Part shown: piece after piece, positions 1-64,000 of the stretch
Numbering within the stretch: position 1 is the stretch's first letter
Layout of the letters: each line of letters begins with the position of its first letter
From: Saccharothrix obliqua
GTDB lineage: Bacteria; Actinomycetota; Actinomycetes; Mycobacteriales; Pseudonocardiaceae
Assembly: GCF_019375475.1 (NCBI RefSeq)
Contig: NZ_JAHXGQ010000001.1
Span: 992,001-1,056,000 of the forward strand
Reading direction: 5' to 3'
Length of the DNA: 64,000 bases
Program-made: the position numbers and the translations under genes
Notes under the pieces: model-generated
Told to the model about the DNA's origin: nothing
Databases searched by the model: none
The model's input: only the letters and a program-made list of their open reading frames with translations

Positions 1-222
1 GGCGTCGTGCGCATCCGCACCGCCGGTGGAGAGCTGGTGACCGCGGCCGTGCACGGCGGGTTCCTGTCGGTGACCGGTGACGGCGTGAGCGTCCTCGCCG
101 AGGCCGCCGAGCTGGCCCACGAGATCGACGTGGAGGAGGCCCGCTCGGCGTTGGCCGACGCGGACGAGGTGGAACGCGCCAGGGCCATCGCGCGGCTGCG
201 CGCCGCGGGTCACTCGGCCTGA
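1..222 (+). CDS. atpC: ATP synthase epsilon subunit (3' part)
   Basis: The window opens inside this gene; 73 codons and a TGA are visible, somewhat over half of a subunit that is usually 120-130 residues. The epsilon chain sits on the central stalk of the membrane F1Fo ATP synthase and restrains ATP hydrolysis. Visible are the end of the N-terminal beta sandwich with the family motif [10 protein letters not shown] and then an Ala/Glu/Arg-rich helical hairpin. The GTG at 7 is in frame but internal; the true start lies off the left edge. The DUF2550 gene follows 22 nt later, the usual actinobacterial order behind the atp operon. Confidence 0.93.
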
Positions 223-244
223 CGCGGACGAGCGGACAAGCGCC

Positions 245-679
245 GTGGGGATCGCCGAAGTCGTCGGGGTGGTCCTGTTCGTCGCGGTGGTGGTCCTCGC
301 CTACTTCGCGTGGCGCCGGATCCGCCTGCTTCGCGCCGGTGGTGTGCACGTCGCCCTGCGGACGCGGATCGACGTCAACGGTCGGGGGTGGCACCTCGGT
401 GTCGGCCACTACCGGGGGGACGCGTTCGTGTGGTCCCGGGTGCTCAGCCTGCGCACCGGCCCGGACCGCGTGATCGACCGGGACGGCTTCGAGATCGACG
501 ACCGGCGGGAGCCCACGGCTTCGGAGGCGTACGCCATGCCCACGGGTGCGGTGGTGTTGCGCTGTCGTGGAGCGGGTGGGGAGACCGTGGAGATCGCCAT
601 GGGGCCGGACGCGTTGACCGGCTTCCTGTCGTGGCTGGAGTCCGCGCCTCCGGGGCGGTCTATTCCCTGGGCGTCTTGA
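245..679 (+). CDS. DUF2550 family membrane protein
   Basis: A 144-residue protein starting at GTG, 22 nt after atpC. Residues 5-22 form one hydrophobic helix followed by RRIRLLR, so it is probably anchored in the membrane with the rest in the cytoplasm. The remainder is a compact domain with the FVWSRVLSLRTGPDRV stretch typical of DUF2550. The family almost always follows atpC in Actinobacteria and its function is unknown; position suggests co-transcription with the ATP synthase genes. Repeat copy 1 starts about 20 nt after its stop. Confidence 0.85.
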   Translation: MGIAEVVGVVLFVAVVVLAYFAWRRIRLLRAGGVHVALRTRIDVNGRGWHLGVGHYRGDAFVWSRVLSLRTGPDRVIDRDGFEIDDRREPTASEAYAMPTGAVVLRCRGAGGETVEIAMGPDALTGFLSWLESAPPGRSIPWAS

Positions 680-699
680 GGACGCGACCGGTTGAAAGC

Positions 700-885
700 T
701 TAAAAGCGACGCTCGCCGCTTGGCAGGCCGCCAAGGATGACGTGAAGTGCGGGCTGCGTGTCATCCCCGTATGGCCTGGTCAAGACAACCACCCTCGTTC
801 CCAGGGCGCAAACGAAGTGCGTGTTTGCGCCCTGGGAACGAGCGCGGTTCGCTGGCGCGCAGGCCATACGGGGATGACACGCAGC
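700..885 (+). repeat. Nested-palindrome dispersed repeat, copy 1
   Basis: First of three copies (others at 51759-51950, inverted, and 55228-55420). It begins TTAAAAGC, has a small hairpin near 719-735 (CTTGGC/GCCAAG), then a 26-bp outer arm at 753-778 that pairs perfectly with 860-885, and inside it a 20-bp arm at 794-813 that pairs perfectly with 823-842 around a 9-nt loop. The spacers between outer and inner arms (about 15 and 17 nt) do not pair. Two inner-stem base pairs differ from the other copies on both sides, so pairing is kept. The gene-free stretch 680-1071 otherwise holds only the small tandem duplication at 906-939. No transposase is present; it could be a REP/MITE-like element, a strong terminator or a structured RNA. 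Confidence 0.85.
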
Positions 886-905
886 GGGGTGGGGCGTGCG
901 GCGTG

Positions 906-939
906 GCCGCACACATAGGGGTCGCCGCACACATAGGGG
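906..939 (+). repeat. Tandem 16-bp duplication
   Basis: The 16-mer GCCGCACACATAGGGG occurs at 906-921 and again at 924-939, a period of 18 bp. It lies just outside the right arm of repeat copy 1. No gene covers it; its role, if any, is unknown. Confidence 0.8.
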
Positions 940-1071
940 CTGAAGAGGCCGCAGCTGTGCCTTGCCGGGTGCGCGGCCCTGGGTGCACCTCCTCGGGTCC
1001 CGTTCGGCCCACCCGGCGGCGACCGGCGGGCTTGCCGAGTGCGTGGGTTGGGGACCTGCGCGTGCGGGTAG

Positions 1072-1653
1072 TCAGGCGTCGGCGTTGTTGCCGCCGGGTT
1101 GCCACAGTACGTCGCCGTCCGGGTTGGCCACTCGCGCGAGGATGAACAGCAAGTCCGACAAGCGGTTCAGGTATTTGGCTGGGAGTGTGCCCGTTTGGTC
1201 CGGTTCTGCTTCCACCAAGGACCACGTGCTGCGTTCCGCGCGTCGGGCGATGGTGCGGGCCTGGTGGAGCAGTGCCGCGCCGGGGGTGCCGCCGTTGAGG
1301 ATGAACGAGTCGAGCTTGCCCAGTCGGGTGTTGAAGTCGTCACACCAGGCTTCGAGGCGGTCGATGTAGGGCTGCGTGACGCGCAGCGGCGGGTACTTGG
1401 GGTCCGGTGTGACCGGGGTGCAGAGGTCCGCGCCGACGTCGAACAGGTCGTTCTGCACCTTGCGCACGACCTCGGCGACGTCGTCCGCCAAGTCGCCCAG
1501 TGCCAGGGCCACGCCGAGCGCGGCGTTCGTCTCGTCCACGTCCGCGTAAGCCGAAATCCTCGGGGACGTCTTCGGCACGCGGCTGAAGTCGCCGAGGCCC
1601 GTGGTGCCGTCGTCGCCCACGCGCGTGTAGATCCTGGTTAGGTGAACCGCCAT
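1072..1653 (-). CDS. pduO: PduO-type ATP:cob(I)alamin adenosyltransferase
   Basis: A 193-residue cytoplasmic enzyme that transfers the adenosyl group of ATP to cob(I)alamin, giving adenosylcobalamin. The N-terminal ATP site RIYTRVGDDGTTGLGDF is complete, followed by the helical-bundle segment DVDETNAALG and, near the C terminus, SDLLFILAR and GDVLW, all family hallmarks. The reading frame stays open far upstream as an antisense shadow of murA, but the ATG at 1653 is supported by a -10-like TACAGT seven bases upstream and no Shine-Dalgarno, which suggests a leaderless mRNA. It is divergent from murA. Its product would supply B12 mutases such as the Ecm encoded at 4114. Confidence 0.92.
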   Translation of the reverse strand: MAVHLTRIYTRVGDDGTTGLGDFSRVPKTSPRISAYADVDETNAALGVALALGDLADDVAEVVRKVQNDLFDVGADLCTPVTPDPKYPPLRVTQPYIDRLEAWCDDFNTRLGKLDSFILNGGTPGAALLHQARTIARRAERSTWSLVEAEPDQTGTLPAKYLNRLSDLLFILARVANPDGDVLWQPGGNNADA

Positions 1654-1690
1654 ATCAAGCACTGTAAGGGGCTCCGGGCACTGGCTTGAT
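1654..1690. promoter_or_regulatory. Divergent promoter region with inverted repeat
   Basis: Between the adenosyltransferase and murA, ATCAAGC (1654-1660) and GCTTGAT (1684-1690) form a perfect 7-bp inverted repeat with a 23-nt spacer. The left arm adjoins the start codon and -10 (TACAGT, minus strand, 1661-1666) of the adenosyltransferase gene. An operator is possible but unproven. Confidence 0.35.
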
Positions 1691-1740
1691 TCAGTGCGTC
1701 CGTACGATTGCGCCCAGTCCCGACAAGAGGAGTTTCCTTG

Positions 1741-3003
1741 GTGAGCGAGCACTTCCGGGTTCAAGGCGGTGCGCGGCTGGTCGGCGAGGTCGAGGTCGTC
1801 GGTGCCAAGAACAGCGTGTTGAAGCTGATGGCCGCCGCGTTGCTGGCGGAGGGCACGACCACCATCACCAACTGCCCGGAGATCTTGGACGTGCCGCTCA
1901 TGGCCGACGTCCTGCGGAGCCTCGGCTGCGAGGTCGAGCTGGTCGGTGACGTGGTGACCATCACGACCCCCGCCACGTTGAACCACCGGGCCGACTCCGA
2001 GGCGATGGGCAAGCTGCGCGCGTCGGTCTGCGTCCTGGGTCCCCTCGTCGGCCGCTGCAAGCGGGCCGTGGTGGCGTTGCCCGGTGGTGACGCGATCGGC
2101 TCGCGGCCGTTGGACATGCACCAGAACGGGCTGCGCAAGCTGGGCGCGCACAGCGAGATCGAGCACGGGTGCGTCGTCGCCGAAGCCGAGGGCTTGCACG
2201 GCGCGCAGATCTGGCTCGACTTCCCGAGCGTCGGCGCCACCGAGAACATCCTGATGGCCGCGGTCCTCGCGAACGGCACCACCGTCATCGACAACGCCGC
2301 CCGCGAACCCGAGATCGTGGACATCTGCGTGATGCTCCAGGAGATGGGCGCGAAGATCGAGGGTGCGGGCACGTCGACCCTCACCGTGCACGGCGTCGAA
2401 TCGCTGCGCCCGACCGAGCACCGCGTCATCGGTGACCGGATCGTCGGCGCGACCTGGGCCTTCGCCGCGGCCATGACGCGGGGTGACATCACCGTGCGCG
2501 GCGTCGACCCGCACCACCTGGACCTGGTGCTGGAGAAGCTGCGGGAGGCCGGCGCGGAGGTCACGACCCTCGACCACGGGTTCCGCGTGGTGCAGGGAGG
2601 TCGGCCCCAGTCGGTCGACTTCGTGACGCTGCCCTACCCGGGTTTCGCCACCGACCTCCAGCCGTTCGCGATCGCCCTGTCGAGCGTGTCCGAAGGCACC
2701 TCGATGATCACGGAGAACCTGTTCGAAGCCCGGTTCCGGTTCATCGACGAGATGGTGCGGCTGGGCGCCGACGCCCGCACGGACGGCCACCACGCCGTGG
2801 TGCGCGGGGTGGAACGCCTGTCCAGCGCGCCCGTGTGGGCCTCGGACATCCGCGCGGGAGCGGGACTCGTGCTGGCCGGTCTGTGCGCCGACGGGTCGAC
2901 CGAGGTGCACGAGGTGTTCCACATCGAGCGCGGCTACCCGGGGTTCGTCGAGAACCTGAGGAAGCTCGGAGCCACGGTGGACCGTCTGACCGATGATGCC
3001 TGA
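1741..3003 (+). CDS. murA: UDP-N-acetylglucosamine 1-carboxyvinyltransferase
   Basis: A 420-residue enzyme that adds enolpyruvate from PEP to UDP-GlcNAc, the first committed step of peptidoglycan synthesis in the cytoplasm. The start GTG at 1741 has a GAGGAG ribosome site eight bases upstream. The N-terminal [13 protein letters not shown] motif and the two inside-out alpha/beta domains are complete. The mobile-loop motif reads [13 protein letters not shown]: the residue normally Cys (E. coli Cys115) is Asp117 here, as known in mycobacterial MurA, where it gives intrinsic fosfomycin resistance. Length and all other blocks look intact, so the enzyme should be active. Confidence 0.97.
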
Positions 3004-3080
3004 TTCCGTCTGATCGATGCCTGGCCCACCCTGATTGGCGCCTGACCCAGCCTGATCGAGTGGTCGACGTCTGGGAGGCC

Positions 3081-3119
3081 CTGCCCGGCCCCGACCTCCG
3101 GGGCCGGGGCGCCGGGCAG
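3081..3119. terminator. Bidirectional hairpin between convergent genes
   Basis: CTGCCCGGCCCCG and its near-complement CGGGGCCGGGGCGCCGGGCAG form a long GC stem right before the stop of the DinB-like gene and after murA. No T-run follows, as is common in high-GC actinobacteria. Confidence 0.55.
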
Positions 3120-3123
3120 CGGT

Positions 3124-3696
3124 TTACTTGAAGCGCAGGGCGATCCGTTCGAGGTTCGCCACGTAGTTCCGCCACCAGTCACGGTCCTCGTCGGGCAGGT
3201 TCGAGGTGCCGGGTCGGTGGCCGACCGCGCCGTCGATCAGCTCCCGCACGATGTCGGCGTGCCCCGCGTGGCGGTGGGTTTCGGTGGCCATGTGGATCAG
3301 GATCTTGTGCAGGGTCACCGCCCGGCGCTCCTCCGGCCACCACGGGACGGAGCCCGGCGCGTCCAGGTCCAGCGCCTCGATGGTGGCGTCCGAGTGCGCT
3401 TGGACGTGGCGGTAGAAGTCGATCACCGACTCCATCGACTCGGCTTCGGTGGCCCACATGTCCGAGTTCTCCTCGTCCTCGGCCGGGTCGAGCGCCTCCT
3501 TGGGGTACGGCCGGCCGAAGACGCCGCCGAAGTAGCCGCTCTCCACGATCGCCAGGTGCTTCACCAGGCCCAGCAGGTTGGTGCCCGTCGGGGTCAGCGG
3601 GCGGCGGGCGTCGTACTCGGACAGGCCCTCCAGCTTCCACAGGACGGCGGTCCGGCCCTGGTTCAGGTAGTGGTGCAGCTCGGATTTCAGGCTCAT
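3124..3696 (-). CDS. DinB/DUF664-type four-helix protein
   Basis: A 190-residue protein of the DinB/YfiT-like metal-binding four-helix-bundle superfamily. Visible are the LVKHLAIVESGYF helix, with the His typical of the first metal ligand, and LHKILIHMATETHRHAGHADIVREL, with two further His positions spaced as in the family. In Actinobacteria such proteins include mycothiol-dependent transferases, but the substrate cannot be read from sequence. The preceding gene on the same strand (stop at 3726) is 29 nt away, so the two may be co-transcribed. It converges on murA. Confidence 0.82.
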   Translation of the reverse strand: MSLKSELHHYLNQGRTAVLWKLEGLSEYDARRPLTPTGTNLLGLVKHLAIVESGYFGGVFGRPYPKEALDPAEDEENSDMWATEAESMESVIDFYRHVQAHSDATIEALDLDAPGSVPWWPEERRAVTLHKILIHMATETHRHAGHADIVRELIDGAVGHRPGTSNLPDEDRDWWRNYVANLERIALRFK

Positions 3697-3725
3697 CCGC
3701 CGAGGATGCCGGCGGGGTACGACAA

Positions 3726-4055
3726 TCAGCTCAGCAGCAGTTTCGCGTTGGCCACGTCGGCCGGGAACACGAGCAGGCGGTGCGCCCCACCGCGGTGCAC
3801 GACGTTCGTCCGGATACCTGCGCCACGCAGTCGCCGGGCCAGCACGTCGGCCGCCTCGGGGGTGGGCACCACCGCGACCTCGGTGAGCAACCCGAAGTCG
3901 TCCCCGGTGTGGTCGGGCACGCCGCGCCGGTCGTTGCCGAACGCCCAGCGGAGCACGAAACCGAGGGCCGCCAAGACCACGACCAGCAGCAGGACCTGCG
4001 AGAGCGCCGTCACCGGACCATGGTCCTCCAGCACCGATTCAGTGAGCAACGGCAC
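3726..4055 (-). CDS. Small membrane protein with DUF2007-like C-terminal domain
   Basis: A 109-residue protein with a GTG start. Residues about 16-38 form one hydrophobic helix (VLLLVVVLAALGFVLRWAF). The C-terminal 50 residues (VPTPEAADVLARRLRGAGIRTNVV ... RLLVFPADVANAKLLL) resemble the short ferredoxin-like DUF2007 or putative signal-transducing fold. Function unknown. It is divergent from ecm with only 58 bp between them, so its promoter overlaps the dyad at 4068-4083. Confidence 0.6.
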   Translation of the reverse strand: MPLLTESVLEDHGPVTALSQVLLLVVVLAALGFVLRWAFGNDRRGVPDHTGDDFGLLTEVAVVPTPEAADVLARRLRGAGIRTNVVHRGGAHRLLVFPADVANAKLLLS

Positions 4056-4067
4056 GCCGGCGGCCGT

Positions 4068-4083
4068 GTTACTCGTCAGTACG
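4068..4083. promoter_or_regulatory. Weak GTTAC-type dyad upstream of ecm
   Basis: GTTACTCGTCAGTACG contains the inverted core TACT/AGTA and begins like the dyads upstream of ccr, the 3-hydroxyacyl-CoA dehydrogenase and the aldehyde dehydrogenase. Only 4 of 7 arm positions pair, so it is the weakest member. It overlaps a -10-like TACGCT (4080-4085) 28 bp before ecm. Confidence 0.35.
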
Positions 4084-4113
4084 CTGCGGGGAACGACGTC
4101 GTAGGAGGTTGCC

Positions 4114-6105
4114 GTGCCCTACCCGGCCGACCGTGAACGCGACCGCCCGTGGGTGATGCGCACCTATGCGGGGCACTCCAGCGCCGCAGCGTCGAACGCC
4201 CTCTACCGCCGCAACCTCGCCAAGGGCCAGACGGGTCTGTCCGTGGCCTTCGACCTGCCGACGCAAACCGGTTACGACCCCGACGACGAGTTGGCCAAGG
4301 GCGAGGTGGGCAAGGTCGGCGTGCCCATCAGCCACATCGGCGACATGCGCCGCCTGTTCGACCAGATCCCCCTCGCCGACGCGAACACCTCGATGACCAT
4401 CAACGCGACCGCCATGTGGTTGCTCGCGCTCTACGTCAGCGTCGCGGAGGAACAGGGCGTCGACCGCGCCGCGCTGGCCGGCACCACCCAGAACGACATC
4501 ATCAAGGAGTACCTGTCGCGCGGCACGTACGTGTTCCCGCCCGGTCCCAGCCTGCGGCTGACGACGGACGTGGTGGCGTGGACCGTGGCCAACGCGCCCC
4601 GGTGGAACCCGATCAACATCTGCTCGTACCACCTCCAGGAGGTCGGTGCGACGCCCGCGCAGGAGATCGCGTACGCCATGTCGACGGCGATCGCCGTGCT
4701 GGACTCGGTGTTCGACTCCGGCCAGGTGCCGGCGGAACGGCGCGGGGAGGTCGTCGCGCGCATCTCGTTCTTCGTCAACGCCGGGGTGCGGTTCGTCGAG
4801 GAGATGTGCAAGATGCGGGCGTTCGTCCAGCTGTGGGACGAGATCACCCGCGACCGGTACGGCATCGAGGACCCGAAGCACCGCCGGTTCCGGTACGGCG
4901 TGCAGGTCAACTCGCTCGGTTTGACCGAGGCGCAGCCCGAGAACAACGTCCAGCGCATCGTGCTGGAGATGCTGGCCGTGTCGTTGTCCCGCGACGCACG
5001 TGCCCGCGCGATCCAACTGCCCGCGTGGAACGAGGCGTTGGGCCTGCCGCGCCCGTGGGACCAGCAGTGGGCGCTGCGGATGCAGCAGGTCCTCGCCTAC
5101 GAGACGGACCTGCTGGAGTACGACGACCTCTTCGCCGGCTCGCGGGTGGTGACCGCCAAGGTCGAGGAGATCCTGGCGGGCGCGCGGGCCGAGGTCGACC
5201 GGGTGCAGGCGATGGGCGGCGCGGTGGCCGCCGTCGAGTCCGGGTACATGAAGTCGGCGCTGGTGACGTCGCTGGCCGAGCGGCGGCGGCGGGTGGAGTC
5301 CGGTGAGGACGTCGTGGTGGGCGTGAACCGGTTCGCCACCACCGAGCCGTCGCCGTTGCAGGCGGAGGGCGCGCGGGCGGTCGAGACGATCGACCCGGCG
5401 GTCGAGCGGGACGCCGTCGACGCGGTGCGGGCGTGGCGTGCCGGTCGGGACGACGCGGCGGCCCGGTCCGCCCTGGCCGACCTGCGGGCGGCGGCCGGGA
5501 CGGACCGGAACCTGGTCGAGCCGACCATCGCGTGCGCCCGCGCCGGGGTGACGACCGGCGAGTGGGCGTCGGCGTTGCGGGCGGCGTTCGGCGAGTACCG
5601 CGCGCCCACGGGTGTTTCCGCCGCGGTGTCCGGCGAAGCGGGCGAGGAGATCGCACGGGTGCGGGAACGCGTGCGCGTGACTGGCGGCGAACTGGGCGAG
5701 CGGCTGCGGATGCTGGTCGGCAAACCGGGTTTGGACGGTCATTCCAACGGGGCCGAGCAGGTCGCGGTGCGTGCCCGGGACGTCGGGTTCGAGGTGGTGT
5801 ACCAGGGAATCCGGCTGACACCCGCACAGATCGTGTCCGCTGCCGTGCAGGAGGACGTGCACGTGGTGGGGTTGTCCGTGCTGTCCGGATCGCACCTGGA
5901 GGTCGTGCCCGCGGTGGTGGACGGCTTGCGTGCCGCCGGTGCGGGTGACGTGCCGGTCGTCGTCGGGGGCATCGTGCCGCCCGACGACGCCGACAAGCTC
6001 CGTGAACGCGGCATCGCGCGCGTCTTCACGCCGAAGGACTACGAGCTGACGCAGATCATGGACGAGATCGTGACCGTGGTGCGCGAAGCCCGCGGCCTCG
6101 CCTAG
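4114..6105 (+). CDS. ecm: Ethylmalonyl-CoA mutase (MeaA/Ecm type)
   Basis: A 663-residue single-chain adenosylcobalamin-dependent mutase, converting (2R)-ethylmalonyl-CoA to (2S)-methylsuccinyl-CoA in the ethylmalonyl-CoA pathway. Residues 1-520 are the acyl-CoA-binding TIM barrel (NLAKGQTGLSVAFDLPTQTGYD, TSMTINATAMWLLALY, GTTQNDIIKEYLSRGTYVFPP). Residues about 530-660 are the B12-binding Rossmann domain; KPGLDGHSNGAEQ carries the D-x-H-x-x-G base that ligates cobalt. The opening MPYPADRERDRPWVMRTYAGHSS matches the streptomycete MeaA group as I remember it, rather than methylmalonyl-CoA mutase. GTG start with GTAGGAGG upstream. Partners in this window are ccr, epimerase, meaB and the adenosyltransferase. 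Methylmalonyl- or isobutyryl-CoA mutase are less likely alternatives. Confidence 0.88.
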   Translation: MPYPADRERDRPWVMRTYAGHSSAAASNALYRRNLAKGQTGLSVAFDLPTQTGYDPDDELAKGEVGKVGVPISHIGDMRRLFDQIPLADANTSMTINATAMWLLALYVSVAEEQGVDRAALAGTTQNDIIKEYLSRGTYVFPPGPSLRLTTDVVAWTVANAPRWNPINICSYHLQEVGATPAQEIAYAMSTAIAVLDSVFDSGQVPAERRGEVVARISFFVNAGVRFVEEMCKMRAFVQLWDEITRDRYGIEDPKHRRFRYGVQVNSLGLTEAQPENNVQRIVLEMLAVSLSRDARARAIQLPAWNEALGLPRPWDQQWALRMQQVLAYETDLLEYDDLFAGSRVVTAKVEEILAGARAEVDRVQAMGGAVAAVESGYMKSALVTSLAERRRRVESGEDVVVGVNRFATTEPSPLQAEGARAVETIDPAVERDAVDAVRAWRAGRDDAAARSALADLRAAAGTDRNLVEPTIACARAGVTTGEWASALRAAFGEYRAPTGVSAAVSGEAGEEIARVRERVRVTGGELGERLRMLVGKPGLDGHSNGAEQVAVRARDVGFEVVYQGIRLTPAQIVSAAVQEDVHVVGLSVLSGSHLEVVPAVVDGLRAAGAGDVPVVVGGIVPPDDADKLRERGIARVFTPKDYELTQIMDEIVTVVREARGLA

Positions 6106-6132
6106 GAGCCGTCCGCAAGGCCCGCGGAGCGC

Positions 6133-6343
6133 GGCCCGACCCCGCTGGCGCGGGGAAGTCCAAGTGCTGCCCGCCGACCGCTGGCGCGTGACGGGACCAC
6201 CCCCGCTGCCGCGGGGAAGACCCGGTGAGGTGCCCCAACTCGTCGTTGATCGGCGGACCACCCCCGCTGGCGCGGGGAAGACCAGTTCGCCGACAAGCGG
6301 ATTGTCCACCACCGAGGACCACCCCCGCTGGCGCAGGGAAGAC
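6133..6343 (-). CRISPR. Type I-E CRISPR array, 4 repeats and 3 spacers
   Basis: 28-bp repeats at 6133-6160, 6194-6221, 6255-6282 and 6316-6343 with three spacers of exactly 33 bp (period 61), the geometry of type I-E. On the plus strand a repeat starts GGACCACCCCCGCTGG and ends GCGGGGAAGAC; its complement matches the I-E form with GTCTTCCCCGCGCC first, so transcription is probably leftward. The 6133 repeat is the most degenerate, as expected of the trailer end; 6194 and 6316 have one change each. The arms CCCCGCTGGCGCGGGG form the usual hairpin. No cas gene lies in the window. Confidence 0.93.
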
Positions 6344-6455
6344 GCTTGTTGACCTGTGACTTTACTGCGCGGTGGGGCAGTTTTCATTCGGCTCATCGTC
6401 ATCTCGTTACCAGGCGTGCTCGACCTGGCCACCCCGCTCCTCCGGCGTCGAGGAC
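6344..6455 (-). promoter_or_regulatory. Probable CRISPR leader
   Basis: This 112-bp stretch lies on the leader side of the array and is less GC-rich than its surroundings near the first repeat (for example TGTGACTTTACTGCG and GTTTTCATTC read on the plus strand). It holds no gene. Leader identity is inferred from repeat orientation and from the degenerate repeat lying at the opposite end. Confidence 0.5.
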
Positions 6456-6977
6456 CTAGAGGAAGTCCGCGGTGGCCGCGATCTCTGCGAACCGGCCGCC
6501 ACGCAGGTTCGCCGCGGTGGCGCGGGTCAGGTCTTCGGCGGTCAGGCCGTCGAGGTCGAAGGTGTACGTCGCGTCGAGCACCACCCGCACCCGGTAGCCG
6601 AGGTTGTTGCCGACGCGGGCGGTGGTCTCGACGCACATGTTGGTCTGGATGCCCGCCAGCACGACGTCGGTGATGCCGCGCCCGGTCAGCCACGCGTGCA
6701 GGTCCACTTCGCCGTGGAACGCGGAGTGCACGCTCTTGCCGAACACCAGGTCCGGCCGCGCGCCGTCGAGTTCGGGCTTGAACCGGTTGCCGTCGGCACC
6801 GGGGTGCAGCGGCGAACCCGGCTCGGTCGAGTCGTGGCGGACCAGGACCAGCGGCCCGGTCCACGCGGCCAGCAGGGCGGCGATGTTGGCCTCCGCGTCG
6901 GGGTTGCCGCGCTTGCCCCACAACGGGTCGTCGAAGCCGCGTTGCACGTCGATCAGGATCAGAGCGGTGTTGGTCAT
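6456..6977 (-). CDS. Isochorismatase-family cysteine hydrolase
   Basis: A 173-residue cytoplasmic hydrolase of the isochorismatase/nicotinamidase fold. The triad is visible: Asp10 in ILIDVQRGF, Lys81 in VFGKSVHSAF and the nucleophile Cys115 in IQTNMCVETTAR. Substrates in this family are amides or enol ethers, and the actual one cannot be read. It is divergent from the GlxA-like regulator at 7060 with 82 bp between them, a pairing that suggests it is that regulator's target. The ATG at 6977 fits the family start exactly. Confidence 0.87.
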   Translation of the reverse strand: MTNTALILIDVQRGFDDPLWGKRGNPDAEANIAALLAAWTGPLVLVRHDSTEPGSPLHPGADGNRFKPELDGARPDLVFGKSVHSAFHGEVDLHAWLTGRGITDVVLAGIQTNMCVETTARVGNNLGYRVRVVLDATYTFDLDGLTAEDLTRATAANLRGGRFAEIAATADFL

Positions 6978-7010
6978 GGGGCCATCGTGCGGGGCGCGGC
7001 ACCGCTCGGG

Positions 7011-7027
7011 GGAGTGGCAGGAGTGGC
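7011..7027. promoter_or_regulatory. Direct repeat between hydrolase and GlxA regulator
   Basis: GGAGTGGC occurs at 7011-7018 and 7020-7027, one base apart, in the 82-bp divergent promoter region. AraC-type regulators often bind direct repeats, so this is a candidate operator for the regulator that starts at 7060. Confidence 0.35.
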
Positions 7028-7059
7028 GCGATCCGGTACTTTCCTGCCAGGGAGGTCAC

Positions 7060-8001
7060 GTGCGCACCATCGGGGTCTTGTTGCTGCCGGGCAGCCGGGT
7101 GTTCGACATCTCGGTGGTCGGCGAGGTGTGGGGCGTGGACCACGTGGACGCCGGCATCGGCCCGTTCGAGGTGCGGATGTGCGCGCCGGGCCGCGTCGCC
7201 ACGCCCGTCCACCCGCTCGGCGTCATCCCGGCCACGCACGGGTTGAGCGGGCTGCGTGGGTGCGACGTGGTGGTGGTGCCGGGCCGGGTGGACCCGTCGG
7301 CCGAGGTGCCGCCGGCCGTGGTGCGCGCGTTGCGTGCGTTCGACGGCACGGTCGCGGCGCTGTGCTCCGGCGCGTTCACGCTCGCCGCCGCCGGGCTGCT
7401 GGACGGGCGGACCGCCACGACGCACTGGCGGCTGCTGGACGCGTTGGCGCGGGAAGCGCCACGTGCCCACGTGCTCCGCGACGTGCTGTACGCCGACGAG
7501 GGCGACGTGCTGACGTCCGCCGGCGTGGTCGGCGGGCTCGACCTGTGCCTGCACCTGGTGCGGCGGGCGCTCGGCGCGGACACCGCCGCCGTGCTGGCGC
7601 GGCGACTGGTGATGCCGCCGACGCGGGAGGGCGGGCAGCGGCAGTACGTGGAGCCCCCGATGCCGGCCCGCGCCGGCCGTGGCGGGCTCGCGTCCACCGT
7701 GGACTGGGCGGTGGACCGGCTGGCCGAGCCGATCGGCGTGGCCGACCTCGCGGGCCACGCCGGGCTGAGCGAGCGGACCTTCCACCGGGCGTTCCGCGCC
7801 GCCACCGGCAGCACGCCCGGCCGGTGGCTCCAGACCCAGCGGGTGCTGCTCGCGCAGCGGCTGCTGGAGACCACCGACCTGCCGGTGCACCGGGTCGCCG
7901 AGCGCGCCGGCCTGGGCACCGCCGCCAACCTGCGGCGCCGGCTGCGTGCGGAACTCGGCGTCGCGCCGGACGCGTACCGCCGCACGTTCCGGGTGCCGTG
8001 A
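7060..8001 (+). CDS. GlxA-family (DJ-1/AraC) transcriptional regulator
   Basis: A 313-residue DNA-binding regulator. Residues 1 to about 185 are a DJ-1/PfpI-like domain (IGVLLLPGSRVFDIS, elbow AALCSGAFTLAAAGLLDGRTATTHW). Residues about 205-313 are an AraC helix-turn-helix domain (VADLAGHAGLSERTFHRAFRAATGSTPGRWL and a second HTH). The GTG at 7060 follows GGAGG at 7051, which decides against longer upstream openings. The DJ-1 domain probably senses a small molecule; the divergent cysteine hydrolase is the likely target. Confidence 0.88.
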   Translation: MRTIGVLLLPGSRVFDISVVGEVWGVDHVDAGIGPFEVRMCAPGRVATPVHPLGVIPATHGLSGLRGCDVVVVPGRVDPSAEVPPAVVRALRAFDGTVAALCSGAFTLAAAGLLDGRTATTHWRLLDALAREAPRAHVLRDVLYADEGDVLTSAGVVGGLDLCLHLVRRALGADTAAVLARRLVMPPTREGGQRQYVEPPMPARAGRGGLASTVDWAVDRLAEPIGVADLAGHAGLSERTFHRAFRAATGSTPGRWLQTQRVLLAQRLLETTDLPVHRVAERAGLGTAANLRRRLRAELGVAPDAYRRTFRVP

Positions 8002-8017
8002 CGGTTGCCCGGCCGAC

Positions 8018-8023
8018 TACGGT
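8018..8023 (+). promoter_or_regulatory. -10 box, leaderless promoter
   Basis: TACGGT lies exactly six bases before the ATG at 8030 and there is no Shine-Dalgarno, so transcription should start at or next to the start codon. Confidence 0.5.
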
Positions 8024-8029
8024 CGGGAC

Positions 8030-8803
8030 ATGGCCGAATACCAGCACATCCGCGTCGAGGAGGCGGACGGCGTCGTCCGCGTCACGATGGACCGCGCCGC
8101 CAAGCGGAACTCGTTGTCCGCCGAGCACCTGGCGGAGTTGCGGTCGGCGTTCCACGCGATCGCCGCGACCGACGCGGCCGGGGTCGTCCTGGCCGGCGAG
8201 GGCCCGGTCTTCTCCGCGGGCCACGACTTCGCCGACGTCGCCGCGCGCGACCTGGAAGGCGTGCGTGAGCTGCTGACGCTGTGCACGGACCTGATGCGGA
8301 CCATCGAGTCCGTGCCGCAGGTGGTGATCGCACGCGTGCACGGCCTGGCGACGGCGGCCGGTTGCCAGCTCGTCGCGTCCTGCGACCTGGCCGTGGCGTC
8401 CGAGGAGGCCGGTTTCGCGCTGCCCGGCGGCAAGGGCGGCTGGTTCTGCCACACGCCGGCCGTGCCGGTGGCGCGTGCCGTCGGCCGCAAGCGGCTGATG
8501 GAGCTGGCGTTGACCGGTGACGTGGTCGACGCGCGCACCGCCGAGCAGTGGGGCCTGGTGAACCGCGTGGTGCCGGCGGCCGAGCTGGACGACGCGGTGG
8601 CCGACCTGATGCGGCGCGCCACCCGCGGCAGCCGCGCGAGCAAGGCGTTGGGCAAGCAGACCCTGTACGCCCAGCTCGACCGGCCCGAGGCGGACGCCTA
8701 CGCCATCGCCGTGGAGGTGATGGCGGCGGCGTCCCAGACGCCCGCCGCGAAGGAGGGCATGGCGTCGTTCCTGGAGAAGAGGCCCGCGGACTGGGTCGAC
8801 TAG
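8030..8803 (+). CDS. Enoyl-CoA hydratase/isomerase family protein
   Basis: A 257-residue crotonase-fold protein. Oxyanion-hole motifs are visible in VFSAGHDFADV and, in the second half, GLATAAGCQLVASCDLAVASEEAGFALPGGKGGWF. The usual catalytic Glu positions are not clearly kept, as in the ECHDC3-like group, so hydratase activity on crotonyl-CoA is not assured. The ATG at 8030 is chosen because TACGGT sits six bases upstream (leaderless). Its stop overlaps the convergent NUDIX gene by 4 bp through a shared CTAG. Confidence 0.85.
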   Translation: MAEYQHIRVEEADGVVRVTMDRAAKRNSLSAEHLAELRSAFHAIAATDAAGVVLAGEGPVFSAGHDFADVAARDLEGVRELLTLCTDLMRTIESVPQVVIARVHGLATAAGCQLVASCDLAVASEEAGFALPGGKGGWFCHTPAVPVARAVGRKRLMELALTGDVVDARTAEQWGLVNRVVPAAELDDAVADLMRRATRGSRASKALGKQTLYAQLDRPEADAYAIAVEVMAAASQTPAAKEGMASFLEKRPADWVD

Positions 8804-9336
8804 GGCTGCGCGTGCTCGTGCAGCAGGAGCAGGGTGTAGGCGGCGATCGACTGGGCGTCGGTGATCTCGCTGCGCGCGATCATCGCCTCGAACTCGGCGC
8901 GCGGGAACCACGCCGAGCGCATGTCCTGCTCCTCGTGCTCCCGCTCGTGGAAGCCCTCGGTCAACTGGGTCGCCAGGAACACCCGACCGCGCTGGCTGGT
9001 CATGCCGGGCGCGACGTCCAGCAGGCCCAGCTCGACCATCCGGCCCGCCCGCAGCCCGGTCTCCTCCCGCAGCTCGCGCTCGGCGAGCACGACGGGTTCC
9101 TCGTGGGCGAGTTCCGGCGCGGTGCCCTGGGGGAACTCCCAGCGCCGCATCCCCAGCGGGTAGCGGTACTGCTCGACCAGCCGCAGCCGCTCCCCGTCCA
9201 GCGGGATCACCAGCGCGTAGTGGGGTTTGTCCACCACGCCGTAGATGCCGGTGGTGCCGTCCGCTCGCCGGATGGGGTCCTCCCGGACCGTCATCCACGG
9301 GTTCGCGTAAACCTCACGCGAGCCAAGGGTCTCCAC
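8800..9336 (-). CDS. NUDIX hydrolase (ADP-ribose pyrophosphatase-like)
   Basis: A 178-residue cytoplasmic pyrophosphohydrolase. The Nudix box is present as a G-x5-E-x5-REL-REETG-type helix (VVLAERELREETGLRAGRMVELG) after the QYRYPLGMRRWEFPQGT strand, as in ADP-sugar pyrophosphatases. GTG at 9336 has AGGGAGA eight bases upstream. An alternative GTG at 9342 would overlap the stop of the amino-acid permease as GTGA. Either way it is translationally close-coupled to that permease. The exact nucleotide substrate is uncertain. Confidence 0.86.
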   Translation of the reverse strand: METLGSREVYANPWMTVREDPIRRADGTTGIYGVVDKPHYALVIPLDGERLRLVEQYRYPLGMRRWEFPQGTAPELAHEEPVVLAERELREETGLRAGRMVELGLLDVAPGMTSQRGRVFLATQLTEGFHEREHEEQDMRSAWFPRAEFEAMIARSEITDAQSIAAYTLLLLHEHAQP

Positions 9337-9338
9337 GA

Positions 9339-10709
9339 TCACTCTCCCTGTGCCAACTCTGAGTGGCGTCGTCCGTACGCGAAGTACACCACCAAGCCCA
9401 CCACGGACCAGATGCCGAACGCCAACCACGTGGCGGGCGCGAGGCCGGTGACCAGGAGGACGCACATGGCGAGCCCCAGCAACGGCACCAGCGGCACCCA
9501 CGGCGTCCGGAAACCACGTGGCAGGTCCGGCCGGGTGCGCCGCAGCACGATCACGCCCACGTTGACCAACCCGAACGCCACCAGCGTGCCGATGCTGGTG
9601 GCCTCCGCGAGCTGCCCGAGCGGCACCAGGGCCGCCAGCAGCGCCACCACCGCACCGACGATCAGGGTGTTCGCCGTGGGCACCCGCCGCGTGCCGACCC
9701 GGGCGAACACCTTCGGCACCAGGCCGTCGCGGGACATCGCGACCAGCACCCGCGTCTGTCCGTAGAGGACGGTGAGCACGACGGACGCGATGGCGATCAC
9801 CGCGCCCGCGGACAGCACGGTCGCGGGCCAGCTCTCGTCCGTCAGGTGCTGGAGCACGGTCGCCAGCGACGCGTCCGAACCGCTCAGCACGTCCACGCCG
9901 ACCGCGCCCACCGCGGTCAACGCCACCAGCACGTACACCACGGTGACGATGGCCAGCGAGATCACGATGGCACGCGGCAGATCGCGTTGCGGGTTGCGTG
10001 CCTCCTCACCCGCCGTGGACGCCGCGTCGAACCCGATGAACGAGAAGAACACCAACGACGCCGCACCCGTCACACCCGCGACCCCGGCGGGCGCGAACGG
10101 CGTCAGGTGCTCGGTGCTGAACCCGAACACCGCCACCACCACGAAGAACAACAGCACCAGGACCTTCAGCGCGGTGGTCACCGTGGTCACCGCCGCGCTC
10201 TCCCGCACGCCGCCGAGCAGCACGACCGTGGCCAGCAGCACCACCACGGCGGCCGGCAGGTTCACCACCTCGCCGGACAGCGCGGCGGGCAGCTGGACGC
10301 CCAGCGTGGCGTCGAGGAACGCGTTGAGGTAACCGCTCCACCCGACCGCCACGGCCGCCACCGACACGCCGTACTCCAGCAGCAGGCACCAGCCGCAGAC
10401 CCACGCGACCAGCTCGCCGAGCGTCGCGTACGTGTACGAGTAGGCGGAGCCGGACACCGGCACCGCACCCGCCAGCTCGGCGTAGGAGAGCGCGGAGAAC
10501 AACGCGGCCAGCGCCGCGACCACGAACGACACCGCGACCGCGGGTCCCGCCACCGGCGCCGCCTGGCCGAGCACCACGAAGATGCCGGTGCCCAGCGTCG
10601 CGCCGACCGAGAGGGCGACCAGCGGCACGAGGCCGAGCGTGCGGCGCAACGAGGTGTGCGCGCTGTCGTCGGCGAGCCGGTCCACGGGCTTGGTGCGGAG
10701 GAGTGACAC
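9339..10709 (-). CDS. APC-family amino acid permease
   Basis: A 456-residue inner-membrane protein with about 12 hydrophobic helices. The first helix carries [15 protein letters not shown], the GTGIF substrate-binding turn of the amino acid-polyamine-organocation family, and [28 protein letters not shown] is the conserved mid-protein block typical of cationic-amino-acid-type transporters. GTG at 10709 is supported by TACCGT eight bases upstream and no Shine-Dalgarno. It is divergent from nucS and runs into the NUDIX gene; substrate specificity is inferred only. Confidence 0.9.
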
Positions 10710-10752
10710 GGCGCCCGACGGTACCTGCCGGTGCCGCGGTGGCCGCACCCCG

Positions 10753-10758
10753 TAGCCT
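10753..10758 (+). promoter_or_regulatory. -10 box of nucS, leaderless
   Basis: TAGCCT lies eight bases before the GTG at 10767, with no ribosome site between, consistent with a leaderless nucS mRNA. Confidence 0.45.
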
Positions 10759-10766
10759 GTCGGGCT

Positions 10767-11426
10767 GTGCGCCTCGTCATCGCTCGCTGCCAGGTCGACT
10801 ACGTCGGACGCCTCACCGCCCACCTCCCGATGGCCCAGCGCCTGCTGCTGATCAAGGCCGACGGCTCGGTGTCCATCCACTCCGACGACCGGGCGTTCAA
10901 GCCGCTGAACTGGATGAGCCCGCCGTGCTGGCTGATCGAGGACCCGGACATGTGGGTGGTGCAGAACAAGGCGGGGGAGAAGCTGGTCATCACGCTGGCC
11001 GAGGTGCTGCACGACTCGAAGCACGAGCTGGGCCCGGAGCCGGGTCTGGTGAAGGACGGTGTGGAGGCGGATCTCCAGAAGCTGCTGGCGGAGCACGTGA
11101 CGACGCTCGGCGAGGGGTGGACGTTGGTGCGGCGGGAGTTCCCGACGCCGATCGGCCCGGTCGACCTGATGTGCCGGGACGCCGACGGTGCCGCGGTGGC
11201 GGTGGAGATCAAGCGGCGTGGCGAGATCGACGGGGTCGAGCAGTTGACGCGGTACCTGGAGCTGCTGAACCGGGACCCGCTGCTCGCGCCGGTGCGGGGT
11301 GTGTTCGCGGCGCAGCAGATCAAGCCGCAGGCACGCACCCTGGCCGAGGACCGGGGCATCCGCTGCGTGGTGCTGGACTACGACGCGTTGCGCGGCGTCG
11401 AGTCCGACGAGTTCCGCCTGTTCTGA
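10767..11426 (+). CDS. nucS: Mismatch-specific endonuclease NucS (EndoMS)
   Basis: A 219-residue nuclease that replaces MutS/MutL in many actinobacteria and archaea by cutting both strands at mismatches. The N-terminal dimerisation/DNA-binding half begins [21 protein letters not shown]. The C-terminal RecB-like nuclease half carries Asp133 (GPVDLMCRD) and Glu147-x-Lys149 (VAVEIKRRG), matching the archaeal D160/E174/K176 spacing. The C terminus ends in EFRLF, the sliding-clamp-binding tail of the family. The length is normal and the start at 10767 agrees with the family N terminus. Confidence 0.96.
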
Positions 11427-11436
11427 CGGGCCGCGG

Positions 11437-12255
11437 TCACCGGTCCAGGGACAGGACGGTCAGCGCGCCGTCCACGTGGGCGTTGACCGCGTCCATCGCG
11501 TCCTGCCACGTGGGCAGGGCCGCCTCGGGCGGCGGGGGGCCGGTGCCGCTGGTCAGCTCCCGCTCCAGCCGGGCGATGTGGCGCTCGCGGTCGCGGCGCT
11601 CCTCCTCCGCGCGCAGCACGTCGTCCACCTCGGCGACCTTGGCGCTCGCCTCGGCCAGCCGCCCCGCCACCTCCTCCGCGACGGACATGGTCTTCGCCAG
11701 CTCGGCGGCCCGCTCCCGGACCAGGGAGCTGAGCTGGTCGTACTGCGCGGACTCGCGCAGCAGGTGGTGCTCGTCGACGCTGCCGAGCACCAGCAGCGAC
11801 GCCTCCCACACGGCGTGGTGCGCGTCGCGCAGCTTGTCGGCGGCCAGCCAGCCCGCCCGCGCGGCGCGGCTGGTCCACATCGCGTGCAGGCTCGTCGCCA
11901 TGTCGTGCAGCAGGTCGTACTGGGGCCGCGGCACGGCACGCAGCGTCCGGCTGTCGATGAAGGGCTGCCGCCAGAACCGGCCGAGCGCCGCCTTCGCCCG
12001 GCGCTTCGCCAACGCGTAGCCGGCGACCGGTGTCGCGGCGGAGAGGCCGAGCATCGCGGCCGCGCCGGTCGGTCCCCACGTCAACGCGAGCGGCCAGGTG
12101 GGTATGAGGCAGAAAAGGCCCGCCGGAACGAGTGCCATCGGGTCCGATCGGGCTATTTTCAACACCGGCGAAAGGGGGAACGCGCGACGCGGTTCGCGCA
12201 GGACCCAGGTCACGTGCGGACGGGTCGTCACCTGCACCGGGATGCGCGCGTTCAC
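11437..12255 (-). CDS. Membrane-anchored coiled-coil protein, unknown function
   Basis: A 272-residue protein I do not recognise. Residues about 35-75 form two hydrophobic helices (ALVPAGLFCLIPTWPLALTWG and GAAAMLGLSAATPVAGYALA) after a basic N terminus. Residues 150-250 are charged and heptad-like (SLVRERAAELAKTMSVAEEV ... LRAEEERRDRERHIARLERE), likely a coiled coil in the cytoplasm. GTG at 12255 is chosen because TACCTT lies eight bases upstream; longer openings run into the lipoprotein promoter. It converges on nucS with 10 bp between stops. Confidence 0.6.
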   Translation of the reverse strand: MNARIPVQVTTRPHVTWVLREPRRAFPLSPVLKIARSDPMALVPAGLFCLIPTWPLALTWGPTGAAAMLGLSAATPVAGYALAKRRAKAALGRFWRQPFIDSRTLRAVPRPQYDLLHDMATSLHAMWTSRAARAGWLAADKLRDAHHAVWEASLLVLGSVDEHHLLRESAQYDQLSSLVRERAAELAKTMSVAEEVAGRLAEASAKVAEVDDVLRAEEERRDRERHIARLERELTSGTGPPPPEAALPTWQDAMDAVNAHVDGALTVLSLDR

Positions 12256-12411
12256 AAGTCTGGAAGGTACACCGCGCCACGCGGCGGGCACCTCGCACTG
12301 CGTTCCGCACAAATGCGTGTTCCGGGATGATCCGGTACCCCGTTCGGGCGCGTGGCAGCGCGGATTCCGCGATATACGCTGACGGCCCGATAAAAGGACG
12401 TGGGAGGCGCG

Positions 12412-12813
12412 GTGCCCGCACGAAGACCCCGATCGGTCCTCCTCGTGTCGCTCACCGTGCCGCTCGCCGCGTTGACCGGGTGCGCCCAGGAGGCCCTGCC
12501 GTCGCCCGCGCCGCAGGCGGCGGGCAGCTCGACCGCCGCACCGATCGCCCACCTCGCCGCCCAGCCGCAGTCCGCGCGGGCGGGCGAGGAGGTCCGGCTC
12601 AGCGGCGAGGGGTACCCGGCGAACAGCCGGGTCGTGTTCACCTTCCACGGCAGCCGCGTCGGCGAGACCACGAGCGACGGCGCCGGGAAGTTCGCCGGCG
12701 CGCCGGTGGCGGTGCCCGACTCGTTCCGCGACTCGCCGCCCGGCGCGCAGTTCCTGATCGGCGCGACCTCCGGCCCGTTCTACGCCGAGACGCCGTTCGT
12801 CATCACCCGCTGA
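12412..12813 (+). CDS. Secreted lipoprotein with Ig-like domain
   Basis: A 133-residue protein with a lipoprotein signal peptide (RRPRSVLLVSLTVPLAALTGC, lipobox LTGC). A Ser/Pro/Ala linker follows, then one beta-sandwich-like domain of about 80 residues (SARAGEEVRLSGEGYPANSRVVF ... GAGKFAG) resembling bacterial Ig-like or IPT/TIG folds. It probably sits on the outer face of the membrane. GTG at 12412 follows GGGAGG. Role unknown; the divergent neighbour is the coiled-coil membrane protein. Confidence 0.72.
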   Translation: MPARRPRSVLLVSLTVPLAALTGCAQEALPSPAPQAAGSSTAAPIAHLAAQPQSARAGEEVRLSGEGYPANSRVVFTFHGSRVGETTSDGAGKFAGAPVAVPDSFRDSPPGAQFLIGATSGPFYAETPFVITR

Positions 12814-12828
12814 CCAGGCGCACCCCCG

Positions 12829-12843
12829 CCCCACGTGGGGTTT
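12829..12843 (+). terminator. Short palindrome plus T-run after lipoprotein
   Basis: The perfect 12-bp palindrome CCCCACGTGGGG is followed by TTTA, 16 bp after the stop of the lipoprotein gene. It is short for a terminator and could also be a protein-binding site. Confidence 0.35.
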
Positions 12844-12947
12844 AGCCGCGGGTAGTTCTGATCGGCGGACATGCCCGATGTGGATTACGGTCGGCGTGCT
12901 CGCCGTGCGGTGTTGACGATCCTTGTTGGACAGGGAGGTGGGCGACG

Positions 12948-14633
12948 GTGCCCGTGCTCGCCCAGGCGGATCTCCGGTTGGACGCCGGACCACTCGATTA
13001 CGCCCTGCTCGCCATCTACTTCGCCTTCGTCCTCGGCATCGGCTTCCTGGCCCGCCGCTCGGTGTCGTCGAGCCTCGACTTCCTGCTGTCCGGCCGTTCC
13101 CTGCCCGCGTGGGTGACGGGCCTCGCGTTCATCTCCGCGAACCTCGGCGCGATCGAACTGCTCGGCATGGCCGCCAACGGCGCCCAGTACGGCATGGCGA
13201 CCGTGCACTACTACTGGATCGGCGCGATCCCGGCCATGGTGTTCCTCGGCCTGGTGATGATGCCCTTCTACTACGGCTCCAAGGTCCGCAGCGTCCCGGA
13301 GTTCCTGCGCCGCCGGTTCGGCAAGGGCGCGCACCTGGTCAACGCGATCAGCTTCGCCGTGGCGCAGGTCCTGATCGCGGGCGTCAACCTGTACGCGTTG
13401 GCGTTCCTGCTCAACCTGATGCTGGGCTGGCCGATCCCGCTGTCGGTCGTCATCGCCGCGTTGATCGTCCTCGTCTACACCACGCTCGGCGGCCTGTCCG
13501 CGGCGATCTACAACGAGGTGCTCCAGTTCTTCGTCATCGTCGCCGCGCTGCTGCCGCTCACCCTCGTGGGCCTGCACAAGGTCGGCGGCTGGCAGGGCCT
13601 GGTGGACCGGGTGACCGCCGGGCCGGGCGGCGAGGAGCAGCTGTCCGCGTGGCCCGCGACCGAGCTGACCGGCATCGAGAACCCGGTGCTCAGCGTCATC
13701 GGCATCGTGTTCGGCCTGGGCTTCGTGCTCTCGTTCGGCTACTGGACCACGAACTTCGCGGAGGTGCAGCGCGCGCTGTCCGCGAAAAGCATGTCGGCGG
13801 CCCGGCGCACGCCGATCATCGGCGCGTACCCCAAGGCGCTGATCCCGTTCGTGGTCGTGATCCCCGGCATCATCGCGGCGCTGGTCGTGCCCGAGCTGGC
13901 AGCGCTCAAGGCCGGTGACGACAGCTCCGGCATCGTCTACAACAACGCGTTGCCCGCGTTGATCGGGGAACTGCTGCCGAACGGGATGCTGGGCATCGCG
14001 ATCACGGGTCTGCTCGCGTCCTTCATGGCCGGTGTGGCGGCGAACGTGTCGTCGTTCAACACCGTGTTCACCTACGACCTGTGGCAGGACTACATCCGGA
14101 AGGACCGGCCCGACGAGTATTACCTGCGAATCGGGCGGCTGGCCACGATCGGCGGCACGGTGGTCGCCATCGGCACGGCCTTCCTGGCCGCCGGTTACGG
14201 CAACATCATGGACTACATCCAGGCGTTGTTCTCGTTCTTCAACGCGCCGTTGTTCGCGACGTTCATCCTCGCCATGTTCTGGAAGCGGATGTCCGCGGCG
14301 GCGGGCTGGATCGGCCTGGTCACCGGCACGCTCGCGGCGGTGCTGGTGTTCGTGCTCGCGGAGACCGACGTGCTGCACCTGCCGGGCCAGGGCGCGAGCT
14401 TCGTCGGCGCGGGCGTGGCGTTCGCGGTGGACATCGTGGTCAGCGTCGCGGTCACCACGGTCACCCGGCCGGTGCCCGAGGAGCGGCTGGTCGGGCTGGT
14501 CTACAGCCTGACGCCGAGGGAGACCCGCAAGCACTCGGCGACCGGTGAGAACGCCGGCTGGTACCGCTCGCCGGTCGTGCTCGGCATCGGTGTGCTGGTG
14601 CTGACGCTCGTGCTCAACATCGTCTTCGGCTGA
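12948..14633 (+). CDS. Sodium:solute symporter family transporter
   Basis: A 561-residue membrane protein with about 13 predicted helices, of the SSS (sodium/glucose, proline, pantothenate) family. Visible hallmarks are SLDFLLSGRSLPAWVTGLAFISANLGAIELLGM near the N terminus, VPEFLRRRFG after helix 3, and SFMAGVAANVSSFNTVFTYDLW in the sodium-site region. The substrate is not evident; the sequence style is nearer the sugar/inositol branch than the proline branch. GTG at 12948 follows GGGAGGTGG. A small two-helix gene follows after 11 nt and is probably in the same operon. Confidence 0.88.
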   Translation: MPVLAQADLRLDAGPLDYALLAIYFAFVLGIGFLARRSVSSSLDFLLSGRSLPAWVTGLAFISANLGAIELLGMAANGAQYGMATVHYYWIGAIPAMVFLGLVMMPFYYGSKVRSVPEFLRRRFGKGAHLVNAISFAVAQVLIAGVNLYALAFLLNLMLGWPIPLSVVIAALIVLVYTTLGGLSAAIYNEVLQFFVIVAALLPLTLVGLHKVGGWQGLVDRVTAGPGGEEQLSAWPATELTGIENPVLSVIGIVFGLGFVLSFGYWTTNFAEVQRALSAKSMSAARRTPIIGAYPKALIPFVVVIPGIIAALVVPELAALKAGDDSSGIVYNNALPALIGELLPNGMLGIAITGLLASFMAGVAANVSSFNTVFTYDLWQDYIRKDRPDEYYLRIGRLATIGGTVVAIGTAFLAAGYGNIMDYIQALFSFFNAPLFATFILAMFWKRMSAAAGWIGLVTGTLAAVLVFVLAETDVLHLPGQGASFVGAGVAFAVDIVVSVAVTTVTRPVPEERLVGLVYSLTPRETRKHSATGENAGWYRSPVVLGIGVLVLTLVLNIVFG

Positions 14634-14644
14634 GGGAGGTCGTC

Positions 14645-14917
14645 GTGGCGCACAAGGCCGGTCTGTTCGACCTGCGGCTTGTGATCGCGGTGCTGTTCGG
14701 GGTGTACGGGGTGGTGCTGACCGTCGTCGGGCTGGGCTTCACCGACGACGCCGACCTGGCCAAGGCCGACGGGTTGAACATCAACCTGTGGGCGGGCGTC
14801 GGGATGGTCGTGCTGGCGGTGCTGTTCGCGCTGTGGGCGTTCGCACGGCCGGTGGTGGTCCCGGATGCCGCCCGAACAGGGCGGGAGGGGCCAGGGCGGG
14901 AGGGGTCCGGGCGGTGA
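14645..14917 (+). CDS. Small two-helix membrane protein
   Basis: A 90-residue protein starting at GTG with GGGAGG just upstream, 11 nt after the symporter gene. Residues 11-31 and 48-68 are hydrophobic helices; the tail (ARTGREGPGREGSGR) is charged and Gly-rich. Similar tiny genes often sit directly behind sodium:solute symporter genes in actinobacteria, so an accessory role is an inference from context. Function unknown. Confidence 0.7.
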   Translation: MAHKAGLFDLRLVIAVLFGVYGVVLTVVGLGFTDDADLAKADGLNINLWAGVGMVVLAVLFALWAFARPVVVPDAARTGREGPGREGSGR

Positions 14918-14959
14918 ACAGCTCGCCGTTGAGCTGCTCGCCTCGTGACCCGGACGCCG

Positions 14960-15043
14960 TCAGCGGCGCGGGTGGACGGGGTTGAAGGCTTCCACGGTCC
15001 AGGTGTCGAACCAGCGGACGGCGCGGCGGATGCGGTCGCGCAA
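14960..15043 (-). CDS. Possible 27-residue microprotein
   Basis: A TTG at 15043 has GAGAGGAG seven bases upstream, an unusually good ribosome site for a region without other genes. It opens a 27-codon frame reading LRDRIRRAVRWFDTWTVEAF and then NPVHPRR. The peptide is a basic helix followed by an aromatic segment, as in small membrane-surface peptides. I do not recognise it; it could be chance. Confidence 0.3.
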   Translation of the reverse strand: MRDRIRRAVRWFDTWTVEAFNPVHPRR

Positions 15044-15166
15044 CTCGGCGCTCCTCTCGTTTCGGGGGTTGTCACGAGGTTCAGCGCGTTGATCTTCTGA
15101 ATCGTTCCCGAGTGCCGTGGTGAGGCCGAACACAGGTATCCCGCCCCGAATTCCCGGTCTGATCGC

Positions 15167-15172
15167 TACGGT
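15167..15172 (+). promoter_or_regulatory. -10 box, leaderless promoter
   Basis: TACGGT lies exactly six bases before the GTG at 15179, the same arrangement as at 8018. Confidence 0.5.
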
Positions 15173-15178
15173 GCTCCC

Positions 15179-16177
15179 GTGTCCCGTCTCGTCGCTGTCC
15201 TGTGCGCGCTCCTCGTCCTGTCCGCCTGCGCCGGCCCGGACCTCGCCAAGCACCGGCCCTACCCGCGCAGCACCATCCAGGCGAACGCGGAGAACGCGAC
15301 GGAGACCACCGGCGTGCCGCCGACCGCCGCGTCGGCCGACGGGCAGCCGGCGGACCCGGCGTTCGCGCCCGACCAGTTGCGCCTGGTCGACCCGTGCAAG
15401 CTGCTCGACCGGGAGGTGCTGGAGACCTTCGGCAAGCCCGGCGACGTGTCACCGACCGGGTTCAGCCGCTGCTCCAACTTCATGGAGGACCGCGCCGGCA
15501 AGGACCTCGCGGTCACCGTCGAGGTCGGGCAGACCATGACCACCGAGCTGAAGAACGCGGACAAGCAGCTCGCCGGGCTCAAGAGCTACGAGCAGACGCT
15601 CGACAACAGCGCCTGCTTCGTCTCCGTGATCACCCAGGAGAAGCCGGCGCTGGGCGTCACCGTCCAGATCGGCTACAAGGAGGGCGACGCGTGCGCGCCC
15701 GGCCGCAAGGTCGCCGAATCGGTGGTGAAGGGCCTCAAGGAGCGCGTCGCGGTGAAGTCGCCGCCCAAGGACTCGCTGGTGACGATCGACCCGTGCCCGC
15801 TGCCCGGCAAGCCGGCGGTGGAGGCGGCGGTCGGCGGGAACAGCCGTCAGTACCCGTACGGGCTGCACAACTGCTCGTGGGTGGGCGACGGCAAGGAGAT
15901 CACGCTCGACATGCGCTCCACGTTCGTGCCGCCGGACCGCAAGTTCGACGCGAAGCAGGTGGACGTCGACCTCGGCGGCGGCATCACCGCCCACCAGCTC
16001 GACAACTCCGGTGCCTACCCGTCGTGCTCGGTGAAGTGGGTGCAGCGCTTCAACACCGGCGAGGAGGGCGAGATCGTCGAGGTGAAGTCGGCGGGCCCGC
16101 GCAAGTCGGAGTTCGACCGGTGCGCGACGGCGGTGGCGTTCGCCAAGGACGTGGCACCGCGGATCCCGCGCGGGTGA
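15179..16177 (+). CDS. DUF3558-type lipoprotein with two repeated domains
   Basis: A 332-residue secreted lipoprotein: signal peptide with lipobox LSAC, a Thr/Ala/Pro linker, then two similar domains. The first starts at LRLVDPCKLLDREVLETFG with cysteine-containing FSRCSNF; the second at LVTIDPCPLPGKPAVEAAVG with LHNCSWVG. This DPC ... C pattern is the DUF3558 signature common in Pseudonocardiales and mycobacteria. Function unknown; cell-surface location is predicted. The start is fixed by the six-base spacing to TACGGT. Confidence 0.78.
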   Translation: MSRLVAVLCALLVLSACAGPDLAKHRPYPRSTIQANAENATETTGVPPTAASADGQPADPAFAPDQLRLVDPCKLLDREVLETFGKPGDVSPTGFSRCSNFMEDRAGKDLAVTVEVGQTMTTELKNADKQLAGLKSYEQTLDNSACFVSVITQEKPALGVTVQIGYKEGDACAPGRKVAESVVKGLKERVAVKSPPKDSLVTIDPCPLPGKPAVEAAVGGNSRQYPYGLHNCSWVGDGKEITLDMRSTFVPPDRKFDAKQVDVDLGGGITAHQLDNSGAYPSCSVKWVQRFNTGEEGEIVEVKSAGPRKSEFDRCATAVAFAKDVAPRIPRG

Positions 16178-16206
16178 ACGAGGGCTGACAGCCGGCGCGA
16201 CCAACC

Positions 16207-16222
16207 GTTACTGTTCGGTAAC
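16207..16222. promoter_or_regulatory. GTTAC-type dyad upstream of aldehyde dehydrogenase
   Basis: GTTACTGTTCGGTAAC has 7-bp arms pairing at six of seven positions across 2 bp and lies 25 bp before the ATG at 16247. It contains a -10-like TACTGT, so a bound repressor would cover the promoter. It differs at only three of 16 positions from the dyad at 20238. Confidence 0.5.
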
Positions 16223-16246
16223 ACCTTCGCGCACCTTGGAGGGCCC

Positions 16247-17752
16247 ATGACGCAGACCGCACCCCCGAAACCCCTCCGGGCGGACGACGAGGGGAAGAGG
16301 TTCGCCTCGCTCGACCCGCGCACCGGCGAGGTCGTGGCCCACCACCCGGTGCACGGCGAGGCGGAGGTGCGCGCGGCGGTCGCGGCGGCGCGGACGGCGG
16401 CGGAGTTCTGGGCCGACCTCGGGTTCGCCGGGCGGCGGGCGCGGCTCGACGCGTGGCGGCGGACCCTGGTCCGGCGGCTGCCCGAGTGGCAGTCGCTGCT
16501 CAGCGCGGAGACCGGCAAGTCCGCCGACGACGCGCGCACCGAGACCGCCCTGGTGGTCGAGCACCTGCACTGGGCGGCCAGGCAGGCGGCGAAGACGCTG
16601 GGCAGGCGTCGGGTCAAACCCGGCGCGCTGATGTACAACCACGCGGCGACCCTGGAGTACCGGCCGCTGGGCGTGGTGGGCGTGATCGGGCCGTGGAACT
16701 ACCCGGCGTTCACGCCCATGGGTTCCATCGCCTACGCGCTGGCCGCGGGCAACGCCGTGGTGTTCAAGCCCAGTGAGTTCACCCCCGGTGTGGGCGTGTT
16801 CCTCGCGGACACGCTCGCCGAGGTCGTGCCGGAGCACCCGGTGCTCCAGGTGGTGACGGGTTTCGGCGAGACCGGCGCGGCGCTGTGCGCGGCCGGGGTG
16901 GACAAGCTCGCGTTCACCGGGTCCACGGCCACCGGGAAGAAGGTCATGGCGGCGTGCGCCGCGACGCTCACGCCGGTGCTGGTGGAGTGCGGCGGCAAGG
17001 ACGCGTTGATCGTGGCGGAGGACGCGGACGTGCCGGCCGCCGCGCGGGCCGCCGTGTGGGGCGGCATCTTCAACGCCGGCCAGACGTGCGCGGGCGTGGA
17101 GCGGGTGTACGTGGCGGACGCCGTGCACGACGAGTTCGTCGAACTCGTGGTGGCGAAGGCACGCGAGCTGCGGCCCGGTGGCGAGCCGAACGCGGACTTC
17201 GGGCCGATCACCATGCCCGCGCAGGTGGACGTCATCCGGGCGCACGTGGCCGACGCCCTGGAGCGCGGCGGCCGGGCCGTCGTCGGCGGCATGGAGTCGA
17301 TCCGCCCGCCGTACGTGGAACCCGTGGTGCTGGTGGACGTGCCGGAGGACGCCAAGGCCGTCACCGAGGAGACGTTCGGGCCGACGCTGGTGGTGAACCG
17401 GGTGGCCGACGCCGACGAAGCCGTGCGGCGGGCCAACGCGTCGGCCTACGGGCTCGGCGCGGCGGTGTTCTCCCGCAACCGCGGCGACGAGCTGGCGGCG
17501 CGGCTGCGGTGCGGCATGGTGTCGGTGAACTCGGTGCTGGCGTACGCGTCCGTGCCGGCGTTGCCGTTCGGCGGTGTCGGCGCGTCGGGGTTCGGGCGCG
17601 TGCACGGCGAGGACGGGCTGCGTGAGTTCGCCTACGCGCATTCGGTCACCCGCAAGCGGTTCCGGGCGTTGCTCGACCCGATGACCTACGAGCGCGGGCC
17701 ACGCACCATCAAACACGTGCTGCGGCTGGTGAAGGCGTTGCACGGGCGCTGA
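16247..17752 (+). CDS. Aldehyde dehydrogenase family protein
   Basis: A 501-residue NAD(P)-dependent dehydrogenase oxidising an aldehyde to the acid. Visible are the cofactor motif FTGSTATGKKVM, the general base Glu in VLVECGGKDA and the catalytic Cys in NAGQTCAGVERVY; the C-terminal PFGGVGASGFGR motif is complete. ATG at 16247 follows TTGGAGG. The substrate is not evident: it lies 54 bp upstream of dhaKLM, which suggests glycerol or C3 metabolism, while its promoter dyad links it to the acyl-CoA genes. Confidence 0.92.
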   Translation: MTQTAPPKPLRADDEGKRFASLDPRTGEVVAHHPVHGEAEVRAAVAAARTAAEFWADLGFAGRRARLDAWRRTLVRRLPEWQSLLSAETGKSADDARTETALVVEHLHWAARQAAKTLGRRRVKPGALMYNHAATLEYRPLGVVGVIGPWNYPAFTPMGSIAYALAAGNAVVFKPSEFTPGVGVFLADTLAEVVPEHPVLQVVTGFGETGAALCAAGVDKLAFTGSTATGKKVMAACAATLTPVLVECGGKDALIVAEDADVPAAARAAVWGGIFNAGQTCAGVERVYVADAVHDEFVELVVAKARELRPGGEPNADFGPITMPAQVDVIRAHVADALERGGRAVVGGMESIRPPYVEPVVLVDVPEDAKAVTEETFGPTLVVNRVADADEAVRRANASAYGLGAAVFSRNRGDELAARLRCGMVSVNSVLAYASVPALPFGGVGASGFGRVHGEDGLREFAYAHSVTRKRFRALLDPMTYERGPRTIKHVLRLVKALHGR

Positions 17753-17806
17753 GCGCCGCCCGTTCGGCTGGGGTAGGAATGTGGTGACCAGCGGATGGAG
17801 GTCACC

Positions 17807-18808
17807 ATGAAGAAGATCATCAACGATCCGTCGACGGTGGTGGCGGACGCGTTGCGGGGCATGGCCGCGGCGCACGGCGACCTGCTCGACGTCCACCTCG
17901 ACCCGGCGGTGGTGGTGCGCGCGGACGCGCCCGTGCCGCGCAAGGTCGCGGTGATCTCCGGTGGCGGTTCCGGCCACGAGCCGCTGCACGCCGGGTTCGT
18001 CGGGCGCGGGATGCTCGACGCGGCCTGCCCCGGGCCGGTGTTCACCTCGCCGACGCCCGACCAGGTGCTGGAGGCCGTGACGCGCACCGACGGCGGCGCG
18101 GGGGCGTTGCTGATCGTGAAGAACTACACCGGCGACGTCCTCAACTTCGAGACCGCCGCCGAACTGGCCGCCGCCGAGGGCCTGGCCGTGCGGACCGTCG
18201 TGATCGACGACGACGTGGCGGTCACCGACTCCGCGCACACCGCGGGCCGCCGGGGCGTCGGCGGGACCGTGCTGCTGGAGAAGCTGGTCGGCGCCGCCGC
18301 CGAGCGCGGCGTGGACCTGGACGGGTGCGAGGAGCTGGCGCGCTCGGTGATCGGCCGGGTGCGCTCGATGGGGCTCGCGCTCGCACCGGGCACCGTGCCG
18401 CACGCGGGCGAGCCGAGCTTCACCCTCGGCGACGACGAGATCGAGCTGGGCATCGGCATCCACGGCGAGCCGGGTCGGCGGCGCGTGCCGCTCCGGCCGG
18501 CCGACGAGCTGGTGCCCGCGTTGCTCGACCCGGTCCTGGAAGACCTCCCGTTCACCGCGGGGGACCGGGTGCTGCTGTTCACCAACGGCATGGGCGGCAC
18601 GCCGTTGATCGAGCTGTACCTGGCGCACGGCATCGCCGAGCGGCTGCTCGCCGAGCGCGGTGTCACCGTGGAGCGGCGGCTGGTCGGTTCGTACACGACG
18701 AGCCTGGAGATGCAGGGGATGAGCTTCACCGTGCTGAAACTGGACGACGACCTGGTGGAGCTGTGGGACGCGCCCGTGCGCACGCCGGCGTTGCGGTGGG
18801 GTGTCTGA
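17807..18808 (+). CDS. dhaK: Dihydroxyacetone kinase subunit DhaK
   Basis: A 333-residue subunit that binds dihydroxyacetone covalently through a histidine. The substrate His219 is in GIGIHGEPG (His218 in E. coli), and the early motif SGGGSGHEPLHAGFVG and NYTGDVLNF are intact. It works with DhaL, which carries ADP, and DhaM, which brings phosphate from the PTS, to make dihydroxyacetone phosphate in the cytoplasm. ATG at 17807 follows GGAGG. The next gene overlaps in TGATG, so dhaKLM is one tight operon. Confidence 0.96.
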   Translation: MKKIINDPSTVVADALRGMAAAHGDLLDVHLDPAVVVRADAPVPRKVAVISGGGSGHEPLHAGFVGRGMLDAACPGPVFTSPTPDQVLEAVTRTDGGAGALLIVKNYTGDVLNFETAAELAAAEGLAVRTVVIDDDVAVTDSAHTAGRRGVGGTVLLEKLVGAAAERGVDLDGCEELARSVIGRVRSMGLALAPGTVPHAGEPSFTLGDDEIELGIGIHGEPGRRRVPLRPADELVPALLDPVLEDLPFTAGDRVLLFTNGMGGTPLIELYLAHGIAERLLAERGVTVERRLVGSYTTSLEMQGMSFTVLKLDDDLVELWDAPVRTPALRWGV

Positions 18809-19437
18809 TGGGGTGCGGGGCCGACGAGGTGGTGGCCGCGTTGCGGGCGGCGGCGGTGGTCGTGGCGGAGCACCGCGAGGAGCTGGTGCGGCTGGACCGG
18901 GCGATCGGCGACGGCGACCACGGCGAGAACCTGCACCGCGGCTTCTCCGCCGTGGTGTCCAAACTGGACGGTTCGGCGCCCGCGACGCCGGGTGCGGTGC
19001 TCAAGCTCGCGGCCACCACGTTGATCTCCACCGTCGGCGGCGCGGCGGGTCCGTTGTACGGCACGGCGTTCCTGCGGGCGGCGACGGCCGTCGGCGACGC
19101 GCCCGAGCTGGACGCGGCACTCGTGGCGGGTGCGTTGCGGGCGGCGCTGGAGGGCGTTGTCGCGCGCGGCAAGGCGGTGGTCGGCGACAAGACGATGGTC
19201 GACGCCCTGACCCCGGCGGTGACGGCCGCCGAGGACGTGGCGGAGGGCGGTGTGGACGTGGCGGCGGTGCTGGCGGCGGCGGCCGGTGCGGCGGAGGAGG
19301 GCGCGCGGTCCACGGAGCCGCTGGTGGCGCGCAAGGGGCGTGCCTCGTACCTGGGTGAGCGCAGTGCCGGTCACCTGGACCCGGGCGCGTGGTCGACGTC
19401 GTTGCTGCTGCGGTCGTTCGCCGGGGGTGCGCGGTGA
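18808..19437 (+). CDS. dhaL: Dihydroxyacetone kinase ADP-binding subunit DhaL
   Basis: A 209-residue subunit holding ADP/ATP as phosphate carrier. The nucleotide/Mg site DRAIGDGDHGENLHRGF shows the three Asp/His ligands, and GGAAGPLYGTAFLRA and DKTMVDALTP are the other family motifs. It starts one base inside the dhaK stop (TGATG), which implies coupled translation. As a PTS-type DhaL it should exchange phosphate with DhaM rather than use free ATP. Confidence 0.95.
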   Translation: MGCGADEVVAALRAAAVVVAEHREELVRLDRAIGDGDHGENLHRGFSAVVSKLDGSAPATPGAVLKLAATTLISTVGGAAGPLYGTAFLRAATAVGDAPELDAALVAGALRAALEGVVARGKAVVGDKTMVDALTPAVTAAEDVAEGGVDVAAVLAAAAGAAEEGARSTEPLVARKGRASYLGERSAGHLDPGAWSTSLLLRSFAGGAR

Positions 19438-20153
19438 TCGGGCTGGTGGTGGTGTCGCACAGCCGGCGGCTGGCGGAGGGCGTGGCGGAGCTGGCCGGGC
19501 AGATGGCCCCGGACGTGCGGATCGCGCCGTCCGGCGGCGACGGCTCGGGCGGGCTGGGCACGGACTACGCGGCGGTGGCGGAGGCGATCTCCCGGGCCGA
19601 TTCCGGCGGTGGCGTCGTGGTGCTGTACGACCTGGGCAGCGCGCGGATGGTCGCGGAGATGGCGGCGGAGGAGGCGGGCACGCCCGTGGTGGTCGCCGAC
19701 GCGCCGTTGGTGGAGGGCGCGGTGGCCGCCGCCGTGGCGGCCCAGGGCGGTGCCTCGGCGGACGAGGTCGCCGCCGCGGCACGCGCCGCGTACCACGCGG
19801 GCGCCACCCCGGCTTTCGCCGCTCCGGACACCGACCCGCTCGCCGGCGCGGCCGGTGACGCCGAGGTCCCCGCTCCGTCCACTGAGGACGCCGTGCGGTC
19901 AGATGTCGTGCTCACCAACGACGTCGGCCTGCACGCGCGACCGGCCGCGCTGGTCGCGCGTGCGCTCGCCGGGCTCGACGCCCGCGTGCTCGTCCGCTAC
20001 GGCGAGCAGGAGGCGGACGCCGCCAGCGTGCTCGCGCTGATGGGTCTCGGCGCGCCGGGCGGTGCGCGGGTCGAGGTCGTGGCCACCGGACCGGACGCGG
20101 CGGAAGCGGTGCGCCGGGTGAGCGCGCTCGCGGCGCGGAACTTCGACGAATGA
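19434..20153 (+). CDS. dhaM: PTS-dependent DHA kinase phosphotransferase DhaM (IIA-HPr)
   Basis: A 239-residue phosphocarrier. Residues 1-130 are the EIIA-mannose-like DhaM domain with active His9 in VVVSHSRRLAEGV. Residues about 155-239 are an HPr domain with His167 in NDVGLHARPAAL. The fusion lets it take phosphate from enzyme I and pass it to DhaL. No enzyme-I domain is attached, unlike E. coli DhaM, so a separate EI is needed. It overlaps dhaL by four bases (GTGA). Confidence 0.94.
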   Translation: MIGLVVVSHSRRLAEGVAELAGQMAPDVRIAPSGGDGSGGLGTDYAAVAEAISRADSGGGVVVLYDLGSARMVAEMAAEEAGTPVVVADAPLVEGAVAAAVAAQGGASADEVAAAARAAYHAGATPAFAAPDTDPLAGAAGDAEVPAPSTEDAVRSDVVLTNDVGLHARPAALVARALAGLDARVLVRYGEQEADAASVLALMGLGAPGGARVEVVATGPDAAEAVRRVSALAARNFDE

Positions 20154-20237
20154 CCTGCTCCGCCCGGTTGCTTGCTCGATCCCGATGGTGAAGCTCACGT
20201 GAAGCGCGCGCGACGGCCGTGGGATAGTCGGGCGCGA

Positions 20238-20253
20238 GTTACCGTCCGGTAGC
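20238..20253. promoter_or_regulatory. GTTAC-type dyad upstream of 3-hydroxyacyl-CoA dehydrogenase
   Basis: GTTACCGTCCGGTAGC pairs at six of seven arm positions across 2 bp, 26 bp before the GTG at 20279. TACCGT within it is also a plausible -10. It is almost the same as the dyad at 16207. Confidence 0.5.
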
Positions 20254-20278
20254 CACTCCGCGGAGCGGGAGGTACTCG

Positions 20279-22048
20279 GTGACGCGTCGGTTCAGCACGG
20301 TCGGAGTCGTCGGGCTCGGCACGATGGGCGCCGGTATCGCGGAAGTGCTCGCGCGGACCGGTCGCACGGTGGTCGCGGTGGACGTGGACGAGGCGGGGGT
20401 GACCCGCGGTCGCGGCCACCTGGAGCACTCCACCGGCCGCGCGGTGGCCAGGGGCAAGCTCACCGCGGAGGCCCGCGCCGCTCTGCTCGCGCGGATCACC
20501 TGCACGACGTCGCTCACCGCCCTGTCCGACGCCGACCTCGTCGTGGAGGCCGTGCCGGAGCGCGTCGGGCTCAAGGCGGGCGTGTTCGCCGAACTGGACC
20601 GGATCTGCCGTCCCGACACGGTTTTCGCCTCCAACACCTCGGCGTTGTCGATCACCGAGATCGGTGTCCGCACCGGACGGCCGGGCAAGGTCGTCGGCCT
20701 GCACTTCTTCAACCCGACGCCGGTGCTGAAGCTGGTGGAGGTGGTCCGCACGGTCGTCACGGAGCCGGACGTGGTGGACGACGTGGTGGCGTTCGCGGAA
20801 TCCCTGGGCAAGACGCCGGTCGTCATCGGCGACCGCGCGGGGTTCATCGCCAACGCGTTGTTGTTCGGCTATCTCAACCACGCCGTGCGCATGTACGAAT
20901 CACGTTACGCCTCAAGGGAAGACCTCGACGCGGCGATGCGTTACGGCTGCGGCTACCCGATGGGTCCGTTGGCGTTGCTCGACCTCATCGGCCTGGACAC
21001 GGCGCACGAGATCCTGGGCACGATGTACCGCCAGTCCCGCGACCGCCTGCACGCACCGGCGCCGCTGCTCAAGCAGATGGTCACCGCCGGTCTGCTGGGC
21101 CGCAAGAGCGGGCGTGGCTTCTACACCTACGACGGGCCGGATTCGCCGACCGTCGTGCCCGACGCCCCCGTCGCCGTCGTCGAACCCGCCTCCGCGCGCG
21201 AGGTGCGGCGGGTCGGCGTCGTCGGCACGGGCACCATGGCGACCGGTATCGCCGAGGTGTTCGCCAAGCGCGGCTACGACGTGGTCGTGCGGGCCCGATC
21301 ACTGGACAAGGCGGAGGCGGCGGTCGGCCGGGTCGGCGCGTCGTTGGACCGGGCCGTCGTGAAAGGCAGGCTCGCGGCGGCCGACCGGGACGCGGCGCTG
21401 GCCCGCGTGACGCCCGCCGTCGAGTTCGCGGACCTCGCCTCCTGCGACCTGGTGGTGGAGGCCGTCGCCGAGGAGTTGGCGGTGAAGACGGCCGTGTTCC
21501 AGGCGTTGGACGAGGTGTGCAGGCCGGGTGCGGTGCTGGCCACCACCACGTCGTCGCTGCCCGTGGTCGAGTGCGCGGCGGCCACCTCGCGGCCCGGTGA
21601 CGTCGTCGGCCTGCACTTCTTCAACCCCGCGCCGGTGATGGAGCTGGTGGAGGTGGTGGAGACGATCACGACGGCCCCGGACGTCGTCGCCACCGCGCGC
21701 CGGGTGTGCCTGGACCTGGGCAAGCGCCCGGTCCACTGCCGCGACCGGGCGGGGTTCATCGTCAACGCCTTGCTGTTCCCGTACCTGAACGACGCGGTGA
21801 AGATGCTGGAGGCGCACTACGCGACGGCGGACGACATCGACCACGCGATGAAGGTCGGGTGCTCGCTGCCGATGGGGCCGTTCGAGCTGCTGGACGTTGT
21901 CGGCCTCGACGTGTCGTTGGCGATCGAGCGGGCGTTGTACCTGGAGTTCCGGGAGGCGGGCCTCGCACCCGCGCCGCTGCTGGAGCACCTGGTGACCGCC
22001 GGCCGCCTGGGCCGCAAGACCGGCAAGGGCTTCCGCGACCACACCTGA
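20279..22048 (+). CDS. Duplicated 3-hydroxyacyl-CoA dehydrogenase
   Basis: A 589-residue protein made of two complete 3-hydroxybutyryl-CoA dehydrogenase units joined head to tail (about 1-290 and 308-589). Each has a Rossmann motif (VVGLGTMGAGIAEV; VVGTGTMATGIAEVF), a GLHFFNP catalytic-His motif, an NALLF segment and a C-terminal GRKSGRGFY/GRKTGKGF end. It should interconvert acetoacetyl-CoA and 3-hydroxybutyryl-CoA, between the thiolase at 30806 and Ccr. GTG start with GGGAGG. The second unit has Ala for Gly in the third Rossmann position, so the halves may differ in activity. Confidence 0.92.
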   Translation: MTRRFSTVGVVGLGTMGAGIAEVLARTGRTVVAVDVDEAGVTRGRGHLEHSTGRAVARGKLTAEARAALLARITCTTSLTALSDADLVVEAVPERVGLKAGVFAELDRICRPDTVFASNTSALSITEIGVRTGRPGKVVGLHFFNPTPVLKLVEVVRTVVTEPDVVDDVVAFAESLGKTPVVIGDRAGFIANALLFGYLNHAVRMYESRYASREDLDAAMRYGCGYPMGPLALLDLIGLDTAHEILGTMYRQSRDRLHAPAPLLKQMVTAGLLGRKSGRGFYTYDGPDSPTVVPDAPVAVVEPASAREVRRVGVVGTGTMATGIAEVFAKRGYDVVVRARSLDKAEAAVGRVGASLDRAVVKGRLAAADRDAALARVTPAVEFADLASCDLVVEAVAEELAVKTAVFQALDEVCRPGAVLATTTSSLPVVECAAATSRPGDVVGLHFFNPAPVMELVEVVETITTAPDVVATARRVCLDLGKRPVHCRDRAGFIVNALLFPYLNDAVKMLEAHYATADDIDHAMKVGCSLPMGPFELLDVVGLDVSLAIERALYLEFREAGLAPAPLLEHLVTAGRLGRKTGKGFRDHT

Positions 22049-22073
22049 GTTCCACCCGGGCACGTCGGTTTGG

Positions 22074-22079
22074 CATGGT
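22074..22079 (+). promoter_or_regulatory. -10 box, leaderless promoter
   Basis: CATGGT lies six bases before the ATG at 22086 and there is no ribosome site. Confidence 0.35.
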
Positions 22080-22085
22080 GGTGCC

Positions 22086-22664
22086 ATGCGGCGTGTTGTT
22101 CTCACACTCCTGGTGGCGGCGCTCGGCCTGGTGTCGGGCTGCGCGTACACGGTGAACGGCACGCCGGTGTCGGCCGGCGTGCTCGACATCGAGCCGCCGT
22201 TCCAGTCCAACTCGGCGGACCCGACGCCGACGTCCGGGTCGTCGGCGGACCCGAAGGCGGACAACGCGTACTGCGCGTTGTTGAGCTGGAAGGACCTGCC
22301 GTACGACGTGAAGGACAAGTCGGCCCCGCCGACCGATACCGGCTACGACACGCAGTTCGACCAGTCGTGCAAGTGGCAGACGACAGTCGACAAGCTGGAC
22401 GTGGGCGTGACCCTCCGCTTCCGCGCCGGGCGGTCGATCTCGCTGGAGCAGCACAACGGCGAGTTCCAGGTGGGTGGTCGGAAGGTCACCTACTTCGACC
22501 GGACCACGGACACCACCGTGCAGCCGTCCTGCGTGCTGGTGATGGACTACGCGGGCGGCGGCGTGGGGATCATCGTGATCGACGGCTCGGCCCGCTTCGG
22601 CGCGATCTGCGAGCAGGGGAAGAAGGTCGCGGAGGTCCTGCTGTCGAAGGAACCGACCCGCTAG
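22086..22664 (+). CDS. DUF3558-type lipoprotein
   Basis: A 192-residue secreted lipoprotein. Signal peptide MRRVVLTLLVAALGLVSGCA with lipobox VSGC, a Ser/Asp/Pro linker to about residue 60, and one globular domain (YCALLSWKDLPYDV ... FDQSCKWQT ... VQPSCVLVM ... FGAICEQGKKVAEVLL) with paired cysteines. The layout is that of single-domain DUF3558 lipoproteins. Function unknown; it stands alone 38 bp after the dehydrogenase. Confidence 0.75.
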   Translation: MRRVVLTLLVAALGLVSGCAYTVNGTPVSAGVLDIEPPFQSNSADPTPTSGSSADPKADNAYCALLSWKDLPYDVKDKSAPPTDTGYDTQFDQSCKWQTTVDKLDVGVTLRFRAGRSISLEQHNGEFQVGGRKVTYFDRTTDTTVQPSCVLVMDYAGGGVGIIVIDGSARFGAICEQGKKVAEVLLSKEPTR

Positions 22665-22937
22665 CCGGCCGGTCCCGGCGGGAGCCCGCGAGGCACGACC
22701 GGGCTCGACCGCTGTCCGCGCTGCTCGCGGCGAGATCAGACCGCCTCGCGGGTGGTGCTGCTTCGCGGGCAGTGCCGCCTCGTGGACGGTGCCGCTCCGT
22801 CGACGCTCGCCGACGGCGGGCGCCTCGCCGGCAGTGCCGCCTCGCCGGCGGCACCGCCCTCCTGGCAGCGTCATCCGGCGGGCAGCGCCATCCCCGCGGG
22901 CAGCGTCATCCCGCTCTCGCGCGGTCGGGGTGGCGCG

Positions 22938-23147
22938 TCAGCTACAGCAGCCGCCGCCGCAGCACCCGCCGCCACCGCCGCCACCGGCGGGCTGGGCGGC
23001 GAGGCCGCCGACGCCGACCATGGACAGCAGCTTCACCGTGTCGTCGTGCCCGCGCGGGCACGTGGCGGGTGCGGAGGCGTCGCTCATCGAGCGCTTCACG
23101 TCGAAGGTCGACCCGCAGGTCTTGCAGCGGAACTCGTAGGTGGGCAC
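22938..23147 (-). CDS. FmdB-family zinc ribbon protein with Gly/Cys tail
   Basis: A 69-residue protein. Residues 1-41 are an FmdB/CxxC_CxxC_SSSS zinc ribbon (YEFRCKTCGSTFDV ... ATCPRGHDDTVKLLS) with Cys at the CxxC knuckle; the second knuckle is C-x2-GH. The tail is a Gly run ending CCGGGCCS, adding four cysteines that could bind metal. Function unknown. GTG start; the preceding gene on this strand ends 4 nt away, so the two are probably co-transcribed. The 273-bp gap 22665-22937 to its left holds no recognisable gene. Confidence 0.8.
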   Translation of the reverse strand: MPTYEFRCKTCGSTFDVKRSMSDASAPATCPRGHDDTVKLLSMVGVGGLAAQPAGGGGGGGCCGGGCCS

Positions 23148-23151
23148 GGCC

Positions 23152-23550
23152 CTATTGTGGCGGTTGCCTCGGCAGCAGCACCAGCGCGGGCACCGCGACC
23201 GCCACCACCGTGGCGACCAGCGTCAGGATCGGCATCCCGTGCGCCCAGCCGAGGCCGGCCGCGGCGGCGTGCGCGGCCGTGTAGGTCGCGACCCAGGAGC
23301 GGGAGCGCTGGCGGAGCACCGTCGTGACCAGCGCCGCGCCCGCCGTGACCAGCAGGATCATGCACGAGGCGAGCAGCATCCCGTGTACCGGCGCGACCAT
23401 CCGCCGACGTGGTGGGTCCAGCCCTTCCGGAGTCGCGAAGTCCTCGGGGCCGGGTAACTCCCCGAGCCCGGCTCGTACGGCGGGTTGCGCCACGATCGCC
23501 ATCTCAAGCAACAACAGCACCACGACCACAGCCCGCTGCCACCTGTTCAC
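23152..23550 (-). CDS. Small multi-helix membrane protein
   Basis: A 132-residue protein with three to four hydrophobic helices (residues 7-25, 52-78, 87-103, 107-127) and short basic loops. It is not recognised. GTG start. It ends four bases before the FmdB-like gene and is divergent from the zinc-binding protein at 23603. Confidence 0.6.
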   Translation of the reverse strand: MNRWQRAVVVVLLLLEMAIVAQPAVRAGLGELPGPEDFATPEGLDPPRRRMVAPVHGMLLASCMILLVTAGAALVTTVLRQRSRSWVATYTAAHAAAAGLGWAHGMPILTLVATVVAVAVPALVLLPRQPPQ

Positions 23551-23602
23551 CCTGTGGACCGTATGCGATCACAAATGACTATCGGAGTTACCCTGGTACC
23601 TC

Positions 23603-23896
23603 GTGCCCCGCCGCAACCGCCCCAAGCGCCCGGATGAACCCCGACCGGTCGGCGGACACGCGTGGGCACGTGCGGAAAACGCCCCGGACGGCGACTGGAT
23701 GGTCCGGAACATCTCGGGCACCGCCACCACCAAGACCTATCGCTGCCCCGGGTGCGACCACGAGATCAAGCCGGGCACCCCGCACGTAGTCGCCTGGCCC
23801 GCCGCGGACCACGGCTCGGTGGAAGACCGCCGCCACTGGCACCAGGGCTGCTGGACCTCCCGCACCCGCCGCGGCCCGACCTCGAAACGCTGGTAG
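23603..23896 (+). CDS. Conserved small zinc-binding-like protein
   Basis: A 97-residue basic protein often labelled ATP/GTP-binding in actinobacterial genomes, without a P-loop here. The recognisable part is TYRCPGCDHEIKPGTPHVV followed by HWHQGCW, a C-x2-C ... H-x-H-x2-C arrangement that should hold one zinc, like treble-clef or HNH-related fingers. TACCCT lies eight bases before the GTG, which suggests a leaderless mRNA. Role unknown. Confidence 0.7.
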   Translation: MPRRNRPKRPDEPRPVGGHAWARAENAPDGDWMVRNISGTATTKTYRCPGCDHEIKPGTPHVVAWPAADHGSVEDRRHWHQGCWTSRTRRGPTSKRW

Positions 23897-24419
23897 ACCC
23901 CTCGCGCCCGCCCACGGGGAACGCACGGCCGGTGGGGCAGCCGCCCCGGGCCGGACGCGGTAGAGCGGGGCGCGCCGTGGCAGAGGGCGAGGGGGAGGCA
24001 CGCAGCGCGGAGTGCGGTGGAACGGGGTCGGGTCGGCTGGGCGCGCGGCAGGGCCGGGCGCGTCGGGCGCAGCTCGGCCGGGTGAGGTGGCGGGACGGGG
24101 CGCGGCGCGGCGATCCCGGGTCGAGTCGGCCGCGGTAGGGCGACGCGCCGCTGGCGAGAAGGAGCGGCAGGACTGAGCAGGGCGCGCGGGGTGCGCCGGG
24201 CGGGGCCGGTGCGGCGAGGCCGCGACAGGCGAGGTCGAGCGCAGTGCGGCGAGCCGGGGCGCGGCGTGGCCGGGTGAGGCGGGCGGGGTGAGGAGAACTG
24301 CGGAGGGACGGGATCGGTGCGGCGGGGTGTGATGCGCCTGGGGCGTGGCAGGTGGGGCCGGGCCAGGTCGAGCGGGGTCGGGGAGTTTGGGCGGGGGGCT
24401 GGAGTGAGGAGGGTTCGAG
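23897..24419. other. Gene-free G-rich stretch
   Basis: 523 bp with strong G-over-C skew and recurring GGCGCGGCG and GCCGGGTGAGG-like words. All frames give only low-complexity Arg/Ala/Pro/Gly peptides with no domain, good start or ribosome site. It may be a decayed gene or simple sequence; I see nothing else. Confidence 0.6.
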
Positions 24420-25148
24420 GTGGGTGACGTTCGGATCTCGGCCAACACGGTGCTGCCCGCTCGGCGGGAGGAGGTGGTGTTGACCGCCGGTGACGGGGTT
24501 CGCCTGGTGGGGGAGTTGGCGGTGCCCGCCGAACGGGAGGCTCGGACCGCGTTGGTCATGTTGCACCCGCTGCCCACTCGGGGCGGCATGATGGATTCGC
24601 ATTTGTTGCGCAAGGCCGCCTGGCGGTTGCCCGCGTTGGCGGACCTCGCGGTGCTCCGGTTCAACACCCGGGGCACCGCTTCCGAGCGCGGGCGGAGCGA
24701 GGGGGCCTTCGACAACGCCGTGGGCGAGCGGTTCGACGTGGCGGCGGCCGTGGAGTTCGTTGCCGGGCGGGGGTTCTCGGACATCTGGTTGGTCGGGTGG
24801 TCGTTCGGCACCGACCTCGCGTTGATGCACGGCTGTGACCCGCGCGTGGCGGGCGCGGTCCTGGTTTCGCCTCCCCTGCGGTGGAGCACGGACGACCACC
24901 TCGCCCGGTGGGCCGACAAGCGGGTGGTCTGCCTGGTGCCCGAGCACGACGACCACCTGCCGCCGGCCGAGGCCAGGCGGCGGTTCGGCACCGGTCTGCC
25001 GACCGCGGAGGTGGTCGACTTCCCCGGCGCCGGGCACCTCATGGTCGGCCAGGCCGATGAGGTGCTCGACGCGATCGTGGCCGCGGTCCGGCCCGAGGTG
25101 CCCACGCCGCTACCGCGCACCTGGCCGCCTGCGAACGACGTCAGGTGA
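24420..25148 (+). CDS. Alpha/beta hydrolase
   Basis: A 242-residue hydrolase of the short-tailed esterase/dienelactone hydrolase-like type. Visible are MLHPLPTRGGMMDSHLL near the oxyanion hole, the nucleophile elbow VGWSFGTDLAL (Gly-x-Ser-x-Gly), an acid in VPEHDDHLPP and the final His in FPGAGHLMVG. It is cytoplasmic and its substrate is unknown. GTG start at 24420 with GAGGAGGG about 8-10 bases upstream. It overlaps the convergent GNAT gene by 8 bp. Confidence 0.82.
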   Translation: MGDVRISANTVLPARREEVVLTAGDGVRLVGELAVPAEREARTALVMLHPLPTRGGMMDSHLLRKAAWRLPALADLAVLRFNTRGTASERGRSEGAFDNAVGERFDVAAAVEFVAGRGFSDIWLVGWSFGTDLALMHGCDPRVAGAVLVSPPLRWSTDDHLARWADKRVVCLVPEHDDHLPPAEARRRFGTGLPTAEVVDFPGAGHLMVGQADEVLDAIVAAVRPEVPTPLPRTWPPANDVR

Positions 25149-25671
25149 GCATCGTCGCCCCCTCCCGCCGGTAGACCAGCACCGGACCGTCGACGGTCGT
25201 GCTGTCGCCCACGTGCGCGAAGCCCAGCTTCTCCGCGACGCGCTGGGAGGGCTTGTTGTCGAGGTCGGTGATGATCACCACGGGGCGCTCCGGCCGCTCC
25301 CGGTCCGCCCACTCGACGGCCGCCCGCGCCATCTCGGGCGCGTAGCCCCGACCCCAGTGCCGGGGCCGTAACCGGTAGAACAGGTTGAACGTCGGCTCGC
25401 CGTCCAGCTCGTGGTGGCGCAGGCCGCCGAAGCCGATGATCTCGCCCGTCTCCGCCAGCACCACCGCCCAGTACCCGATGCCGTCACGCGCCCAGTGCGC
25501 CTGCCACTCCACGAGCTGGTCCGCCGCACCCGCCGGCGTGGGCGTGCCCGCCCGGTTGAAGCGGTTGGCCTCCGGGTCGGCCAGGACGGTGATCGCGGCA
25601 CGCAGGTCACCCGGACCGACCCGCCGGAGCAGCAGGCGGTCGGTGCGGATCAGTTCCGGGTCGTGGGTCAT
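25141..25671 (-). CDS. GNAT-family N-acetyltransferase
   Basis: A 176-residue acetyltransferase of the RimJ/RimL-like branch. TDRLLLRRVGPGDL opens the fold; LRPRHWGRGYAPEMARAAVEWA holds the acetyl-CoA pyrophosphate loop (R-x2-G-x-G/A form), and ITDLDNKPSQRVAEKLGFAHVG is the classic C-terminal block. The acceptor is unknown. ATG at 25671 is fixed by a -10-like TACGTT six bases upstream, so the mRNA is probably leaderless. Its stop lies inside the 3' end of the convergent hydrolase gene. Confidence 0.87.
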   Translation of the reverse strand: MTHDPELIRTDRLLLRRVGPGDLRAAITVLADPEANRFNRAGTPTPAGAADQLVEWQAHWARDGIGYWAVVLAETGEIIGFGGLRHHELDGEPTFNLFYRLRPRHWGRGYAPEMARAAVEWADRERPERPVVIITDLDNKPSQRVAEKLGFAHVGDSTTVDGPVLVYRREGATMLT

Positions 25672-25677
25672 GGGACG

Positions 25678-25683
25678 AACGTA
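25678..25683 (-). promoter_or_regulatory. -10 box of GNAT gene, leaderless
   Basis: TACGTT on the minus strand lies exactly six bases before the ATG at 25671. Confidence 0.5.
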
Positions 25684-25708
25684 GTGAGGGGGTCCGACAA
25701 TTCCGGGT

Positions 25709-26434
25709 GTGGAGACTTCGCCGTTGGTGCTGCTGCCTGCTTTTCCGTTCGACTCACGCATGTGGGACGGGGTGCGTACGTCACTCGACCATGTGACGCT
25801 CGACCTCGATGGTCACGGAAGGACCCCCGACCTGACCGCCCTCGCCCACGACGTGCTCGCCCGGATGGACGTGCTCGGTCTCGAACGGGTGGTCGTGGGT
25901 GGGTGTTCGATGGGTGGCTACGTGGCGATGGCGGTGTTGCGCGAAGCGCCCGAACGGGTCGCCGGGCTGGTGCTCGCCGACACCCGGTTCACCGCCGACG
26001 GCCCGGAGGCGCGGGCCAACCGCCTCGCCATGGCGGACCGGGTGCTCGCCGAGGGCGTCGGGTGGGTGCCGGACGCGGTCCTGCCCGGACTGCTCGGGCC
26101 GGCACCGGCGCCGGAGGTGGTGGCACGGGTGCGGGAGCTGATCCTCGGCCGGGCCGCCGCCGAGGTGGCGTGGGCGCAGCGGGCGATGGCGGCGCGGCCC
26201 GATTCGCGGGACGTGCTCGCGGCGGCCGACGTGCCCGCGCTGGTCCTGGTCGGCGGCGAGGACGCGTTGACACCGCCCGCGGTCGCGCGGGAGCTGGCCG
26301 ACGTCCTGCCGCGTGCCGACTACGTGGAGCTGCCTGGCGTCGGCCACCTCACGCCGGTCGAGGCGCCGGAGGCGTTCGCGGCGGCCGTGCGGGAGTGGTG
26401 GCAGCGGGTCGAGCCCGCGGTGGCACGGCGCTGA
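25709..26434 (+). CDS. Alpha/beta hydrolase
   Basis: A 241-residue alpha/beta hydrolase of the haloperoxidase/3-oxoadipate-lactonase-like branch. Visible are LLPAFPFDSRMW (oxyanion region), nucleophile Ser in VVGGCSMGGYVAM, the acid Asp in LVGGEDALTPP and His in LPGVGHLTPVEAPE. It is cytoplasmic with unknown substrate. GTG at 25709 has no ribosome site and GACAAT seven bases upstream. It is divergent from the GNAT gene (37 bp) and converges on the coiled-coil gene with 8 bp between stops. Confidence 0.85.
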   Translation: METSPLVLLPAFPFDSRMWDGVRTSLDHVTLDLDGHGRTPDLTALAHDVLARMDVLGLERVVVGGCSMGGYVAMAVLREAPERVAGLVLADTRFTADGPEARANRLAMADRVLAEGVGWVPDAVLPGLLGPAPAPEVVARVRELILGRAAAEVAWAQRAMAARPDSRDVLAAADVPALVLVGGEDALTPPAVARELADVLPRADYVELPGVGHLTPVEAPEAFAAAVREWWQRVEPAVARR

Positions 26435-26442
26435 CGGCGCGG

Positions 26443-27663
26443 TCAGCGCTTGGCGGACCGGGCCTTCGGCGGGGTCGGACGGGTGATCTTCTGGGTCGGC
26501 CCGTCCGGACCCGGCTTCCCGTCGGTGGCGGCCTTCGCGTCCGGCTGGTTCGGCGGGTCGACCGGAGCCGCCTGCTTGGCCGGAGCCGGAGCCGCCTCCG
26601 GCTGGGCGGCGTCCTTCGTGGACGGGGCCGCCGGGGACGCGCCGACCGGCTGGGCCGGCGGGCGCTCCTCCTCCAACGGGTCGAGCAGCGGCGTAACCTC
26701 GTGCAGCGCCGTGCGGACCGAGTGGAGCTGCTGGGACAGCCGGTTGCGCAGCTGGCGCAACGCGTCCACCTTCTGCTGCGCCTGCGTGACCCGGCGGTTG
26801 GCCTCGTCGGTGGCCTCCCGGACGCGGCGGTTGGCCTCGTCCGTCGCCTCCTGCACGCGCGCGGTGGCCTCGCTGATGGAGTCGTGCCGCCTGCGGTTGG
26901 CCTCCTCGGTGGCCTCGCGCACCAGGCGCTGCGCCTCCGCGTTGGACGTCGCCTGCTCCTGCGCGATCTGCGCGCGCACGCGGGCGGCTTCCTCCGCCGC
27001 CTCCCGGACGCGCCGCTCGGCCTCCGCCTTGCTCGACGCCTCCTGCTCGGCCAGCAGCTTCATCGACTCGACGCGCCGCGCGGCCATCGCGATCTCGAAG
27101 TCCTCCTCGACCGTGGTGCGGCGCTGGAGGGACTCCTCGTCCAGCTTGGCCGCGGTGTCACGCGCCTCGCCCACGATGCGGTCCGCTTCGGCGCGGGCCT
27201 GCTCCAGCACGCCCCGGTGCTCGGCCTCCATGTCGGCACGCCGCTGGTCCAGCTCGGCGAGCAGGTTCTCGTACCGGGTGCGCAGCGCGGCGGCGTCGCT
27301 CTCGGCCTTGGCCCGGATGTGCCCGCCCTCGGCCTCGGCGCGGGCCTTGATCTCGTTGGCCTCGTCCTGCGCGAGGCGCAGCATCCGCTGCAACCGCTCG
27401 CTCAGGCCCTCCAGCGTGGTCGGCGGCAGGGACAGCCGCTCGACCTGCCCGCGCAGGTCGGCCATCTCCGAGCGCGCCGCTTCGAGCTGGCGGCTCAGGT
27501 CGTTGGTCTGCGAGACCGCCGCGTCCCGGTCGGCGGCGAGCAGCCGGAGGTCCGAGTCGAGGCGCTCCAGGTGGTCCTCGACCTGCGCGCGGTCGTAGCC
27601 GCGTTTGACGATGTCGAAGCCGGATCCCAGGGGGACGAGGTCACGGTCGTCAGCGAGGCCCAT
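26443..27663 (-). CDS. Scy/FilP/DivIVA-like coiled-coil cytoskeletal protein
   Basis: A 406-residue cytoplasmic protein. Residues about 10-60 (PLGSGFDIVKRGYDRAQVEDHLERLDSD) match the DivIVA N-terminal domain, where GYDRAQVEDHL is the signature. Residues 60-330 are an unbroken coiled coil, with the 11-residue unit REATDEANRRV repeated near 270-310. The tail is a Pro/Ala/Lys-rich disordered region. In streptomycetes, as I recall, Scy and FilP, which organise hyphal tips, are encoded beside the epimerase/thiolase/meaB cluster, as here. ATG at 27663. It follows ccr after 69 bp. Confidence 0.82.
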   Translation of the reverse strand: MGLADDRDLVPLGSGFDIVKRGYDRAQVEDHLERLDSDLRLLAADRDAAVSQTNDLSRQLEAARSEMADLRGQVERLSLPPTTLEGLSERLQRMLRLAQDEANEIKARAEAEGGHIRAKAESDAAALRTRYENLLAELDQRRADMEAEHRGVLEQARAEADRIVGEARDTAAKLDEESLQRRTTVEEDFEIAMAARRVESMKLLAEQEASSKAEAERRVREAAEEAARVRAQIAQEQATSNAEAQRLVREATEEANRRRHDSISEATARVQEATDEANRRVREATDEANRRVTQAQQKVDALRQLRNRLSQQLHSVRTALHEVTPLLDPLEEERPPAQPVGASPAAPSTKDAAQPEAAPAPAKQAAPVDPPNQPDAKAATDGKPGPDGPTQKITRPTPPKARSAKR

Positions 27664-27732
27664 GGGGGTCACGCTACCCGCTCCGGCGGTGCGGGGGGCA
27701 CCCCGCCACCCGCACCACCACACGTTTTCGCT

Positions 27733-29064
27733 TTACACGCCCCGAAAACGGTTGATTTCGGTCAGGTGCGCCGAGCGCAGCCCGTGGTCGAGCACGCCCA
27801 GGCCCTCCTCGGGCGCGAGGCACAGCACGCCGACCTTGCCCTGGTGCGCGTTGCGGTGCACGTCGCAGGCCGCCTGCCCGGTGTCGGCCAACGAGTACAC
27901 CTTGGACAGTGTCGGGTGGATCTTCGCCTTGGCGACCAACCGGTTGGCCTCCCACGCCTCGCGGTAGTTCGCGAAGTGCGACCCGATGACCCGCTTCAGG
28001 TTCATCCACAGGTAACGGTTGTCGTACTGGTGCATGAACCCGCTGGTGGACGCGCACGTGACGATGGTGCCGCCGCGCTTGGCCACGAACACGCTCGCGC
28101 CGAACGTCTCCCGACCGGGGTGCTCGAACACGATGTCCGGGTCGTCACCGCCGGTCAGCTCCCGGATGCGGGCGCCGAAGCGCTTCCACTCCTTCGGGTC
28201 CTGCTCGTGCTCGTCCGCCCAGAACCGGTAACCCTCCGCGGACCGGTCGATGATCAGCTCGGCGCCCATCCGACGGCAGATTTCGGCTTTTTCCGGGGAG
28301 GACACGACGCAAACGGGCGTCGCGCCGCCGTTGAGGGCGAACTGCGTCGCGTAGGAGCCGAGACCGCCGGACGCACCCCAGATGAGGACGGTGTCCCCTT
28401 GTTTCATGTTCGCGCCGTTGGTCGACACGAGCTGCCGGTAGGCGGTGGAGTTCACCAGCCCGGGGGAGGCCGCCTCCTCCCACGTGAGGTGGCGCGGCAT
28501 GGGCATCAGCTGGTTGGCCTTGACCAGGGCGATCTCCGCGAGGCCGCCGAAGTTGGTCTCGAAGCCCCAGATCCGCTGCTCCGGGTCGAGCATGGTGTCA
28601 CCGTGGCCGTCGGGGTGCTCCAACTGCACGTCCAGGCAGTGCGCCACGACCCGGTCGCCCGGTCGCCACGCGTTCACGCCGGGCCCGGTGCGCAGCACGA
28701 CGCCCGCCAGGTCGGAGCCGACGACGTGGTAGGGCAGGTCGTGCCGGGCGGCCAGGGGCGAGCTGCGGCCGTACCGCTTGAGGAAGCCGAACGTGGACAA
28801 CGGCTCGAAGATCGACGTCCACACCGTGTTGTAGTTGATCGCGGACGCCATCACGGCGACCAGCGCCTCACCGGGGCCCAGCTCCGGCGTCGGGACCTCG
28901 TCCAGGTGCAGCGACTCGCGGGGGTCCTTGTCCTTGGTCTCGCGCCCTTCGAACAGCCCGACCTCGTCCGCGTGCACCGTCACGCCCCGGTAGCTCCCCG
29001 GTACGTCGAGCGACCCGATGGCGTCCAGTTCATCAGCGAGGATGGCGTCAAGGATCTTCTGCAC
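27733..29064 (-). CDS. ccr: Crotonyl-CoA carboxylase/reductase
   Basis: A 443-residue medium-chain dehydrogenase/reductase making (2S)-ethylmalonyl-CoA from crotonyl-CoA, CO2 and NADPH. Visible: MASAINYNTVWTSIFEP, LPYHVVGSDLAGVVLRTGPGVNAWRPGDRVVAHCL, the NADPH site LIWGASGGLGSYATQFALNGGA and FEHPGRETFGASVFV, all typical of Ccr rather than simple quinone reductases. GTG at 29064 has GGGAGG upstream. It is the key step of the ethylmalonyl-CoA pathway and also makes polyketide extender units; Ecm acts after epimerisation of its product. A perfect dyad lies about 50 bp upstream. Confidence 0.96.
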   Translation of the reverse strand: MQKILDAILADELDAIGSLDVPGSYRGVTVHADEVGLFEGRETKDKDPRESLHLDEVPTPELGPGEALVAVMASAINYNTVWTSIFEPLSTFGFLKRYGRSSPLAARHDLPYHVVGSDLAGVVLRTGPGVNAWRPGDRVVAHCLDVQLEHPDGHGDTMLDPEQRIWGFETNFGGLAEIALVKANQLMPMPRHLTWEEAASPGLVNSTAYRQLVSTNGANMKQGDTVLIWGASGGLGSYATQFALNGGATPVCVVSSPEKAEICRRMGAELIIDRSAEGYRFWADEHEQDPKEWKRFGARIRELTGGDDPDIVFEHPGRETFGASVFVAKRGGTIVTCASTSGFMHQYDNRYLWMNLKRVIGSHFANYREAWEANRLVAKAKIHPTLSKVYSLADTGQAACDVHRNAHQGKVGVLCLAPEEGLGVLDHGLRSAHLTEINRFRGV

Positions 29065-29113
29065 GGCGTTGCCTCCCGTTGGGGTGGTCGCTTGGGGTGC
29101 TCGGGAGGCGGAC

Positions 29114-29129
29114 GTTACCCACGGGTAAC
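29114..29129. promoter_or_regulatory. Perfect GTTACCC/GGGTAAC dyad upstream of ccr
   Basis: GTTACCCACGGGTAAC has perfect 7-bp arms around 2 bp and lies 50 bp before the ccr start codon (minus strand). It is the best-formed member of the dyads also found at 16207 and 20238 and, weakly, 4068. TetR-family repressors typically bind sites of this size; one is encoded at 29707. Confidence 0.6.
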
Positions 29130-29170
29130 CGATTCAGCGCCCGACCTGTGAGCCATCGCACTGGGTGTCT

Positions 29171-29205
29171 GCCCGAACGGGCCACTCTTGACCGGGCGGC
29201 CAACC
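29171..29205 (+). promoter_or_regulatory. GC-rich dyad and 16-bp box upstream of SPW gene
   Basis: GCCCGAACGGGC (29171-29182) is a perfect inverted repeat around AA, followed by GACCGGGCGGCCAACC at 29190-29205. The latter differs by one base from GACCGGGTGGCCAACC at 33556-33571 upstream of the DevS/DevR-like operon. Shared control by that response regulator is an inference. Confidence 0.45.
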
Positions 29206-29252
29206 AAGCGGAGCATCGGTGCCGTCCCACAACCAGGACGGAGGTGCAGGTC

Positions 29253-29639
29253 ATGACCAAGGCGTGGACCAGGTGGCAGGACTGGGCGGAGGTCGTCATC
29301 GGCGCGCTCGTGCTGCTCTCGCCCCTCGTGATGGACACGTCCACCGCGGCGATGTGGACGATGATCGTGCTCGGTGCGTTGATCGCCATCGACGGGCTCG
29401 TGTCGCTCGCGAGGCCCGCGATGGTGTACAGCGAGTGGTTCCAGGTGGTCCTCGGTGTGTTGTTGTTCGTCTCCCCGTGGGTGATGGGCTACAGCGACAT
29501 GACGGGGGCGGCATGGGTGTCGTGGATCGGGGGCGTCCTGACGGTCGCCGCCGGTTTGCTGGCCATGCCCGCGGCGAACGCGGCCCACAGCGCGCACGGC
29601 GCGCACCGCGGGCGCGGCGGGTTGGCCGGTTCGCACTGA
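29253..29639 (+). CDS. SPW-repeat membrane protein
   Basis: A 128-residue membrane protein with four helices arranged as two copies of the SPW repeat: VVIGALVLLSPLVM ... and FQVVLGVLLFVSPWVMGYS. A short His/Gly/Arg-rich tail follows. Function of SPW proteins is unknown, though they recur near stress and redox genes. ATG at 29253 has GACGGAGG upstream. Its promoter shares a 16-bp box with the DevS/DevR-like operon at 33.6 kb. Confidence 0.87.
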   Translation: MTKAWTRWQDWAEVVIGALVLLSPLVMDTSTAAMWTMIVLGALIAIDGLVSLARPAMVYSEWFQVVLGVLLFVSPWVMGYSDMTGAAWVSWIGGVLTVAAGLLAMPAANAAHSAHGAHRGRGGLAGSH

Positions 29640-29658
29640 GGGTCGGCACCGGTCGAGC

Positions 29659-29682
29659 GGGGCCGTCCGGGCGGGCGGCCCC
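29659..29682 (+). terminator. Hairpin after SPW gene
   Basis: GGGGCCG (29659-29665) pairs with CGGCCCC (29676-29682) around a 10-nt loop, 19 bp after the SPW stop and before the TetR gene. There is no T-run. Confidence 0.45.
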
Positions 29683-29706
29683 GCCCGTGATCGCGGAGGA
29701 GAAGCG

Positions 29707-30246
29707 TTGACCGCACGGGAGCGCATCCTGGACGCGGCCGAGGAGTTGTTCGCCGAGTCCGGCTTCGACGCCACCCCCACCTCGCGCGTCGCGGAACGCG
29801 CAGGGGTGCCCAAGGGGCTCGTGCACTACTACTTCCGGCGCAAGCCCGACCTGCTGGCCGCGCTGGTGGACCGGCTGCCGGACGGCACCGTGGACGCCCG
29901 CCGCGTGGTGGTGGCGGGCGACATCGCGGCGAGCCTGCGCGGCCTGGTCGCCGCGCTCGACGCCCGGCTCACCTCGTCACCGCTGCTCAGCCACCTGCTG
30001 TGGCGGGAAGCCGACACGCACACCGCGGTCCGGGACGCGCTGCACGCGCGGTACCGGGCGGTGGTGGACCTGATCCGCGAGGTGATCCTGGCCGCGGGCG
30101 GGCCCGCCGTCGCGGGCAAGGACGTGGACAGCGCCTCCGCGTTGCTGGCGCTCGCCGTGAGCTACCGGCACTCGGTGGCCCGGCACGCGCCCGAGGACGA
30201 CCGGATGGACCAGGAGCTGACGTTCGTGGCCGCCGCGCTTCAGTGA
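29707..30246 (+). CDS. TetR-family transcriptional regulator
   Basis: A 179-residue regulator. Residues 1-50 are the TetR helix-turn-helix (RILDAAEELFAESGFDATPTSRVAERAGVPKGLVHYYFRRKPDLLAALV). The rest is a helical ligand-binding/dimerisation domain without clear relatives visible. TTG start at 29707 with GGAGGAG upstream. It sits between ccr and the epimerase/thiolase genes, so it is a candidate repressor for the GTTAC-type dyads, by position only. Its 3' end overlaps the convergent epimerase gene by 7 bp. Confidence 0.9.
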   Translation: MTARERILDAAEELFAESGFDATPTSRVAERAGVPKGLVHYYFRRKPDLLAALVDRLPDGTVDARRVVVAGDIAASLRGLVAALDARLTSSPLLSHLLWREADTHTAVRDALHARYRAVVDLIREVILAAGGPAVAGKDVDSASALLALAVSYRHSVARHAPEDDRMDQELTFVAAALQ

Positions 30247-30680
30247 CCGGGCTCGACCAGCTCCACCAGCACGCCGCCCGCGTCCTTGGGGTGCACGAAG
30301 TTGACGCGGCTGTTCGCCGTGCCGCGCTTGGCGCTCTCGTACAGCAGGCGCAACCCCCTGGCGCGCAACGCCTCGGCCGCCGCGTCCACATCGGACACCC
30401 GGTAGGCGAGCTGCTGGAGGCCGGGACCGGAGCGGCCGATGAACTTGGCGATGGTCGACTCCGGCGTGAGCGGGGCGAGCAGCTGCACGGCCGTGCCCGC
30501 GCCGGTGTCGCCGGGCGCGCGCAGCATCGCCTCGCGGACGCCCTGCTCCTCGTTGTCCTCCTGGTGGACGACCGCCAGGCCGAAGTTCTCCCGGTGGAAC
30601 GCGATCGCGGCGTCGAGGTCGGGCACGGCGATCCCGACGTGGTCGATCGCGGTCACCAGGTCGCGGAGTTCTGCGTGCAT
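30240..30680 (-). CDS. mce: Methylmalonyl-CoA (ethylmalonyl-CoA) epimerase
   Basis: A 146-residue vicinal-oxygen-chelate metalloenzyme that epimerises methylmalonyl-CoA and, in the ethylmalonyl-CoA pathway, ethylmalonyl-CoA between Ccr and Ecm. AIDHVGIAVPDLDAAIAFH has the first His ligand; GPGLQQLAYRVSDVDAA and VNFVHPKDAGGVLVELVEP hold the remaining metal ligands and catalytic Glu. ATG at 30680 is preferred over GTG at 30689 because TACTGT lies seven bases upstream (leaderless). It is divergent from the thiolase. Confidence 0.94.
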   Translation of the reverse strand: MHAELRDLVTAIDHVGIAVPDLDAAIAFHRENFGLAVVHQEDNEEQGVREAMLRAPGDTGAGTAVQLLAPLTPESTIAKFIGRSGPGLQQLAYRVSDVDAAAEALRARGLRLLYESAKRGTANSRVNFVHPKDAGGVLVELVEPGH

Positions 30681-30805
30681 GGCACGCACAGTAACGGCGG
30701 AATCGGTGCAGCGAGCGCTGTGCGACGCCTCACAGGGGTACCGCCCAGTAGCCCTGGGTATCGTGGCAAGTTAACAACCGCTTACACACGCTCGTGGAGG
30801 CCGAT

Positions 30806-31987
30806 GTGTCCGGTTCCGTCATCGTCGCCGGGGCCCGTACCCCGATGGGACGGCTGCTCGGATCGCTCAAGGACTTCTCCGGGGCCCAGCTCGGCGGCGT
30901 CGCCATCAAGGCCGCGCTGGAGCGGGCCGGCGTCGCCCCCGAGCAGGTCCAGTACGTGATCATGGGCCAGGTGCTGACCGCGGGCGCGGGCCAGATCCCG
31001 GCGCGGCAGGCCGCCGTCAACGCGGGCATCCCGATGACCGTGCCCGCGCTCACCGTGAACAAGGTGTGCCTGTCGGGCATCGACGCGATCGCCCTCGCCG
31101 ACCAGCTCATCCGCGCGGGCGAGTTCGACATCGTGGTCGCGGGCGGCCAGGAGTCCATGACCCAGGCGCCGCACCTGCTGCCCAAGTCGCGTGGCGGTTA
31201 CAAGTACGGCGACGTCACCGTCCAGGACCACATGGCCCACGACGGCCTGTTCTGCGCCTTCGACCAGGTGGCCATGGGCGCGTCCACGGAGAAGCACAAC
31301 GGCCGCTACGGCGTGACCCGCGAGGAGCAGGACGCGTTCTCCGCGCGGTCCCACCAGCTCGCCGCCAAGGCCGCCGAGAACGGCGTGTTCGCCGAGGAGA
31401 TCGCCCCCGTGTCGATCCCGCAGCGCAAGGGCGACCCGGTGCTGGTCGACTCGGACGAGGGCGTGCGCCCCGACACCACGCCCGAGGGGCTGGCCAGGCT
31501 GCGCCCCGCCTTCGCCGCCGACGGCACCATCACCGCGGGCTCGGCGTCGCAGATCTCCGACGGCGCGGCGGCCGTGGTCGTGATGAGCAAGGCCAAGGCC
31601 GAGGAGCTGGGCCTCACGTGGCTCGCCGAGATCGGCGCGCACGGCGTCGTCGCGGGTCCCGACGCGAGCCTGCACGAGCAGCCGTCCAACGCCATCAAGG
31701 CCGCCTGCGCCAAGGAGGGCATCACGCCCGCCGACCTCGACCTGGTCGAGATCAACGAGGCGTTCGCCGCGGTCGGCATCGTCTCCACCCGGCAGCTCGG
31801 CATCGCCGAGGACAAGGTCAACGTCAACGGCGGCGCGATCGCGCTCGGCCACCCGATCGGCATGTCGGGCGCCCGGATCGCGCTGCACCTGGCCCTGGAG
31901 CTGAAGCGGCGTGGCGGCGGTGTCGGCGCGGCGGCCCTGTGCGGTGGCGGTGGCCAGGGCGACGCCCTGATCATCCGCGTGCCCTGA
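30806..31987 (+). CDS. Acetyl-CoA C-acetyltransferase (thiolase)
   Basis: A 393-residue thiolase condensing two acetyl-CoA to acetoacetyl-CoA (or cleaving it). The acylated Cys is in [26 protein letters not shown] is intact, and the catalytic His and Cys are in [16 protein letters not shown] and [14 protein letters not shown] at 30806 follows GTGGAGG with the right spacing, better than the GTG at 30794. meaB starts 10 nt later, so this is a thiolase-meaB operon. From memory the mycobacterial counterpart in this position is fadA4. Confidence 0.95.
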
Positions 31988-31997
31988 GGTACGGGAT

Positions 31998-32957
31998 GTG
32001 GCCCGCACCGCGGACGTAGCGGAGCTGGTCGACCGCGCGCGGGCGGGCCAGCCGCGCGCGGTCGCCAGGCTGCTGTCCCTCGTCGAGGAGGCCGGTCCGC
32101 GGCTGCCGGAGGTGGCCCGCGCGCTCGCGCCGCACGCCGGTCGCGCGCGGGTGATCGGCCTGACCGGCGCGCCCGGCGTCGGCAAGTCGACGTCCACCTC
32201 CGCCCTCGTCGCCGCCTACCGGGCCCGCGGCAGGCGGGTCGGCGTGCTGGCCGTGGACCCGTCGTCGCCGTTCTCCGGCGGCGCGTTGCTCGGCGACCGG
32301 GTCCGGATGGGCGAGCACGCCACCGATCCCGGCGTGTTCATCCGGTCCATGGCCACCCGCGGCCACCTCGGCGGCCTGTCCTGGGCCACGCCGCAGGCGT
32401 TGCGCGTGCTGGACGCGGCGGGCTGCGACGTGGTGCTGGTGGAGACCGTCGGCGTCGGCCAGTCCGAGGTGGAGGTGGTGTCGCTGGCCGACACCACCGT
32501 GGTGCTGCTCGCGCCCGGCATGGGTGACGGCGTCCAGGCCGCGAAGGCGGGCATCCTGGAGGTCGCCGACGTGCTCGTGGTGAACAAGGCCGACCGGGAC
32601 GGCGCGGACGCCACCGTCCGCGACCTGAAGCGCATGGTCTCGCCGGGTGGGCCGGGCGACGCGCGGTGGCGTCCGCCCGTGGTGCGTGCCGCGGCGACCC
32701 GTGGCGAGGGCATCGCCGACGTGGTGGCCGCCATCGACGCCCACCACGACTGGCTGTGCGGGCGCGGTGAGCTGGCCCGGCGGCGGGCGCGGCGCGCGGC
32801 GGGCGAGATCGAGGCGATCGCCGTGGCGCGGCTGCGGTCCCGGTTCGGCGGGCTGGGCGGCGGCACGGCGCTGGCGACCTTGGCCGAACGGGTCGTGGCG
32901 GGTGAGCTGGACCCCTACGCTGCGGCTGACCAGTTGGTCGAGGGGGTGGGCGCGTGA
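31998..32957 (+). CDS. meaB: Methylmalonyl-CoA mutase-associated GTPase MeaB
   Basis: A 319-residue G3E-type GTPase that protects and reloads B12-dependent acyl-CoA mutases. Walker A is LTGAPGVGKSTSTSALV; switch regions include AVDPSSPFSGGALLGDRVRM and VETVGVGQSEVEV; the guanine-binding NKAD is in VLVVNKADRDGAD. GTG at 31998, 10 nt after the thiolase stop. The client in this window is Ecm. The gene after it starts inside its stop (GTGA). Confidence 0.94.
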   Translation: MARTADVAELVDRARAGQPRAVARLLSLVEEAGPRLPEVARALAPHAGRARVIGLTGAPGVGKSTSTSALVAAYRARGRRVGVLAVDPSSPFSGGALLGDRVRMGEHATDPGVFIRSMATRGHLGGLSWATPQALRVLDAAGCDVVLVETVGVGQSEVEVVSLADTTVVLLAPGMGDGVQAAKAGILEVADVLVVNKADRDGADATVRDLKRMVSPGGPGDARWRPPVVRAAATRGEGIADVVAAIDAHHDWLCGRGELARRRARRAAGEIEAIAVARLRSRFGGLGGGTALATLAERVVAGELDPYAAADQLVEGVGA

Positions 32958-33535
32958 CACCGGTCGTGATCGACATCGGTGCGCGGGACACGCGGCGGGT
33001 GCTGATCGGCGGCGCCGTGGCCGGTGTCCTCGGGGTGTTGGCCTTGTTCGGCGCGTTCTCGGCGTACGCGGGCGGTTCCGCGGTCGGCGGGACGATCGCC
33101 CTGGTGATCGGCGTGGCGTTCACCGGCATCGGGCTGCTCGCCGTGGCGAGCTGGAAGAAGGTGTCCCGGCCGCGCAAGCTCGTCTTCGAGCCGCAGGGCG
33201 TCCGGTGGGACGACCCGCAGGGCTCGCCGTGGGCGGTGCCGTGGGCCGACCTGGGCGCGGTGCGGATCTCGCGGACCGTCGAACGCGTCGTGCGGCTGTC
33301 CGACGCGTTGACCCGCAAGACCATGGTCCGGCTCGACCTGCTGCCCGCCTACCCCGGGCCGTTCGCGGCGCGGCACCCCGGCCTCGCGCCGCTGGCGCGC
33401 CCGGACGGGACCTACCGGCTGCCGCTGGGTGACGCCGCCAACCTCGTGCCGGTGATCGAGCGGGCCGTGCTCGCCTTCGCGCCCGGCCTGTACCGGGGCG
33501 TCCAGGACGAGGGCTTCACGGTCGGCCTCTCCTGA
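32954..33535 (+). CDS. Membrane protein with PH-like C-terminal domain
   Basis: A 193-residue protein with two hydrophobic helices (about 17-37 and 43-65) and a cytoplasmic domain with the pattern KLVFEPQGVRWDDPQG ... VPWADLGAVRIS, like bacterial PH (DUF304-like) domains. Unknown function. It overlaps meaB by four bases and is probably the last gene of the thiolase-meaB operon. Confidence 0.65.
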   Translation: MTPVVIDIGARDTRRVLIGGAVAGVLGVLALFGAFSAYAGGSAVGGTIALVIGVAFTGIGLLAVASWKKVSRPRKLVFEPQGVRWDDPQGSPWAVPWADLGAVRISRTVERVVRLSDALTRKTMVRLDLLPAYPGPFAARHPGLAPLARPDGTYRLPLGDAANLVPVIERAVLAFAPGLYRGVQDEGFTVGLS

Positions 33536-33550
33536 CCCGCCGCCGGGTGT

Positions 33551-33583
33551 CACCCGACCGGGTGGCCAACCGAAGCCGGGACT
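33551..33583 (+). promoter_or_regulatory. Dyad and shared 16-bp box upstream of DevS/DevR-like operon
   Basis: CACCCGACCGGGTG (33551-33564) is a perfect inverted repeat around AC. It merges with GACCGGGTGGCCAACC (33556-33571), which recurs upstream of the SPW gene. CCGGGACTT just downstream resembles one half of the mycobacterial Dos box. An autoregulatory site for the response regulator at 35660 is plausible. Confidence 0.45.
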
Positions 33584-33652
33584 TCCGCCTCTAGGCAGGG
33601 CCGATCACGCGCAGAACGATGTGGCCCGGCGACTGGGGGACGAAGAGGTGCG

Positions 33653-34051
33653 ATGTACGACTCCGTTGGTCTCCAGGTGCTCTCCCGCGAGGAGTGCCTG
33701 AGGCTGCTGGCCACCACGGCCGTCGGCCGGCTGGTCTACACCGACCAGGCGTTGCCCGTCGTGCACCCGGTCGTCTACGTGGTCGACGGGGATTCCGTCG
33801 TGCTCCGCGTGCCGGACGGGAGCGCCACGCTGGTCGCGCGGGACACCATCGCCGCGTTCCAGATCGACCAGATCGCGCCGGACCTGTCGCGCGGCTGGTC
33901 GGTGATGGCCGTCGGGCACGTCAGCGAAGTGGACGACGAGGGCCGGCTGGCCCGGCTGCGCGACCTGCCGCTGGCCTCGCGCGGTGTCGGCAGGCGGGAC
34001 CACTACCTGGTGGTGGCGCTGGAGGTGCTCTACGGGCGGCGCATCCCCTAA
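33653..34051 (+). CDS. Pyridoxamine 5'-phosphate oxidase-fold protein
   Basis: A 132-residue split-barrel flavin-binding-like protein. CLRLLATTAVGRLVYTDQALPVVHPVVYVV is the N-terminal block of the PNPOx-like family, and RGWSVMAVGHVSEVDD the central strand pair. Members bind FMN, F420 or haem; the cofactor here is not visible. In mycobacteria such proteins belong to the dormancy regulon. It is first in a three-gene operon with the sensor kinase and response regulator. Confidence 0.83.
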   Translation: MYDSVGLQVLSREECLRLLATTAVGRLVYTDQALPVVHPVVYVVDGDSVVLRVPDGSATLVARDTIAAFQIDQIAPDLSRGWSVMAVGHVSEVDDEGRLARLRDLPLASRGVGRRDHYLVVALEVLYGRRIP

Positions 34052-34084
34052 CCTCGGAGCCCTCCCCCGCGGAGGGATTGGTCG

Positions 34085-35650
34085 GTGCCTGGTTCCCCGG
34101 ATTCGAACGCGACGCGCCTGGACGAGCTGTTGCGCCGGCTCACCGACCGCACGGCCGAGGTGGTCGGTTCCCAGGAGCGGATGCGGCAGCTCCTCGGCGC
34201 GGTCGTGTCGTTGGCCAGCGACCTGTCGCTGCCGGACGTGCTGCGCCGGGTGGTCGAGTCGTCGTGCGACCTCGTCGGCGCGCGGTACGGCGCGCTCGCC
34301 GTGGTCGGCCCGGACCGGCGGCTGCTGGAGTTCGCCCCCGGCGACGAGCCGCGGCACGTCGACTTCGACGTCACGTCGTTCGACCCGTCCGCGCCGGGTT
34401 TCCTGGGCGTGCCCGTGCACGTCCGGGGCGAGGTGTTCGGCAACCTCTACCTGACCGACAAGGAGCACGGCGCCGACTTCACGCGGGCCGACCGCGAGGT
34501 GGTGACGGCGGTCGCCGCGGCGGCGGGCATCGCCATCGAGAACGCCCGCCGCTACGAGCAGTCGCGTCAGCGCGAGGTGTGGCTGCGTGCGTCCAACGAG
34601 GTGACCAACGCGCTGCTCACCGGCGCGCCGGACCGGGACGCGCTGCGGCTGGTGGCGGTGCGGGCGCGGCTGGCCGCGGACGGCGTGAACGCCGTGCTCG
34701 CGCTGCCCGACGCGCACGGCGTGCTGGCGGTGCGGGTGATGGACGGCGAGCTGCGCGGGTTCACCGTGTCGCGCGAGGGCAGCGCCAGCCGCGAGGTGTT
34801 CGCCACCGGCCGCACCAAGGTCCTGGACGGCCTGCCCGGCCACTTCGACCGCATCGGGCCCGTGGTGGTGGTGCCGCTCGCCGCGGGCGACCGGGTGCTG
34901 GGCGTGCTGATGGTGGCGCGGGCGCGGGACCACCGCCCGTTCGACGCGTCGGACGTGGCGCTGGTCGAGTCGTTCGCCCGGCAGGCCGCGTTGATCCTGG
35001 AGTTCACCCGCGCGACCGGCGCGGGGCGGCGGCTCGCGGTGCTGGAGGACCGCGACCGGATCGCCCGCGACCTGCACGACCTGGTGGTGCAGCGGCTGTT
35101 CGGGCTCGGCCTCGGTCTCCAGAGCCTCAACGGGCTGGTGGAGCAGCCGCTGGTGGCGGAGCGGTTGAAGGACTTCGTGAGCGAGGTCGACCAGACCATC
35201 CGGGAGATCCGGCGCACGATCTTCTCGCTCCAGGAGCCGCCCGCCGGGTCGGCGTCGCTGCGCGGCCAGCTGCTGCGGGTGGTGCAGGACTCCAGCCGGG
35301 TGCTGGGTTTCGAACCGGTGCTGGCGGCCGACGGCCCGCTGGACTCGCTGGTGCCCGACCACGTGCGGCCGGACCTGCTGGCGACGTTGCGCGAGGCGCT
35401 GGCCAACGCAGCCCGGCACGCGTCGGCCCGCCGGGTGGACGTGCGGGTCGTGGTGGACCGAGAGGCGACCGGGTTGCGCCTGGTGGTCGCCGACGACGGC
35501 ACGGGGTTGCCGGTCGGCGGTGCGCGGCACACCGGCGGCTTGGCGAACATGGCCGCGCGTGCGGCGCGATGGGGCGGCACGTGCGAGGTCCGCTCGGCAG
35601 AGGGGCGGGGTGTCACGGTGACGTGGTCCGTGCCGCTGGCTTCAGGGTAG
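34085..35650 (+). CDS. DevS/DosT-like GAF-GAF sensor histidine kinase
   Basis: A 521-residue cytoplasmic kinase: GAF-A (about 45-160), GAF-B (about 175-310), HisKA_3 dimerisation domain with phospho-acceptor His331 in DRIARDLHDLVVQRLFGLGLGLQ, and a C-terminal HATPase (ALANAARHASARRV, ADDGTGLPVGG). GAF-A keeps VPVHVRGEVFGNLYLTDKEHGADF like DevS. The loop before it, which in mycobacterial DevS holds the haem-ligand His149, is shortened to VTSFDPSAPGFLG with no His. Haem binding is therefore doubtful. GTG start, 33 nt after the PNPOx gene; the regulator follows after 9 nt. Confidence 0.92.
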   Translation: MPGSPDSNATRLDELLRRLTDRTAEVVGSQERMRQLLGAVVSLASDLSLPDVLRRVVESSCDLVGARYGALAVVGPDRRLLEFAPGDEPRHVDFDVTSFDPSAPGFLGVPVHVRGEVFGNLYLTDKEHGADFTRADREVVTAVAAAAGIAIENARRYEQSRQREVWLRASNEVTNALLTGAPDRDALRLVAVRARLAADGVNAVLALPDAHGVLAVRVMDGELRGFTVSREGSASREVFATGRTKVLDGLPGHFDRIGPVVVVPLAAGDRVLGVLMVARARDHRPFDASDVALVESFARQAALILEFTRATGAGRRLAVLEDRDRIARDLHDLVVQRLFGLGLGLQSLNGLVEQPLVAERLKDFVSEVDQTIREIRRTIFSLQEPPAGSASLRGQLLRVVQDSSRVLGFEPVLAADGPLDSLVPDHVRPDLLATLREALANAARHASARRVDVRVVVDREATGLRLVVADDGTGLPVGGARHTGGLANMAARAARWGGTCEVRSAEGRGVTVTWSVPLASG

Positions 35651-35659
35651 GGAGGGTTC

Positions 35660-36313
35660 ATGTCCATCTCGGTGCTGCTCGTCGACGATCACGAGATCGT
35701 CCGGCGCGGCATTCACCAGTTGCTCGCCGTCGAACCGGACATCGAGGTCGTGGGCGAGGCGGAGAACGCGTCGGCGGCCGTGTCCGCCGCGACGTCGGTG
35801 CGCCCCGACGTGGCCGTGATCGACGTGCGGCTGCCGGACGGCGACGGTGTCACCGTGTGCCGCGAGATCCGGTCCGCGGTGCAGCCGCCACCCGCGTGCC
35901 TGATGCTCACGTCGTACTCCGACGACGAGGCGTTGTTCGGCGCGATCATGGCGGGCGCGGCCGGTTACATGCTCAAGCAGGTGTCCGGCAACGACCTGGT
36001 GGCGGCGATCCGGACGTTGGCGGCGGGCGGTTCGCTGCTGCACTCCGGCGTGACGGCGACCGTGTTGCAGCGGCTGCGCGGCGGGCCGGTGGAGGACCCG
36101 CGGTACGCGGCGCTGAGCCCGCAGGAGCGGCGCATCCTGGACCTGATCGCCGAGGGCCTCACCAACCGGCAGATCGCGCAACGCCTGTTCCTGGCGGAGA
36201 AGACGGTGAAGAACTACGTCTCGTCGCTGCTGCACAAGCTGGGCTTCGACCGGCGGACCGAGGCCGGCGTGTACGCGGCGCGCCGACGGCAGTCCGGCGC
36301 GCCGGGTTCGTGA
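35660..36313 (+). CDS. DevR-like NarL/LuxR response regulator
   Basis: A 217-residue regulator. The receiver domain has acidic pair Asp9-Asp10 (LLVDDHE), phospho-acceptor Asp55 (VAVIDVRLPDGDG) and the conserved Lys in GYMLKQ. The LuxR helix-turn-helix is LSPQERRILDLIAEGLTNRQIAQRLFLAEKTVKNYVSSLLHKLG, which matches DevR closely including KTVKNYVS. ATG follows GGGAGG, 9 nt after the kinase. It likely regulates its own operon and the SPW gene, judged by the shared promoter box. Confidence 0.92.
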   Translation: MSISVLLVDDHEIVRRGIHQLLAVEPDIEVVGEAENASAAVSAATSVRPDVAVIDVRLPDGDGVTVCREIRSAVQPPPACLMLTSYSDDEALFGAIMAGAAGYMLKQVSGNDLVAAIRTLAAGGSLLHSGVTATVLQRLRGGPVEDPRYAALSPQERRILDLIAEGLTNRQIAQRLFLAEKTVKNYVSSLLHKLGFDRRTEAGVYAARRRQSGAPGS

Positions 36314-36314
36314 C

Positions 36315-36343
36315 CCGCGGGCGCCCCGGTGGGACGCCCGCGG
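36315..36343. terminator. Bidirectional hairpin between convergent genes
   Basis: CCGCGGGCG (36315-36323) pairs perfectly with CGCCCGCGG (36335-36343) around 11 nt, between the response regulator stop and the stop of the secreted peptidase on the other strand. Confidence 0.6.
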
Positions 36344-36351
36344 TCACCGCG

Positions 36352-37875
36352 TCACAGCCAGCCGGGTACCGCGGTCGGCGTGCTGCTCGACACCGCGGTC
36401 GGCTCGGGCAGCGGCTGCCCGGCACACGTCACGTCCGCCGCCGGCACCTTGCCGTCGACGATGAACGACTCGACCAGGTCGTCCACGCAGGGGTTGCCGA
36501 AGCCGTAGATGCCGTGGTCGCCCTCGTCGGTGACGGTGAGCAGGCGTGAGCCCGCGAACCGCTCGTGCGCCCGCCGCGCGCCTTCGACCGGCGTCGCCGG
36601 GTCGCGCACCGACTGCACCATCAGGATCGGCGGCACGCCCTTGCCGGTCGGCGTCTTCAGGTCCAGCGCCGGCCGGTCCCAGAACGCGCACGGTGCGAGC
36701 ACCTGGTAGTAGCCCATCAGCGGGTACTGCGCGCCGAGCCGCTCGGCGTCCCGCGCCAGGAAGTCCCGGCCGCCCTTGAACCGGGTGTCGTTGCACGTGA
36801 TGGCGTACAGCGTGGCGTTCGCCGCGTCGGCGTACCGGACCGCCGAGGCGAGCGCCGCGCCGGGCTGCGGCGCGGGTTGGCCCACCAGCGCCAGCGCCGC
36901 CGCCGCGTCCGGGAAGCGGTTCTTCTGGTACATCGCCCCGGCCAGCGTCAGGTCCAGCAGCACGCCGTCGACCACCGTGCCGTCGGGGAGCCGCAACGGG
37001 TCCTTGGCGAGCTTCGCCCGCGCCTCCTCGTACTTGCGCCGCACCTGCTCGGCGGTCGTGCCCAGGTGGTACACGTCGTCGTGCTTGGCCGCCCACGGCA
37101 GGAAGTCCACCCGGAACCGGCGTTCGAAGCCGCGCCCGAACTCGTCGAAGATGTCCTGGAACGACGTGGTGAACTCGGTGTTGGAGTCGAGCACGAACTT
37201 GTCCACGCGGTTCGGGAAGTAGGTCGCGTAGTACGCGCCCAGCCAGGTGCCGCCGGAGTAGCCGATCCAGTTGACCTTGTCCCGGCCGAGCAGGTGGCGC
37301 AGCAGGTCGAGGTCGCGCACGGTCTGCTCGGTGTTGACGACCTTGCCGAACTCGCCCGACCGCTGTTGGCACGCCGCCGCCTGCAGGGCCGCGCCGTCGT
37401 AGAGCAGCCGCAGGTTCTCCCGGCTGCGGTCACGCGGGTCGGTCAGGGTGATGAAGTCGAAGTTGCCGCACGTCACGTTGGTGCTCGCGCCCGTGCCGCG
37501 CGGGTCGATGCCGATGACCTCGAAGTTGTCGACCAGCTTCGCGCGGTCCAGGTAGAGCAGCGGCAGGGTGCGGCCGGGACCACCGGGACCACCCGGGTTG
37601 GTCAGGACGCTGCCGCGTGCCTGGCCGCTTTTCGGCTTGATCCGGCTGACCGCGATGGTGATCGTCTTGCCGTTGCCGGGGCTGCGCCAGTCCTGCGGCG
37701 CGGTGTAGGAACCGCACTCCAGCGCGGCCGGCACGTCCCCGAGGTCGGTGCACGGACCCCACGCGATCACCTGGTCGCGCAGCGGTCCGGGAGCGGCGGT
37801 CTCCTGGGCCTGCGCCACCGCGGGTAACGTGGCGGTCAGCGCGATGGCGGACACGAGCACTGCCGTTGATCTCAT
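36352..37875 (-). CDS. Secreted S33-family peptidase (tripeptidyl aminopeptidase-like)
   Basis: A 507-residue exported alpha/beta hydrolase. Signal peptide MRSTAVLVSAIALTATLPAVAQA, then LTNPGGPGGPGRTLPLLYLDRA (oxyanion loop), IGIDPRGTGAST, nucleophile Ser in IGYSGGTWLGAYYATYFP, acid near SVRDPATPVE and His in DEGDHGIYG. This is the Streptomyces SlpD/SlpE and TAP layout, cutting short peptides from N termini. ATG at 37875 has AGGAGGGGG upstream, deciding against the earlier GTG. Extracellular location predicted. Confidence 0.88.
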   Translation of the reverse strand: MRSTAVLVSAIALTATLPAVAQAQETAAPGPLRDQVIAWGPCTDLGDVPAALECGSYTAPQDWRSPGNGKTITIAVSRIKPKSGQARGSVLTNPGGPGGPGRTLPLLYLDRAKLVDNFEVIGIDPRGTGASTNVTCGNFDFITLTDPRDRSRENLRLLYDGAALQAAACQQRSGEFGKVVNTEQTVRDLDLLRHLLGRDKVNWIGYSGGTWLGAYYATYFPNRVDKFVLDSNTEFTTSFQDIFDEFGRGFERRFRVDFLPWAAKHDDVYHLGTTAEQVRRKYEEARAKLAKDPLRLPDGTVVDGVLLDLTLAGAMYQKNRFPDAAAALALVGQPAPQPGAALASAVRYADAANATLYAITCNDTRFKGGRDFLARDAERLGAQYPLMGYYQVLAPCAFWDRPALDLKTPTGKGVPPILMVQSVRDPATPVEGARRAHERFAGSRLLTVTDEGDHGIYGFGNPCVDDLVESFIVDGKVPAADVTCAGQPLPEPTAVSSSTPTAVPGWL

Positions 37876-38004
37876 GTAACCCCCTCCTGTCATGACACCC
37901 ACTTCATCGGTGTGATGGGGTGGGCGGCATCGGCAGAAAGGCTGGCGTTCGGCTCTACGAAAGAACTAGGCCGGTTGCCGGCCGGGGAAAGTAAGGTCGG
38001 TGGG

Positions 38005-39009
38005 GTGGGGATTTTCCGGAGGAGGCGACCGGCCGCGGTCGCCCGCGAGGTGGTGCGGGACCACACCTACGACGACGCGATCCTGGACATCGCGGCGGAG
38101 GAGATGGACGCGGGGCACCTGAGGGCGGCGACGACCGTGCTCGCGGAGTGCCGTGACGAGCCCGAGTTGCGGGCGCTGCGCGTCGAGGTGCTCGGCGAGC
38201 ACGCCATCGGCCACGCCGACGAGTTGCTGGAGCTGGCGAAGTCCAACACCGACCCCGACCTCTGGTTGCTGGCGGGCACGGCGTTCATCCGCGAGGCGTG
38301 GGCGATCCGCGGTTCCGGCCGCGCCGTCGACGTCGGCAAGGACCGCTTCAAGGTGTTCTTCGGCACGTTGCGCAAGGCGGTCGGCCCGTTGCACGAGGCG
38401 GCGAAGCTGCTGCCGCGCGACGCGGTGCCGTGGGCGCAGCTCCAGACCGCGGGTCTCGGCCTCCAGGTGGACCGCGACCAGAAGGACGAGGTGTGGCGGG
38501 AAATCGTGGCCCGCTGCCCGTCGCTGTACCCGGCGCACTGGACGCGGTTGCAGATCCTCGCCGCCAAGTGGGGTGGCTCGGCCGAGGAGATGATGGCGTT
38601 CGCGCAGGGCAGCGCGGACGCGGCGGAACCCGGCGACCCCGTGGTGGCGATGCTGCCGCTGGCGCACTTCGAGATCTTCCTGGAGCAGTTCGAGGAAGCC
38701 GTGCAGGCACGCAGCGCGTTGAAGATCGCCACGTTGAAGCTGCGGTACTTCAGCCGGGTCCGCGACGAGATCGCGGTGGCGGCGGACAAGTGGGAGGCGG
38801 CCCGCCCGCGCCCGCACCCGCGTTCGCTCCAGGCGCACAACCTGTTCGCGGCGGCGTTCGCGCTCGCCGACGACGCGCCACGCGCGCGCAAGCACCTGAT
38901 CGGGATGCGCGACCACGTGCACGACGTGCCGTGGGCGTACGTCGCCTACCTGGCCGACGACCTGGAGAAGGAGTATTCCGAGTTGGCCAACAAGTACCTG
39001 GACGCCTGA
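38005..39009 (+). CDS. Uncharacterised helical-repeat protein
   Basis: A 334-residue soluble protein, not recognised. After GIFRRRRPAAVAREVV it consists of helix pairs with TPR-like hydrophobic spacing (LDIAAEEMDAGHLRAATTVLAEC, LLPRDAVPWAQLQTAGLGLQ, LYPAHWTRLQILAAKWGGSAEEMMAFA), so an alpha solenoid is likely. No signal peptide or catalytic motif. GTG at 38005 is supported by TAAGGT seven bases upstream. It is flanked by a strong terminator and stands alone. Confidence 0.7.
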   Translation: MGIFRRRRPAAVAREVVRDHTYDDAILDIAAEEMDAGHLRAATTVLAECRDEPELRALRVEVLGEHAIGHADELLELAKSNTDPDLWLLAGTAFIREAWAIRGSGRAVDVGKDRFKVFFGTLRKAVGPLHEAAKLLPRDAVPWAQLQTAGLGLQVDRDQKDEVWREIVARCPSLYPAHWTRLQILAAKWGGSAEEMMAFAQGSADAAEPGDPVVAMLPLAHFEIFLEQFEEAVQARSALKIATLKLRYFSRVRDEIAVAADKWEAARPRPHPRSLQAHNLFAAAFALADDAPRARKHLIGMRDHVHDVPWAYVAYLADDLEKEYSELANKYLDA

Positions 39010-39012
39010 GCC

Positions 39013-39060
39013 GGTCGGCGGCACGCCGCCGACCGCCCGGCGGGCACCGGGCGCCCGCCG
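39013..39060 (+). terminator. Two tandem GC hairpins
   Basis: GGTCGGCGG (39013-39021) pairs with CCGCCGACC (39026-39034), and immediately after it CCGGCGGGC pairs with GCCCGCCGG. They separate the helical-repeat gene from the convergent sugar ABC genes. Confidence 0.6.
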
Positions 39061-39139
39061 GCCCGCCACCGCCCATCGGTGGCGTGCCCGCGGACGACGC
39101 CCGGGCCGGTGCGGGGAAACCGGATCGGGGCTGCTCCCG

Positions 39140-40105
39140 CTAGCACCGCTGCTTGTAGAAGAACTTCTCGTTGGCGGCCATGTCGTCCTTGGTCAGCGCC
39201 ACCAGGTCGGTGCTCACGTCGCGCTGCACGTGGCGGCCCTCCAACGCCGCGATGGCCTGCTCCACACCGGTCCGGCCGATGGTCGCCGGGTCCTGCGCGA
39301 TCAACGCCTGCACGACACCACCACGCAGGTCCGCCACCTGCTTGGGGCTCGCGTCGAAACCGACGAGCTGCACCTCGCCCGTCCGGCCCGCGTTGCGCAG
39401 GCCGGTCGCCGCGCCCTCACCGGTGTTCAGGTTGGTGGCGAACACGCCGACCAGGTCGGGGTTCGCGGCCAGCGTCGCGGTCACCTTCGACGCCGCCTGG
39501 TCCGGTTCGTTGTCGGTGTACTGCTGCCCGATGTACTTGAGGTTGGGGAACTTCCGGACCTCGTCCTCGAAGCCCTTCGCGCGGGCGTCGGTGGTCGACG
39601 TGCCCGCCTTGGTGTTGAGCACCAGCACGGAACCCGGCCGGTCGCCGACGAGCCGGGCCAGCGTGCGTGCGGCGAGCTGCCCGCCCTGCGCGTTGTCGGA
39701 CGAGATCGAGGACACCGCGACCGACGTGTCCTCCAGCTTGGTGTCCACCTCGACGACCTTGATGCCCGCGTCCTTGAGCTGCTTCATCGGCCCGGCCATG
39801 GCCTTGTCGTCGGTCGGCGCGATCAGCACCGCGCCCGGTTTGTTCGCCAGCACACCGGTGACGATCGGGGTCTGCTGCGTGGAGTCGAACTTGGCGGGCG
39901 CCTGCACGTCCACCACGTAGCCCGCGGCGCCCGCCGCTTCCCGGAACCCGCACTCCAGGGAGATGTAGAACGGTTCGGCGGCGACACCGGGTATCAGCAC
40001 CATCCGCTTGGCGTCCTGGCCGCCGCCGGTGTCGCCGATCTGACCGCCACCGCACGCGGTCAGCAGCAGGGCCGCCCCGAGCAGGGCAACTGTCCTCGTT
40101 GACAT
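39140..40105 (-). CDS. Sugar ABC transporter substrate-binding lipoprotein
   Basis: A 321-residue periplasmic-binding-type lipoprotein (peripla_BP_4, ribose/fructose/mannose class). Lipobox LLTACGGG, then PGVAAEPFYISLECGFREAA, VLIAPTDDKAMAGPMKQLKDAGIKVVEVDT and GVFATNLNTGEGAATGLRNAG, a standard two-lobed sugar binder. It is the last gene of the lacI-manA-ABC operon, after the permease with a 19-nt gap. In context mannose or a mannoside is the likely ligand. Confidence 0.9.
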   Translation of the reverse strand: MSTRTVALLGAALLLTACGGGQIGDTGGGQDAKRMVLIPGVAAEPFYISLECGFREAAGAAGYVVDVQAPAKFDSTQQTPIVTGVLANKPGAVLIAPTDDKAMAGPMKQLKDAGIKVVEVDTKLEDTSVAVSSISSDNAQGGQLAARTLARLVGDRPGSVLVLNTKAGTSTTDARAKGFEDEVRKFPNLKYIGQQYTDNEPDQAASKVTATLAANPDLVGVFATNLNTGEGAATGLRNAGRTGEVQLVGFDASPKQVADLRGGVVQALIAQDPATIGRTGVEQAIAALEGRHVQRDVSTDLVALTKDDMAANEKFFYKQRC

Positions 40106-40124
40106 GGTCTCCCGCACCTTTCGC

Positions 40125-41129
40125 CTACCGTTGGTTGCGCGCCTTCCGCCGTGACTGGTCGAACCACACCGCCGCGACGAGCACGATGGCCACCGCGATG
40201 GGCTGCCAGTACACGTTCACGCCGACGATGACGAAACCCTTGCGCAGCACGGCGGGGATGAACACGCCGAGCACCGTGCCGACCACGGAGCCCGCGCCGC
40301 CGAACAGGCTGGTGCCGCCGAGCACGACACCCGCGATGGCGTTGAGGTTGTCCGTGTCGTGCCCGGTGATGGAGGCGACCCGGAAGTAGGCCAGCGCCAT
40401 GAAGCCCGCGAGCCCGGCCAGCACACCGGCCAGCAGGTAGACCCGCACCAGGTGCCCGGTCACGCCGATGCCGGCGCGCCGCGCGGCCTCCTCGTTGGAG
40501 CCGATCGCGTAGGTGTGCCTGCCGAACCGGGTGGTGGCCAGCACGAGCGCGCCGACGGCCGTGACGGCGGCGGCCAGCAGGACCAGGTTGGGCACGCCGA
40601 ACCACGTGCCGGTGCCGAGGCCGTCGGCCAGCACCTCGGGCACGCCGCTCACGTTGGACCCGTTGGACAGCAACTGGCCCGCGCCGAGCGCCGCGCCGAA
40701 CGAGCCGAGCGTCACGATCAGCGGCGGTATGCGGGTCCAGGCCACCAGGAGGCCGTTGAGCAGGCCCCACGCCGCACCGCTGAGCAGGGCGACCAGCAGT
40801 CCGAACAGGACGGTGCCCCACCCCGCGCCCGTGGCGTTGCCGTCGTTGACCGCGTTCATGGCCATGGCGGAGGTGACGCCGGAGAAGACCAGCACCGAGC
40901 CCACCGACAGGTCGATGCCCGCCGTGATGATCACGTACGTCATGCCGACCGACAACACCAGCAGGACGGACGTCTCCACCAGCGTGGTCTGCAAGGTGAA
41001 CGTGGTCAGCACCGCGTCCGGGCGGATCGCGCCGAACACGGCGATGAGCGCCAGCAGCACCAGCCCGATCCACAACGTGTTGGCGCCGAACAGGCGCTGC
41101 CGCCACGAGCGCCCCCGCACGTCGGTCAT
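40125..41129 (-). CDS. Sugar ABC transporter permease (RbsC/FrcC-like)
   Basis: A 334-residue membrane protein with about ten helices of the BPD_transp_2 family. GMTYVIITAGIDLSVGSVL is the family signature early on, followed by GLLVAWTRIPPLIVTLG, IGSNEEAARRAGI (the EAA-like loop touching the ATPase) and AGVVLGGTSLFGGAGSVVGT. Its ATG overlaps the ATPase stop in ATGA. It forms the pore for the sugar bound by the lipoprotein at 39140. Confidence 0.92.
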   Translation of the reverse strand: MTDVRGRSWRQRLFGANTLWIGLVLLALIAVFGAIRPDAVLTTFTLQTTLVETSVLLVLSVGMTYVIITAGIDLSVGSVLVFSGVTSAMAMNAVNDGNATGAGWGTVLFGLLVALLSGAAWGLLNGLLVAWTRIPPLIVTLGSFGAALGAGQLLSNGSNVSGVPEVLADGLGTGTWFGVPNLVLLAAAVTAVGALVLATTRFGRHTYAIGSNEEAARRAGIGVTGHLVRVYLLAGVLAGLAGFMALAYFRVASITGHDTDNLNAIAGVVLGGTSLFGGAGSVVGTVLGVFIPAVLRKGFVIVGVNVYWQPIAVAIVLVAAVWFDQSRRKARNQR

Positions 41130-41887
41130 GCGTCCTCCTGGGACAGCGCGCCGGTCATCGCGCCGACCAGCTCCTCCACGGTGGTGTCCGCCGCGGTGAA
41201 CCGCGCCACCCGGCGACCGAGCCGCAGCACCTCCACCCGGTCCGACACGGCCAGCACCTCCGGCATGTTGTGGCTGATCAGCACGACCGCCAGGCCGCGG
41301 TCCCGCACGCGCCGGATCACGTCCAGCACGCGTTCCCGCTGCACCACGCCGAGCGCGGCGGTCGGCTCGTCCATGAACACCAGCCGACCGGCCCACACGA
41401 CGCTGCGCGCCACCGCGACGCTCTGCCGCTGACCGCCGGACAACGCGCCGATCGGCACGTCCACGTCCTGGATGGACACCCCGAGTTCGTGGAACGCCGC
41501 CGCGGCGCGCCGACGCATCTCCTTCTTGTCCAGCACGCCCAGCCACCCGAGCGGTCCGGCCCGGCGCAGCTCCCGGCCGAGGAACAGGTTCGCCGCCGGG
41601 TCCAGGTCCGGCGCGACCGCCAGGTCCTGGTACACAGTCTCGATGCCGAGCGCGCGGGCGGAGGTGGGCGAGGGCAGGGCGACCTCGCGACCGGCGAAGG
41701 CGATCGTGCCCGCGTCCGGCTGCTCCACGCCCGACAGGCACTTGACCAGCGTCGACTTGCCCGCGCCGTTGTCCCCGATCAGGGACACCACCTCGCCCTC
41801 GTGCGCGGTGAACGACGCACCCCGCAGCGCCTGCACACCGCCGTAGTTCTTCACCAGGTCGCGGGCGTCCAGCAGGGGTTCGGCCAT
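41126..41887 (-). CDS. Sugar ABC transporter ATP-binding protein (FrcA-like)
   Basis: A 253-residue single-domain ATPase: Walker A GDNGAGKSTLVKCL, Q-loop in VYQDLAV, signature LSGGQRQSVAVAR, Walker B RLVFMDEPTAALG and switch His in LISHNMPEV. It has one nucleotide-binding domain, unlike the double-domain RbsA, which matches the FrcBCA fructose/mannose/ribose type. It sits one base after manA stops and overlaps the permease by four bases. Confidence 0.93.
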   Translation of the reverse strand: MAEPLLDARDLVKNYGGVQALRGASFTAHEGEVVSLIGDNGAGKSTLVKCLSGVEQPDAGTIAFAGREVALPSPTSARALGIETVYQDLAVAPDLDPAANLFLGRELRRAGPLGWLGVLDKKEMRRRAAAAFHELGVSIQDVDVPIGALSGGQRQSVAVARSVVWAGRLVFMDEPTAALGVVQRERVLDVIRRVRDRGLAVVLISHNMPEVLAVSDRVEVLRLGRRVARFTAADTTVEELVGAMTGALSQEDA

Positions 41888-41888
41888 G

Positions 41889-42884
41889 TCAGCTCCCGGT
41901 GGTGGGCGGACGGCAGCGGACGGCGACCAGGTCGCCGGTCAGCACGACCCCGCCGGCCGCGTGCGGCACGACCACCGTGCTGCCCCGGCGCAGGGGGAGG
42001 TCGCCCAGCGCGCCGGAGCCCGCCAGGACCACCAGCACGGCGAACGACGGGTCGAGCACGTAAGAGCCGGACACGTGCAGGCGGTCGGCGCGGAAGAACG
42101 GGTCGGCGGCGGCGGGCAGCAGGCCCACCGACGGCGCGACCCGCGACCCGGTGCGGGTCAACAGGTCCCCGACGCGGTGCGCACGCGGGTCGACGCAGCC
42201 CAGCGCGGTGTCCAGGCCCAGGCCGAGGTGCCACGCGTCGGGGTCGGGCAGGAAACCCGCCCACTCCAGCGTGACGGAGAAGTCCGTGGGCTGCTGGAGT
42301 TCGACGATGAAGACGCCCTCGCCGATCGAGTGCGGCACGCCCGCCGGCACGAGCACCGCGTCACCGGGCTCGACCACGGCGGAGTTCAGGGCCGCCAGCA
42401 TGGCCGCCGAGTCCTGGGTGGACACCCACCGGGCCACCGCCGCGGGGCTCACGTCCTCGCGGAAACCGAGGTGCACGGTCGGCGCCGGTCCCGTCGTCGC
42501 CACCACCACCCACGCCTCCGTCTTGCCGTGGCGGCACGCCAGGTGCTCGGCCGCGAACGCGTTCGACGGGTGGCAGTGCACCGGCAGCCGCTGCCCGGCG
42601 TCGAGCAGCTTCACCAGCAACGCGGTGTCCGCGCCGAACTCCGCCACGTGCGCGTCGCCCAGCCACGCCACGGGGTCGGCACGCACCGCGTCACGCAGCC
42701 ACCGCCCGTCCGGCAGCCTGGTCAGGCCCGCCTCGCCCCGGCCGAACAACGTGGTGGTCGACGCCACCCAGTCCTCGGGCCCGGCGTCCGCCGCCGGGTC
42801 GCCACGCAGGTCCGCGATCGCCGCTCCGCCCCGGTAGAACTGCGCGGGCTGGTTGGCCGGCAGCAGGACCGGCGCGACGCTCAT
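41889..42884 (-). CDS. manA: Mannose-6-phosphate isomerase, class I
   Basis: A 331-residue cupin metalloenzyme interconverting mannose-6-phosphate and fructose-6-phosphate. The zinc site motifs are visible: LPVHCHPSNAFAAEHL with two His, GKTEAWVVV with Glu, and VPAGVPHSIGEGVFIVELQQPTDFS with His and the active region. ATG overlaps the lacI stop (ATGA). It carries imported mannose, once phosphorylated by a kinase not seen in this window, into glycolysis. Confidence 0.92.
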   Translation of the reverse strand: MSVAPVLLPANQPAQFYRGGAAIADLRGDPAADAGPEDWVASTTTLFGRGEAGLTRLPDGRWLRDAVRADPVAWLGDAHVAEFGADTALLVKLLDAGQRLPVHCHPSNAFAAEHLACRHGKTEAWVVVATTGPAPTVHLGFREDVSPAAVARWVSTQDSAAMLAALNSAVVEPGDAVLVPAGVPHSIGEGVFIVELQQPTDFSVTLEWAGFLPDPDAWHLGLGLDTALGCVDPRAHRVGDLLTRTGSRVAPSVGLLPAAADPFFRADRLHVSGSYVLDPSFAVLVVLAGSGALGDLPLRRGSTVVVPHAAGGVVLTGDLVAVRCRPPTTGS

Positions 42885-43915
42885 GGCCGCGCCTCGCCCG
42901 ACCCGCGGGCGACCAGCCGCACCGGCAGCACCACCCGCCGCGGTGGTGACGCGTCGCCGTCCAGCCGGGCGTGCAGCAGCTCCGCCGCCGCCCTGCCCAA
43001 CGCGCTCGCGTCGTGCGCGAGCACGGTCACCGGCGGCGAGAGCAGGTCCGCCAGCTCGAAGTCGTCGAAGCCCACCAGCGCCGGCCGGGCCACCGAGCCC
43101 GCCAGCGCGCGCAACGCGTGCACCGTGATCCGGTTGTTGCCGGTCACCACGGCGGTCGCCGGTTCGGCGGCGGTGGTCAGGCGGTGCAGTGCCGCGCGCA
43201 CCGAACCCGCGTCGTGCGGGCCCATCGCGACCAGCGATTCGTCGAACCGCACGCCCGCGCGCACGCACCCCTCGCGGAACCCGCGCAGGCGTTCGCCGGC
43301 GGTGTAGATGTCCGGCGCGTCGCCGAGGAACGCGATCCGCCGGTGCCCGAACGACGCCAGGTGCCGCACGGCTTCCGCGGTGCCGCCGACGTTGTCGACC
43401 AGCACGGTGTCCGCCACGACGTCACCCGCCGGCCGGTCCAGGAACACCACGGGCGTGCCCGCGCGCATCTCCGGCACCAGGTACGCGTGCTGCACCCCGG
43501 CGGGCACGATGAGCAGCCCGTCGACGCGCCGCGAGCAGAACTCCAGCGCCAGCTCGCGCTCGCGCGCCGGGTCCTCATCCGACGAACCGGTGATCACCTG
43601 CCTGCCGCGCAGCCGGGAAACCTCCTCCACGGCCCGCGTCACGCCCGAGTAGAACGGGTTGCCCACGTCCTCCAGCACCAGGCCGACCGTGCCGGTGGAC
43701 GAACCGCGGCGCAGGTTGCGCGCGCTGAGGTTGCGCCGGAACCCGAGCTGGTCGATCGCCGCGAGCACCCGGTCCGCGGTGGCCGGGTGCACGCCCGCCT
43801 CGTCGTTCACCACGCGCGAGACCGTCTTGATGCTCACGCCCGCCAGCCGCGCCACGTCGTTCATGGTGGCGCGCCGGACCTTCCGCTCCGGGTCGATCGC
43901 GGACAACGTTGTCAT
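42881..43915 (-). CDS. LacI-family repressor of the mannose locus
   Basis: A 344-residue repressor. Residues about 18-65 are the LacI headpiece (TMNDVARLAGVSIKTVSRVVNDEAGVHPATADRVLAAIDQLGFRRN), followed by a periplasmic-binding-protein-like sensor domain (GTVGLVLEDVGNPFYSGVTRAVEE ... VDGLLIVPAG). It is the first gene of the operon lacI-manA-ATPase-permease-binding protein. Its start codon at 43915 touches a perfect palindrome, so it probably represses itself and the operon. Mannose or mannobiose is the likely inducer, by context. Confidence 0.93.
   Translation of the reverse strand: MTTLSAIDPERKVRRATMNDVARLAGVSIKTVSRVVNDEAGVHPATADRVLAAIDQLGFRRNLSARNLRRGSSTGTVGLVLEDVGNPFYSGVTRAVEEVSRLRGRQVITGSSDEDPARERELALEFCSRRVDGLLIVPAGVQHAYLVPEMRAGTPVVFLDRPAGDVVADTVLVDNVGGTAEAVRHLASFGHRRIAFLGDAPDIYTAGERLRGFREGCVRAGVRFDESLVAMGPHDAGSVRAALHRLTTAAEPATAVVTGNNRITVHALRALAGSVARPALVGFDDFELADLLSPPVTVLAHDASALGRAAAELLHARLDGDASPPRRVVLPVRLVARGSGEARP
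43902..43913. promoter_or_regulatory. LacI-type operator at the lacI start codon
   Basis: GACAACGTTGTC is a perfect 12-bp palindrome with the central CG typical of LacI-family sites, and its last base is part of the lacI ATG. Binding here would block the whole leftward operon. Confidence 0.75.
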
Positions 43916-44046
43916 AGTCCGCGAATAACACACCCGGCCCCGGCTGATGTCAATGGTTCGGGGTGTCCCGAACGAGACAACACCCGTCCTGCGCCTTGAC
44001 GCACCCCGGACACCCTCCGCAAGTATGCGATTACCCGAAGTACGTG

Positions 44047-44058
44047 GACAGCGTTGTC
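44047..44058. promoter_or_regulatory. LacI-type operator upstream of GH92 gene
   Basis: GACAGCGTTGTC differs from the lacI operator at one base and lies 15 bp before the GTG of the GH92 gene at 44074, just upstream of its GAGGAGG ribosome site. The two sites are 145 bp apart, so a looped repressor tetramer is possible. Confidence 0.7.
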
Positions 44059-44073
44059 AACGAGGAGGGCACC

Positions 44074-47000
44074 GTGAGGACGGCTCTGGCGACCGCGGCG
44101 TTGGTGGCAGTCGCGCTGGTCCAACCGGTCGCGGCGCAGGCGCAGCCGGACGACCCGGCGCGCTGGGTGAACCCGTTCGTCGGCACCCAGCCGGGTGGAC
44201 CCGACCACGGCACCGGCGGCGGCGCGGGCAACACCTTCCCCGGCGCGGACGTCCCGTTCGGGATGGTGCAGTGGAGCCCGGACACGGTGACCCGCCAGCA
44301 CGGCGGCTACCACTACCCGGACAACCGGATCAAGGGCTTCAGCCTCACCCACCTGTCCGGCGCGGGCTGCTCCACGTACCAGGACATCCCGATCACGCCG
44401 TTCGCGGGCGAGGTGACCACGTCGCCCGCCGCCGACCCCAACCGCTACGTGTCGACGTTCTCGCACGCCAACGAGACCGCCGCGCCCGGCCACTACGGCG
44501 TGACGCTGGACAGCGGCACGCGGGTCGACCTGACCGTCACGCAGCGGACCGGCGTCGGTCGGTTCGCCTACCCCGGCGGCAGCACGTCCACGTTGCTGGT
44601 CAACACGTCCGGCTCGATCGCGGGCGCCGACGACGCCGAGATCACCATCGGCGCGGACAGCATCAGCGGGTGGGCCACCAGCGGGCGGTTCTGCGGTGCG
44701 GACCACCGGTACCGGGTGTACTTCCACGCCCGGTTCGACCAGGCGTTCGCGTCCGTCGGCACGTGGAAGAACGGCGCGGTGACGCCCGGCAAGACCACCG
44801 AGCGCGGCGGCTCGCCCCGCCGCGGCGACCTGGGCGACGCGCGCAAAACCCTCGCCGCTCAACACGAGGAGCGCACCGCGGGCGCCCTGGACACCACCGT
44901 CGCGGGTCCCGGCTCGGGCGGCTGGGTCACGTTCGACAACCCGGACGTGACGATGCACGTCGGCCTGTCGTTCGTCTCGGTCGACGGCGCGAAGCGGAAC
45001 CTCGAAGCGGAGAGCGCGGGCAAGTCGTTCGACGACGTCCGCACCGCCGCGCGCGCGGCGTGGAACGACCGGCTGAACCAGGTCGAGGTCACCGGCGGGA
45101 CGGATGCGCGGCGCACCGCCTTCTACACCGCGCTCTACCACTCCCTGTTGCAGCCCAACGTGTTCTCCGACGTCGACGGCCGGTACCCGGGCTTCGACGG
45201 GCGCCTCCACACCGCCGAAGGGGGCCACGCGGTCTACACGAACTTCTCCGGTTGGGACGTCTACCGCTCGGAGATGCAACTGCTGTCCCTGCTCGCGCCG
45301 AAGGAGTCGGCGGACATGGTGCGGTCCATGGTGTTGTTCGCCGAGCAGGGCGGGTCGTGGGACCGCTGGACCGTCGCCAACGGCTACACCGGCGTCATGG
45401 TCGGCGACCCCTACCACGTGATGGTGTCGACCGCGTACGCCTTCGGCGCCAAGGACTTCGACGCGAACAAGGCGTTGCTGCTCATGCTGCGCGGCGCGAC
45501 CCAACCCACGCACGGCTACCAGGAGCGCCCGGGTCTGCGCGACTACCAGGACCTCGGGTACGTCCCGGTCGCGACCGGCGGCGTGTGGGGCGCGCCCGCC
45601 ACCACCCTGGAGTACACGTCCGCCGACTTCGCCATCGCCCAGCTCGCCCGCCGCCTCGGCGACAGCGCGATCTGGCAGGCGTTCATGGCACGTGCCCAGC
45701 ACTGGCAGAACATCTTCAACCCGGCCACGGGCTACACGCAGGCACGCAACCGGGACGGTTCGTTCGTGGAGCCGTTCAACCCGGCGAGCCCGGACAACTG
45801 GGTCGAGGGCAACGCCGCCCAGTACACGTGGATGGTGCCCTACAACGCACGCGGCCTGTTCACCGCGATGGGCGGTGACGCGAAGGTCCGCGAACGGCTC
45901 GACTTCTACTTCACCAAGCTGAACGCCGGTCCCAACGAGCCGCACGCGTTCCTCGGCAACGAACCGGTCATGCACACCCCGTGGCTGTACAACTGGGCCG
46001 GCGCGCCCGCCAAGACGCAGGCCGTGGTGCGCAAGGCCGTGGACGAGCTGTTCGGCCCCGGTCCCGACGGCCTGGTCGGCAACGACGACCTCGGCCAGAT
46101 GTCGTCCTGGTACGTGTGGGCCGCGCTCGGCGTGTACCCCGCGATCCCGGGCCGCGCGGAACTGGTCGTGCACAGCCCGCTGTTCGAGGAGGTCACGATC
46201 ACCCGGCCGAACGGCAAGCCGATCGTGCTCAAGACCTCGGGCACCGGCGTGCACGTGCGTGACCTGAAGCTCGACGGCCGTGCCCAGACCCGCACCTGGC
46301 TGCCGGAGTCGCTGATCGCCAACGGCGGCGTGGTGGAGTTCGGGCTCGGCGCGGAGCCCACCGCGTGGGGCACCGGCCCGGCCGACGCGCCGCCGTCCTT
46401 CCGGGACGGTGAGATCGGGCAGCAGACGTACCTCCAGCCCGGCCGGCTGGTGCTGCCCGCGGGCGGCACCGGCGTCGTCGAGGTCGGCGCGCAGGACTTC
46501 TCCGGCCGGGGCGGCGGTGTCGCCTGGTCCGCGCAGCCACCCACCGGGATCGCGGTCACCCCGGCGAGCGGCGGCATCACCGCGCCACCGGGCGAGCGGG
46601 CGGGCCACCGGGTCCGCGTCGACGTCGCACCGGACGCCGCCGAGCGGACCCACCGCGTGCCGGTGGTGTTCTCCAACGGTCAGCGCAGCACCCTGTCGGT
46701 GCTCGTGGCCGACCCGGGCAGCCTGCGCGCGGCGTTCGACAACACCGGCACCTCGCCCGACGACGACCAGGCGATCGGCAACTTCGACGGCAGCGGGTGG
46801 AGCTACTCCCGGAAAGCACTGGGGGAGCAGGGGTTGAGCCCCGGTGCGACGGTGTCGCGGGACGGCATCCCCTACACCTGGCCGAGTTCGCCGGTCGGCG
46901 AGCCGGACAACGCCAACGCGTCCGGGCAGACCGTGGTGCTGAACGCCACCGGCACCAAGCTCGGCCTGCTCGGCAGCGCCGCGGGCGGCCGGGCGTCCGG

Positions 47001-47283
47001 CACGCTCACCGTCACCTACGCCGACGGCACGACGCAGCAGGCGGACGTCGGCTTCTCGGACTGGGCGCTGGGCGGCAACTCCGCGACGCCGCCGTCGTTC
47101 GACAACCGGGTGGTGGCCACGATGCCCTACCGGAACAGCGTCGGCGGCGAGGCGCAGCAGCTCAAGGTGTTCGTCTTCGCGACCGCGCCGATAGCGTTGT
47201 CCGGCAAGCCGGTGAAGTCGGTGACGCTGCCCGCGGGGGTGACCGGTGGCACGTTCCACGTCTTCGCCATCGGCCTGGCCTGA
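44074..47283 (+). CDS. Secreted GH92 alpha-mannosidase, multidomain
   Basis: A 1069-residue exported glycoside hydrolase removing terminal alpha-mannose, probably alpha-1,2-linked, from mannans or N-glycans. Signal peptide TALATAALVAVALVQPVAAQA; then the GH92 N-terminal domain (VNPFVGTQPGG ... GNTFPGADVPFGMVQWSPDT). The catalytic domain ends with Glu in FLGNEPVMHTPWLYN and the Asp pair in GNDDLGQMSSWYVWAALGVYP. Residues from about 780 add an Ig-like/NEW3-type domain and a C-terminal beta domain possibly binding carbohydrate. GTG start with GAGGAGGG. It is under a LacI operator and divergent from lacI. Confidence 0.93.
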   Translation: MRTALATAALVAVALVQPVAAQAQPDDPARWVNPFVGTQPGGPDHGTGGGAGNTFPGADVPFGMVQWSPDTVTRQHGGYHYPDNRIKGFSLTHLSGAGCSTYQDIPITPFAGEVTTSPAADPNRYVSTFSHANETAAPGHYGVTLDSGTRVDLTVTQRTGVGRFAYPGGSTSTLLVNTSGSIAGADDAEITIGADSISGWATSGRFCGADHRYRVYFHARFDQAFASVGTWKNGAVTPGKTTERGGSPRRGDLGDARKTLAAQHEERTAGALDTTVAGPGSGGWVTFDNPDVTMHVGLSFVSVDGAKRNLEAESAGKSFDDVRTAARAAWNDRLNQVEVTGGTDARRTAFYTALYHSLLQPNVFSDVDGRYPGFDGRLHTAEGGHAVYTNFSGWDVYRSEMQLLSLLAPKESADMVRSMVLFAEQGGSWDRWTVANGYTGVMVGDPYHVMVSTAYAFGAKDFDANKALLLMLRGATQPTHGYQERPGLRDYQDLGYVPVATGGVWGAPATTLEYTSADFAIAQLARRLGDSAIWQAFMARAQHWQNIFNPATGYTQARNRDGSFVEPFNPASPDNWVEGNAAQYTWMVPYNARGLFTAMGGDAKVRERLDFYFTKLNAGPNEPHAFLGNEPVMHTPWLYNWAGAPAKTQAVVRKAVDELFGPGPDGLVGNDDLGQMSSWYVWAALGVYPAIPGRAELVVHSPLFEEVTITRPNGKPIVLKTSGTGVHVRDLKLDGRAQTRTWLPESLIANGGVVEFGLGAEPTAWGTGPADAPPSFRDGEIGQQTYLQPGRLVLPAGGTGVVEVGAQDFSGRGGGVAWSAQPPTGIAVTPASGGITAPPGERAGHRVRVDVAPDAAERTHRVPVVFSNGQRSTLSVLVADPGSLRAAFDNTGTSPDDDQAIGNFDGSGWSYSRKALGEQGLSPGATVSRDGIPYTWPSSPVGEPDNANASGQTVVLNATGTKLGLLGSAAGGRASGTLTVTYADGTTQQADVGFSDWALGGNSATPPSFDNRVVATMPYRNSVGGEAQQLKVFVFATAPIALSGKPVKSVTLPAGVTGGTFHVFAIGLA

Positions 47284-47334
47284 GCGCGGGTGCTCCGGGT
47301 GGCCGCCCGGCAACCGGGGCAATACCGTGGGCGG

Positions 47335-49611
47335 GTGCTCCGCGCAGCCCTGGTCAGCGCACTGGTGGCCGCTATGGTGATGCCCGTGGCGGCGCACGCG
47401 CGTACGGACCCGGTCGAATCGGTGAACACGTTCATCGGCACGAAGGACGACGGCAACACGTTCCCGGGCGCGTCCGCGCCGTTCGGCATGGCCCAGTCGA
47501 GCCCGATCGGCTCGCACTACGCGGGGTGGCGGTACGACGACCCGGTGATCCGCGGTTTCGGGCACTTCTTCCTGTCCGGCGCGGGCTGCCACGAGCAGGG
47601 CGGCCTGGTGTCGGTCCTGCCGACGACCGCGCTGCCGGACTCGTTCGACCACCGCCGTTACGGCGTCGGCTACGACCACGCGGGCGAGGTCGGCACCGCC
47701 GGGTACTACCGGGTGCGGCTCGCCTCCGGCATCACCGCCGAGTCGACCGCGACCACCCGCACCGGCGTGGAGCGGTTCTCCTTCCCGGCGGGCGCGACGC
47801 CCCACGTGCTGGTGAACGTGGGGCAGGCCAACGACAAGGAGCCGGTGTCCGGCAGCTCCGTCCGGGTCGTGGACGACCGCACGCTGGCGGGAACCGTGAC
47901 GTCGCAGGCGTTCTGCGGCGGCAGGCCGTACACCACGCACTTCACCACCACGTTCGACCGGCCGTTCACCCGGACCGGCAACTGGGGCGGCGCCGAGGGC
48001 GGCGCGGGCCTGCGTGGTCAGTGGGTGGCGTTCGGGGACGGCCCGGTGACCGCCGCGACCGCGATCTCCCACGTCGACGCGGACGGCGCGGCCCGGAACC
48101 TGGTGGAGGCGGCCGGCCGCACGTTCGACGAACTCCGCGCCGCGGCCCAGGCGTCGTGGCGTGACGAACTCGGCTCGATCACCGTCGAGACCGACAACGC
48201 CGACGACCGGACCGTGTTCTACACCGCGCTGTACCACGTGCTGCTGCAACCGTTGACCGGCAACGACATCGACGGCCGCTACCGGGGTTTCGACAACCGC
48301 GTCCACACCGCCGAGGGCTGGACGTACCACGAGTTCTTCTCGCTGTGGGACACCTACCGCGCGCACAACCAGCTCATCGCGCTGCTGCGCCCCGACCGGG
48401 CGCGGGACATCGCCCGCTCGGTCCTCGCGATCGAGGAGCAGGGCGGCTGGCTGCCCCGCTGGGCGTACGCGAACCAGGAGACGAACACGATGACCGGTGA
48501 CCCGGTCACGCCGTTCCTGGTGGACCTGTGGCGGTTCGGCGCGCTGGAGGGGTTGGAGGACCGGGCGTACCGCGCGTTGCTCCGCAACGCCAACGGCGTG
48601 CCGCCCGCGTCGTCGCCGTTCGAGGGCCGCGCGGGCAACCGGTCGTACCTGGCGAGTGGGTTCGTCCAGTACGACCAGGACTTCCCGAAGAAGGGCCAGG
48701 ACGTCGACCCGCACCACGGCGCGTCCGCCACGCTCGAATACGCCCTGGCCGACTGCTCGCTGTCGGTCATGGCCGCCGCCCTCGGCCACCACGAGGACGC
48801 CCAAGCGCTCCGCCGCCGCGCCCTCAACCACCGGGCCTTGTGGGACGGCACGGTCACGGATCGCGGTTTCCGGGGCTTCCCGCGCCCGAAGACCGCCGAC
48901 GGCCGGTGGCTCACCCCGTTCACGCCGCAGGGGCGGCCCGGTTTCCACGAGGGGACCGCGTGGCAGTACCAGTGGCTGGCCCAGCACGACATCCCGGGCC
49001 TGCTGGAGCTGCTGGGCGGACGGGAACGGGCCGCCGCCCGCCTGGACGACTTCTTCGCCTACCCGGACCTCGTGGCGGACCCCGCGCGCGCGGTGCGCGA
49101 GAAGTGGGTGGTCGGCCCGTACGACTACTACAACCAGTTCCGGTACAACCCCAACAACGAACCGGACCTGCACGCGCCGTGGATGTACACGTTGATCGGC
49201 CAACCGTGGAAGACCTCCGCCGTCACCAGGGCCGCGCAGACGCTGTTCGTCAACGCGCCCAACGGCGTCACCGGGAACGACGACCTCGGCACCATGTCCG
49301 CCTGGTACGTGTTCAGCGCGCTCGGGCTCTACCCGGCCGTGCCGGGCACCGGGCAGTTCCTCCTGCACGCGCCCAGGTTCGAGCGTGCCGTGCTGCACAC
49401 CGGCAAGCCGGTGGTGATCACCGCGAACGCCACGCCCGGCCTCCAGTACGTCTCGTCCGTGCGCGTCGACCACGTCCCGAGGAACCGGGTCTGGGTCGAC
49501 CACGCCGTGCTCGCCGGCGGGGCGGAGATCGCGTTCACCCTCACCGCCGATCCGGCCGCGGCGACCTGGGGCACCGGCCCCGACGACGCACCGCGCTCCC
49601 CTTGCGGTTGA
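47335..49611 (+). CDS. Secreted GH92 alpha-mannosidase
   Basis: A 758-residue second GH92 enzyme, lacking the C-terminal extra domains of its neighbour. Signal peptide RAALVSALVAAMVMPVAAHA, N-terminal motif VNTFIGTKDDGNTFPGASAPFGMAQSSP, catalytic Glu in YNPNNEPDLHAPWMYT and Asp pair in GNDDLGTMSAWYVFSALGLYP. The start at 47335 is chosen because TACCGT lies exactly six bases upstream, so it has its own leaderless promoter 51 bp after the first GH92 stop. No LacI palindrome is seen directly before it. The different motifs suggest a different mannosidic linkage. Confidence 0.93.
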   Translation: MLRAALVSALVAAMVMPVAAHARTDPVESVNTFIGTKDDGNTFPGASAPFGMAQSSPIGSHYAGWRYDDPVIRGFGHFFLSGAGCHEQGGLVSVLPTTALPDSFDHRRYGVGYDHAGEVGTAGYYRVRLASGITAESTATTRTGVERFSFPAGATPHVLVNVGQANDKEPVSGSSVRVVDDRTLAGTVTSQAFCGGRPYTTHFTTTFDRPFTRTGNWGGAEGGAGLRGQWVAFGDGPVTAATAISHVDADGAARNLVEAAGRTFDELRAAAQASWRDELGSITVETDNADDRTVFYTALYHVLLQPLTGNDIDGRYRGFDNRVHTAEGWTYHEFFSLWDTYRAHNQLIALLRPDRARDIARSVLAIEEQGGWLPRWAYANQETNTMTGDPVTPFLVDLWRFGALEGLEDRAYRALLRNANGVPPASSPFEGRAGNRSYLASGFVQYDQDFPKKGQDVDPHHGASATLEYALADCSLSVMAAALGHHEDAQALRRRALNHRALWDGTVTDRGFRGFPRPKTADGRWLTPFTPQGRPGFHEGTAWQYQWLAQHDIPGLLELLGGRERAAARLDDFFAYPDLVADPARAVREKWVVGPYDYYNQFRYNPNNEPDLHAPWMYTLIGQPWKTSAVTRAAQTLFVNAPNGVTGNDDLGTMSAWYVFSALGLYPAVPGTGQFLLHAPRFERAVLHTGKPVVITANATPGLQYVSSVRVDHVPRNRVWVDHAVLAGGAEIAFTLTADPAAATWGTGPDDAPRSPCG

Positions 49612-49770
49612 CCGATTTCACTCTGCAGTCGACCAAGTTCACCGTGCGCGGACGGTCGGGTGCGCAGCGCCACCAGCGCAGTCGCCGAAAGTTGCGACTT
49701 GTGCTCACTTTCGTCGCTCGGCCACCCGACCGGTCCTGAACCACCCGGACGGCGGGTTACCGTGCCGGCC

Positions 49771-50685
49771 ATGACAGGGGCACGGACACAGGCCGTGGAG
49801 GTTGCGGACATCCGCAAGCACTACGGCGATCTCAAAGCGGTGGACGGCGTTTCGTTCACCGTCGCCGAGGGGGAGTTCTTCGGCATCCTCGGACCGAACG
49901 GCGCGGGCAAGACCACGACGCTGGAGATCGTGGAGGGGTTGCGGGAGCCCGATTCGGGCTCGGTGACGCTGCTCGGCGCGCAGCCGTGGCCGCGCAACGC
50001 GAAGCTGCTGCCCCGGATCGGGGTGCAGCTCCAGGCGTCGAGCTTCTTCGAGAAGCTCACCGCCCGCGAGCAACTGGAGACGTTCGGTTCGCTCTACGGC
50101 GTGCCGCCCGCGAAGGCGACGGAGATGCTGGAGCTGGTCGGCCTCAGCGACAAGGCGAACGTCCCGGAGAACAAGCTGTCCGGCGGCCAGCGGCAGCGGT
50201 TGTCCATCGCCTGCGCCCTGGTGCACGACCCGGACCTGGTGTTCCTGGACGAGCCGACCGCCGCTCTCGACCCGCAGGCGCGGCGCAACCTGTGGGACGT
50301 GCTGCGTGCCATCCAGGAGCGCGGCAAGACCATCGTCTACACGACGCACTACCTCGACGAAGCCGAGATCCTCTGCGACCGCGTGGCCATCATGGACAAG
50401 GGTCGCATCCTCGCCATGGACACCCCCGCGAAGCTCATCCGCGGTCTCGACGCGCCCACGCGCGTCTCGCTGGAGCGCGGTTCGCTCACCGTCGCGGAAG
50501 CCGAGGCGTTCCAGGGCGTCGACCACGTGCAGGAGGACGAGACGTCCCTGACGATCTCGACCCGCGAACCCGCGCCGGTGCTGTCCGCGCTCGCCGAGCG
50601 CGGTGCGCTCGACGGCCTCCAGGTGCGGACGGCCACGTTGGAGGACGTGTTCCTCAACCTGACCGGACGGGAGTACCGGGCATGA
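49771..50685 (+). CDS. ABC-2 exporter ATP-binding protein
   Basis: A 304-residue ATPase: Walker A LGPNGAGKTTTLEIV, signature LSGGQRQRLSIACAL, Walker B LVFLDEPTAALDP and H-loop VYTTHYLDEAE. The C-terminal 80 residues are the small regulatory tail usual in drug or lantibiotic-type ABC-2 exporters. ATG at 49771 has TACCGT seven bases upstream and no ribosome site, so the mRNA is probably leaderless. It overlaps the permease gene by four bases. The exported substrate is unknown. Confidence 0.93.
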   Translation: MTGARTQAVEVADIRKHYGDLKAVDGVSFTVAEGEFFGILGPNGAGKTTTLEIVEGLREPDSGSVTLLGAQPWPRNAKLLPRIGVQLQASSFFEKLTAREQLETFGSLYGVPPAKATEMLELVGLSDKANVPENKLSGGQRQRLSIACALVHDPDLVFLDEPTAALDPQARRNLWDVLRAIQERGKTIVYTTHYLDEAEILCDRVAIMDKGRILAMDTPAKLIRGLDAPTRVSLERGSLTVAEAEAFQGVDHVQEDETSLTISTREPAPVLSALAERGALDGLQVRTATLEDVFLNLTGREYRA

Positions 50686-51725
50686 CCGCGTTCAAGAGCC
50701 TGTCCGCGGCGATGGTCAAGGGCTTCCTCCGCGACAAGATGGCCCTGTTCTTCGCCTTCCTGTTCCCGTTGATGTTCCTCGTGGTGTTCGGCCTGCTGTT
50801 CGGTGACGCGGGTGGCGACAAGACGAAGATCGCCGTCGTCGGCGAGGGTCCCGTGGTCACCGCGCTCGACCAGACCGGCGTCCTGGAGTTCGAGAAGTTC
50901 GACAACCCCGACCAGGCGCGGCAGAAGGTGAACGACGGCGACCTGCCCGCCGCGGTGGTCGTGGGTGACGGCCGGGTCGACCTCACCTTCGCCGCCAGCG
51001 ACCAGGTCAAGGCGCAAACCGTCGTCGGCATCGTCTCGGGCGTGGTCGACAAGCTCAACGTGGCCGCCACCAACACACCGCCCGCGTTCGAGTTCGCGGC
51101 GAAGCCGGTGGAGGACGCCTCCCTCAAGCCGATCCAGTACCTGACGCCCGGCATCCTGTCCTGGGCGGTCGCGATCTCCGGCGTCTTCGGTTCGGCGCTG
51201 ACCCTGGTCTCGTGGCGCAAGAAGCAGGTGCTGCGCCGAATCCGGTTGGCCCCCGTCGGCCCCACGGCCGTGCTCAGCTCGCGCGTGCTGGTCAGCGTGG
51301 GCACCGCCCTCCTCCAGGGTTTGGTGTTCGTGGCCGTGGCCCTGACGCCCCCGTTCGGCCTCAAGCTGACCGGGCAGTGGTGGCTGGCGATCCCGTTGCT
51401 GATCCTGGGCACCATGGCGTTCTTCGCGATCGGGATGCTGGTGGGCGCGTTCTGCAAGACGGAGGAGGCGGCCAGCGGCGCGGCGAACCTGATCACCATG
51501 CCGATGGCCTTCCTGTCCGGCACCTTCTTCCCGGTGGAGAGCACCCCGCCGTGGCTCCAGGCCGTGTCGAACGCCTTCCCGTTGCGCCACATGAACGACG
51601 GCATGTTGGACGTCCTGGTACGGGGAAAGGGAGCAGAAGCCCTGCTCCTGCCCTCAGCGGTACTGATCGGCTTCACCTTGGTGGTCGGCTTCATCGCCGC
51701 CAAGGTCTTCCGCTGGGAGGACTAA
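50682..51725 (+). CDS. ABC-2 type exporter permease
   Basis: A 347-residue membrane protein: one N-terminal helix (ALFFAFLFPLMFLVVFGLLFG), a large extracytoplasmic loop (about 40-150), then five helices. The C-terminal LITMPMAFLSGTFFPVESTPPWLQAVSNAFPLRHMNDGM is the ABC2_membrane signature. It pairs with the ATPase at 49771. Repeat copy 2 begins 34 bp after its stop. Confidence 0.92.
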   Translation: MTAFKSLSAAMVKGFLRDKMALFFAFLFPLMFLVVFGLLFGDAGGDKTKIAVVGEGPVVTALDQTGVLEFEKFDNPDQARQKVNDGDLPAAVVVGDGRVDLTFAASDQVKAQTVVGIVSGVVDKLNVAATNTPPAFEFAAKPVEDASLKPIQYLTPGILSWAVAISGVFGSALTLVSWRKKQVLRRIRLAPVGPTAVLSSRVLVSVGTALLQGLVFVAVALTPPFGLKLTGQWWLAIPLLILGTMAFFAIGMLVGAFCKTEEAASGAANLITMPMAFLSGTFFPVESTPPWLQAVSNAFPLRHMNDGMLDVLVRGKGAEALLLPSAVLIGFTLVVGFIAAKVFRWED

Positions 51726-51758
51726 CCCCCCCGTGGGGGAACCCACACACCGATGCCC

Positions 51759-51950
51759 GCTGCGTGTCATCCCCGTATGGCCTGCGCGCAGCGAACCGCG
51801 CTCGTTCCCTGAGCGCAAACACGCTTTTCGTTTGCGCTCAGGGAACGAGGGTGGTTGTCTTGACCAGGCCATACGGGGATGACACGCAGCCTGCTCTTGA
51901 TGTCATCCTTGGCGGTCTGCCAAGCGGCGAGCGTTGCTTTTAATCCCGAG
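51759..51950 (-). repeat. Nested-palindrome dispersed repeat, copy 2 (inverted)
   Basis: Same element as 700-885 but in the opposite orientation. Outer arms 51759-51784 and 51865-51890 are perfect complements, as are the inner arms 51801-51820 and 51830-51849. The TTAAAAGC end is at the right (complement at 51938-51945), continued by GGATTA-type sequence shared with copy 3. By eye it is about 97 percent identical to copy 3. The gene-free stretch 51726-52112 holds this element and, beyond 51950, nothing I can identify apart from a CCGGTGCTTCCCGGGAAGCACCGG palindrome near 51991-52014. Confidence 0.85.
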
Positions 51951-52112
51951 CCCCTGAGGAGCAGCACTTCACGCGGCCGACGAATTCGGCCGGTGCTTCC
52001 CGGGAAGCACCGGCAGCCGGGCGAAGCCGCCGCGCCAGTCGCTGTGCCGCGAACGGGAAACCCGATTCGACACCACGACCCTGCCCAAGCGTGAGCCTCG
52101 TCACCGATCACA

Positions 52113-52418
52113 ATGAGGCTCATGCTCTCCACCCCCGAAGGTCGTTTCCGCGCACTCGCCCTGGCCGAAGCCGTCTCCTGGGCCGGCCTCCTCATCGGCA
52201 TGTTCTTCAAGTACGTGGTGGGCCCCGAGATCGGCGTGAAGATCTTCGGCCCGATCCACGGCGTGATCTTCGTCGGCTACGTGCTCACGGCCCTCATGAT
52301 GGCGCAGCGCTGGAACCGCGCCACCCTGATCTGGGCGCTGGTCGCCAGCATCCCCCCGTTCGGGACGGTGTTCTTCGAGCGGTGGGCGATGCGCTCCGGG
52401 AAGCTCGCGACCGGCTGA
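52113..52418 (+). CDS. DUF3817 family membrane protein
   Basis: A 101-residue membrane protein of three helices (about 12-34, 42-65, 69-87). FRALALAEAVSWAGLLIGMFFKYV followed by GPIHGVIFVGYVLTAL is the DUF3817 pattern; the family is common in actinobacteria and without known function. ATG at 52113, with another in-frame ATG three codons later. It converges on the marR gene with 2 bp between stops. Confidence 0.85.
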   Translation: MRLMLSTPEGRFRALALAEAVSWAGLLIGMFFKYVVGPEIGVKIFGPIHGVIFVGYVLTALMMAQRWNRATLIWALVASIPPFGTVFFERWAMRSGKLATG

Positions 52419-52420
52419 GA

Positions 52421-52924
52421 TCAGTCCGAGAAGTCCCCGACCGCCCGCCGCACGCGGGCCAACAGGTCGGTGAGCTGCTCGGTCTGCCGCTCCGTGAGCC
52501 CGCGGAGCCCGAACCCCACCTCCGTCACCGCCTCGGTGGCCGCCTCCCGCCGCGCGAGCCCGTCCGGCGTGATCTCCACCAGCGTGGTGCGCCGGTCGGT
52601 GGGGTGCGGGTTGCGGCGGACCAGGCCGTCGGCCTCCAGGCGGTCCACGATGTTGGTCACGCTGGTCGGGTGGAGTTGCAGCCGCTCGCCCATCACCCGC
52701 ATGGGGAGGCTCCCGGTGCGGGCGAACGTCAGCAGCACCAGCGCCTCGAACCGGGCGAACGTGAGGCCGTGCGGTTTGAGGGCCGCGTCCACCGCGGACT
52801 GGATGATCTGCTGCACTCGCATGACACTGGTCACCGCGGCCATCGCGGTCGACGGTCCGATCCGCTTCTCCCACAGCTCGGCGGCGCGCGCGATGGGGTC
52901 GAACGGGAGCGGCTGGGACGTCAT
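52421..52924 (-). CDS. MarR-family transcriptional regulator
   Basis: A 167-residue winged-helix regulator. [68 protein letters not shown] covers the full DNA-binding core with the wing [13 protein letters not shown] at 52924 with -10-like TAGCTT six bases upstream, so it is probably leaderless. It is divergent from the thiamine-binding-like gene at 52963, which it may control. Confidence 0.92.
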
Positions 52925-52930
52925 GCGCCG

Positions 52931-52948
52931 AAGCTACCAGTGGGTTAG
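52931..52948. promoter_or_regulatory. Promoter and dyad between marR and 52963 gene
   Basis: TAGCTT (minus strand, 52931-52936) is the likely -10 of marR, six bases from its ATG. Overlapping it, CTACCAGTGGGTTAG (52934-52948) is an imperfect dyad, a candidate MarR operator serving both divergent genes. Confidence 0.45.
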
Positions 52949-52962
52949 TCAAGGGAGGACCA

Positions 52963-53268
52963 GTGCTCGTCGCGTTCAGCGTCAGCCCGCTCGGCGGGGA
53001 GTCCGACAGCGTTGCGGAAGCGGTCGCGGAGGCGGTTCGGGTGGTGCGTGAGTCCGGGCTGCCGAACGAGACCAACGCGATGTTCACGCTGGTTGAGGGG
53101 GAGTGGGACGAGGTGATGGACGTCGTGAAACGGGCCACCGAAGCGGTGGGCGCGGTGGCTCCCCGGGTGGGGCTCGTGTTGAAGGCGGACATCAGGCCGG
53201 GCTTCACCGGGCAGCTCACGGCCAAGGTCGAGCGGGTGGAGGAAGCGCTCCTTCGGTCTGGTGAGTAG
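52963..53268 (+). CDS. MTH1187/YkoF-type thiamine-binding-like protein
   Basis: A 101-residue ferredoxin-like protein of the Thiamine_BP (DUF77) family. [55 protein letters not shown] is the family fold. Members bind thiamine or related pyrimidines; no enzyme role is known. GTG at 52963 follows GGGAGG. It is divergent from marR. Confidence 0.86.
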
Positions 53269-53281
53269 TCGGCCTTCCTAC

Positions 53282-53287
53282 TAATTT
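53282..53287 (+). promoter_or_regulatory. -10 box, leaderless promoter
   Basis: TAATTT lies exactly six bases before the ATG at 53294, with no ribosome site. Confidence 0.45.
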
Positions 53288-53293
53288 GGGCTC

Positions 53294-54139
53294 ATGACGC
53301 CCCGCGACCTCTGGATCCGGTTCGAGACCTACCACGACGTCACCTACTTCACCCCGGAGTCCAGGGCCGTCACCGATGCCCTGGGCTGCCGCGGCGGTTG
53401 GATGGGGTACTTCGGGATGCGCGCCGCGCCGCTCGGCGCGGTCGGCCCGGAGGCCGTCACGGCGGCGTTCTACAGCTTCCACCCGACGCGCGTGGCCCGA
53501 GCACTCCCCGCCGCGTGGGCCGTGGCCCCGCCGGAGCGGTTCCTGGAGGCGCGGTTGGAGGGCGTGGACGCCGCGCTGCGCCGGATGCTGCCGACGCTGG
53601 ACGTGGCGGAGGCGGCCGGGTTGGCGGTGGCGGCGGCGGGCTCGACGGAGCTGGCGGGTCGCGTGCTCGGCGCGGCCAACGCCGGGTTGGACCTGCCCGG
53701 GGAACCGCACCTGGCGTTGTGGCAGGCGTGCACGACGCTGCGCGAGTCGCGCGGGGACGGGCACGTGGCGGCGTTGGTGGCGGCCGACCTGGCGCCGTGC
53801 GAGGCGTTGGTGTTGTTCGGCGCGGACAACGGGCTGGACCCGGCCTACCTCCGGACCGCTCGCGGGTGGGACGAGGAGGAGTGGGCCGGTGCGGAGGCGG
53901 CGCTCGCGTCGCGCGGGTTGTTCTCGGGGGGTGGGCTGACCGCCGAGGGGAAGGCGCTGCGGGTCGACATCGAGCGCCGGACCGACGACGCCGCGGCGCG
54001 GCCGTGGCGGGCGCTGGGCGAGGAGCGCACGGCGCGGTTCCTCGACCTGATGACGCCGCTGGTGTTGGCGTTGGGGCGGCAGAACGAGGCGATGCGCGTG
54101 AATCCGTTGGGGTTGGACGTGGTGGAGGCGTTGGGTTGA
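53294..54139 (+). CDS. SCO6745-family protein
   Basis: A 281-residue soluble helical protein, recognised as the actinobacterial SCO6745 family of unknown function. The opening RDLWIRFETYHDVTYFTPESRAVTDALGCRGGWMGYFGMRAAPLG and the phrase YSFHPTRVARALPAAW are characteristic. Residues about 200-235 (AEAALASRGLFSGGGLTAEGKALRVDIE) look like a winged-helix segment. No catalytic motif. The start is fixed by TAATTT six bases upstream; it runs from its own promoter after the thiamine-binding gene. Confidence 0.78.
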   Translation: MTPRDLWIRFETYHDVTYFTPESRAVTDALGCRGGWMGYFGMRAAPLGAVGPEAVTAAFYSFHPTRVARALPAAWAVAPPERFLEARLEGVDAALRRMLPTLDVAEAAGLAVAAAGSTELAGRVLGAANAGLDLPGEPHLALWQACTTLRESRGDGHVAALVAADLAPCEALVLFGADNGLDPAYLRTARGWDEEEWAGAEAALASRGLFSGGGLTAEGKALRVDIERRTDDAAARPWRALGEERTARFLDLMTPLVLALGRQNEAMRVNPLGLDVVEALG

Positions 54140-54252
54140 GTTGATTTGAGCCACGAGTCGCGCCCGAGTCGAGCCCGAGTCGAGCCACGCGTCCGCGAGT
54201 TGGGCCGACCCGCTGGATACCACCACTTGCTCCCCTGAACGCGGACTCGTGC

Positions 54253-54258
54253 CAGGAT
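54253..54258 (+). promoter_or_regulatory. -10 box, leaderless promoter
   Basis: CAGGAT lies exactly six bases before the GTG at 54265; it matches the TANNNT pattern except at the first base. Confidence 0.35.
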
Positions 54259-54264
54259 GGAGCC

Positions 54265-55218
54265 GTGACAAGGCCTGACCCTCGAAAGACCGCTGCACTG
54301 TCCGCCGCGCTGTCCGGGGCAGTCGACCTCGGCGCGCTGAAGGCACGGGCCGACGCCGTCCGTCAGCGCCCCGCCTCCGCCCCGCCGTCGGCCGGTGACG
54401 GCGGGCCCAGCCCGTGGGTGCTCGACGTCACCGAGGCCACGTTCCAGTCGGTCGTCGAGCGATCGATGGACATCCCCGTCGTGGTGGAGCTGACCGCGTC
54501 GTGGAGCCCCGAGGCTGGACAGCTCTCCCCGGTTTTGGAGCGTGCCGCGCGGGCCGGCGGTGGCGCGTGGTTGCTCGCCCGCGTCGACCTCGACGCCAGC
54601 CCGCGCGTGGGCCAGGTGTTCGGCGTGCAGTCGGTGCCGACGGTCGTAGCCGTGGCCGCCGGGCAGCCCGTGGACGCGTTCGCCGGGCCGCTGCCCGAGG
54701 CGGAGTTCCAGCAGTGGATCACGCGGCTGCTGGACGCGCTGCGCGACCGCCTGCCGGGCATCAAGGCCGCCGAGGCCGCGGTCGGCGGTGGTGAGGTGGA
54801 GGAGCCGGAGGACCCCCGCTTCACGGCCGCCGAGGAGGCGTTCGAGCGTGGTGACTTCGACGGGGCGATCGCCGGCTACGAGGCCATCCTCGCCGCCGAA
54901 CCGGGCAACGCCGAGGCCAAGGCCGCCCTCGCGCAGGTCCGCTTCACCGCTCGCGCGGAGAGCCTGACGCCGGACGCCGTGGCGGCGGCCGACGCCCGGC
55001 CGGACGACGTGGACGCGCAGCTCGCGGCGGCCGACGTCGAGTTGGCGGGCCAGGACGTGGAGAAGGCGTTCGGCCGGCTGATCGACACGGTGCGCCGGGT
55101 GTTCGGGGAGGACCGGGATCGGGTGCGGGAGCACCTGGTCGGGTTGTTCGAGTTGTTCCCGGCCGATGATGAGCGGGTGGCGAAGGCTCGGCGGAATCTG
55201 GCTTCGGCGTTGTTCTGA
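54265..55218 (+). CDS. YbbN/CnoX-like thioredoxin-TPR co-chaperone
   Basis: A 317-residue cytoplasmic protein. Residues about 50-165 are a thioredoxin fold ([41 protein letters not shown]), but the CxxC active site is SPEA, so it is not a disulfide reductase. [18 protein letters not shown] is the cis-Pro segment. Residues 185-317 are TPR-like helices ([38 protein letters not shown]). YbbN/CnoX proteins hold unfolded clients for chaperones. From memory it is conserved in this position in mycobacteria. Repeat copy 3 follows its stop. Confidence 0.9.
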
Positions 55219-55227
55219 GGGTGTGCC

Positions 55228-55420
55228 CTCGGGATTAAAAGCAACGCTCGCCGCTTGGCAGGCCGCCAAGGATGACATCAAGGGCGGGCTGCGTGTCATC
55301 CCCGTATGGCCTGGTCAAGACAACCACCCTCGTTCCCTGAGCGCAAACGAAAAGCGTGTTTGCGCTCAGGGAACGAGCGCGGTTCGCTGGCGCGCAGGCC
55401 ATACGGGGATGACACGCAGC
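55228..55420 (+). repeat. Nested-palindrome dispersed repeat, copy 3
   Basis: Third copy, same orientation as copy 1. Outer arms 55288-55313 and 55395-55420 (26 bp) and inner arms 55329-55348 and 55358-55377 (20 bp) pair perfectly; the loop is 55349-55357. It begins CTCGGGATTAAAAGC, shared with copy 2. It lies 9 bp after the YbbN-like gene and 42 bp before the end of the convergent metallopeptidase gene. Confidence 0.85.
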
Positions 55421-55462
55421 GGGGCGGGGTGTGTGGCTTCGCCGCCGAGCGAGGTGGGCCGG

Positions 55463-56902
55463 TCAGCCCGAGTATTTGCGGGTGCAGAGGCCGAAGCCGT
55501 TGAAGAAGCCGTCGCGGAAGGCTTCTACCCGGGCGAAGCCCGACGGGACCACGGTGCCGTTGACGTCTGCCGCGATGAGGCTGCGGTCGGCCAGCAGTTC
55601 GGCCACGGCCTCGTCCAGGTCGCCCGAGGAAAGGCGCAGCTTGGCGGCGCGTTCCGTGGTCGTGCCGGCCCACGCCCCGGTCAGGCAGGCGGTGCGCAGC
55701 CCGGCCGCGGGGCCCTCCAGCGGGTAGCCGGTGGCCTTCTGGATCGACAGGGCGAAGCGGGACGCGATCTCCGCGAAGGCGGCGAAGTCGCCGATCCCGC
55801 CCTTCTGACCGCGTTTCGGCGGGGTGCCGATGCGGACCAGTTCCGGGAGGTCGATGGAGATGGTGTTGGTCGCCGGGCAGTACGCGGCCGGGGTGGTTTC
55901 CTTCGCGTCCGGGCAGTTGTTGTCGCCCGACGTGAACGTGGGCGGTGTCGCGCCGCTCTGCTTGTACGCGTTGCGGAGGCTTTCCTCCAGCAGGTCCAGG
56001 TAACGCTGGTCGTCCACCTTCGGGTTGCCCTTGCCCTGGCCGGTGTCGACGTCCTTGACGTCGAACTTCTGCTGGGTGATGCGGGTCTTGATCTCCTGGT
56101 CGTCGATCTCCGCGCAGCGCTTCGGGTCACCGCCGAAGCCGAACTGGAAGGCGGCCACGCGGTCGAACGCGCTGCCGTGCGCGCCCTGCTTCTCGGCGGA
56201 CGTGCCTGCCGCGTCGCGGATGAAGAACATGGTGGCCAGGACCTGGTTGAGGCCGGGACCGGTGGAGATCCGGAAGTGCTTGGACTTCCCCTCGGCCATC
56301 CACCGGAAGAAGTTGCCGGCGTAGCAGTCCGCCTGCTGCTCCTTGATGATCGACGGCGTGGCCTGGTTGACGCCGCCGTCGGCGCCCAGCTTGTACTGCA
56401 CGGCGTGACCCATCTCGTGGGCCAGCACGGTCACCACGGCCATCGGGCCGAACGCGTCGTCCAGCATGGGCAGCAGGTCACCGCGGTCCCAGGCGATGCT
56501 GTCGTCCAGGGAGCAGTAGAACGCGTTCGCGACGCCCTTGGTGTTGGTGCGGCAGATCTCCACCCCGTCACCGGTGGAGTCGTACGACACCAGGCGCTTC
56601 ACCGGCTCGAACCCGCGCCCGCCGAAGTTCTTCGGCAGCTGCTCGGCCCAATACTCCTCGACGTCGGCCAGCGCGTTGATCGCCAAGCGGTCCATCTCGC
56701 CGCCGTCGCCGTTCTCCACGGACAGGTCCGCGTCGGGCACGCCGGGCTTCGGACCGCTCTCGCCGGTGGTGATGTCGAGACCCGCGACCTTCGAGACGTC
56801 CGGCTTCTCCGCGCGTGGCAAGCCGTTCACGGTCTGCGCGCAGCCGGCGGTCAATGCGGCGACCGCGACGAGCGCCGCGACCGTGTACACCCGTCGTGCC
56901 AT
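55463..56902 (-). CDS. Zinc metallopeptidase lipoprotein (YpfJ-like)
   Basis: A 479-residue exported lipoprotein: signal peptide with lipobox LTAGC, then the putative neutral zinc metallopeptidase domain. The zinc-binding motif is VTVLAHEMGHAVQ (HExxH), followed by KEQQADCYAGNFF with the third ligand Glu. Several paired Cys (IAWDRGDLLP region, NNCPDAK, AAYCPATN) suggest an extracytoplasmic disulfide-bonded fold. Substrate unknown. The gene 57091-58476 upstream on the same strand is a paralogue; a MITE-like element separates them. Confidence 0.88.
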   Translation of the reverse strand: MARRVYTVAALVAVAALTAGCAQTVNGLPRAEKPDVSKVAGLDITTGESGPKPGVPDADLSVENGDGGEMDRLAINALADVEEYWAEQLPKNFGGRGFEPVKRLVSYDSTGDGVEICRTNTKGVANAFYCSLDDSIAWDRGDLLPMLDDAFGPMAVVTVLAHEMGHAVQYKLGADGGVNQATPSIIKEQQADCYAGNFFRWMAEGKSKHFRISTGPGLNQVLATMFFIRDAAGTSAEKQGAHGSAFDRVAAFQFGFGGDPKRCAEIDDQEIKTRITQQKFDVKDVDTGQGKGNPKVDDQRYLDLLEESLRNAYKQSGATPPTFTSGDNNCPDAKETTPAAYCPATNTISIDLPELVRIGTPPKRGQKGGIGDFAAFAEIASRFALSIQKATGYPLEGPAAGLRTACLTGAWAGTTTERAAKLRLSSGDLDEAVAELLADRSLIAADVNGTVVPSGFARVEAFRDGFFNGFGLCTRKYSG

Positions 56903-56972
56903 GCCTGGAGCCCCATCCCGATCAGTGCGGTCGACCGAACCCTACTTGGCCGCACACGAACGTGTGACGGAA

Positions 56973-57094
56973 CTAGGGCGTGTCCTCGATGTCGCGGGAA
57001 CTTCCGGGGAGCCTGCCGGAAAGACAGGGCCTTGCCTGACCGCCGTCTCCGCGCGCCGGCGGGGCCGCGCTCCCGCGCTGAGGACAGGCCCTAG
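56973..57094. mobile_element. MITE-like inverted-repeat element
   Basis: CTAGGGCGTGTCCTC (56973-56987) and GAGGACAGGCCCTAG (57080-57094) are inverted repeats matching at 14 of 15 positions, and similarity continues inwards through a CGCGGGA/TCCCGCG pair. The 122-bp element has no gene. CTAG at both ends looks like a duplicated or palindromic target as used by some IS5-type elements. Its right end supplies the TAG stop of the upstream metallopeptidase gene. Confidence 0.5.
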
Positions 57095-58476
57095 CCGAGG
57101 CCGCACGCCTTGACGCCCTCGAACACCCCGCCCCGGAACACCTCGACGCGCTTGAAGCCCGAGTCCACGGTGGCGCCGCCGGACGCGTCGCGGGCCGCGT
57201 AGTCGTGGGCGAGCAACACCTGCACGGCTTCGTCGAGGTCACCGGGGGAGAGCCCGAAGCCCTGCCGGCGGTCGAACACCTCGCGGGTGTACGCGCCCGC
57301 CAGGCAGAGCGCGCCGGCCGCGGCCTCGCCGCCGGCCACCTCCACGCCCAGCGCGGCCCGCGCGGCGAGGCCGTAACGCGACGCGAGCAGGACACCGGTG
57401 GCGTAGTCGCCGAGCTTGGCGTGCAGCTTCGGCAGGTCCTCGGCGACCTCCACCTGCACCGAACCGTCCCGCGGGCAGAACGCCACCGGGCCCTGGTCGC
57501 CGGAGCAGTCCGGTTCCTGCCGCACGGGCGTGCTCTTCGGCGCGTTCCACGTCTTGCCCTTGCCGGTGACGAGCGCCGAGTAGAAGTTGTTGAGGTCGGG
57601 TGTGATGGCGTCGAGCATGTCCGCGAACGGCAGGTTCCCGCCGCGGTCGCGGTCGTCGAGGTCGGTGAACGACTTCTGCGTGAACGGCCGGTTCTCCACG
57701 GTCATCGCGCCGCAGAACTTCGCGCCCTGCTGGTAGCCGTCCTGGAAGGCGGACACCCGGTCGAACGCGTTGCCGTGCGCGGACCGGTCGGCCGGTGACG
57801 TGCCGACCGGGTCGCGGAAGCTGACCAGTGCGCCGACGGCCGCGTCCAGGGTGTCCGCGCCGATGTCGAGGTGCTGGGACCGGCCGTCGTTGACCCACTT
57901 GGTGAAGGTGCCGGCGAAGCAGTCCGCCATCGCCTCGGTGAGGATCGTCGGGTACTTCTCCGGTTCGCGCCGCTCGGCCTCCGGCGTGATGCCCATCCGG
58001 CGCTGCACGGCGTGCCCCATCTCGTGCGCCAGCACGATGACCACGGCGGCGTCGCCGTAGCGGTCCTGGAGCACCGGCAGCAGCGCCGCGCGGTCCCACG
58101 CGATGGCGTCGGCGCTCGGGCAGTAGAACGCGTTGCCCTCGACGTCGCTCGCCTTCTCGGTGCACGGCGGGGGTTTCGCGGACGGGTCGGACGTGTCGAC
58201 CGAGTAGACCCCGCCGTCGAGGGGCTGCCACTTCTCGCCGAACGTGGCGGGGAACGCCTCCTGCCAGAACGCGTCGACGTCGGTGATCGCGGTGCCCGCG
58301 AGCCGGTCGATGGTCCCGCCGTCGGTGCCCCGGATGAACCCCGGGTCGACGCCGCCCCCGGCCACCACCTTGCCCGCCACCGCGCGCCCGTCGACCAACT
58401 GGGTGCACCCCGTGGCCACGAGCGCCGTCGATACCACCGCAACCAGCAGGACCAGCCGAGCCGATGCGCGCCGCAT
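57091..58476 (-). CDS. Zinc metallopeptidase lipoprotein, paralogue
   Basis: A 461-residue exported lipoprotein, paralogous to the next gene downstream. Signal peptide RLVLLVAVVSTALVATGC with lipobox VATGC; catalytic motif VIVLAHEMGHAVQRRMG and third ligand in TEAMADCFAGTFTKW. C-terminal blocks (LSPGDLDEAVQVLLAHDYAARD, FKRVEVFRGGVFEGVKACG) align with those of the neighbour. ATG at 58476. The last stop codon lies in the terminal repeat of the MITE-like element, so the native C terminus may have been slightly altered. Confidence 0.87.
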   Translation of the reverse strand: MRRASARLVLLVAVVSTALVATGCTQLVDGRAVAGKVVAGGGVDPGFIRGTDGGTIDRLAGTAITDVDAFWQEAFPATFGEKWQPLDGGVYSVDTSDPSAKPPPCTEKASDVEGNAFYCPSADAIAWDRAALLPVLQDRYGDAAVVIVLAHEMGHAVQRRMGITPEAERREPEKYPTILTEAMADCFAGTFTKWVNDGRSQHLDIGADTLDAAVGALVSFRDPVGTSPADRSAHGNAFDRVSAFQDGYQQGAKFCGAMTVENRPFTQKSFTDLDDRDRGGNLPFADMLDAITPDLNNFYSALVTGKGKTWNAPKSTPVRQEPDCSGDQGPVAFCPRDGSVQVEVAEDLPKLHAKLGDYATGVLLASRYGLAARAALGVEVAGGEAAAGALCLAGAYTREVFDRRQGFGLSPGDLDEAVQVLLAHDYAARDASGGATVDSGFKRVEVFRGGVFEGVKACGLG

Positions 58477-58530
58477 CGCACCATTGTGCCGCCTGGAGCC
58501 GCTGGCTGGGGTGCCCTCGAACAACCCGGG

Positions 58531-58650
58531 AACCGAGTGGGAGCGAGTGGGGGACCGGGTGGGAGCGAGTGGGGGACCGAGTGGGGGACCGAGTGGGAGC
58601 GAGTTGGAGACCGAGTGGGAGCGAGTTGGAGACCGAGTGGGGACGGAGTC
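58531..58650 (+). repeat. Minisatellite of 10/12-bp units
   Basis: About 120 bp built from alternating units CCGAGTGGGA and GCGAGTGGGGGA (variants GCGAGTTGGAGA and CCGAGTGGGGGA), giving a 22-bp composite period. Looser GGTCGGGTGGTGGTCG-type repeats follow to about 58840. The gene-free stretch 58477-58958 otherwise contains only the dyad near 58898. Frames through it give low-complexity peptides only. Confidence 0.75.
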
Positions 58651-58897
58651 GGAGGCCGGGCTGGTGGCGGAGCTGGTTCGCGGTCGGTTCGCGGTCGGTT
58701 CGGGTGACGGTCGGGTGCCGGTCGGGTGGTGGTCGGGTGGTGGTCGAGCCGGGCAGCGGGGCCGGGTGGCCATCCGGGTGGTGGTCGAGCCGGCTGGTGG
58801 TGGGGTGGCGGTCGGGCCGGTTGGGTGCGGTGTGGTCGGTCCGGATGGCAGAGGTGCGGTCGACCGGTTGACGGTGACGCGACCGGGCCCTACCGTA

Positions 58898-58910
58898 AGG
58901 AAAGGTTCCT
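58898..58910. promoter_or_regulatory. AGGAA/TTCCT dyad upstream of metallophosphoesterase
   Basis: AGGAAAGGTTCCT has perfect 5-bp arms around AGG and is followed by AACTAATT, in an AT-rich patch unusual for this genome, about 50 bp before the start at 58959. It is probably the promoter/operator of that gene. Confidence 0.45.
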
Positions 58911-58958
58911 AACTAATTCCCCTCCTGAGCCGCCGCCCCGGACCGTGAGGAGAAAGCC

Positions 58959-60524
58959 TTGCGCCGAGTAGCGCCACTGGCCGCTGTGGGCCTGCTCGTC
59001 CTGGTCGTGCAACCGCTGACCGCGGCCAGCGCGCCCGCCGACATCCTGCTCTCCCAGAACCGGCCGACAACCGCGTCCTCCGCGGAGGACACCGACTACG
59101 CACCCCAGTTCGCGGTCGACGGCCGCGCCGACACCCGCTGGGCCAGCGCGCCCGGCATCGACCCCCAGTGGCTCGCCGTGGACCTCGGCGCGGTCGCCGA
59201 GGTGCACCGCGTGAAGCTCCGCTGGGAGGCCGCGTACGCCACCAAGTACCAGGTCCAGCTGTCCAACGACGCCAAGTCGTGGACCGACATCAGCAGCCGC
59301 TCCACCGGTGACGGCGACTCCGACGACCACCAGAACCTGAAGCACTCGGGCCGCTACCTGCGCATCCTCGGCACGCAGCGGGCCACCGAGTACGGCTACT
59401 CGCTGTGGGAGCTGGAGGTCTTCGGCGTCCGACCGGGCAACGGCGACACCACCGCGCCGACCGCACCGGGCTCGCCCCGCGTCACCGGCACGACCGCGAA
59501 CAGCGCGTCGCTCGCCTGGAACGCCGCCACGGACGACGTGGGCGTCGTCGGCTACGACGTGCTCCGCGACGGCGTGGTGGTCGGCGACGCCACCGGCACG
59601 GCCTTCACCGACAGCGGTCTCGCGCCGGGGACCACGTACGAGTACGCGGTCAAGGCGCGGGACGCGGCGGGCAACACCTCGCCCGCCAGCGCGACCGTCC
59701 GGGCCACGACCGGTGCGAGCGGCGGTTCGTTCGTCGTCGCCGCGGCCGGTGACATCGCCGAGCAGTGCACGTCGAGCGATTCCTCGTGCGTGCACCCGAA
59801 GACCGCCAAGCTGGTCGAGCAGATGAACCCGGTCGCCGTGATCACCATGGGCGACAACCAGTACGACGATGCGCACCTGTCCGACTTCCGCAACTACTAC
59901 GACAAGACCTGGGGCCGGTTCAAGGCCAAGACCAAGCCGGTGCCGGGCAACCACGAGACCTACGACAGCCCGCCGCTGAGCGGTTACAAGAACTACTTCG
60001 GGTCCATCGCCACGCCGCAGGGCAAGACCTACTACTCCTGGGACCACGGCAACTGGCACTTCGTCGCGCTCGACTCGACCGAGTCCGGCAAGGCGGCGAC
60101 CGCGCAGCAGGAGTGGCTGAAGCGAGACCTCGCCGCGACCGACAAGGGCTGCGTGGCGGCCTACTTCCACCACCCGCGCTGGAGTTCCGGCGAGCACGGC
60201 AACAACACCAGCAGCGCCTGGCTGTGGGACACCCTGGTCGCCAACAAGGCCGACCTGGTGCTGGGCGGGCACGACCACCACTACGAGCGGTTCAAGCCGC
60301 TCAACGCGAGCGGCAAGGCGGACCCCAACGGCCTCCGCTCGGTGATCGGCGGCGGTGGTGGCGCATCGCTTTACAAGGTGTCCGCCAACCCGGCCGTCAC
60401 CGAGTTCGCCAAGTCCACGTACGGGGTGCTCAAGCTGACGCTCACCGACACCACGTACTCGTGGCAGCTCATCGGCCTGGACGGCAAGGCCATCGACAGC
60501 ACCCCGACCTACACCTGCCGCTGA
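58959..60524 (+). CDS. Secreted metallophosphoesterase with F5/8C and FN3 domains
   Basis: A 521-residue exported protein. Signal peptide RVAPLAAVGLLVLVVQPLTAASA; residues 30-150 an F5/8 type C (CBM32-like) domain (AVDGRADTRWASAPGIDPQWLAVDLG); 165-250 a fibronectin type III domain. From 257 a metallophosphoesterase with AAAGDIAE, MGDNQYDD, PGNHETYD, HHPRWSSG and LGGHDHHYERF, the five metal-binding motifs. It should release phosphate from an external ester; the accessory domains suggest binding to glycans or cell surface. TTG start with GAGGAGAAA. The MFS gene overlaps its stop. Confidence 0.92.
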   Translation: MRRVAPLAAVGLLVLVVQPLTAASAPADILLSQNRPTTASSAEDTDYAPQFAVDGRADTRWASAPGIDPQWLAVDLGAVAEVHRVKLRWEAAYATKYQVQLSNDAKSWTDISSRSTGDGDSDDHQNLKHSGRYLRILGTQRATEYGYSLWELEVFGVRPGNGDTTAPTAPGSPRVTGTTANSASLAWNAATDDVGVVGYDVLRDGVVVGDATGTAFTDSGLAPGTTYEYAVKARDAAGNTSPASATVRATTGASGGSFVVAAAGDIAEQCTSSDSSCVHPKTAKLVEQMNPVAVITMGDNQYDDAHLSDFRNYYDKTWGRFKAKTKPVPGNHETYDSPPLSGYKNYFGSIATPQGKTYYSWDHGNWHFVALDSTESGKAATAQQEWLKRDLAATDKGCVAAYFHHPRWSSGEHGNNTSSAWLWDTLVANKADLVLGGHDHHYERFKPLNASGKADPNGLRSVIGGGGGASLYKVSANPAVTEFAKSTYGVLKLTLTDTTYSWQLIGLDGKAIDSTPTYTCR

Positions 60525-61711
60525 TGTACATCGCGACCGCGCGCCAGGCCCCGGTCTCCGGCGACCGGGGCCGGGTAGCCCGCAACGTCCTCGCGCTCGG
60601 GCTGGTCAGCCTGGTCACCGACATCTCCTCGGAGATGGTCACGGCCGTGCTGCCGCTGTACTTCGTGGTCGCGCTCGGGTTGAGCCCGCTCCAGTTCGGT
60701 GTGCTGGACGGGCTCTACTCCGGGGTGACCGCGGTGGTGCGCCTGCTGGGTGGCGCCGCCGCCGACCGGTGGCAGCGCCGCAAGGCCGTGGCGATGGCGG
60801 GTTACGGCCTGTCGGCGGCGGCGAAGGTCGGGTTGCTGGTGGTGTCCTCGCCGGTGGCGCTGGGCGGCGTGCTCGCCGTCGACCGGACCGGCAAGGGCCT
60901 GCGCACCGCGCCGCGTGACGCGTTGATCTCGCTGAGCAGCGAGCCCGGCGCGTTGGGCCGGGCGTTCGGGGTGCACCGGGCGATGGACACGGTGGGCGCG
61001 TTCATCGGGCCGCTGGCCGCGATGGGCGTGCTGTGGGCGAGCCTCGGCTCGTACGACGCCGTCTTCGTCACCAGCTTCTGCTTCGCCGTGCTCGGCGTGG
61101 TGCTGCTCGGCGTGCTGGTGCGTGACCGGCGGTCGCCGCTGCCCGCCCGGCCGTCGCTGAAGCCGCTGTGGCGCAAGGGGTTCCGCCGGATCACCGGCTG
61201 GGCCGCGGTGCTCGGCGCGGTGACCGTGAGCGACGCGTTCCTGTACCTGCTGCTGCAACAGGAACTCCGGCTCGACGCGGTGCACTTCCCGCTGCTGGCC
61301 CTGGGCACGGCGGGGGTGTACCTGCTGCTGGCCGTGCCGCTGGGCAGGCTCGCGGACCGGGTCGGGCGGTGGCCGGTGTTCCTCGCCGGTCACGTGGCGC
61401 TCGCGGCGGCGTTCGGGCTGCTGCTCACGCCGTACGTGAACGTCTTCGTGGTGTTGGCGCTGCACGGCGCGTTCTACGCGGCGACCGACGGCGTGCTGCC
61501 GGCCGCCGCCGCGCCCGTGCTGCCCGACGAGCTGCGCACCAGCGGCATGGCCGTGCTGCAAACCGGTCAGGCGCTGGCGAAACTGGTTTCCTCTGTCCTG
61601 TTTGGAGCGATGTGGACGCTGTGGGGAGCGCAAACGGCGGTGGCGGTGTCCCTCGGGGCGCTGGCCGCCGTCCTGGTTGGCGCATCGGTGTTGCGGCCGC
61701 TGTCGTCCTGA
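60524..61711 (+). CDS. MFS transporter
   Basis: A 395-residue membrane protein with about 12 helices. The cytoplasmic loop between helices 2 and 3, GAAADRWQRRKAVAMAGY, and its counterpart GRLADRVGRWPVF in the second half are MFS signatures. VTDISSEMVTAVLPLYFV and DRTGKGLRTAPRDALI mark the subgroup often next to secreted enzymes. Substrate unknown. The ATG overlaps the phosphoesterase stop (TGATG), so the two are translationally coupled. Confidence 0.9.
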   Translation: MYIATARQAPVSGDRGRVARNVLALGLVSLVTDISSEMVTAVLPLYFVVALGLSPLQFGVLDGLYSGVTAVVRLLGGAAADRWQRRKAVAMAGYGLSAAAKVGLLVVSSPVALGGVLAVDRTGKGLRTAPRDALISLSSEPGALGRAFGVHRAMDTVGAFIGPLAAMGVLWASLGSYDAVFVTSFCFAVLGVVLLGVLVRDRRSPLPARPSLKPLWRKGFRRITGWAAVLGAVTVSDAFLYLLLQQELRLDAVHFPLLALGTAGVYLLLAVPLGRLADRVGRWPVFLAGHVALAAAFGLLLTPYVNVFVVLALHGAFYAATDGVLPAAAAPVLPDELRTSGMAVLQTGQALAKLVSSVLFGAMWTLWGAQTAVAVSLGALAAVLVGASVLRPLSS

Positions 61712-62443
61712 TCCTGGCCGCCGCGGTGTACGTGGTGCACGCGCGGGGCCGCGCGGCGGAGGCGGTGGGCGGGTGCGCCCGGACGTCGGCGGCGGCGGGC
61801 ACGGAGGCGTGCCTGACCGCCCTGCCGGGCCTGCCCGCGATGGTCGAGCTGAAGGTGACCGCGCGGGGTCGGGAGGTGCGGCACGAGCTGCCGGGCATCC
61901 CGAGCAGGCTCCAGGTGTCGCCGAGCGGCCGGATGGTGTCGTGGACGGTGTTCGTGTCCGGTGACTCGTACAACACGGAGGGTTTCTCCACGCGCACCGG
62001 AATCCTCGACACGGCGAACGACGAGCTGCGCAAGTCGATCGAGGACATCCCGCTGTTCGTGGCCGGGGAGCGTTACCGCGCCCCGGACCTGAACTTCTGG
62101 GGCGTCACGTTCACCGCCGACGACACCCGGTTCTACGCCACCGCGGCGAGCCGGGGCCGCACGCACCTGGTCGAGGCCGACTACCGGTCGTGGGAGGCGC
62201 GTGCGCTGCGGGACAACGTGGAGTGCCCGTCGCTGTCCCCGGACGGCACGCGGCTGGTGTTCAAGAAGCGGGTGTCGCCCGGACCGTGGCGGCTGCACGT
62301 GCTGGACCTGCGAACCATGGCCGAGACCGCGCTGGCCGAGGAACGCAGCGTCGACGACCAGGCGGTGTGGCCGGACGACCGCACCGTGGCGTACCGGCAC
62401 GACGGCCGCACCTGGCGGGCGCCCGCCGACGGTTCCGGGGAGG

Positions 62444-62457
<14 letters not shown>
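61612..62457 (+). CDS. Membrane-anchored TolB/WD40-like beta-propeller protein
   Basis: A 281-residue protein whose first 100 nt lie inside the MFS gene in another frame. GTG at 61612 has TTGGAGCG upstream; every in-frame start that keeps the transmembrane helix [18 protein letters not shown] overlaps the MFS gene. The rest is extracytoplasmic with PD40-like blades ([49 protein letters not shown]). It probably binds a partner or ligand at the surface. It converges on glgB with a 14-bp overlap of stops. Confidence 0.72.

Positions 62458-64000
<1,543 letters not shown>

Follow-up and report, generated by a model that had tools for sequence, protein, structure and literature searches.

A seemingly undescribed family of small interspersed repeats with nested, structured stems in Saccharothrix and other Pseudonocardiaceae

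Introduction

Among described bacterial repeats, those of the REP/REPIN-RAYT systems resemble the element reported here in being palindromes that form stem-loops when single-stranded and in occurring both singly and as inverted pairs; in the REPs described, a GT(A/G)G head precedes a short palindrome, and the system includes a cognate Y1 transposase (PMC2817692). The pneumococcal repeats BOX, RUP and SPRITE are alike in being small, non-coding and interspersed, with predicted folds in transcripts and an excess between convergent genes. BOX and RUP have terminal inverted repeats (TIRs) and target duplications, and SPRITE has only AAAA/TTTT ends (PMC3049150). The spread of these three was inferred from their distribution, and neither "compensatory" nor "covariation" is used in that paper's main text (PMC3049150). 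A further likeness is to ERIC, NEMIS/Correia and CIR, repeats of about 100-200 bp with long stem-loops at the RNA level, the structure being conserved in CIR; most repeats of this type are described with TIRs, a terminal TA, target duplications and a single stem-loop, and CIR with two arms and a linker (PMC2229807). According to the same 2007 review, the movement of small MITE-like repeats was without experimental support, and how small structured bacterial repeats spread was left unresolved there (PMC2229807). A survey of stem-loop families mentions none of the names Streptomyces, Saccharopolyspora and Frankia in its main text (PMC2267715).

Here we analyze a nested-palindrome repeat present in a 64,000-nucleotide stretch of DNA from Saccharothrix obliqua, which we call the window, and follow it through the genome of this strain and those of its relatives.

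Materials and Methods

The genome to which the window belongs, that of S. obliqua (Pseudonocardiaceae; 8.04 Mb in 49 contigs), is designated G000. A covariance model, R1, was built from 32 copies of this genome, and a second one, R2, was used for the family-wide and occupancy scans. The model search of G000 scored the best 150 candidates. Since both strands of one palindrome can yield two matches, the per-genome numbers reported for genomes other than G000 are rough. Alignment A3, fitted to R1, holds 86 elements (83 distinct) taken from fetched loci rather than sampled at random. A set of 132 elements, used in the strand, third-segment and nearest-neighbor tests, also consists of fetched loci only and is not a random sample, and counts made on it include related copies. 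For the strand test, stems in the 132 elements were found by Watson-Crick matching alone, treating both strands alike. Genes were placed with a codon-usage gene caller, and all gene calls are our own.

Results

The three copies of a nested palindrome that a preliminary description had reported are present in the window within a few bases of where it had placed them, with the nested arms as it had drawn them (Table 1). Two boundaries had to be moved: the outer arms of copy 2 do begin at 51759, with its TTTTAA ending at 51943 and not at 51950, and copy 3 does have an outer arm ending at 55420, with TTAAAAGC starting at 55235 rather than at 55228. Copies 1 and 3 have the same orientation and copy 2 the opposite one. 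The predicted fold of 700-900 has -132.3 kcal/mol (z = -13.1) on the minus strand and -133.8 kcal/mol (z = -11.2) on the plus strand, and none of 200 shuffles folded as well on either strand.

Table 1. Features of the three element copies, in window positions. The strand is that of the folding strand.
Feature	Positions	Strand	Remarks
Copy 1, element	700..901	-	Folding strand is the window minus strand; TTAAAAGC at 700 is the 3′ T-run end, G-rich 886-901 the 5′ end
Copy 1, outer stem, 3′ arm of folding strand (26 nt)	753..778	-	Pairs counted in alignments
Copy 1, outer stem, 5′ arm of folding strand (26 nt)	860..885	-	Pairs counted in alignments
Copy 1, inner stem, 3′ arm (20 nt)	794..813	-	Lengthened by AACC at 787-790
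Copy 1, inner stem, 5′ arm (20 nt)	823..842	-	Lengthened by GGTT at 846-849
Copy 1, apical loop (9 nt)	814..822	-	ACGCACTTC; common elsewhere: ACGCTTTTC and close variants
Copy 1, 5′ mini-hairpin	850..859	-	CGC-GCCA-GCG
Copy 1, counterpart of 3′ mini-hairpin	779..786	-	GTCTTGAC; two-base loop if three pairs form, doubtful here
Copy 1, third segment	735..741	-	GTCATCC on folding strand; equals 5′ outer-arm tip, complementary to 3′ outer arm
Copy 1, 3′ domain	700..734	-	Hairpin TTGGC-GGCCT-GCCAA, GGCGAG region, CGCTTTTAA
Copy 2, element	51742..51946	+	Folding strand is the plus strand
Copy 2, outer arms	51759-51784/51865-51890	+	
Copy 2, inner arms	51801-51820/51830-51849	+	
Copy 2, third segment	51902-51908	+	
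Copy 2, T-run	51938-51941	+	
Copy 3, element	55235..55436	-	Folding strand is the minus strand
Copy 3, outer arms	55288-55313/55395-55420	-	
Copy 3, inner arms	55329-55348/55358-55377	-	
Copy 3, third segment	55270-55276	-	

The element is about 190 nt long, and we use the term folding strand for the strand that ends CGCTTTT. Read 5′ to 3′, this strand has a CACACC-rich end, an outer stem of 24-26 bp, a 5′ mini-hairpin and an inner stem of about 26 bp (AACC...GGTT) with its apical loop, followed by a 3′ mini-hairpin, the other outer arm, a third segment, a hairpin GGC-GGCCT-GCC, the GGCGAG region and CGCTTTT(AAYCC). The spacers between the stems had been described as unpaired. This is too simple, since AACC/GGTT lengthens the inner stem and the rest of each spacer is a small hairpin in relatives. 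The 5′ mini-hairpin takes the forms CGC-GCA-GCG (or with the loop GCCA), GCCC-GCA-GGGC, GCCC-GGA-GGGC, GGGC-GCA-GCCC and GGGC-GAA-GCCC, and the 3′ one, in relatives, the forms GTC-TTT-GAC, GTC-TCC-GAC and GCC-TCC-GGC. When the spacers of the 86 A3 rows were searched independently of the alignment, all 12 distinct 5′ spacers had at least three Watson-Crick pairs round a loop of 3-4 (28% of shuffled ones), and at least three such pairs were found in 17 of 18 distinct 3′ spacers (5% of shuffled ones). The 5′ loop is GNA in 74 of the 86 rows and GCCA in 12; within G000 it is GCCA in 42 of 48 copies. The 3′ spacer in G000 is GTCTTGACC in 33 of 48 copies, where a mini-hairpin would need a two-base loop, so that the evidence for a four-way junction is stronger for relatives than for the strain of the window. 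RNAalifold drew the mini-hairpin junction as an internal loop, and the mini-hairpins are our own reading.

That the repeat might be an internal fragment of a known insertion sequence (IS) had been raised as an objection in the preliminary description. In G000, however, conservation stops about 16-20 nt outside the outer stem at the 5′ end and immediately behind the T-run at the 3′ end, and the repeat is thus not an inner piece of a larger conserved element such as an IS. An exact pattern for the 3′ domain had 46 matches in this genome, all within the 48 element loci identified below, and the pattern written backwards had none; two of the element loci lack the exact form. Many elements in S. 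algeriensis and S. tamanrassetensis form tail-to-tail pairs of about 430 nt, of which we wrote out 23 (one from G016), 38-122 bp apart by model bounds.

Several copies have individual features. A convergent pair at site 1 in G017 (L254; sites are numbered after the window copies) has a long inner loop and stems that resemble none of the others we read, and still keeps the nested layout, the third segment and the GGCGAG...CGCTTTT end. The tail of one G000 copy (L032) consists of tandem repeats with GTTCAGCAGTTCACC in place of the T-run, directly after the GGCGAG region. Several 3′ tails in G017 and G009 (L196-L205, L176-L185) are of variable length in GCTTTT-like units, as in the simple-repeat tails of retroposons.

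As the preliminary description had noticed, two inner-stem pairs are compensated between copy 1 and copies 2 and 3 (A-T to T-A and G-C to A-T). Its proposal of selection on folding gained support from the wider family: over the 83 distinct sequences of A3, two-sided changes were found in 40 of 60 modeled pairs, 96.4% of cells were paired (80.5% when shuffled), and the covariation score was 0.437, compared with 0.144 after shuffling and 0.060-0.099 with slid partners. These figures lean towards structure because A3 was fitted to the model; the arms themselves are plain inverted repeats in single sequences. Inner stems can be wholly different between subfamilies (e.g., CTCGTTCCCAGGGCGCAAAC vs. 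TTGGTCAGGGAGGGCAAGC) while the letters of the spacers and loop are kept. The outer arms, which the preliminary description gave as identical in the three window copies, have two main states genome-wide (16 + 16 of 32 copies), with more in relatives.

The mismatches that remain in the stems distinguish the two strands. In the strand test, one-sided transitions gave 151 G.T pairs and 8 A.C pairs on the folding strand (binomial p = 2e-35), or 69 and 6, respectively, when only distinct contexts were counted (p = 1e-14); the other 181 mismatches include many in the mini-hairpin region, which this method mispairs. Across 49 pairs of the outer and inner stems in 83 rows, we counted 107 G.T, 2 A.C and 39 other mismatches, and the inferred changes were mostly of one type (A>G in 94 cells, C>T in 13, G>A in 2 and T>C in 0). 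Wherever one strand has a G.T pair, its complement has an A.C mismatch, and so one single strand must fold. Comparison across copies shows that one strand, the one ending CGCTTTT, has been kept able to fold into the predicted nested structure, which in relatives would include a four-way junction. The folding molecule would be RNA or single-stranded DNA (ssDNA), and the G.U pairing makes RNA more likely; stable GNA triloops are known from DNA.

The strand-specific excess of G.T argues against strand-symmetric accounts, whether palindrome repair or a double-stranded protein site. Long palindromes are corrected by intrastrand template switching or repair, and neutral upkeep of this kind, with no selection on the folded strand, would be in keeping with the mosaics of outer and inner stem types that copies form (by eye) and with the homogenization of neighboring copies. 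However, such upkeep should favor neither strand, and the letters of the spacers and apical loop are conserved while inner stems change completely. We therefore consider neutral upkeep very unlikely and retain selection on one folded strand as the better reading.

A third part of the element varies together with the outer stem. The tip of the 5′ outer arm occurs again ahead of TTGGCGG: in G000, copies whose arms have GTCATCC also have GTCATCC at this place, and those whose arms have GTTCTCC have GTTCTCC there, apart from two loci that lack most of the segment (L018 and L039) and some that match partly (L017, L027, L034, L040 and one L028 copy). Over the 51 distinct combinations found among the 118 of 132 elements in which both parts were recognized, the mean longest common substring of segment and arm was 5.45, and none of 2,000 permutations scored as high, either across or within genomes. 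Agreement in G011 often extends over just 4-5 bases. By eye, the segment is also found in some other genera and relatives (CTGTCTCC in L279, CTCTCTCC in L278, CCATCCC in L283 and GTCATCC in L282) and, in partial form, in L273, L276 and L281. Across the copies compared, the third segment is thereby shown to change in step with the outer arms and to be complementary to the 3′ arm, with which, we infer, it could pair instead of the 5′ arm. Covariation of such a segment with a stem supports, on comparative grounds, the conservation of an alternative pairing.

A DNA search of G000 found at least 40 copies of the element, and the covariance-model search that the preliminary description had proposed, run with R1, found 48 distinct loci among the best 150 candidates (46 at ≥163 bits, one at 128 and one at 94). 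In a pattern scan of named genomes we obtained 25 loci, 22 of which were in S. tamanrassetensis and S. algeriensis; the other three, in metagenome bins (L106, L114 and L116), had no model match at E ≤ 0.01. Over 99 genomes, with the best 27 candidates per genome considered, R1 had matches in at least 15, G000 included. Matches numbered at least 27 each in G006, G009, G011, G016 and G017, at least 25 in G010 and at least 8 in G022, numbers in which the two strands may be double-counted. Within the Pseudonocardiaceae, R2 matched at least 79 of 390 genomes, from at least 14 of 46 genera, at E ≤ 0.001 and at least 68 of 390 genomes at E ≤ 1e-5 (best 6 candidates per genome in both cases). In a control of 394 class-wide genomes, some of them of the same family, the matches listed at E ≤ 1e-5 came from G000 and one other genome (G514), which belongs to another family. 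Among 18 family-wide loci that were printed (L269-L286), L272, L275 and L277 have no recognizable 3′ domain and L274 has no element in the printed stretch, the remaining loci being judged by eye.

At first, G005, G018 and G023 gave single distant matches, and at least one of these regions has an integrase-like ORF (by eye). A link to AICEs was dropped when the family-wide R2 scan found at least 6, 6 and 4 matches, respectively, in these genomes. The L286 element had no match in plasmid or phage records and window copy 1 none in plasmids, and two exact patterns searched against viral contigs found nothing.

We then compared the three window sites among fetched relatives using R2. An element was present at site 1 in 3 of 10 relatives (G009, G006 and, as a pair, G017), at site 2 in 2 of 20 (G009 and, as a pair, G016) and at site 3 in 1 of 20 (G009, where it is split by an IS). 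Fragments were seen by eye at site 1 in G016, site 2 in G011 and site 3 in G005 and G019, and L149 has no element. As G009 is occupied at all three sites, the simplest account is that the window insertions are older than the divergence of the window strain and G009. The copies at sites 2 and 3 share the inner stem CTCGTTCCCTGAGCGCAAAC in G000, where 3 of 48 copies have it, and a different shared inner stem, TTTGCCAGGGTATGCAAGC, in G009. An inner stem shared within but not between species indicates that neighboring copies have been homogenized and that part of the covariation is concerted replacement. The earlier reading of covariation as selection is supported, except that this part reflects replacement between copies and not point-by-point compensation. 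The nearest neighbor of an element was in its own genome for 120 of the 132 elements (permuted mean 29.6, maximum 46), but for 0 of 4 in G016. The element has thus spread, as judged from the differences in site occupancy between species and from the subfamilies peculiar to each; unoccupied sites in relatives have diverged too far to show the limits of any target-site duplication.

Other repeats were encountered at the same sites. The IS that splits the outer arm at site 3 in G009 (L147) bears a transposase (391-aa ORF) and has GGCCATACGG on either side, as a target duplication would be. The site 2 spacer of 9 of 20 fetched Saccharothrix genomes contains an unrelated palindromic array of 22-nt CGTGAGTCCTACGTTCAGGACG-like units in two inverted halves (measured at L128:152-337 in G008 and L145:144-357 in G001, with arms of 68 and 92 nt; by eye in L129, L130 and L140-L144), apparently a second, separate intergenic repeat family.

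All three window copies lie just after a gene, as the preliminary description had stated, but over 47 placements in G000 this is a tendency only. For the 45 placements with both neighbors called, 21 were convergent, 20 tandem and 4 divergent. The corresponding numbers were 17, 36 and 26 for 79 spacers, each ≥60 bp, drawn from six loci (L230-L232 among them) and from the window itself, a baseline that includes element-bearing loci (Fisher's test, p = 0.005 for the convergent excess and p = 0.002 for the divergent deficit). With the window alone as the baseline (6 of 31 convergent), the p-value was 0.016. In 18 of 47 placements, an opposing gene has its stop codon no more than 50 bp from the T-run. 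Pneumococcal repeats are described with the same convergent bias (PMC3049150), and the bias is therefore not specific.

The placement would fit a cis-acting 3′ UTR element, a folded RNA serving the preceding gene as terminator or mRNA-stabilizing barrier and spread by recombination instead of mobility of its own, and this is the main rival to an element working through a trans-acting factor. In addition to the convergent bias, the upstream neighbor is in sense in 31 of the 46 copies with a called upstream gene, and TTTT lies within 14 nt of GGCGAG in 41 of 48 G000 copies and in 47 of 72 others having GGCGAG, compared with a window background of just 0.16 T-runs (≥4) per kb of strand. However, the upstream neighbor is on the other strand in the remaining 15 copies, the T-run end was not called by a terminator scan, and the site 3 spacer has an ordinary hairpin instead in several relatives (by eye). 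Furthermore, a terminator needs neither conserved junction loops nor a third covarying segment. We regard a role confined to 3′ UTRs as unlikely, although it has the strongest claim among the alternatives to a mobile folded strand.

Regarding candidate mobilizers, Pfam searches of 25 genomes of the genus found Y1_Tnp in 5 (G000, G013, G015, G019 and G020), RVT_1 in 10 and the TnpB domain in 8. G000 has one match to each (38 bits for RVT_1). In the element-rich relatives G006, G009, G010, G011, G016, G017 and G022 neither Y1_Tnp nor the TnpB domain was detected; G010, G011 and G017 have RVT_1 only, and G006, G009, G016 and G022 have no match to any of the three. None of the three would thus be required in these four genomes, unless lost since or too diverged for Pfam, and Y1 transposase, reverse transcriptase and TnpB are each unsupported as a general mobilizer. 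In these four relatives, as far as domain searches can tell, the putative factor is no detectable Y1 transposase, known-type reverse transcriptase or TnpB. We also considered an autonomous form lying between nearby convergent copies; in two such G000 intervals the genes seem to belong to the host (by eye), and no internal ORF was seen in the copies looked at. The Y1_Tnp match of G000 (C23:378376-378729) and its TnpB match lie about 1 kb apart (C23:378376-379898), not at an element, and are probably an IS200/IS605-type element. A PATE or an omega/reRNA-type element would, like IS200/IS605, call for a partner Y1 transposase or TnpB in the genome, and neither was detected in the seven element-rich relatives named above.

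An element of the REP/REPIN or IS200/IS605 type, moved as ssDNA by a Y1 transposase, would have strand-specific hairpins, no TIRs in single copies and REPIN-like convergent pairs, all of which are seen here, and G000 has the Y1_Tnp match with TnpB nearby. Yet Y1_Tnp is found in so few of the genus genomes and in 0 of 7 element-rich relatives, and size and layout are unlike those described for REPs (PMC2817692), which makes this origin most improbable. A retroposon, that is, a bacterial analog of a SINE whose RNA is reverse-transcribed and re-inserted to give variable GCTTTT-repeat tails, has in its favor the variable tails of G017 and G009 copies, pieces with the 3′ end only in the relatives G016, G011 and G005 (by eye) and the RVT_1 matches in G000, G010, G011 and G017. 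On the other hand, RVT_1 has no match in four element-rich genomes, and all 46 exact 3′-domain matches of G000 are inside element loci, leaving no trail of 5′-truncated copies with the exact motif, although exact matching misses decayed pieces. We judge a retroposon improbable too, if marginally less so than movement by a Y1 transposase.

Discussion

The reading that we consider probable is that of a non-coding, non-autonomous family of interspersed elements (about 190 nt, and in some relatives also tail-to-tail pairs of about 430 nt) that works through a folded single strand. Under this model, the folded strand, more likely RNA than ssDNA, would be recognized by a putative trans-acting factor, and this recognition would both spread the element and maintain the fold, on which selection would act, since copies unable to fold would not be multiplied. 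The third segment would compete with the 5′ outer arm, and the position near gene ends would be either tolerated or targeted. In a bolder and decidedly tentative version, which we hold to be possible though doubtful, the element would be a mobile gene acting as RNA or ssDNA; its folded single strand, in which the competing third segment could displace the 5′ outer arm, would be the substrate of a new copying machinery other than Y1, TnpB or known reverse transcriptases. If true, this would be a new mechanism of interspersed-repeat amplification in the Pseudonocardiaceae.

The actinomycetes concerned are named and culturable, and in them the family offers a strand-resolved fold shared across genera as well as both empty sites and paired forms. 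As several of the rich genomes are without the usual mobilizers, the question of how small structured repeats spread becomes directly testable here.

Its copies are numerous, non-coding, intergenic and no longer than about 200 bp, with a transcript predicted to fold, and the element is in this respect of the same kind as BOX, ERIC and CIR, within the wide class of small interspersed repeats that have a structure. The preliminary description knew of no named family with its layout, and no Rfam family reached its gathering score in the window. Six loci were also searched against Rfam in E-value mode (L149, L138, L079, L078, L077 and L028, five of them with elements), and nothing at the elements reached gathering scores; the matches below gathering were to microRNA hairpin models and one to anti-hemB, while two tRNAs of L079, outside the element, were above it. 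In the open-access literature we found no description of the element.

Compared with REPs, the element has no GT(A/G)G head at either end, as judged from the alignment and the end profiles, and is about 190 nt long. From BOX, RUP and SPRITE it differs in occurring in actinomycetes, in lacking TIRs in single copies, in its nested stems with mini-hairpins and in its third covarying segment. The nested stems with mini-hairpins, together with a separate 3′ domain, also distinguish it from ERIC, NEMIS and CIR. A DDE-type MITE would be expected to look different as well: single copies have no TIRs and end CACACC... and ...CGCTTTTAA, and the outer arms are not terminal, about 50-65 nt following the 3′ arm, although tail-to-tail pairs do have inverted outer ends. 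As far as published descriptions set these families apart, the combination of nested stems with mini-hairpins, strand-specific covariation and a third segment appears to match none of those compared, and these spreading, structured elements look like a family not described before.
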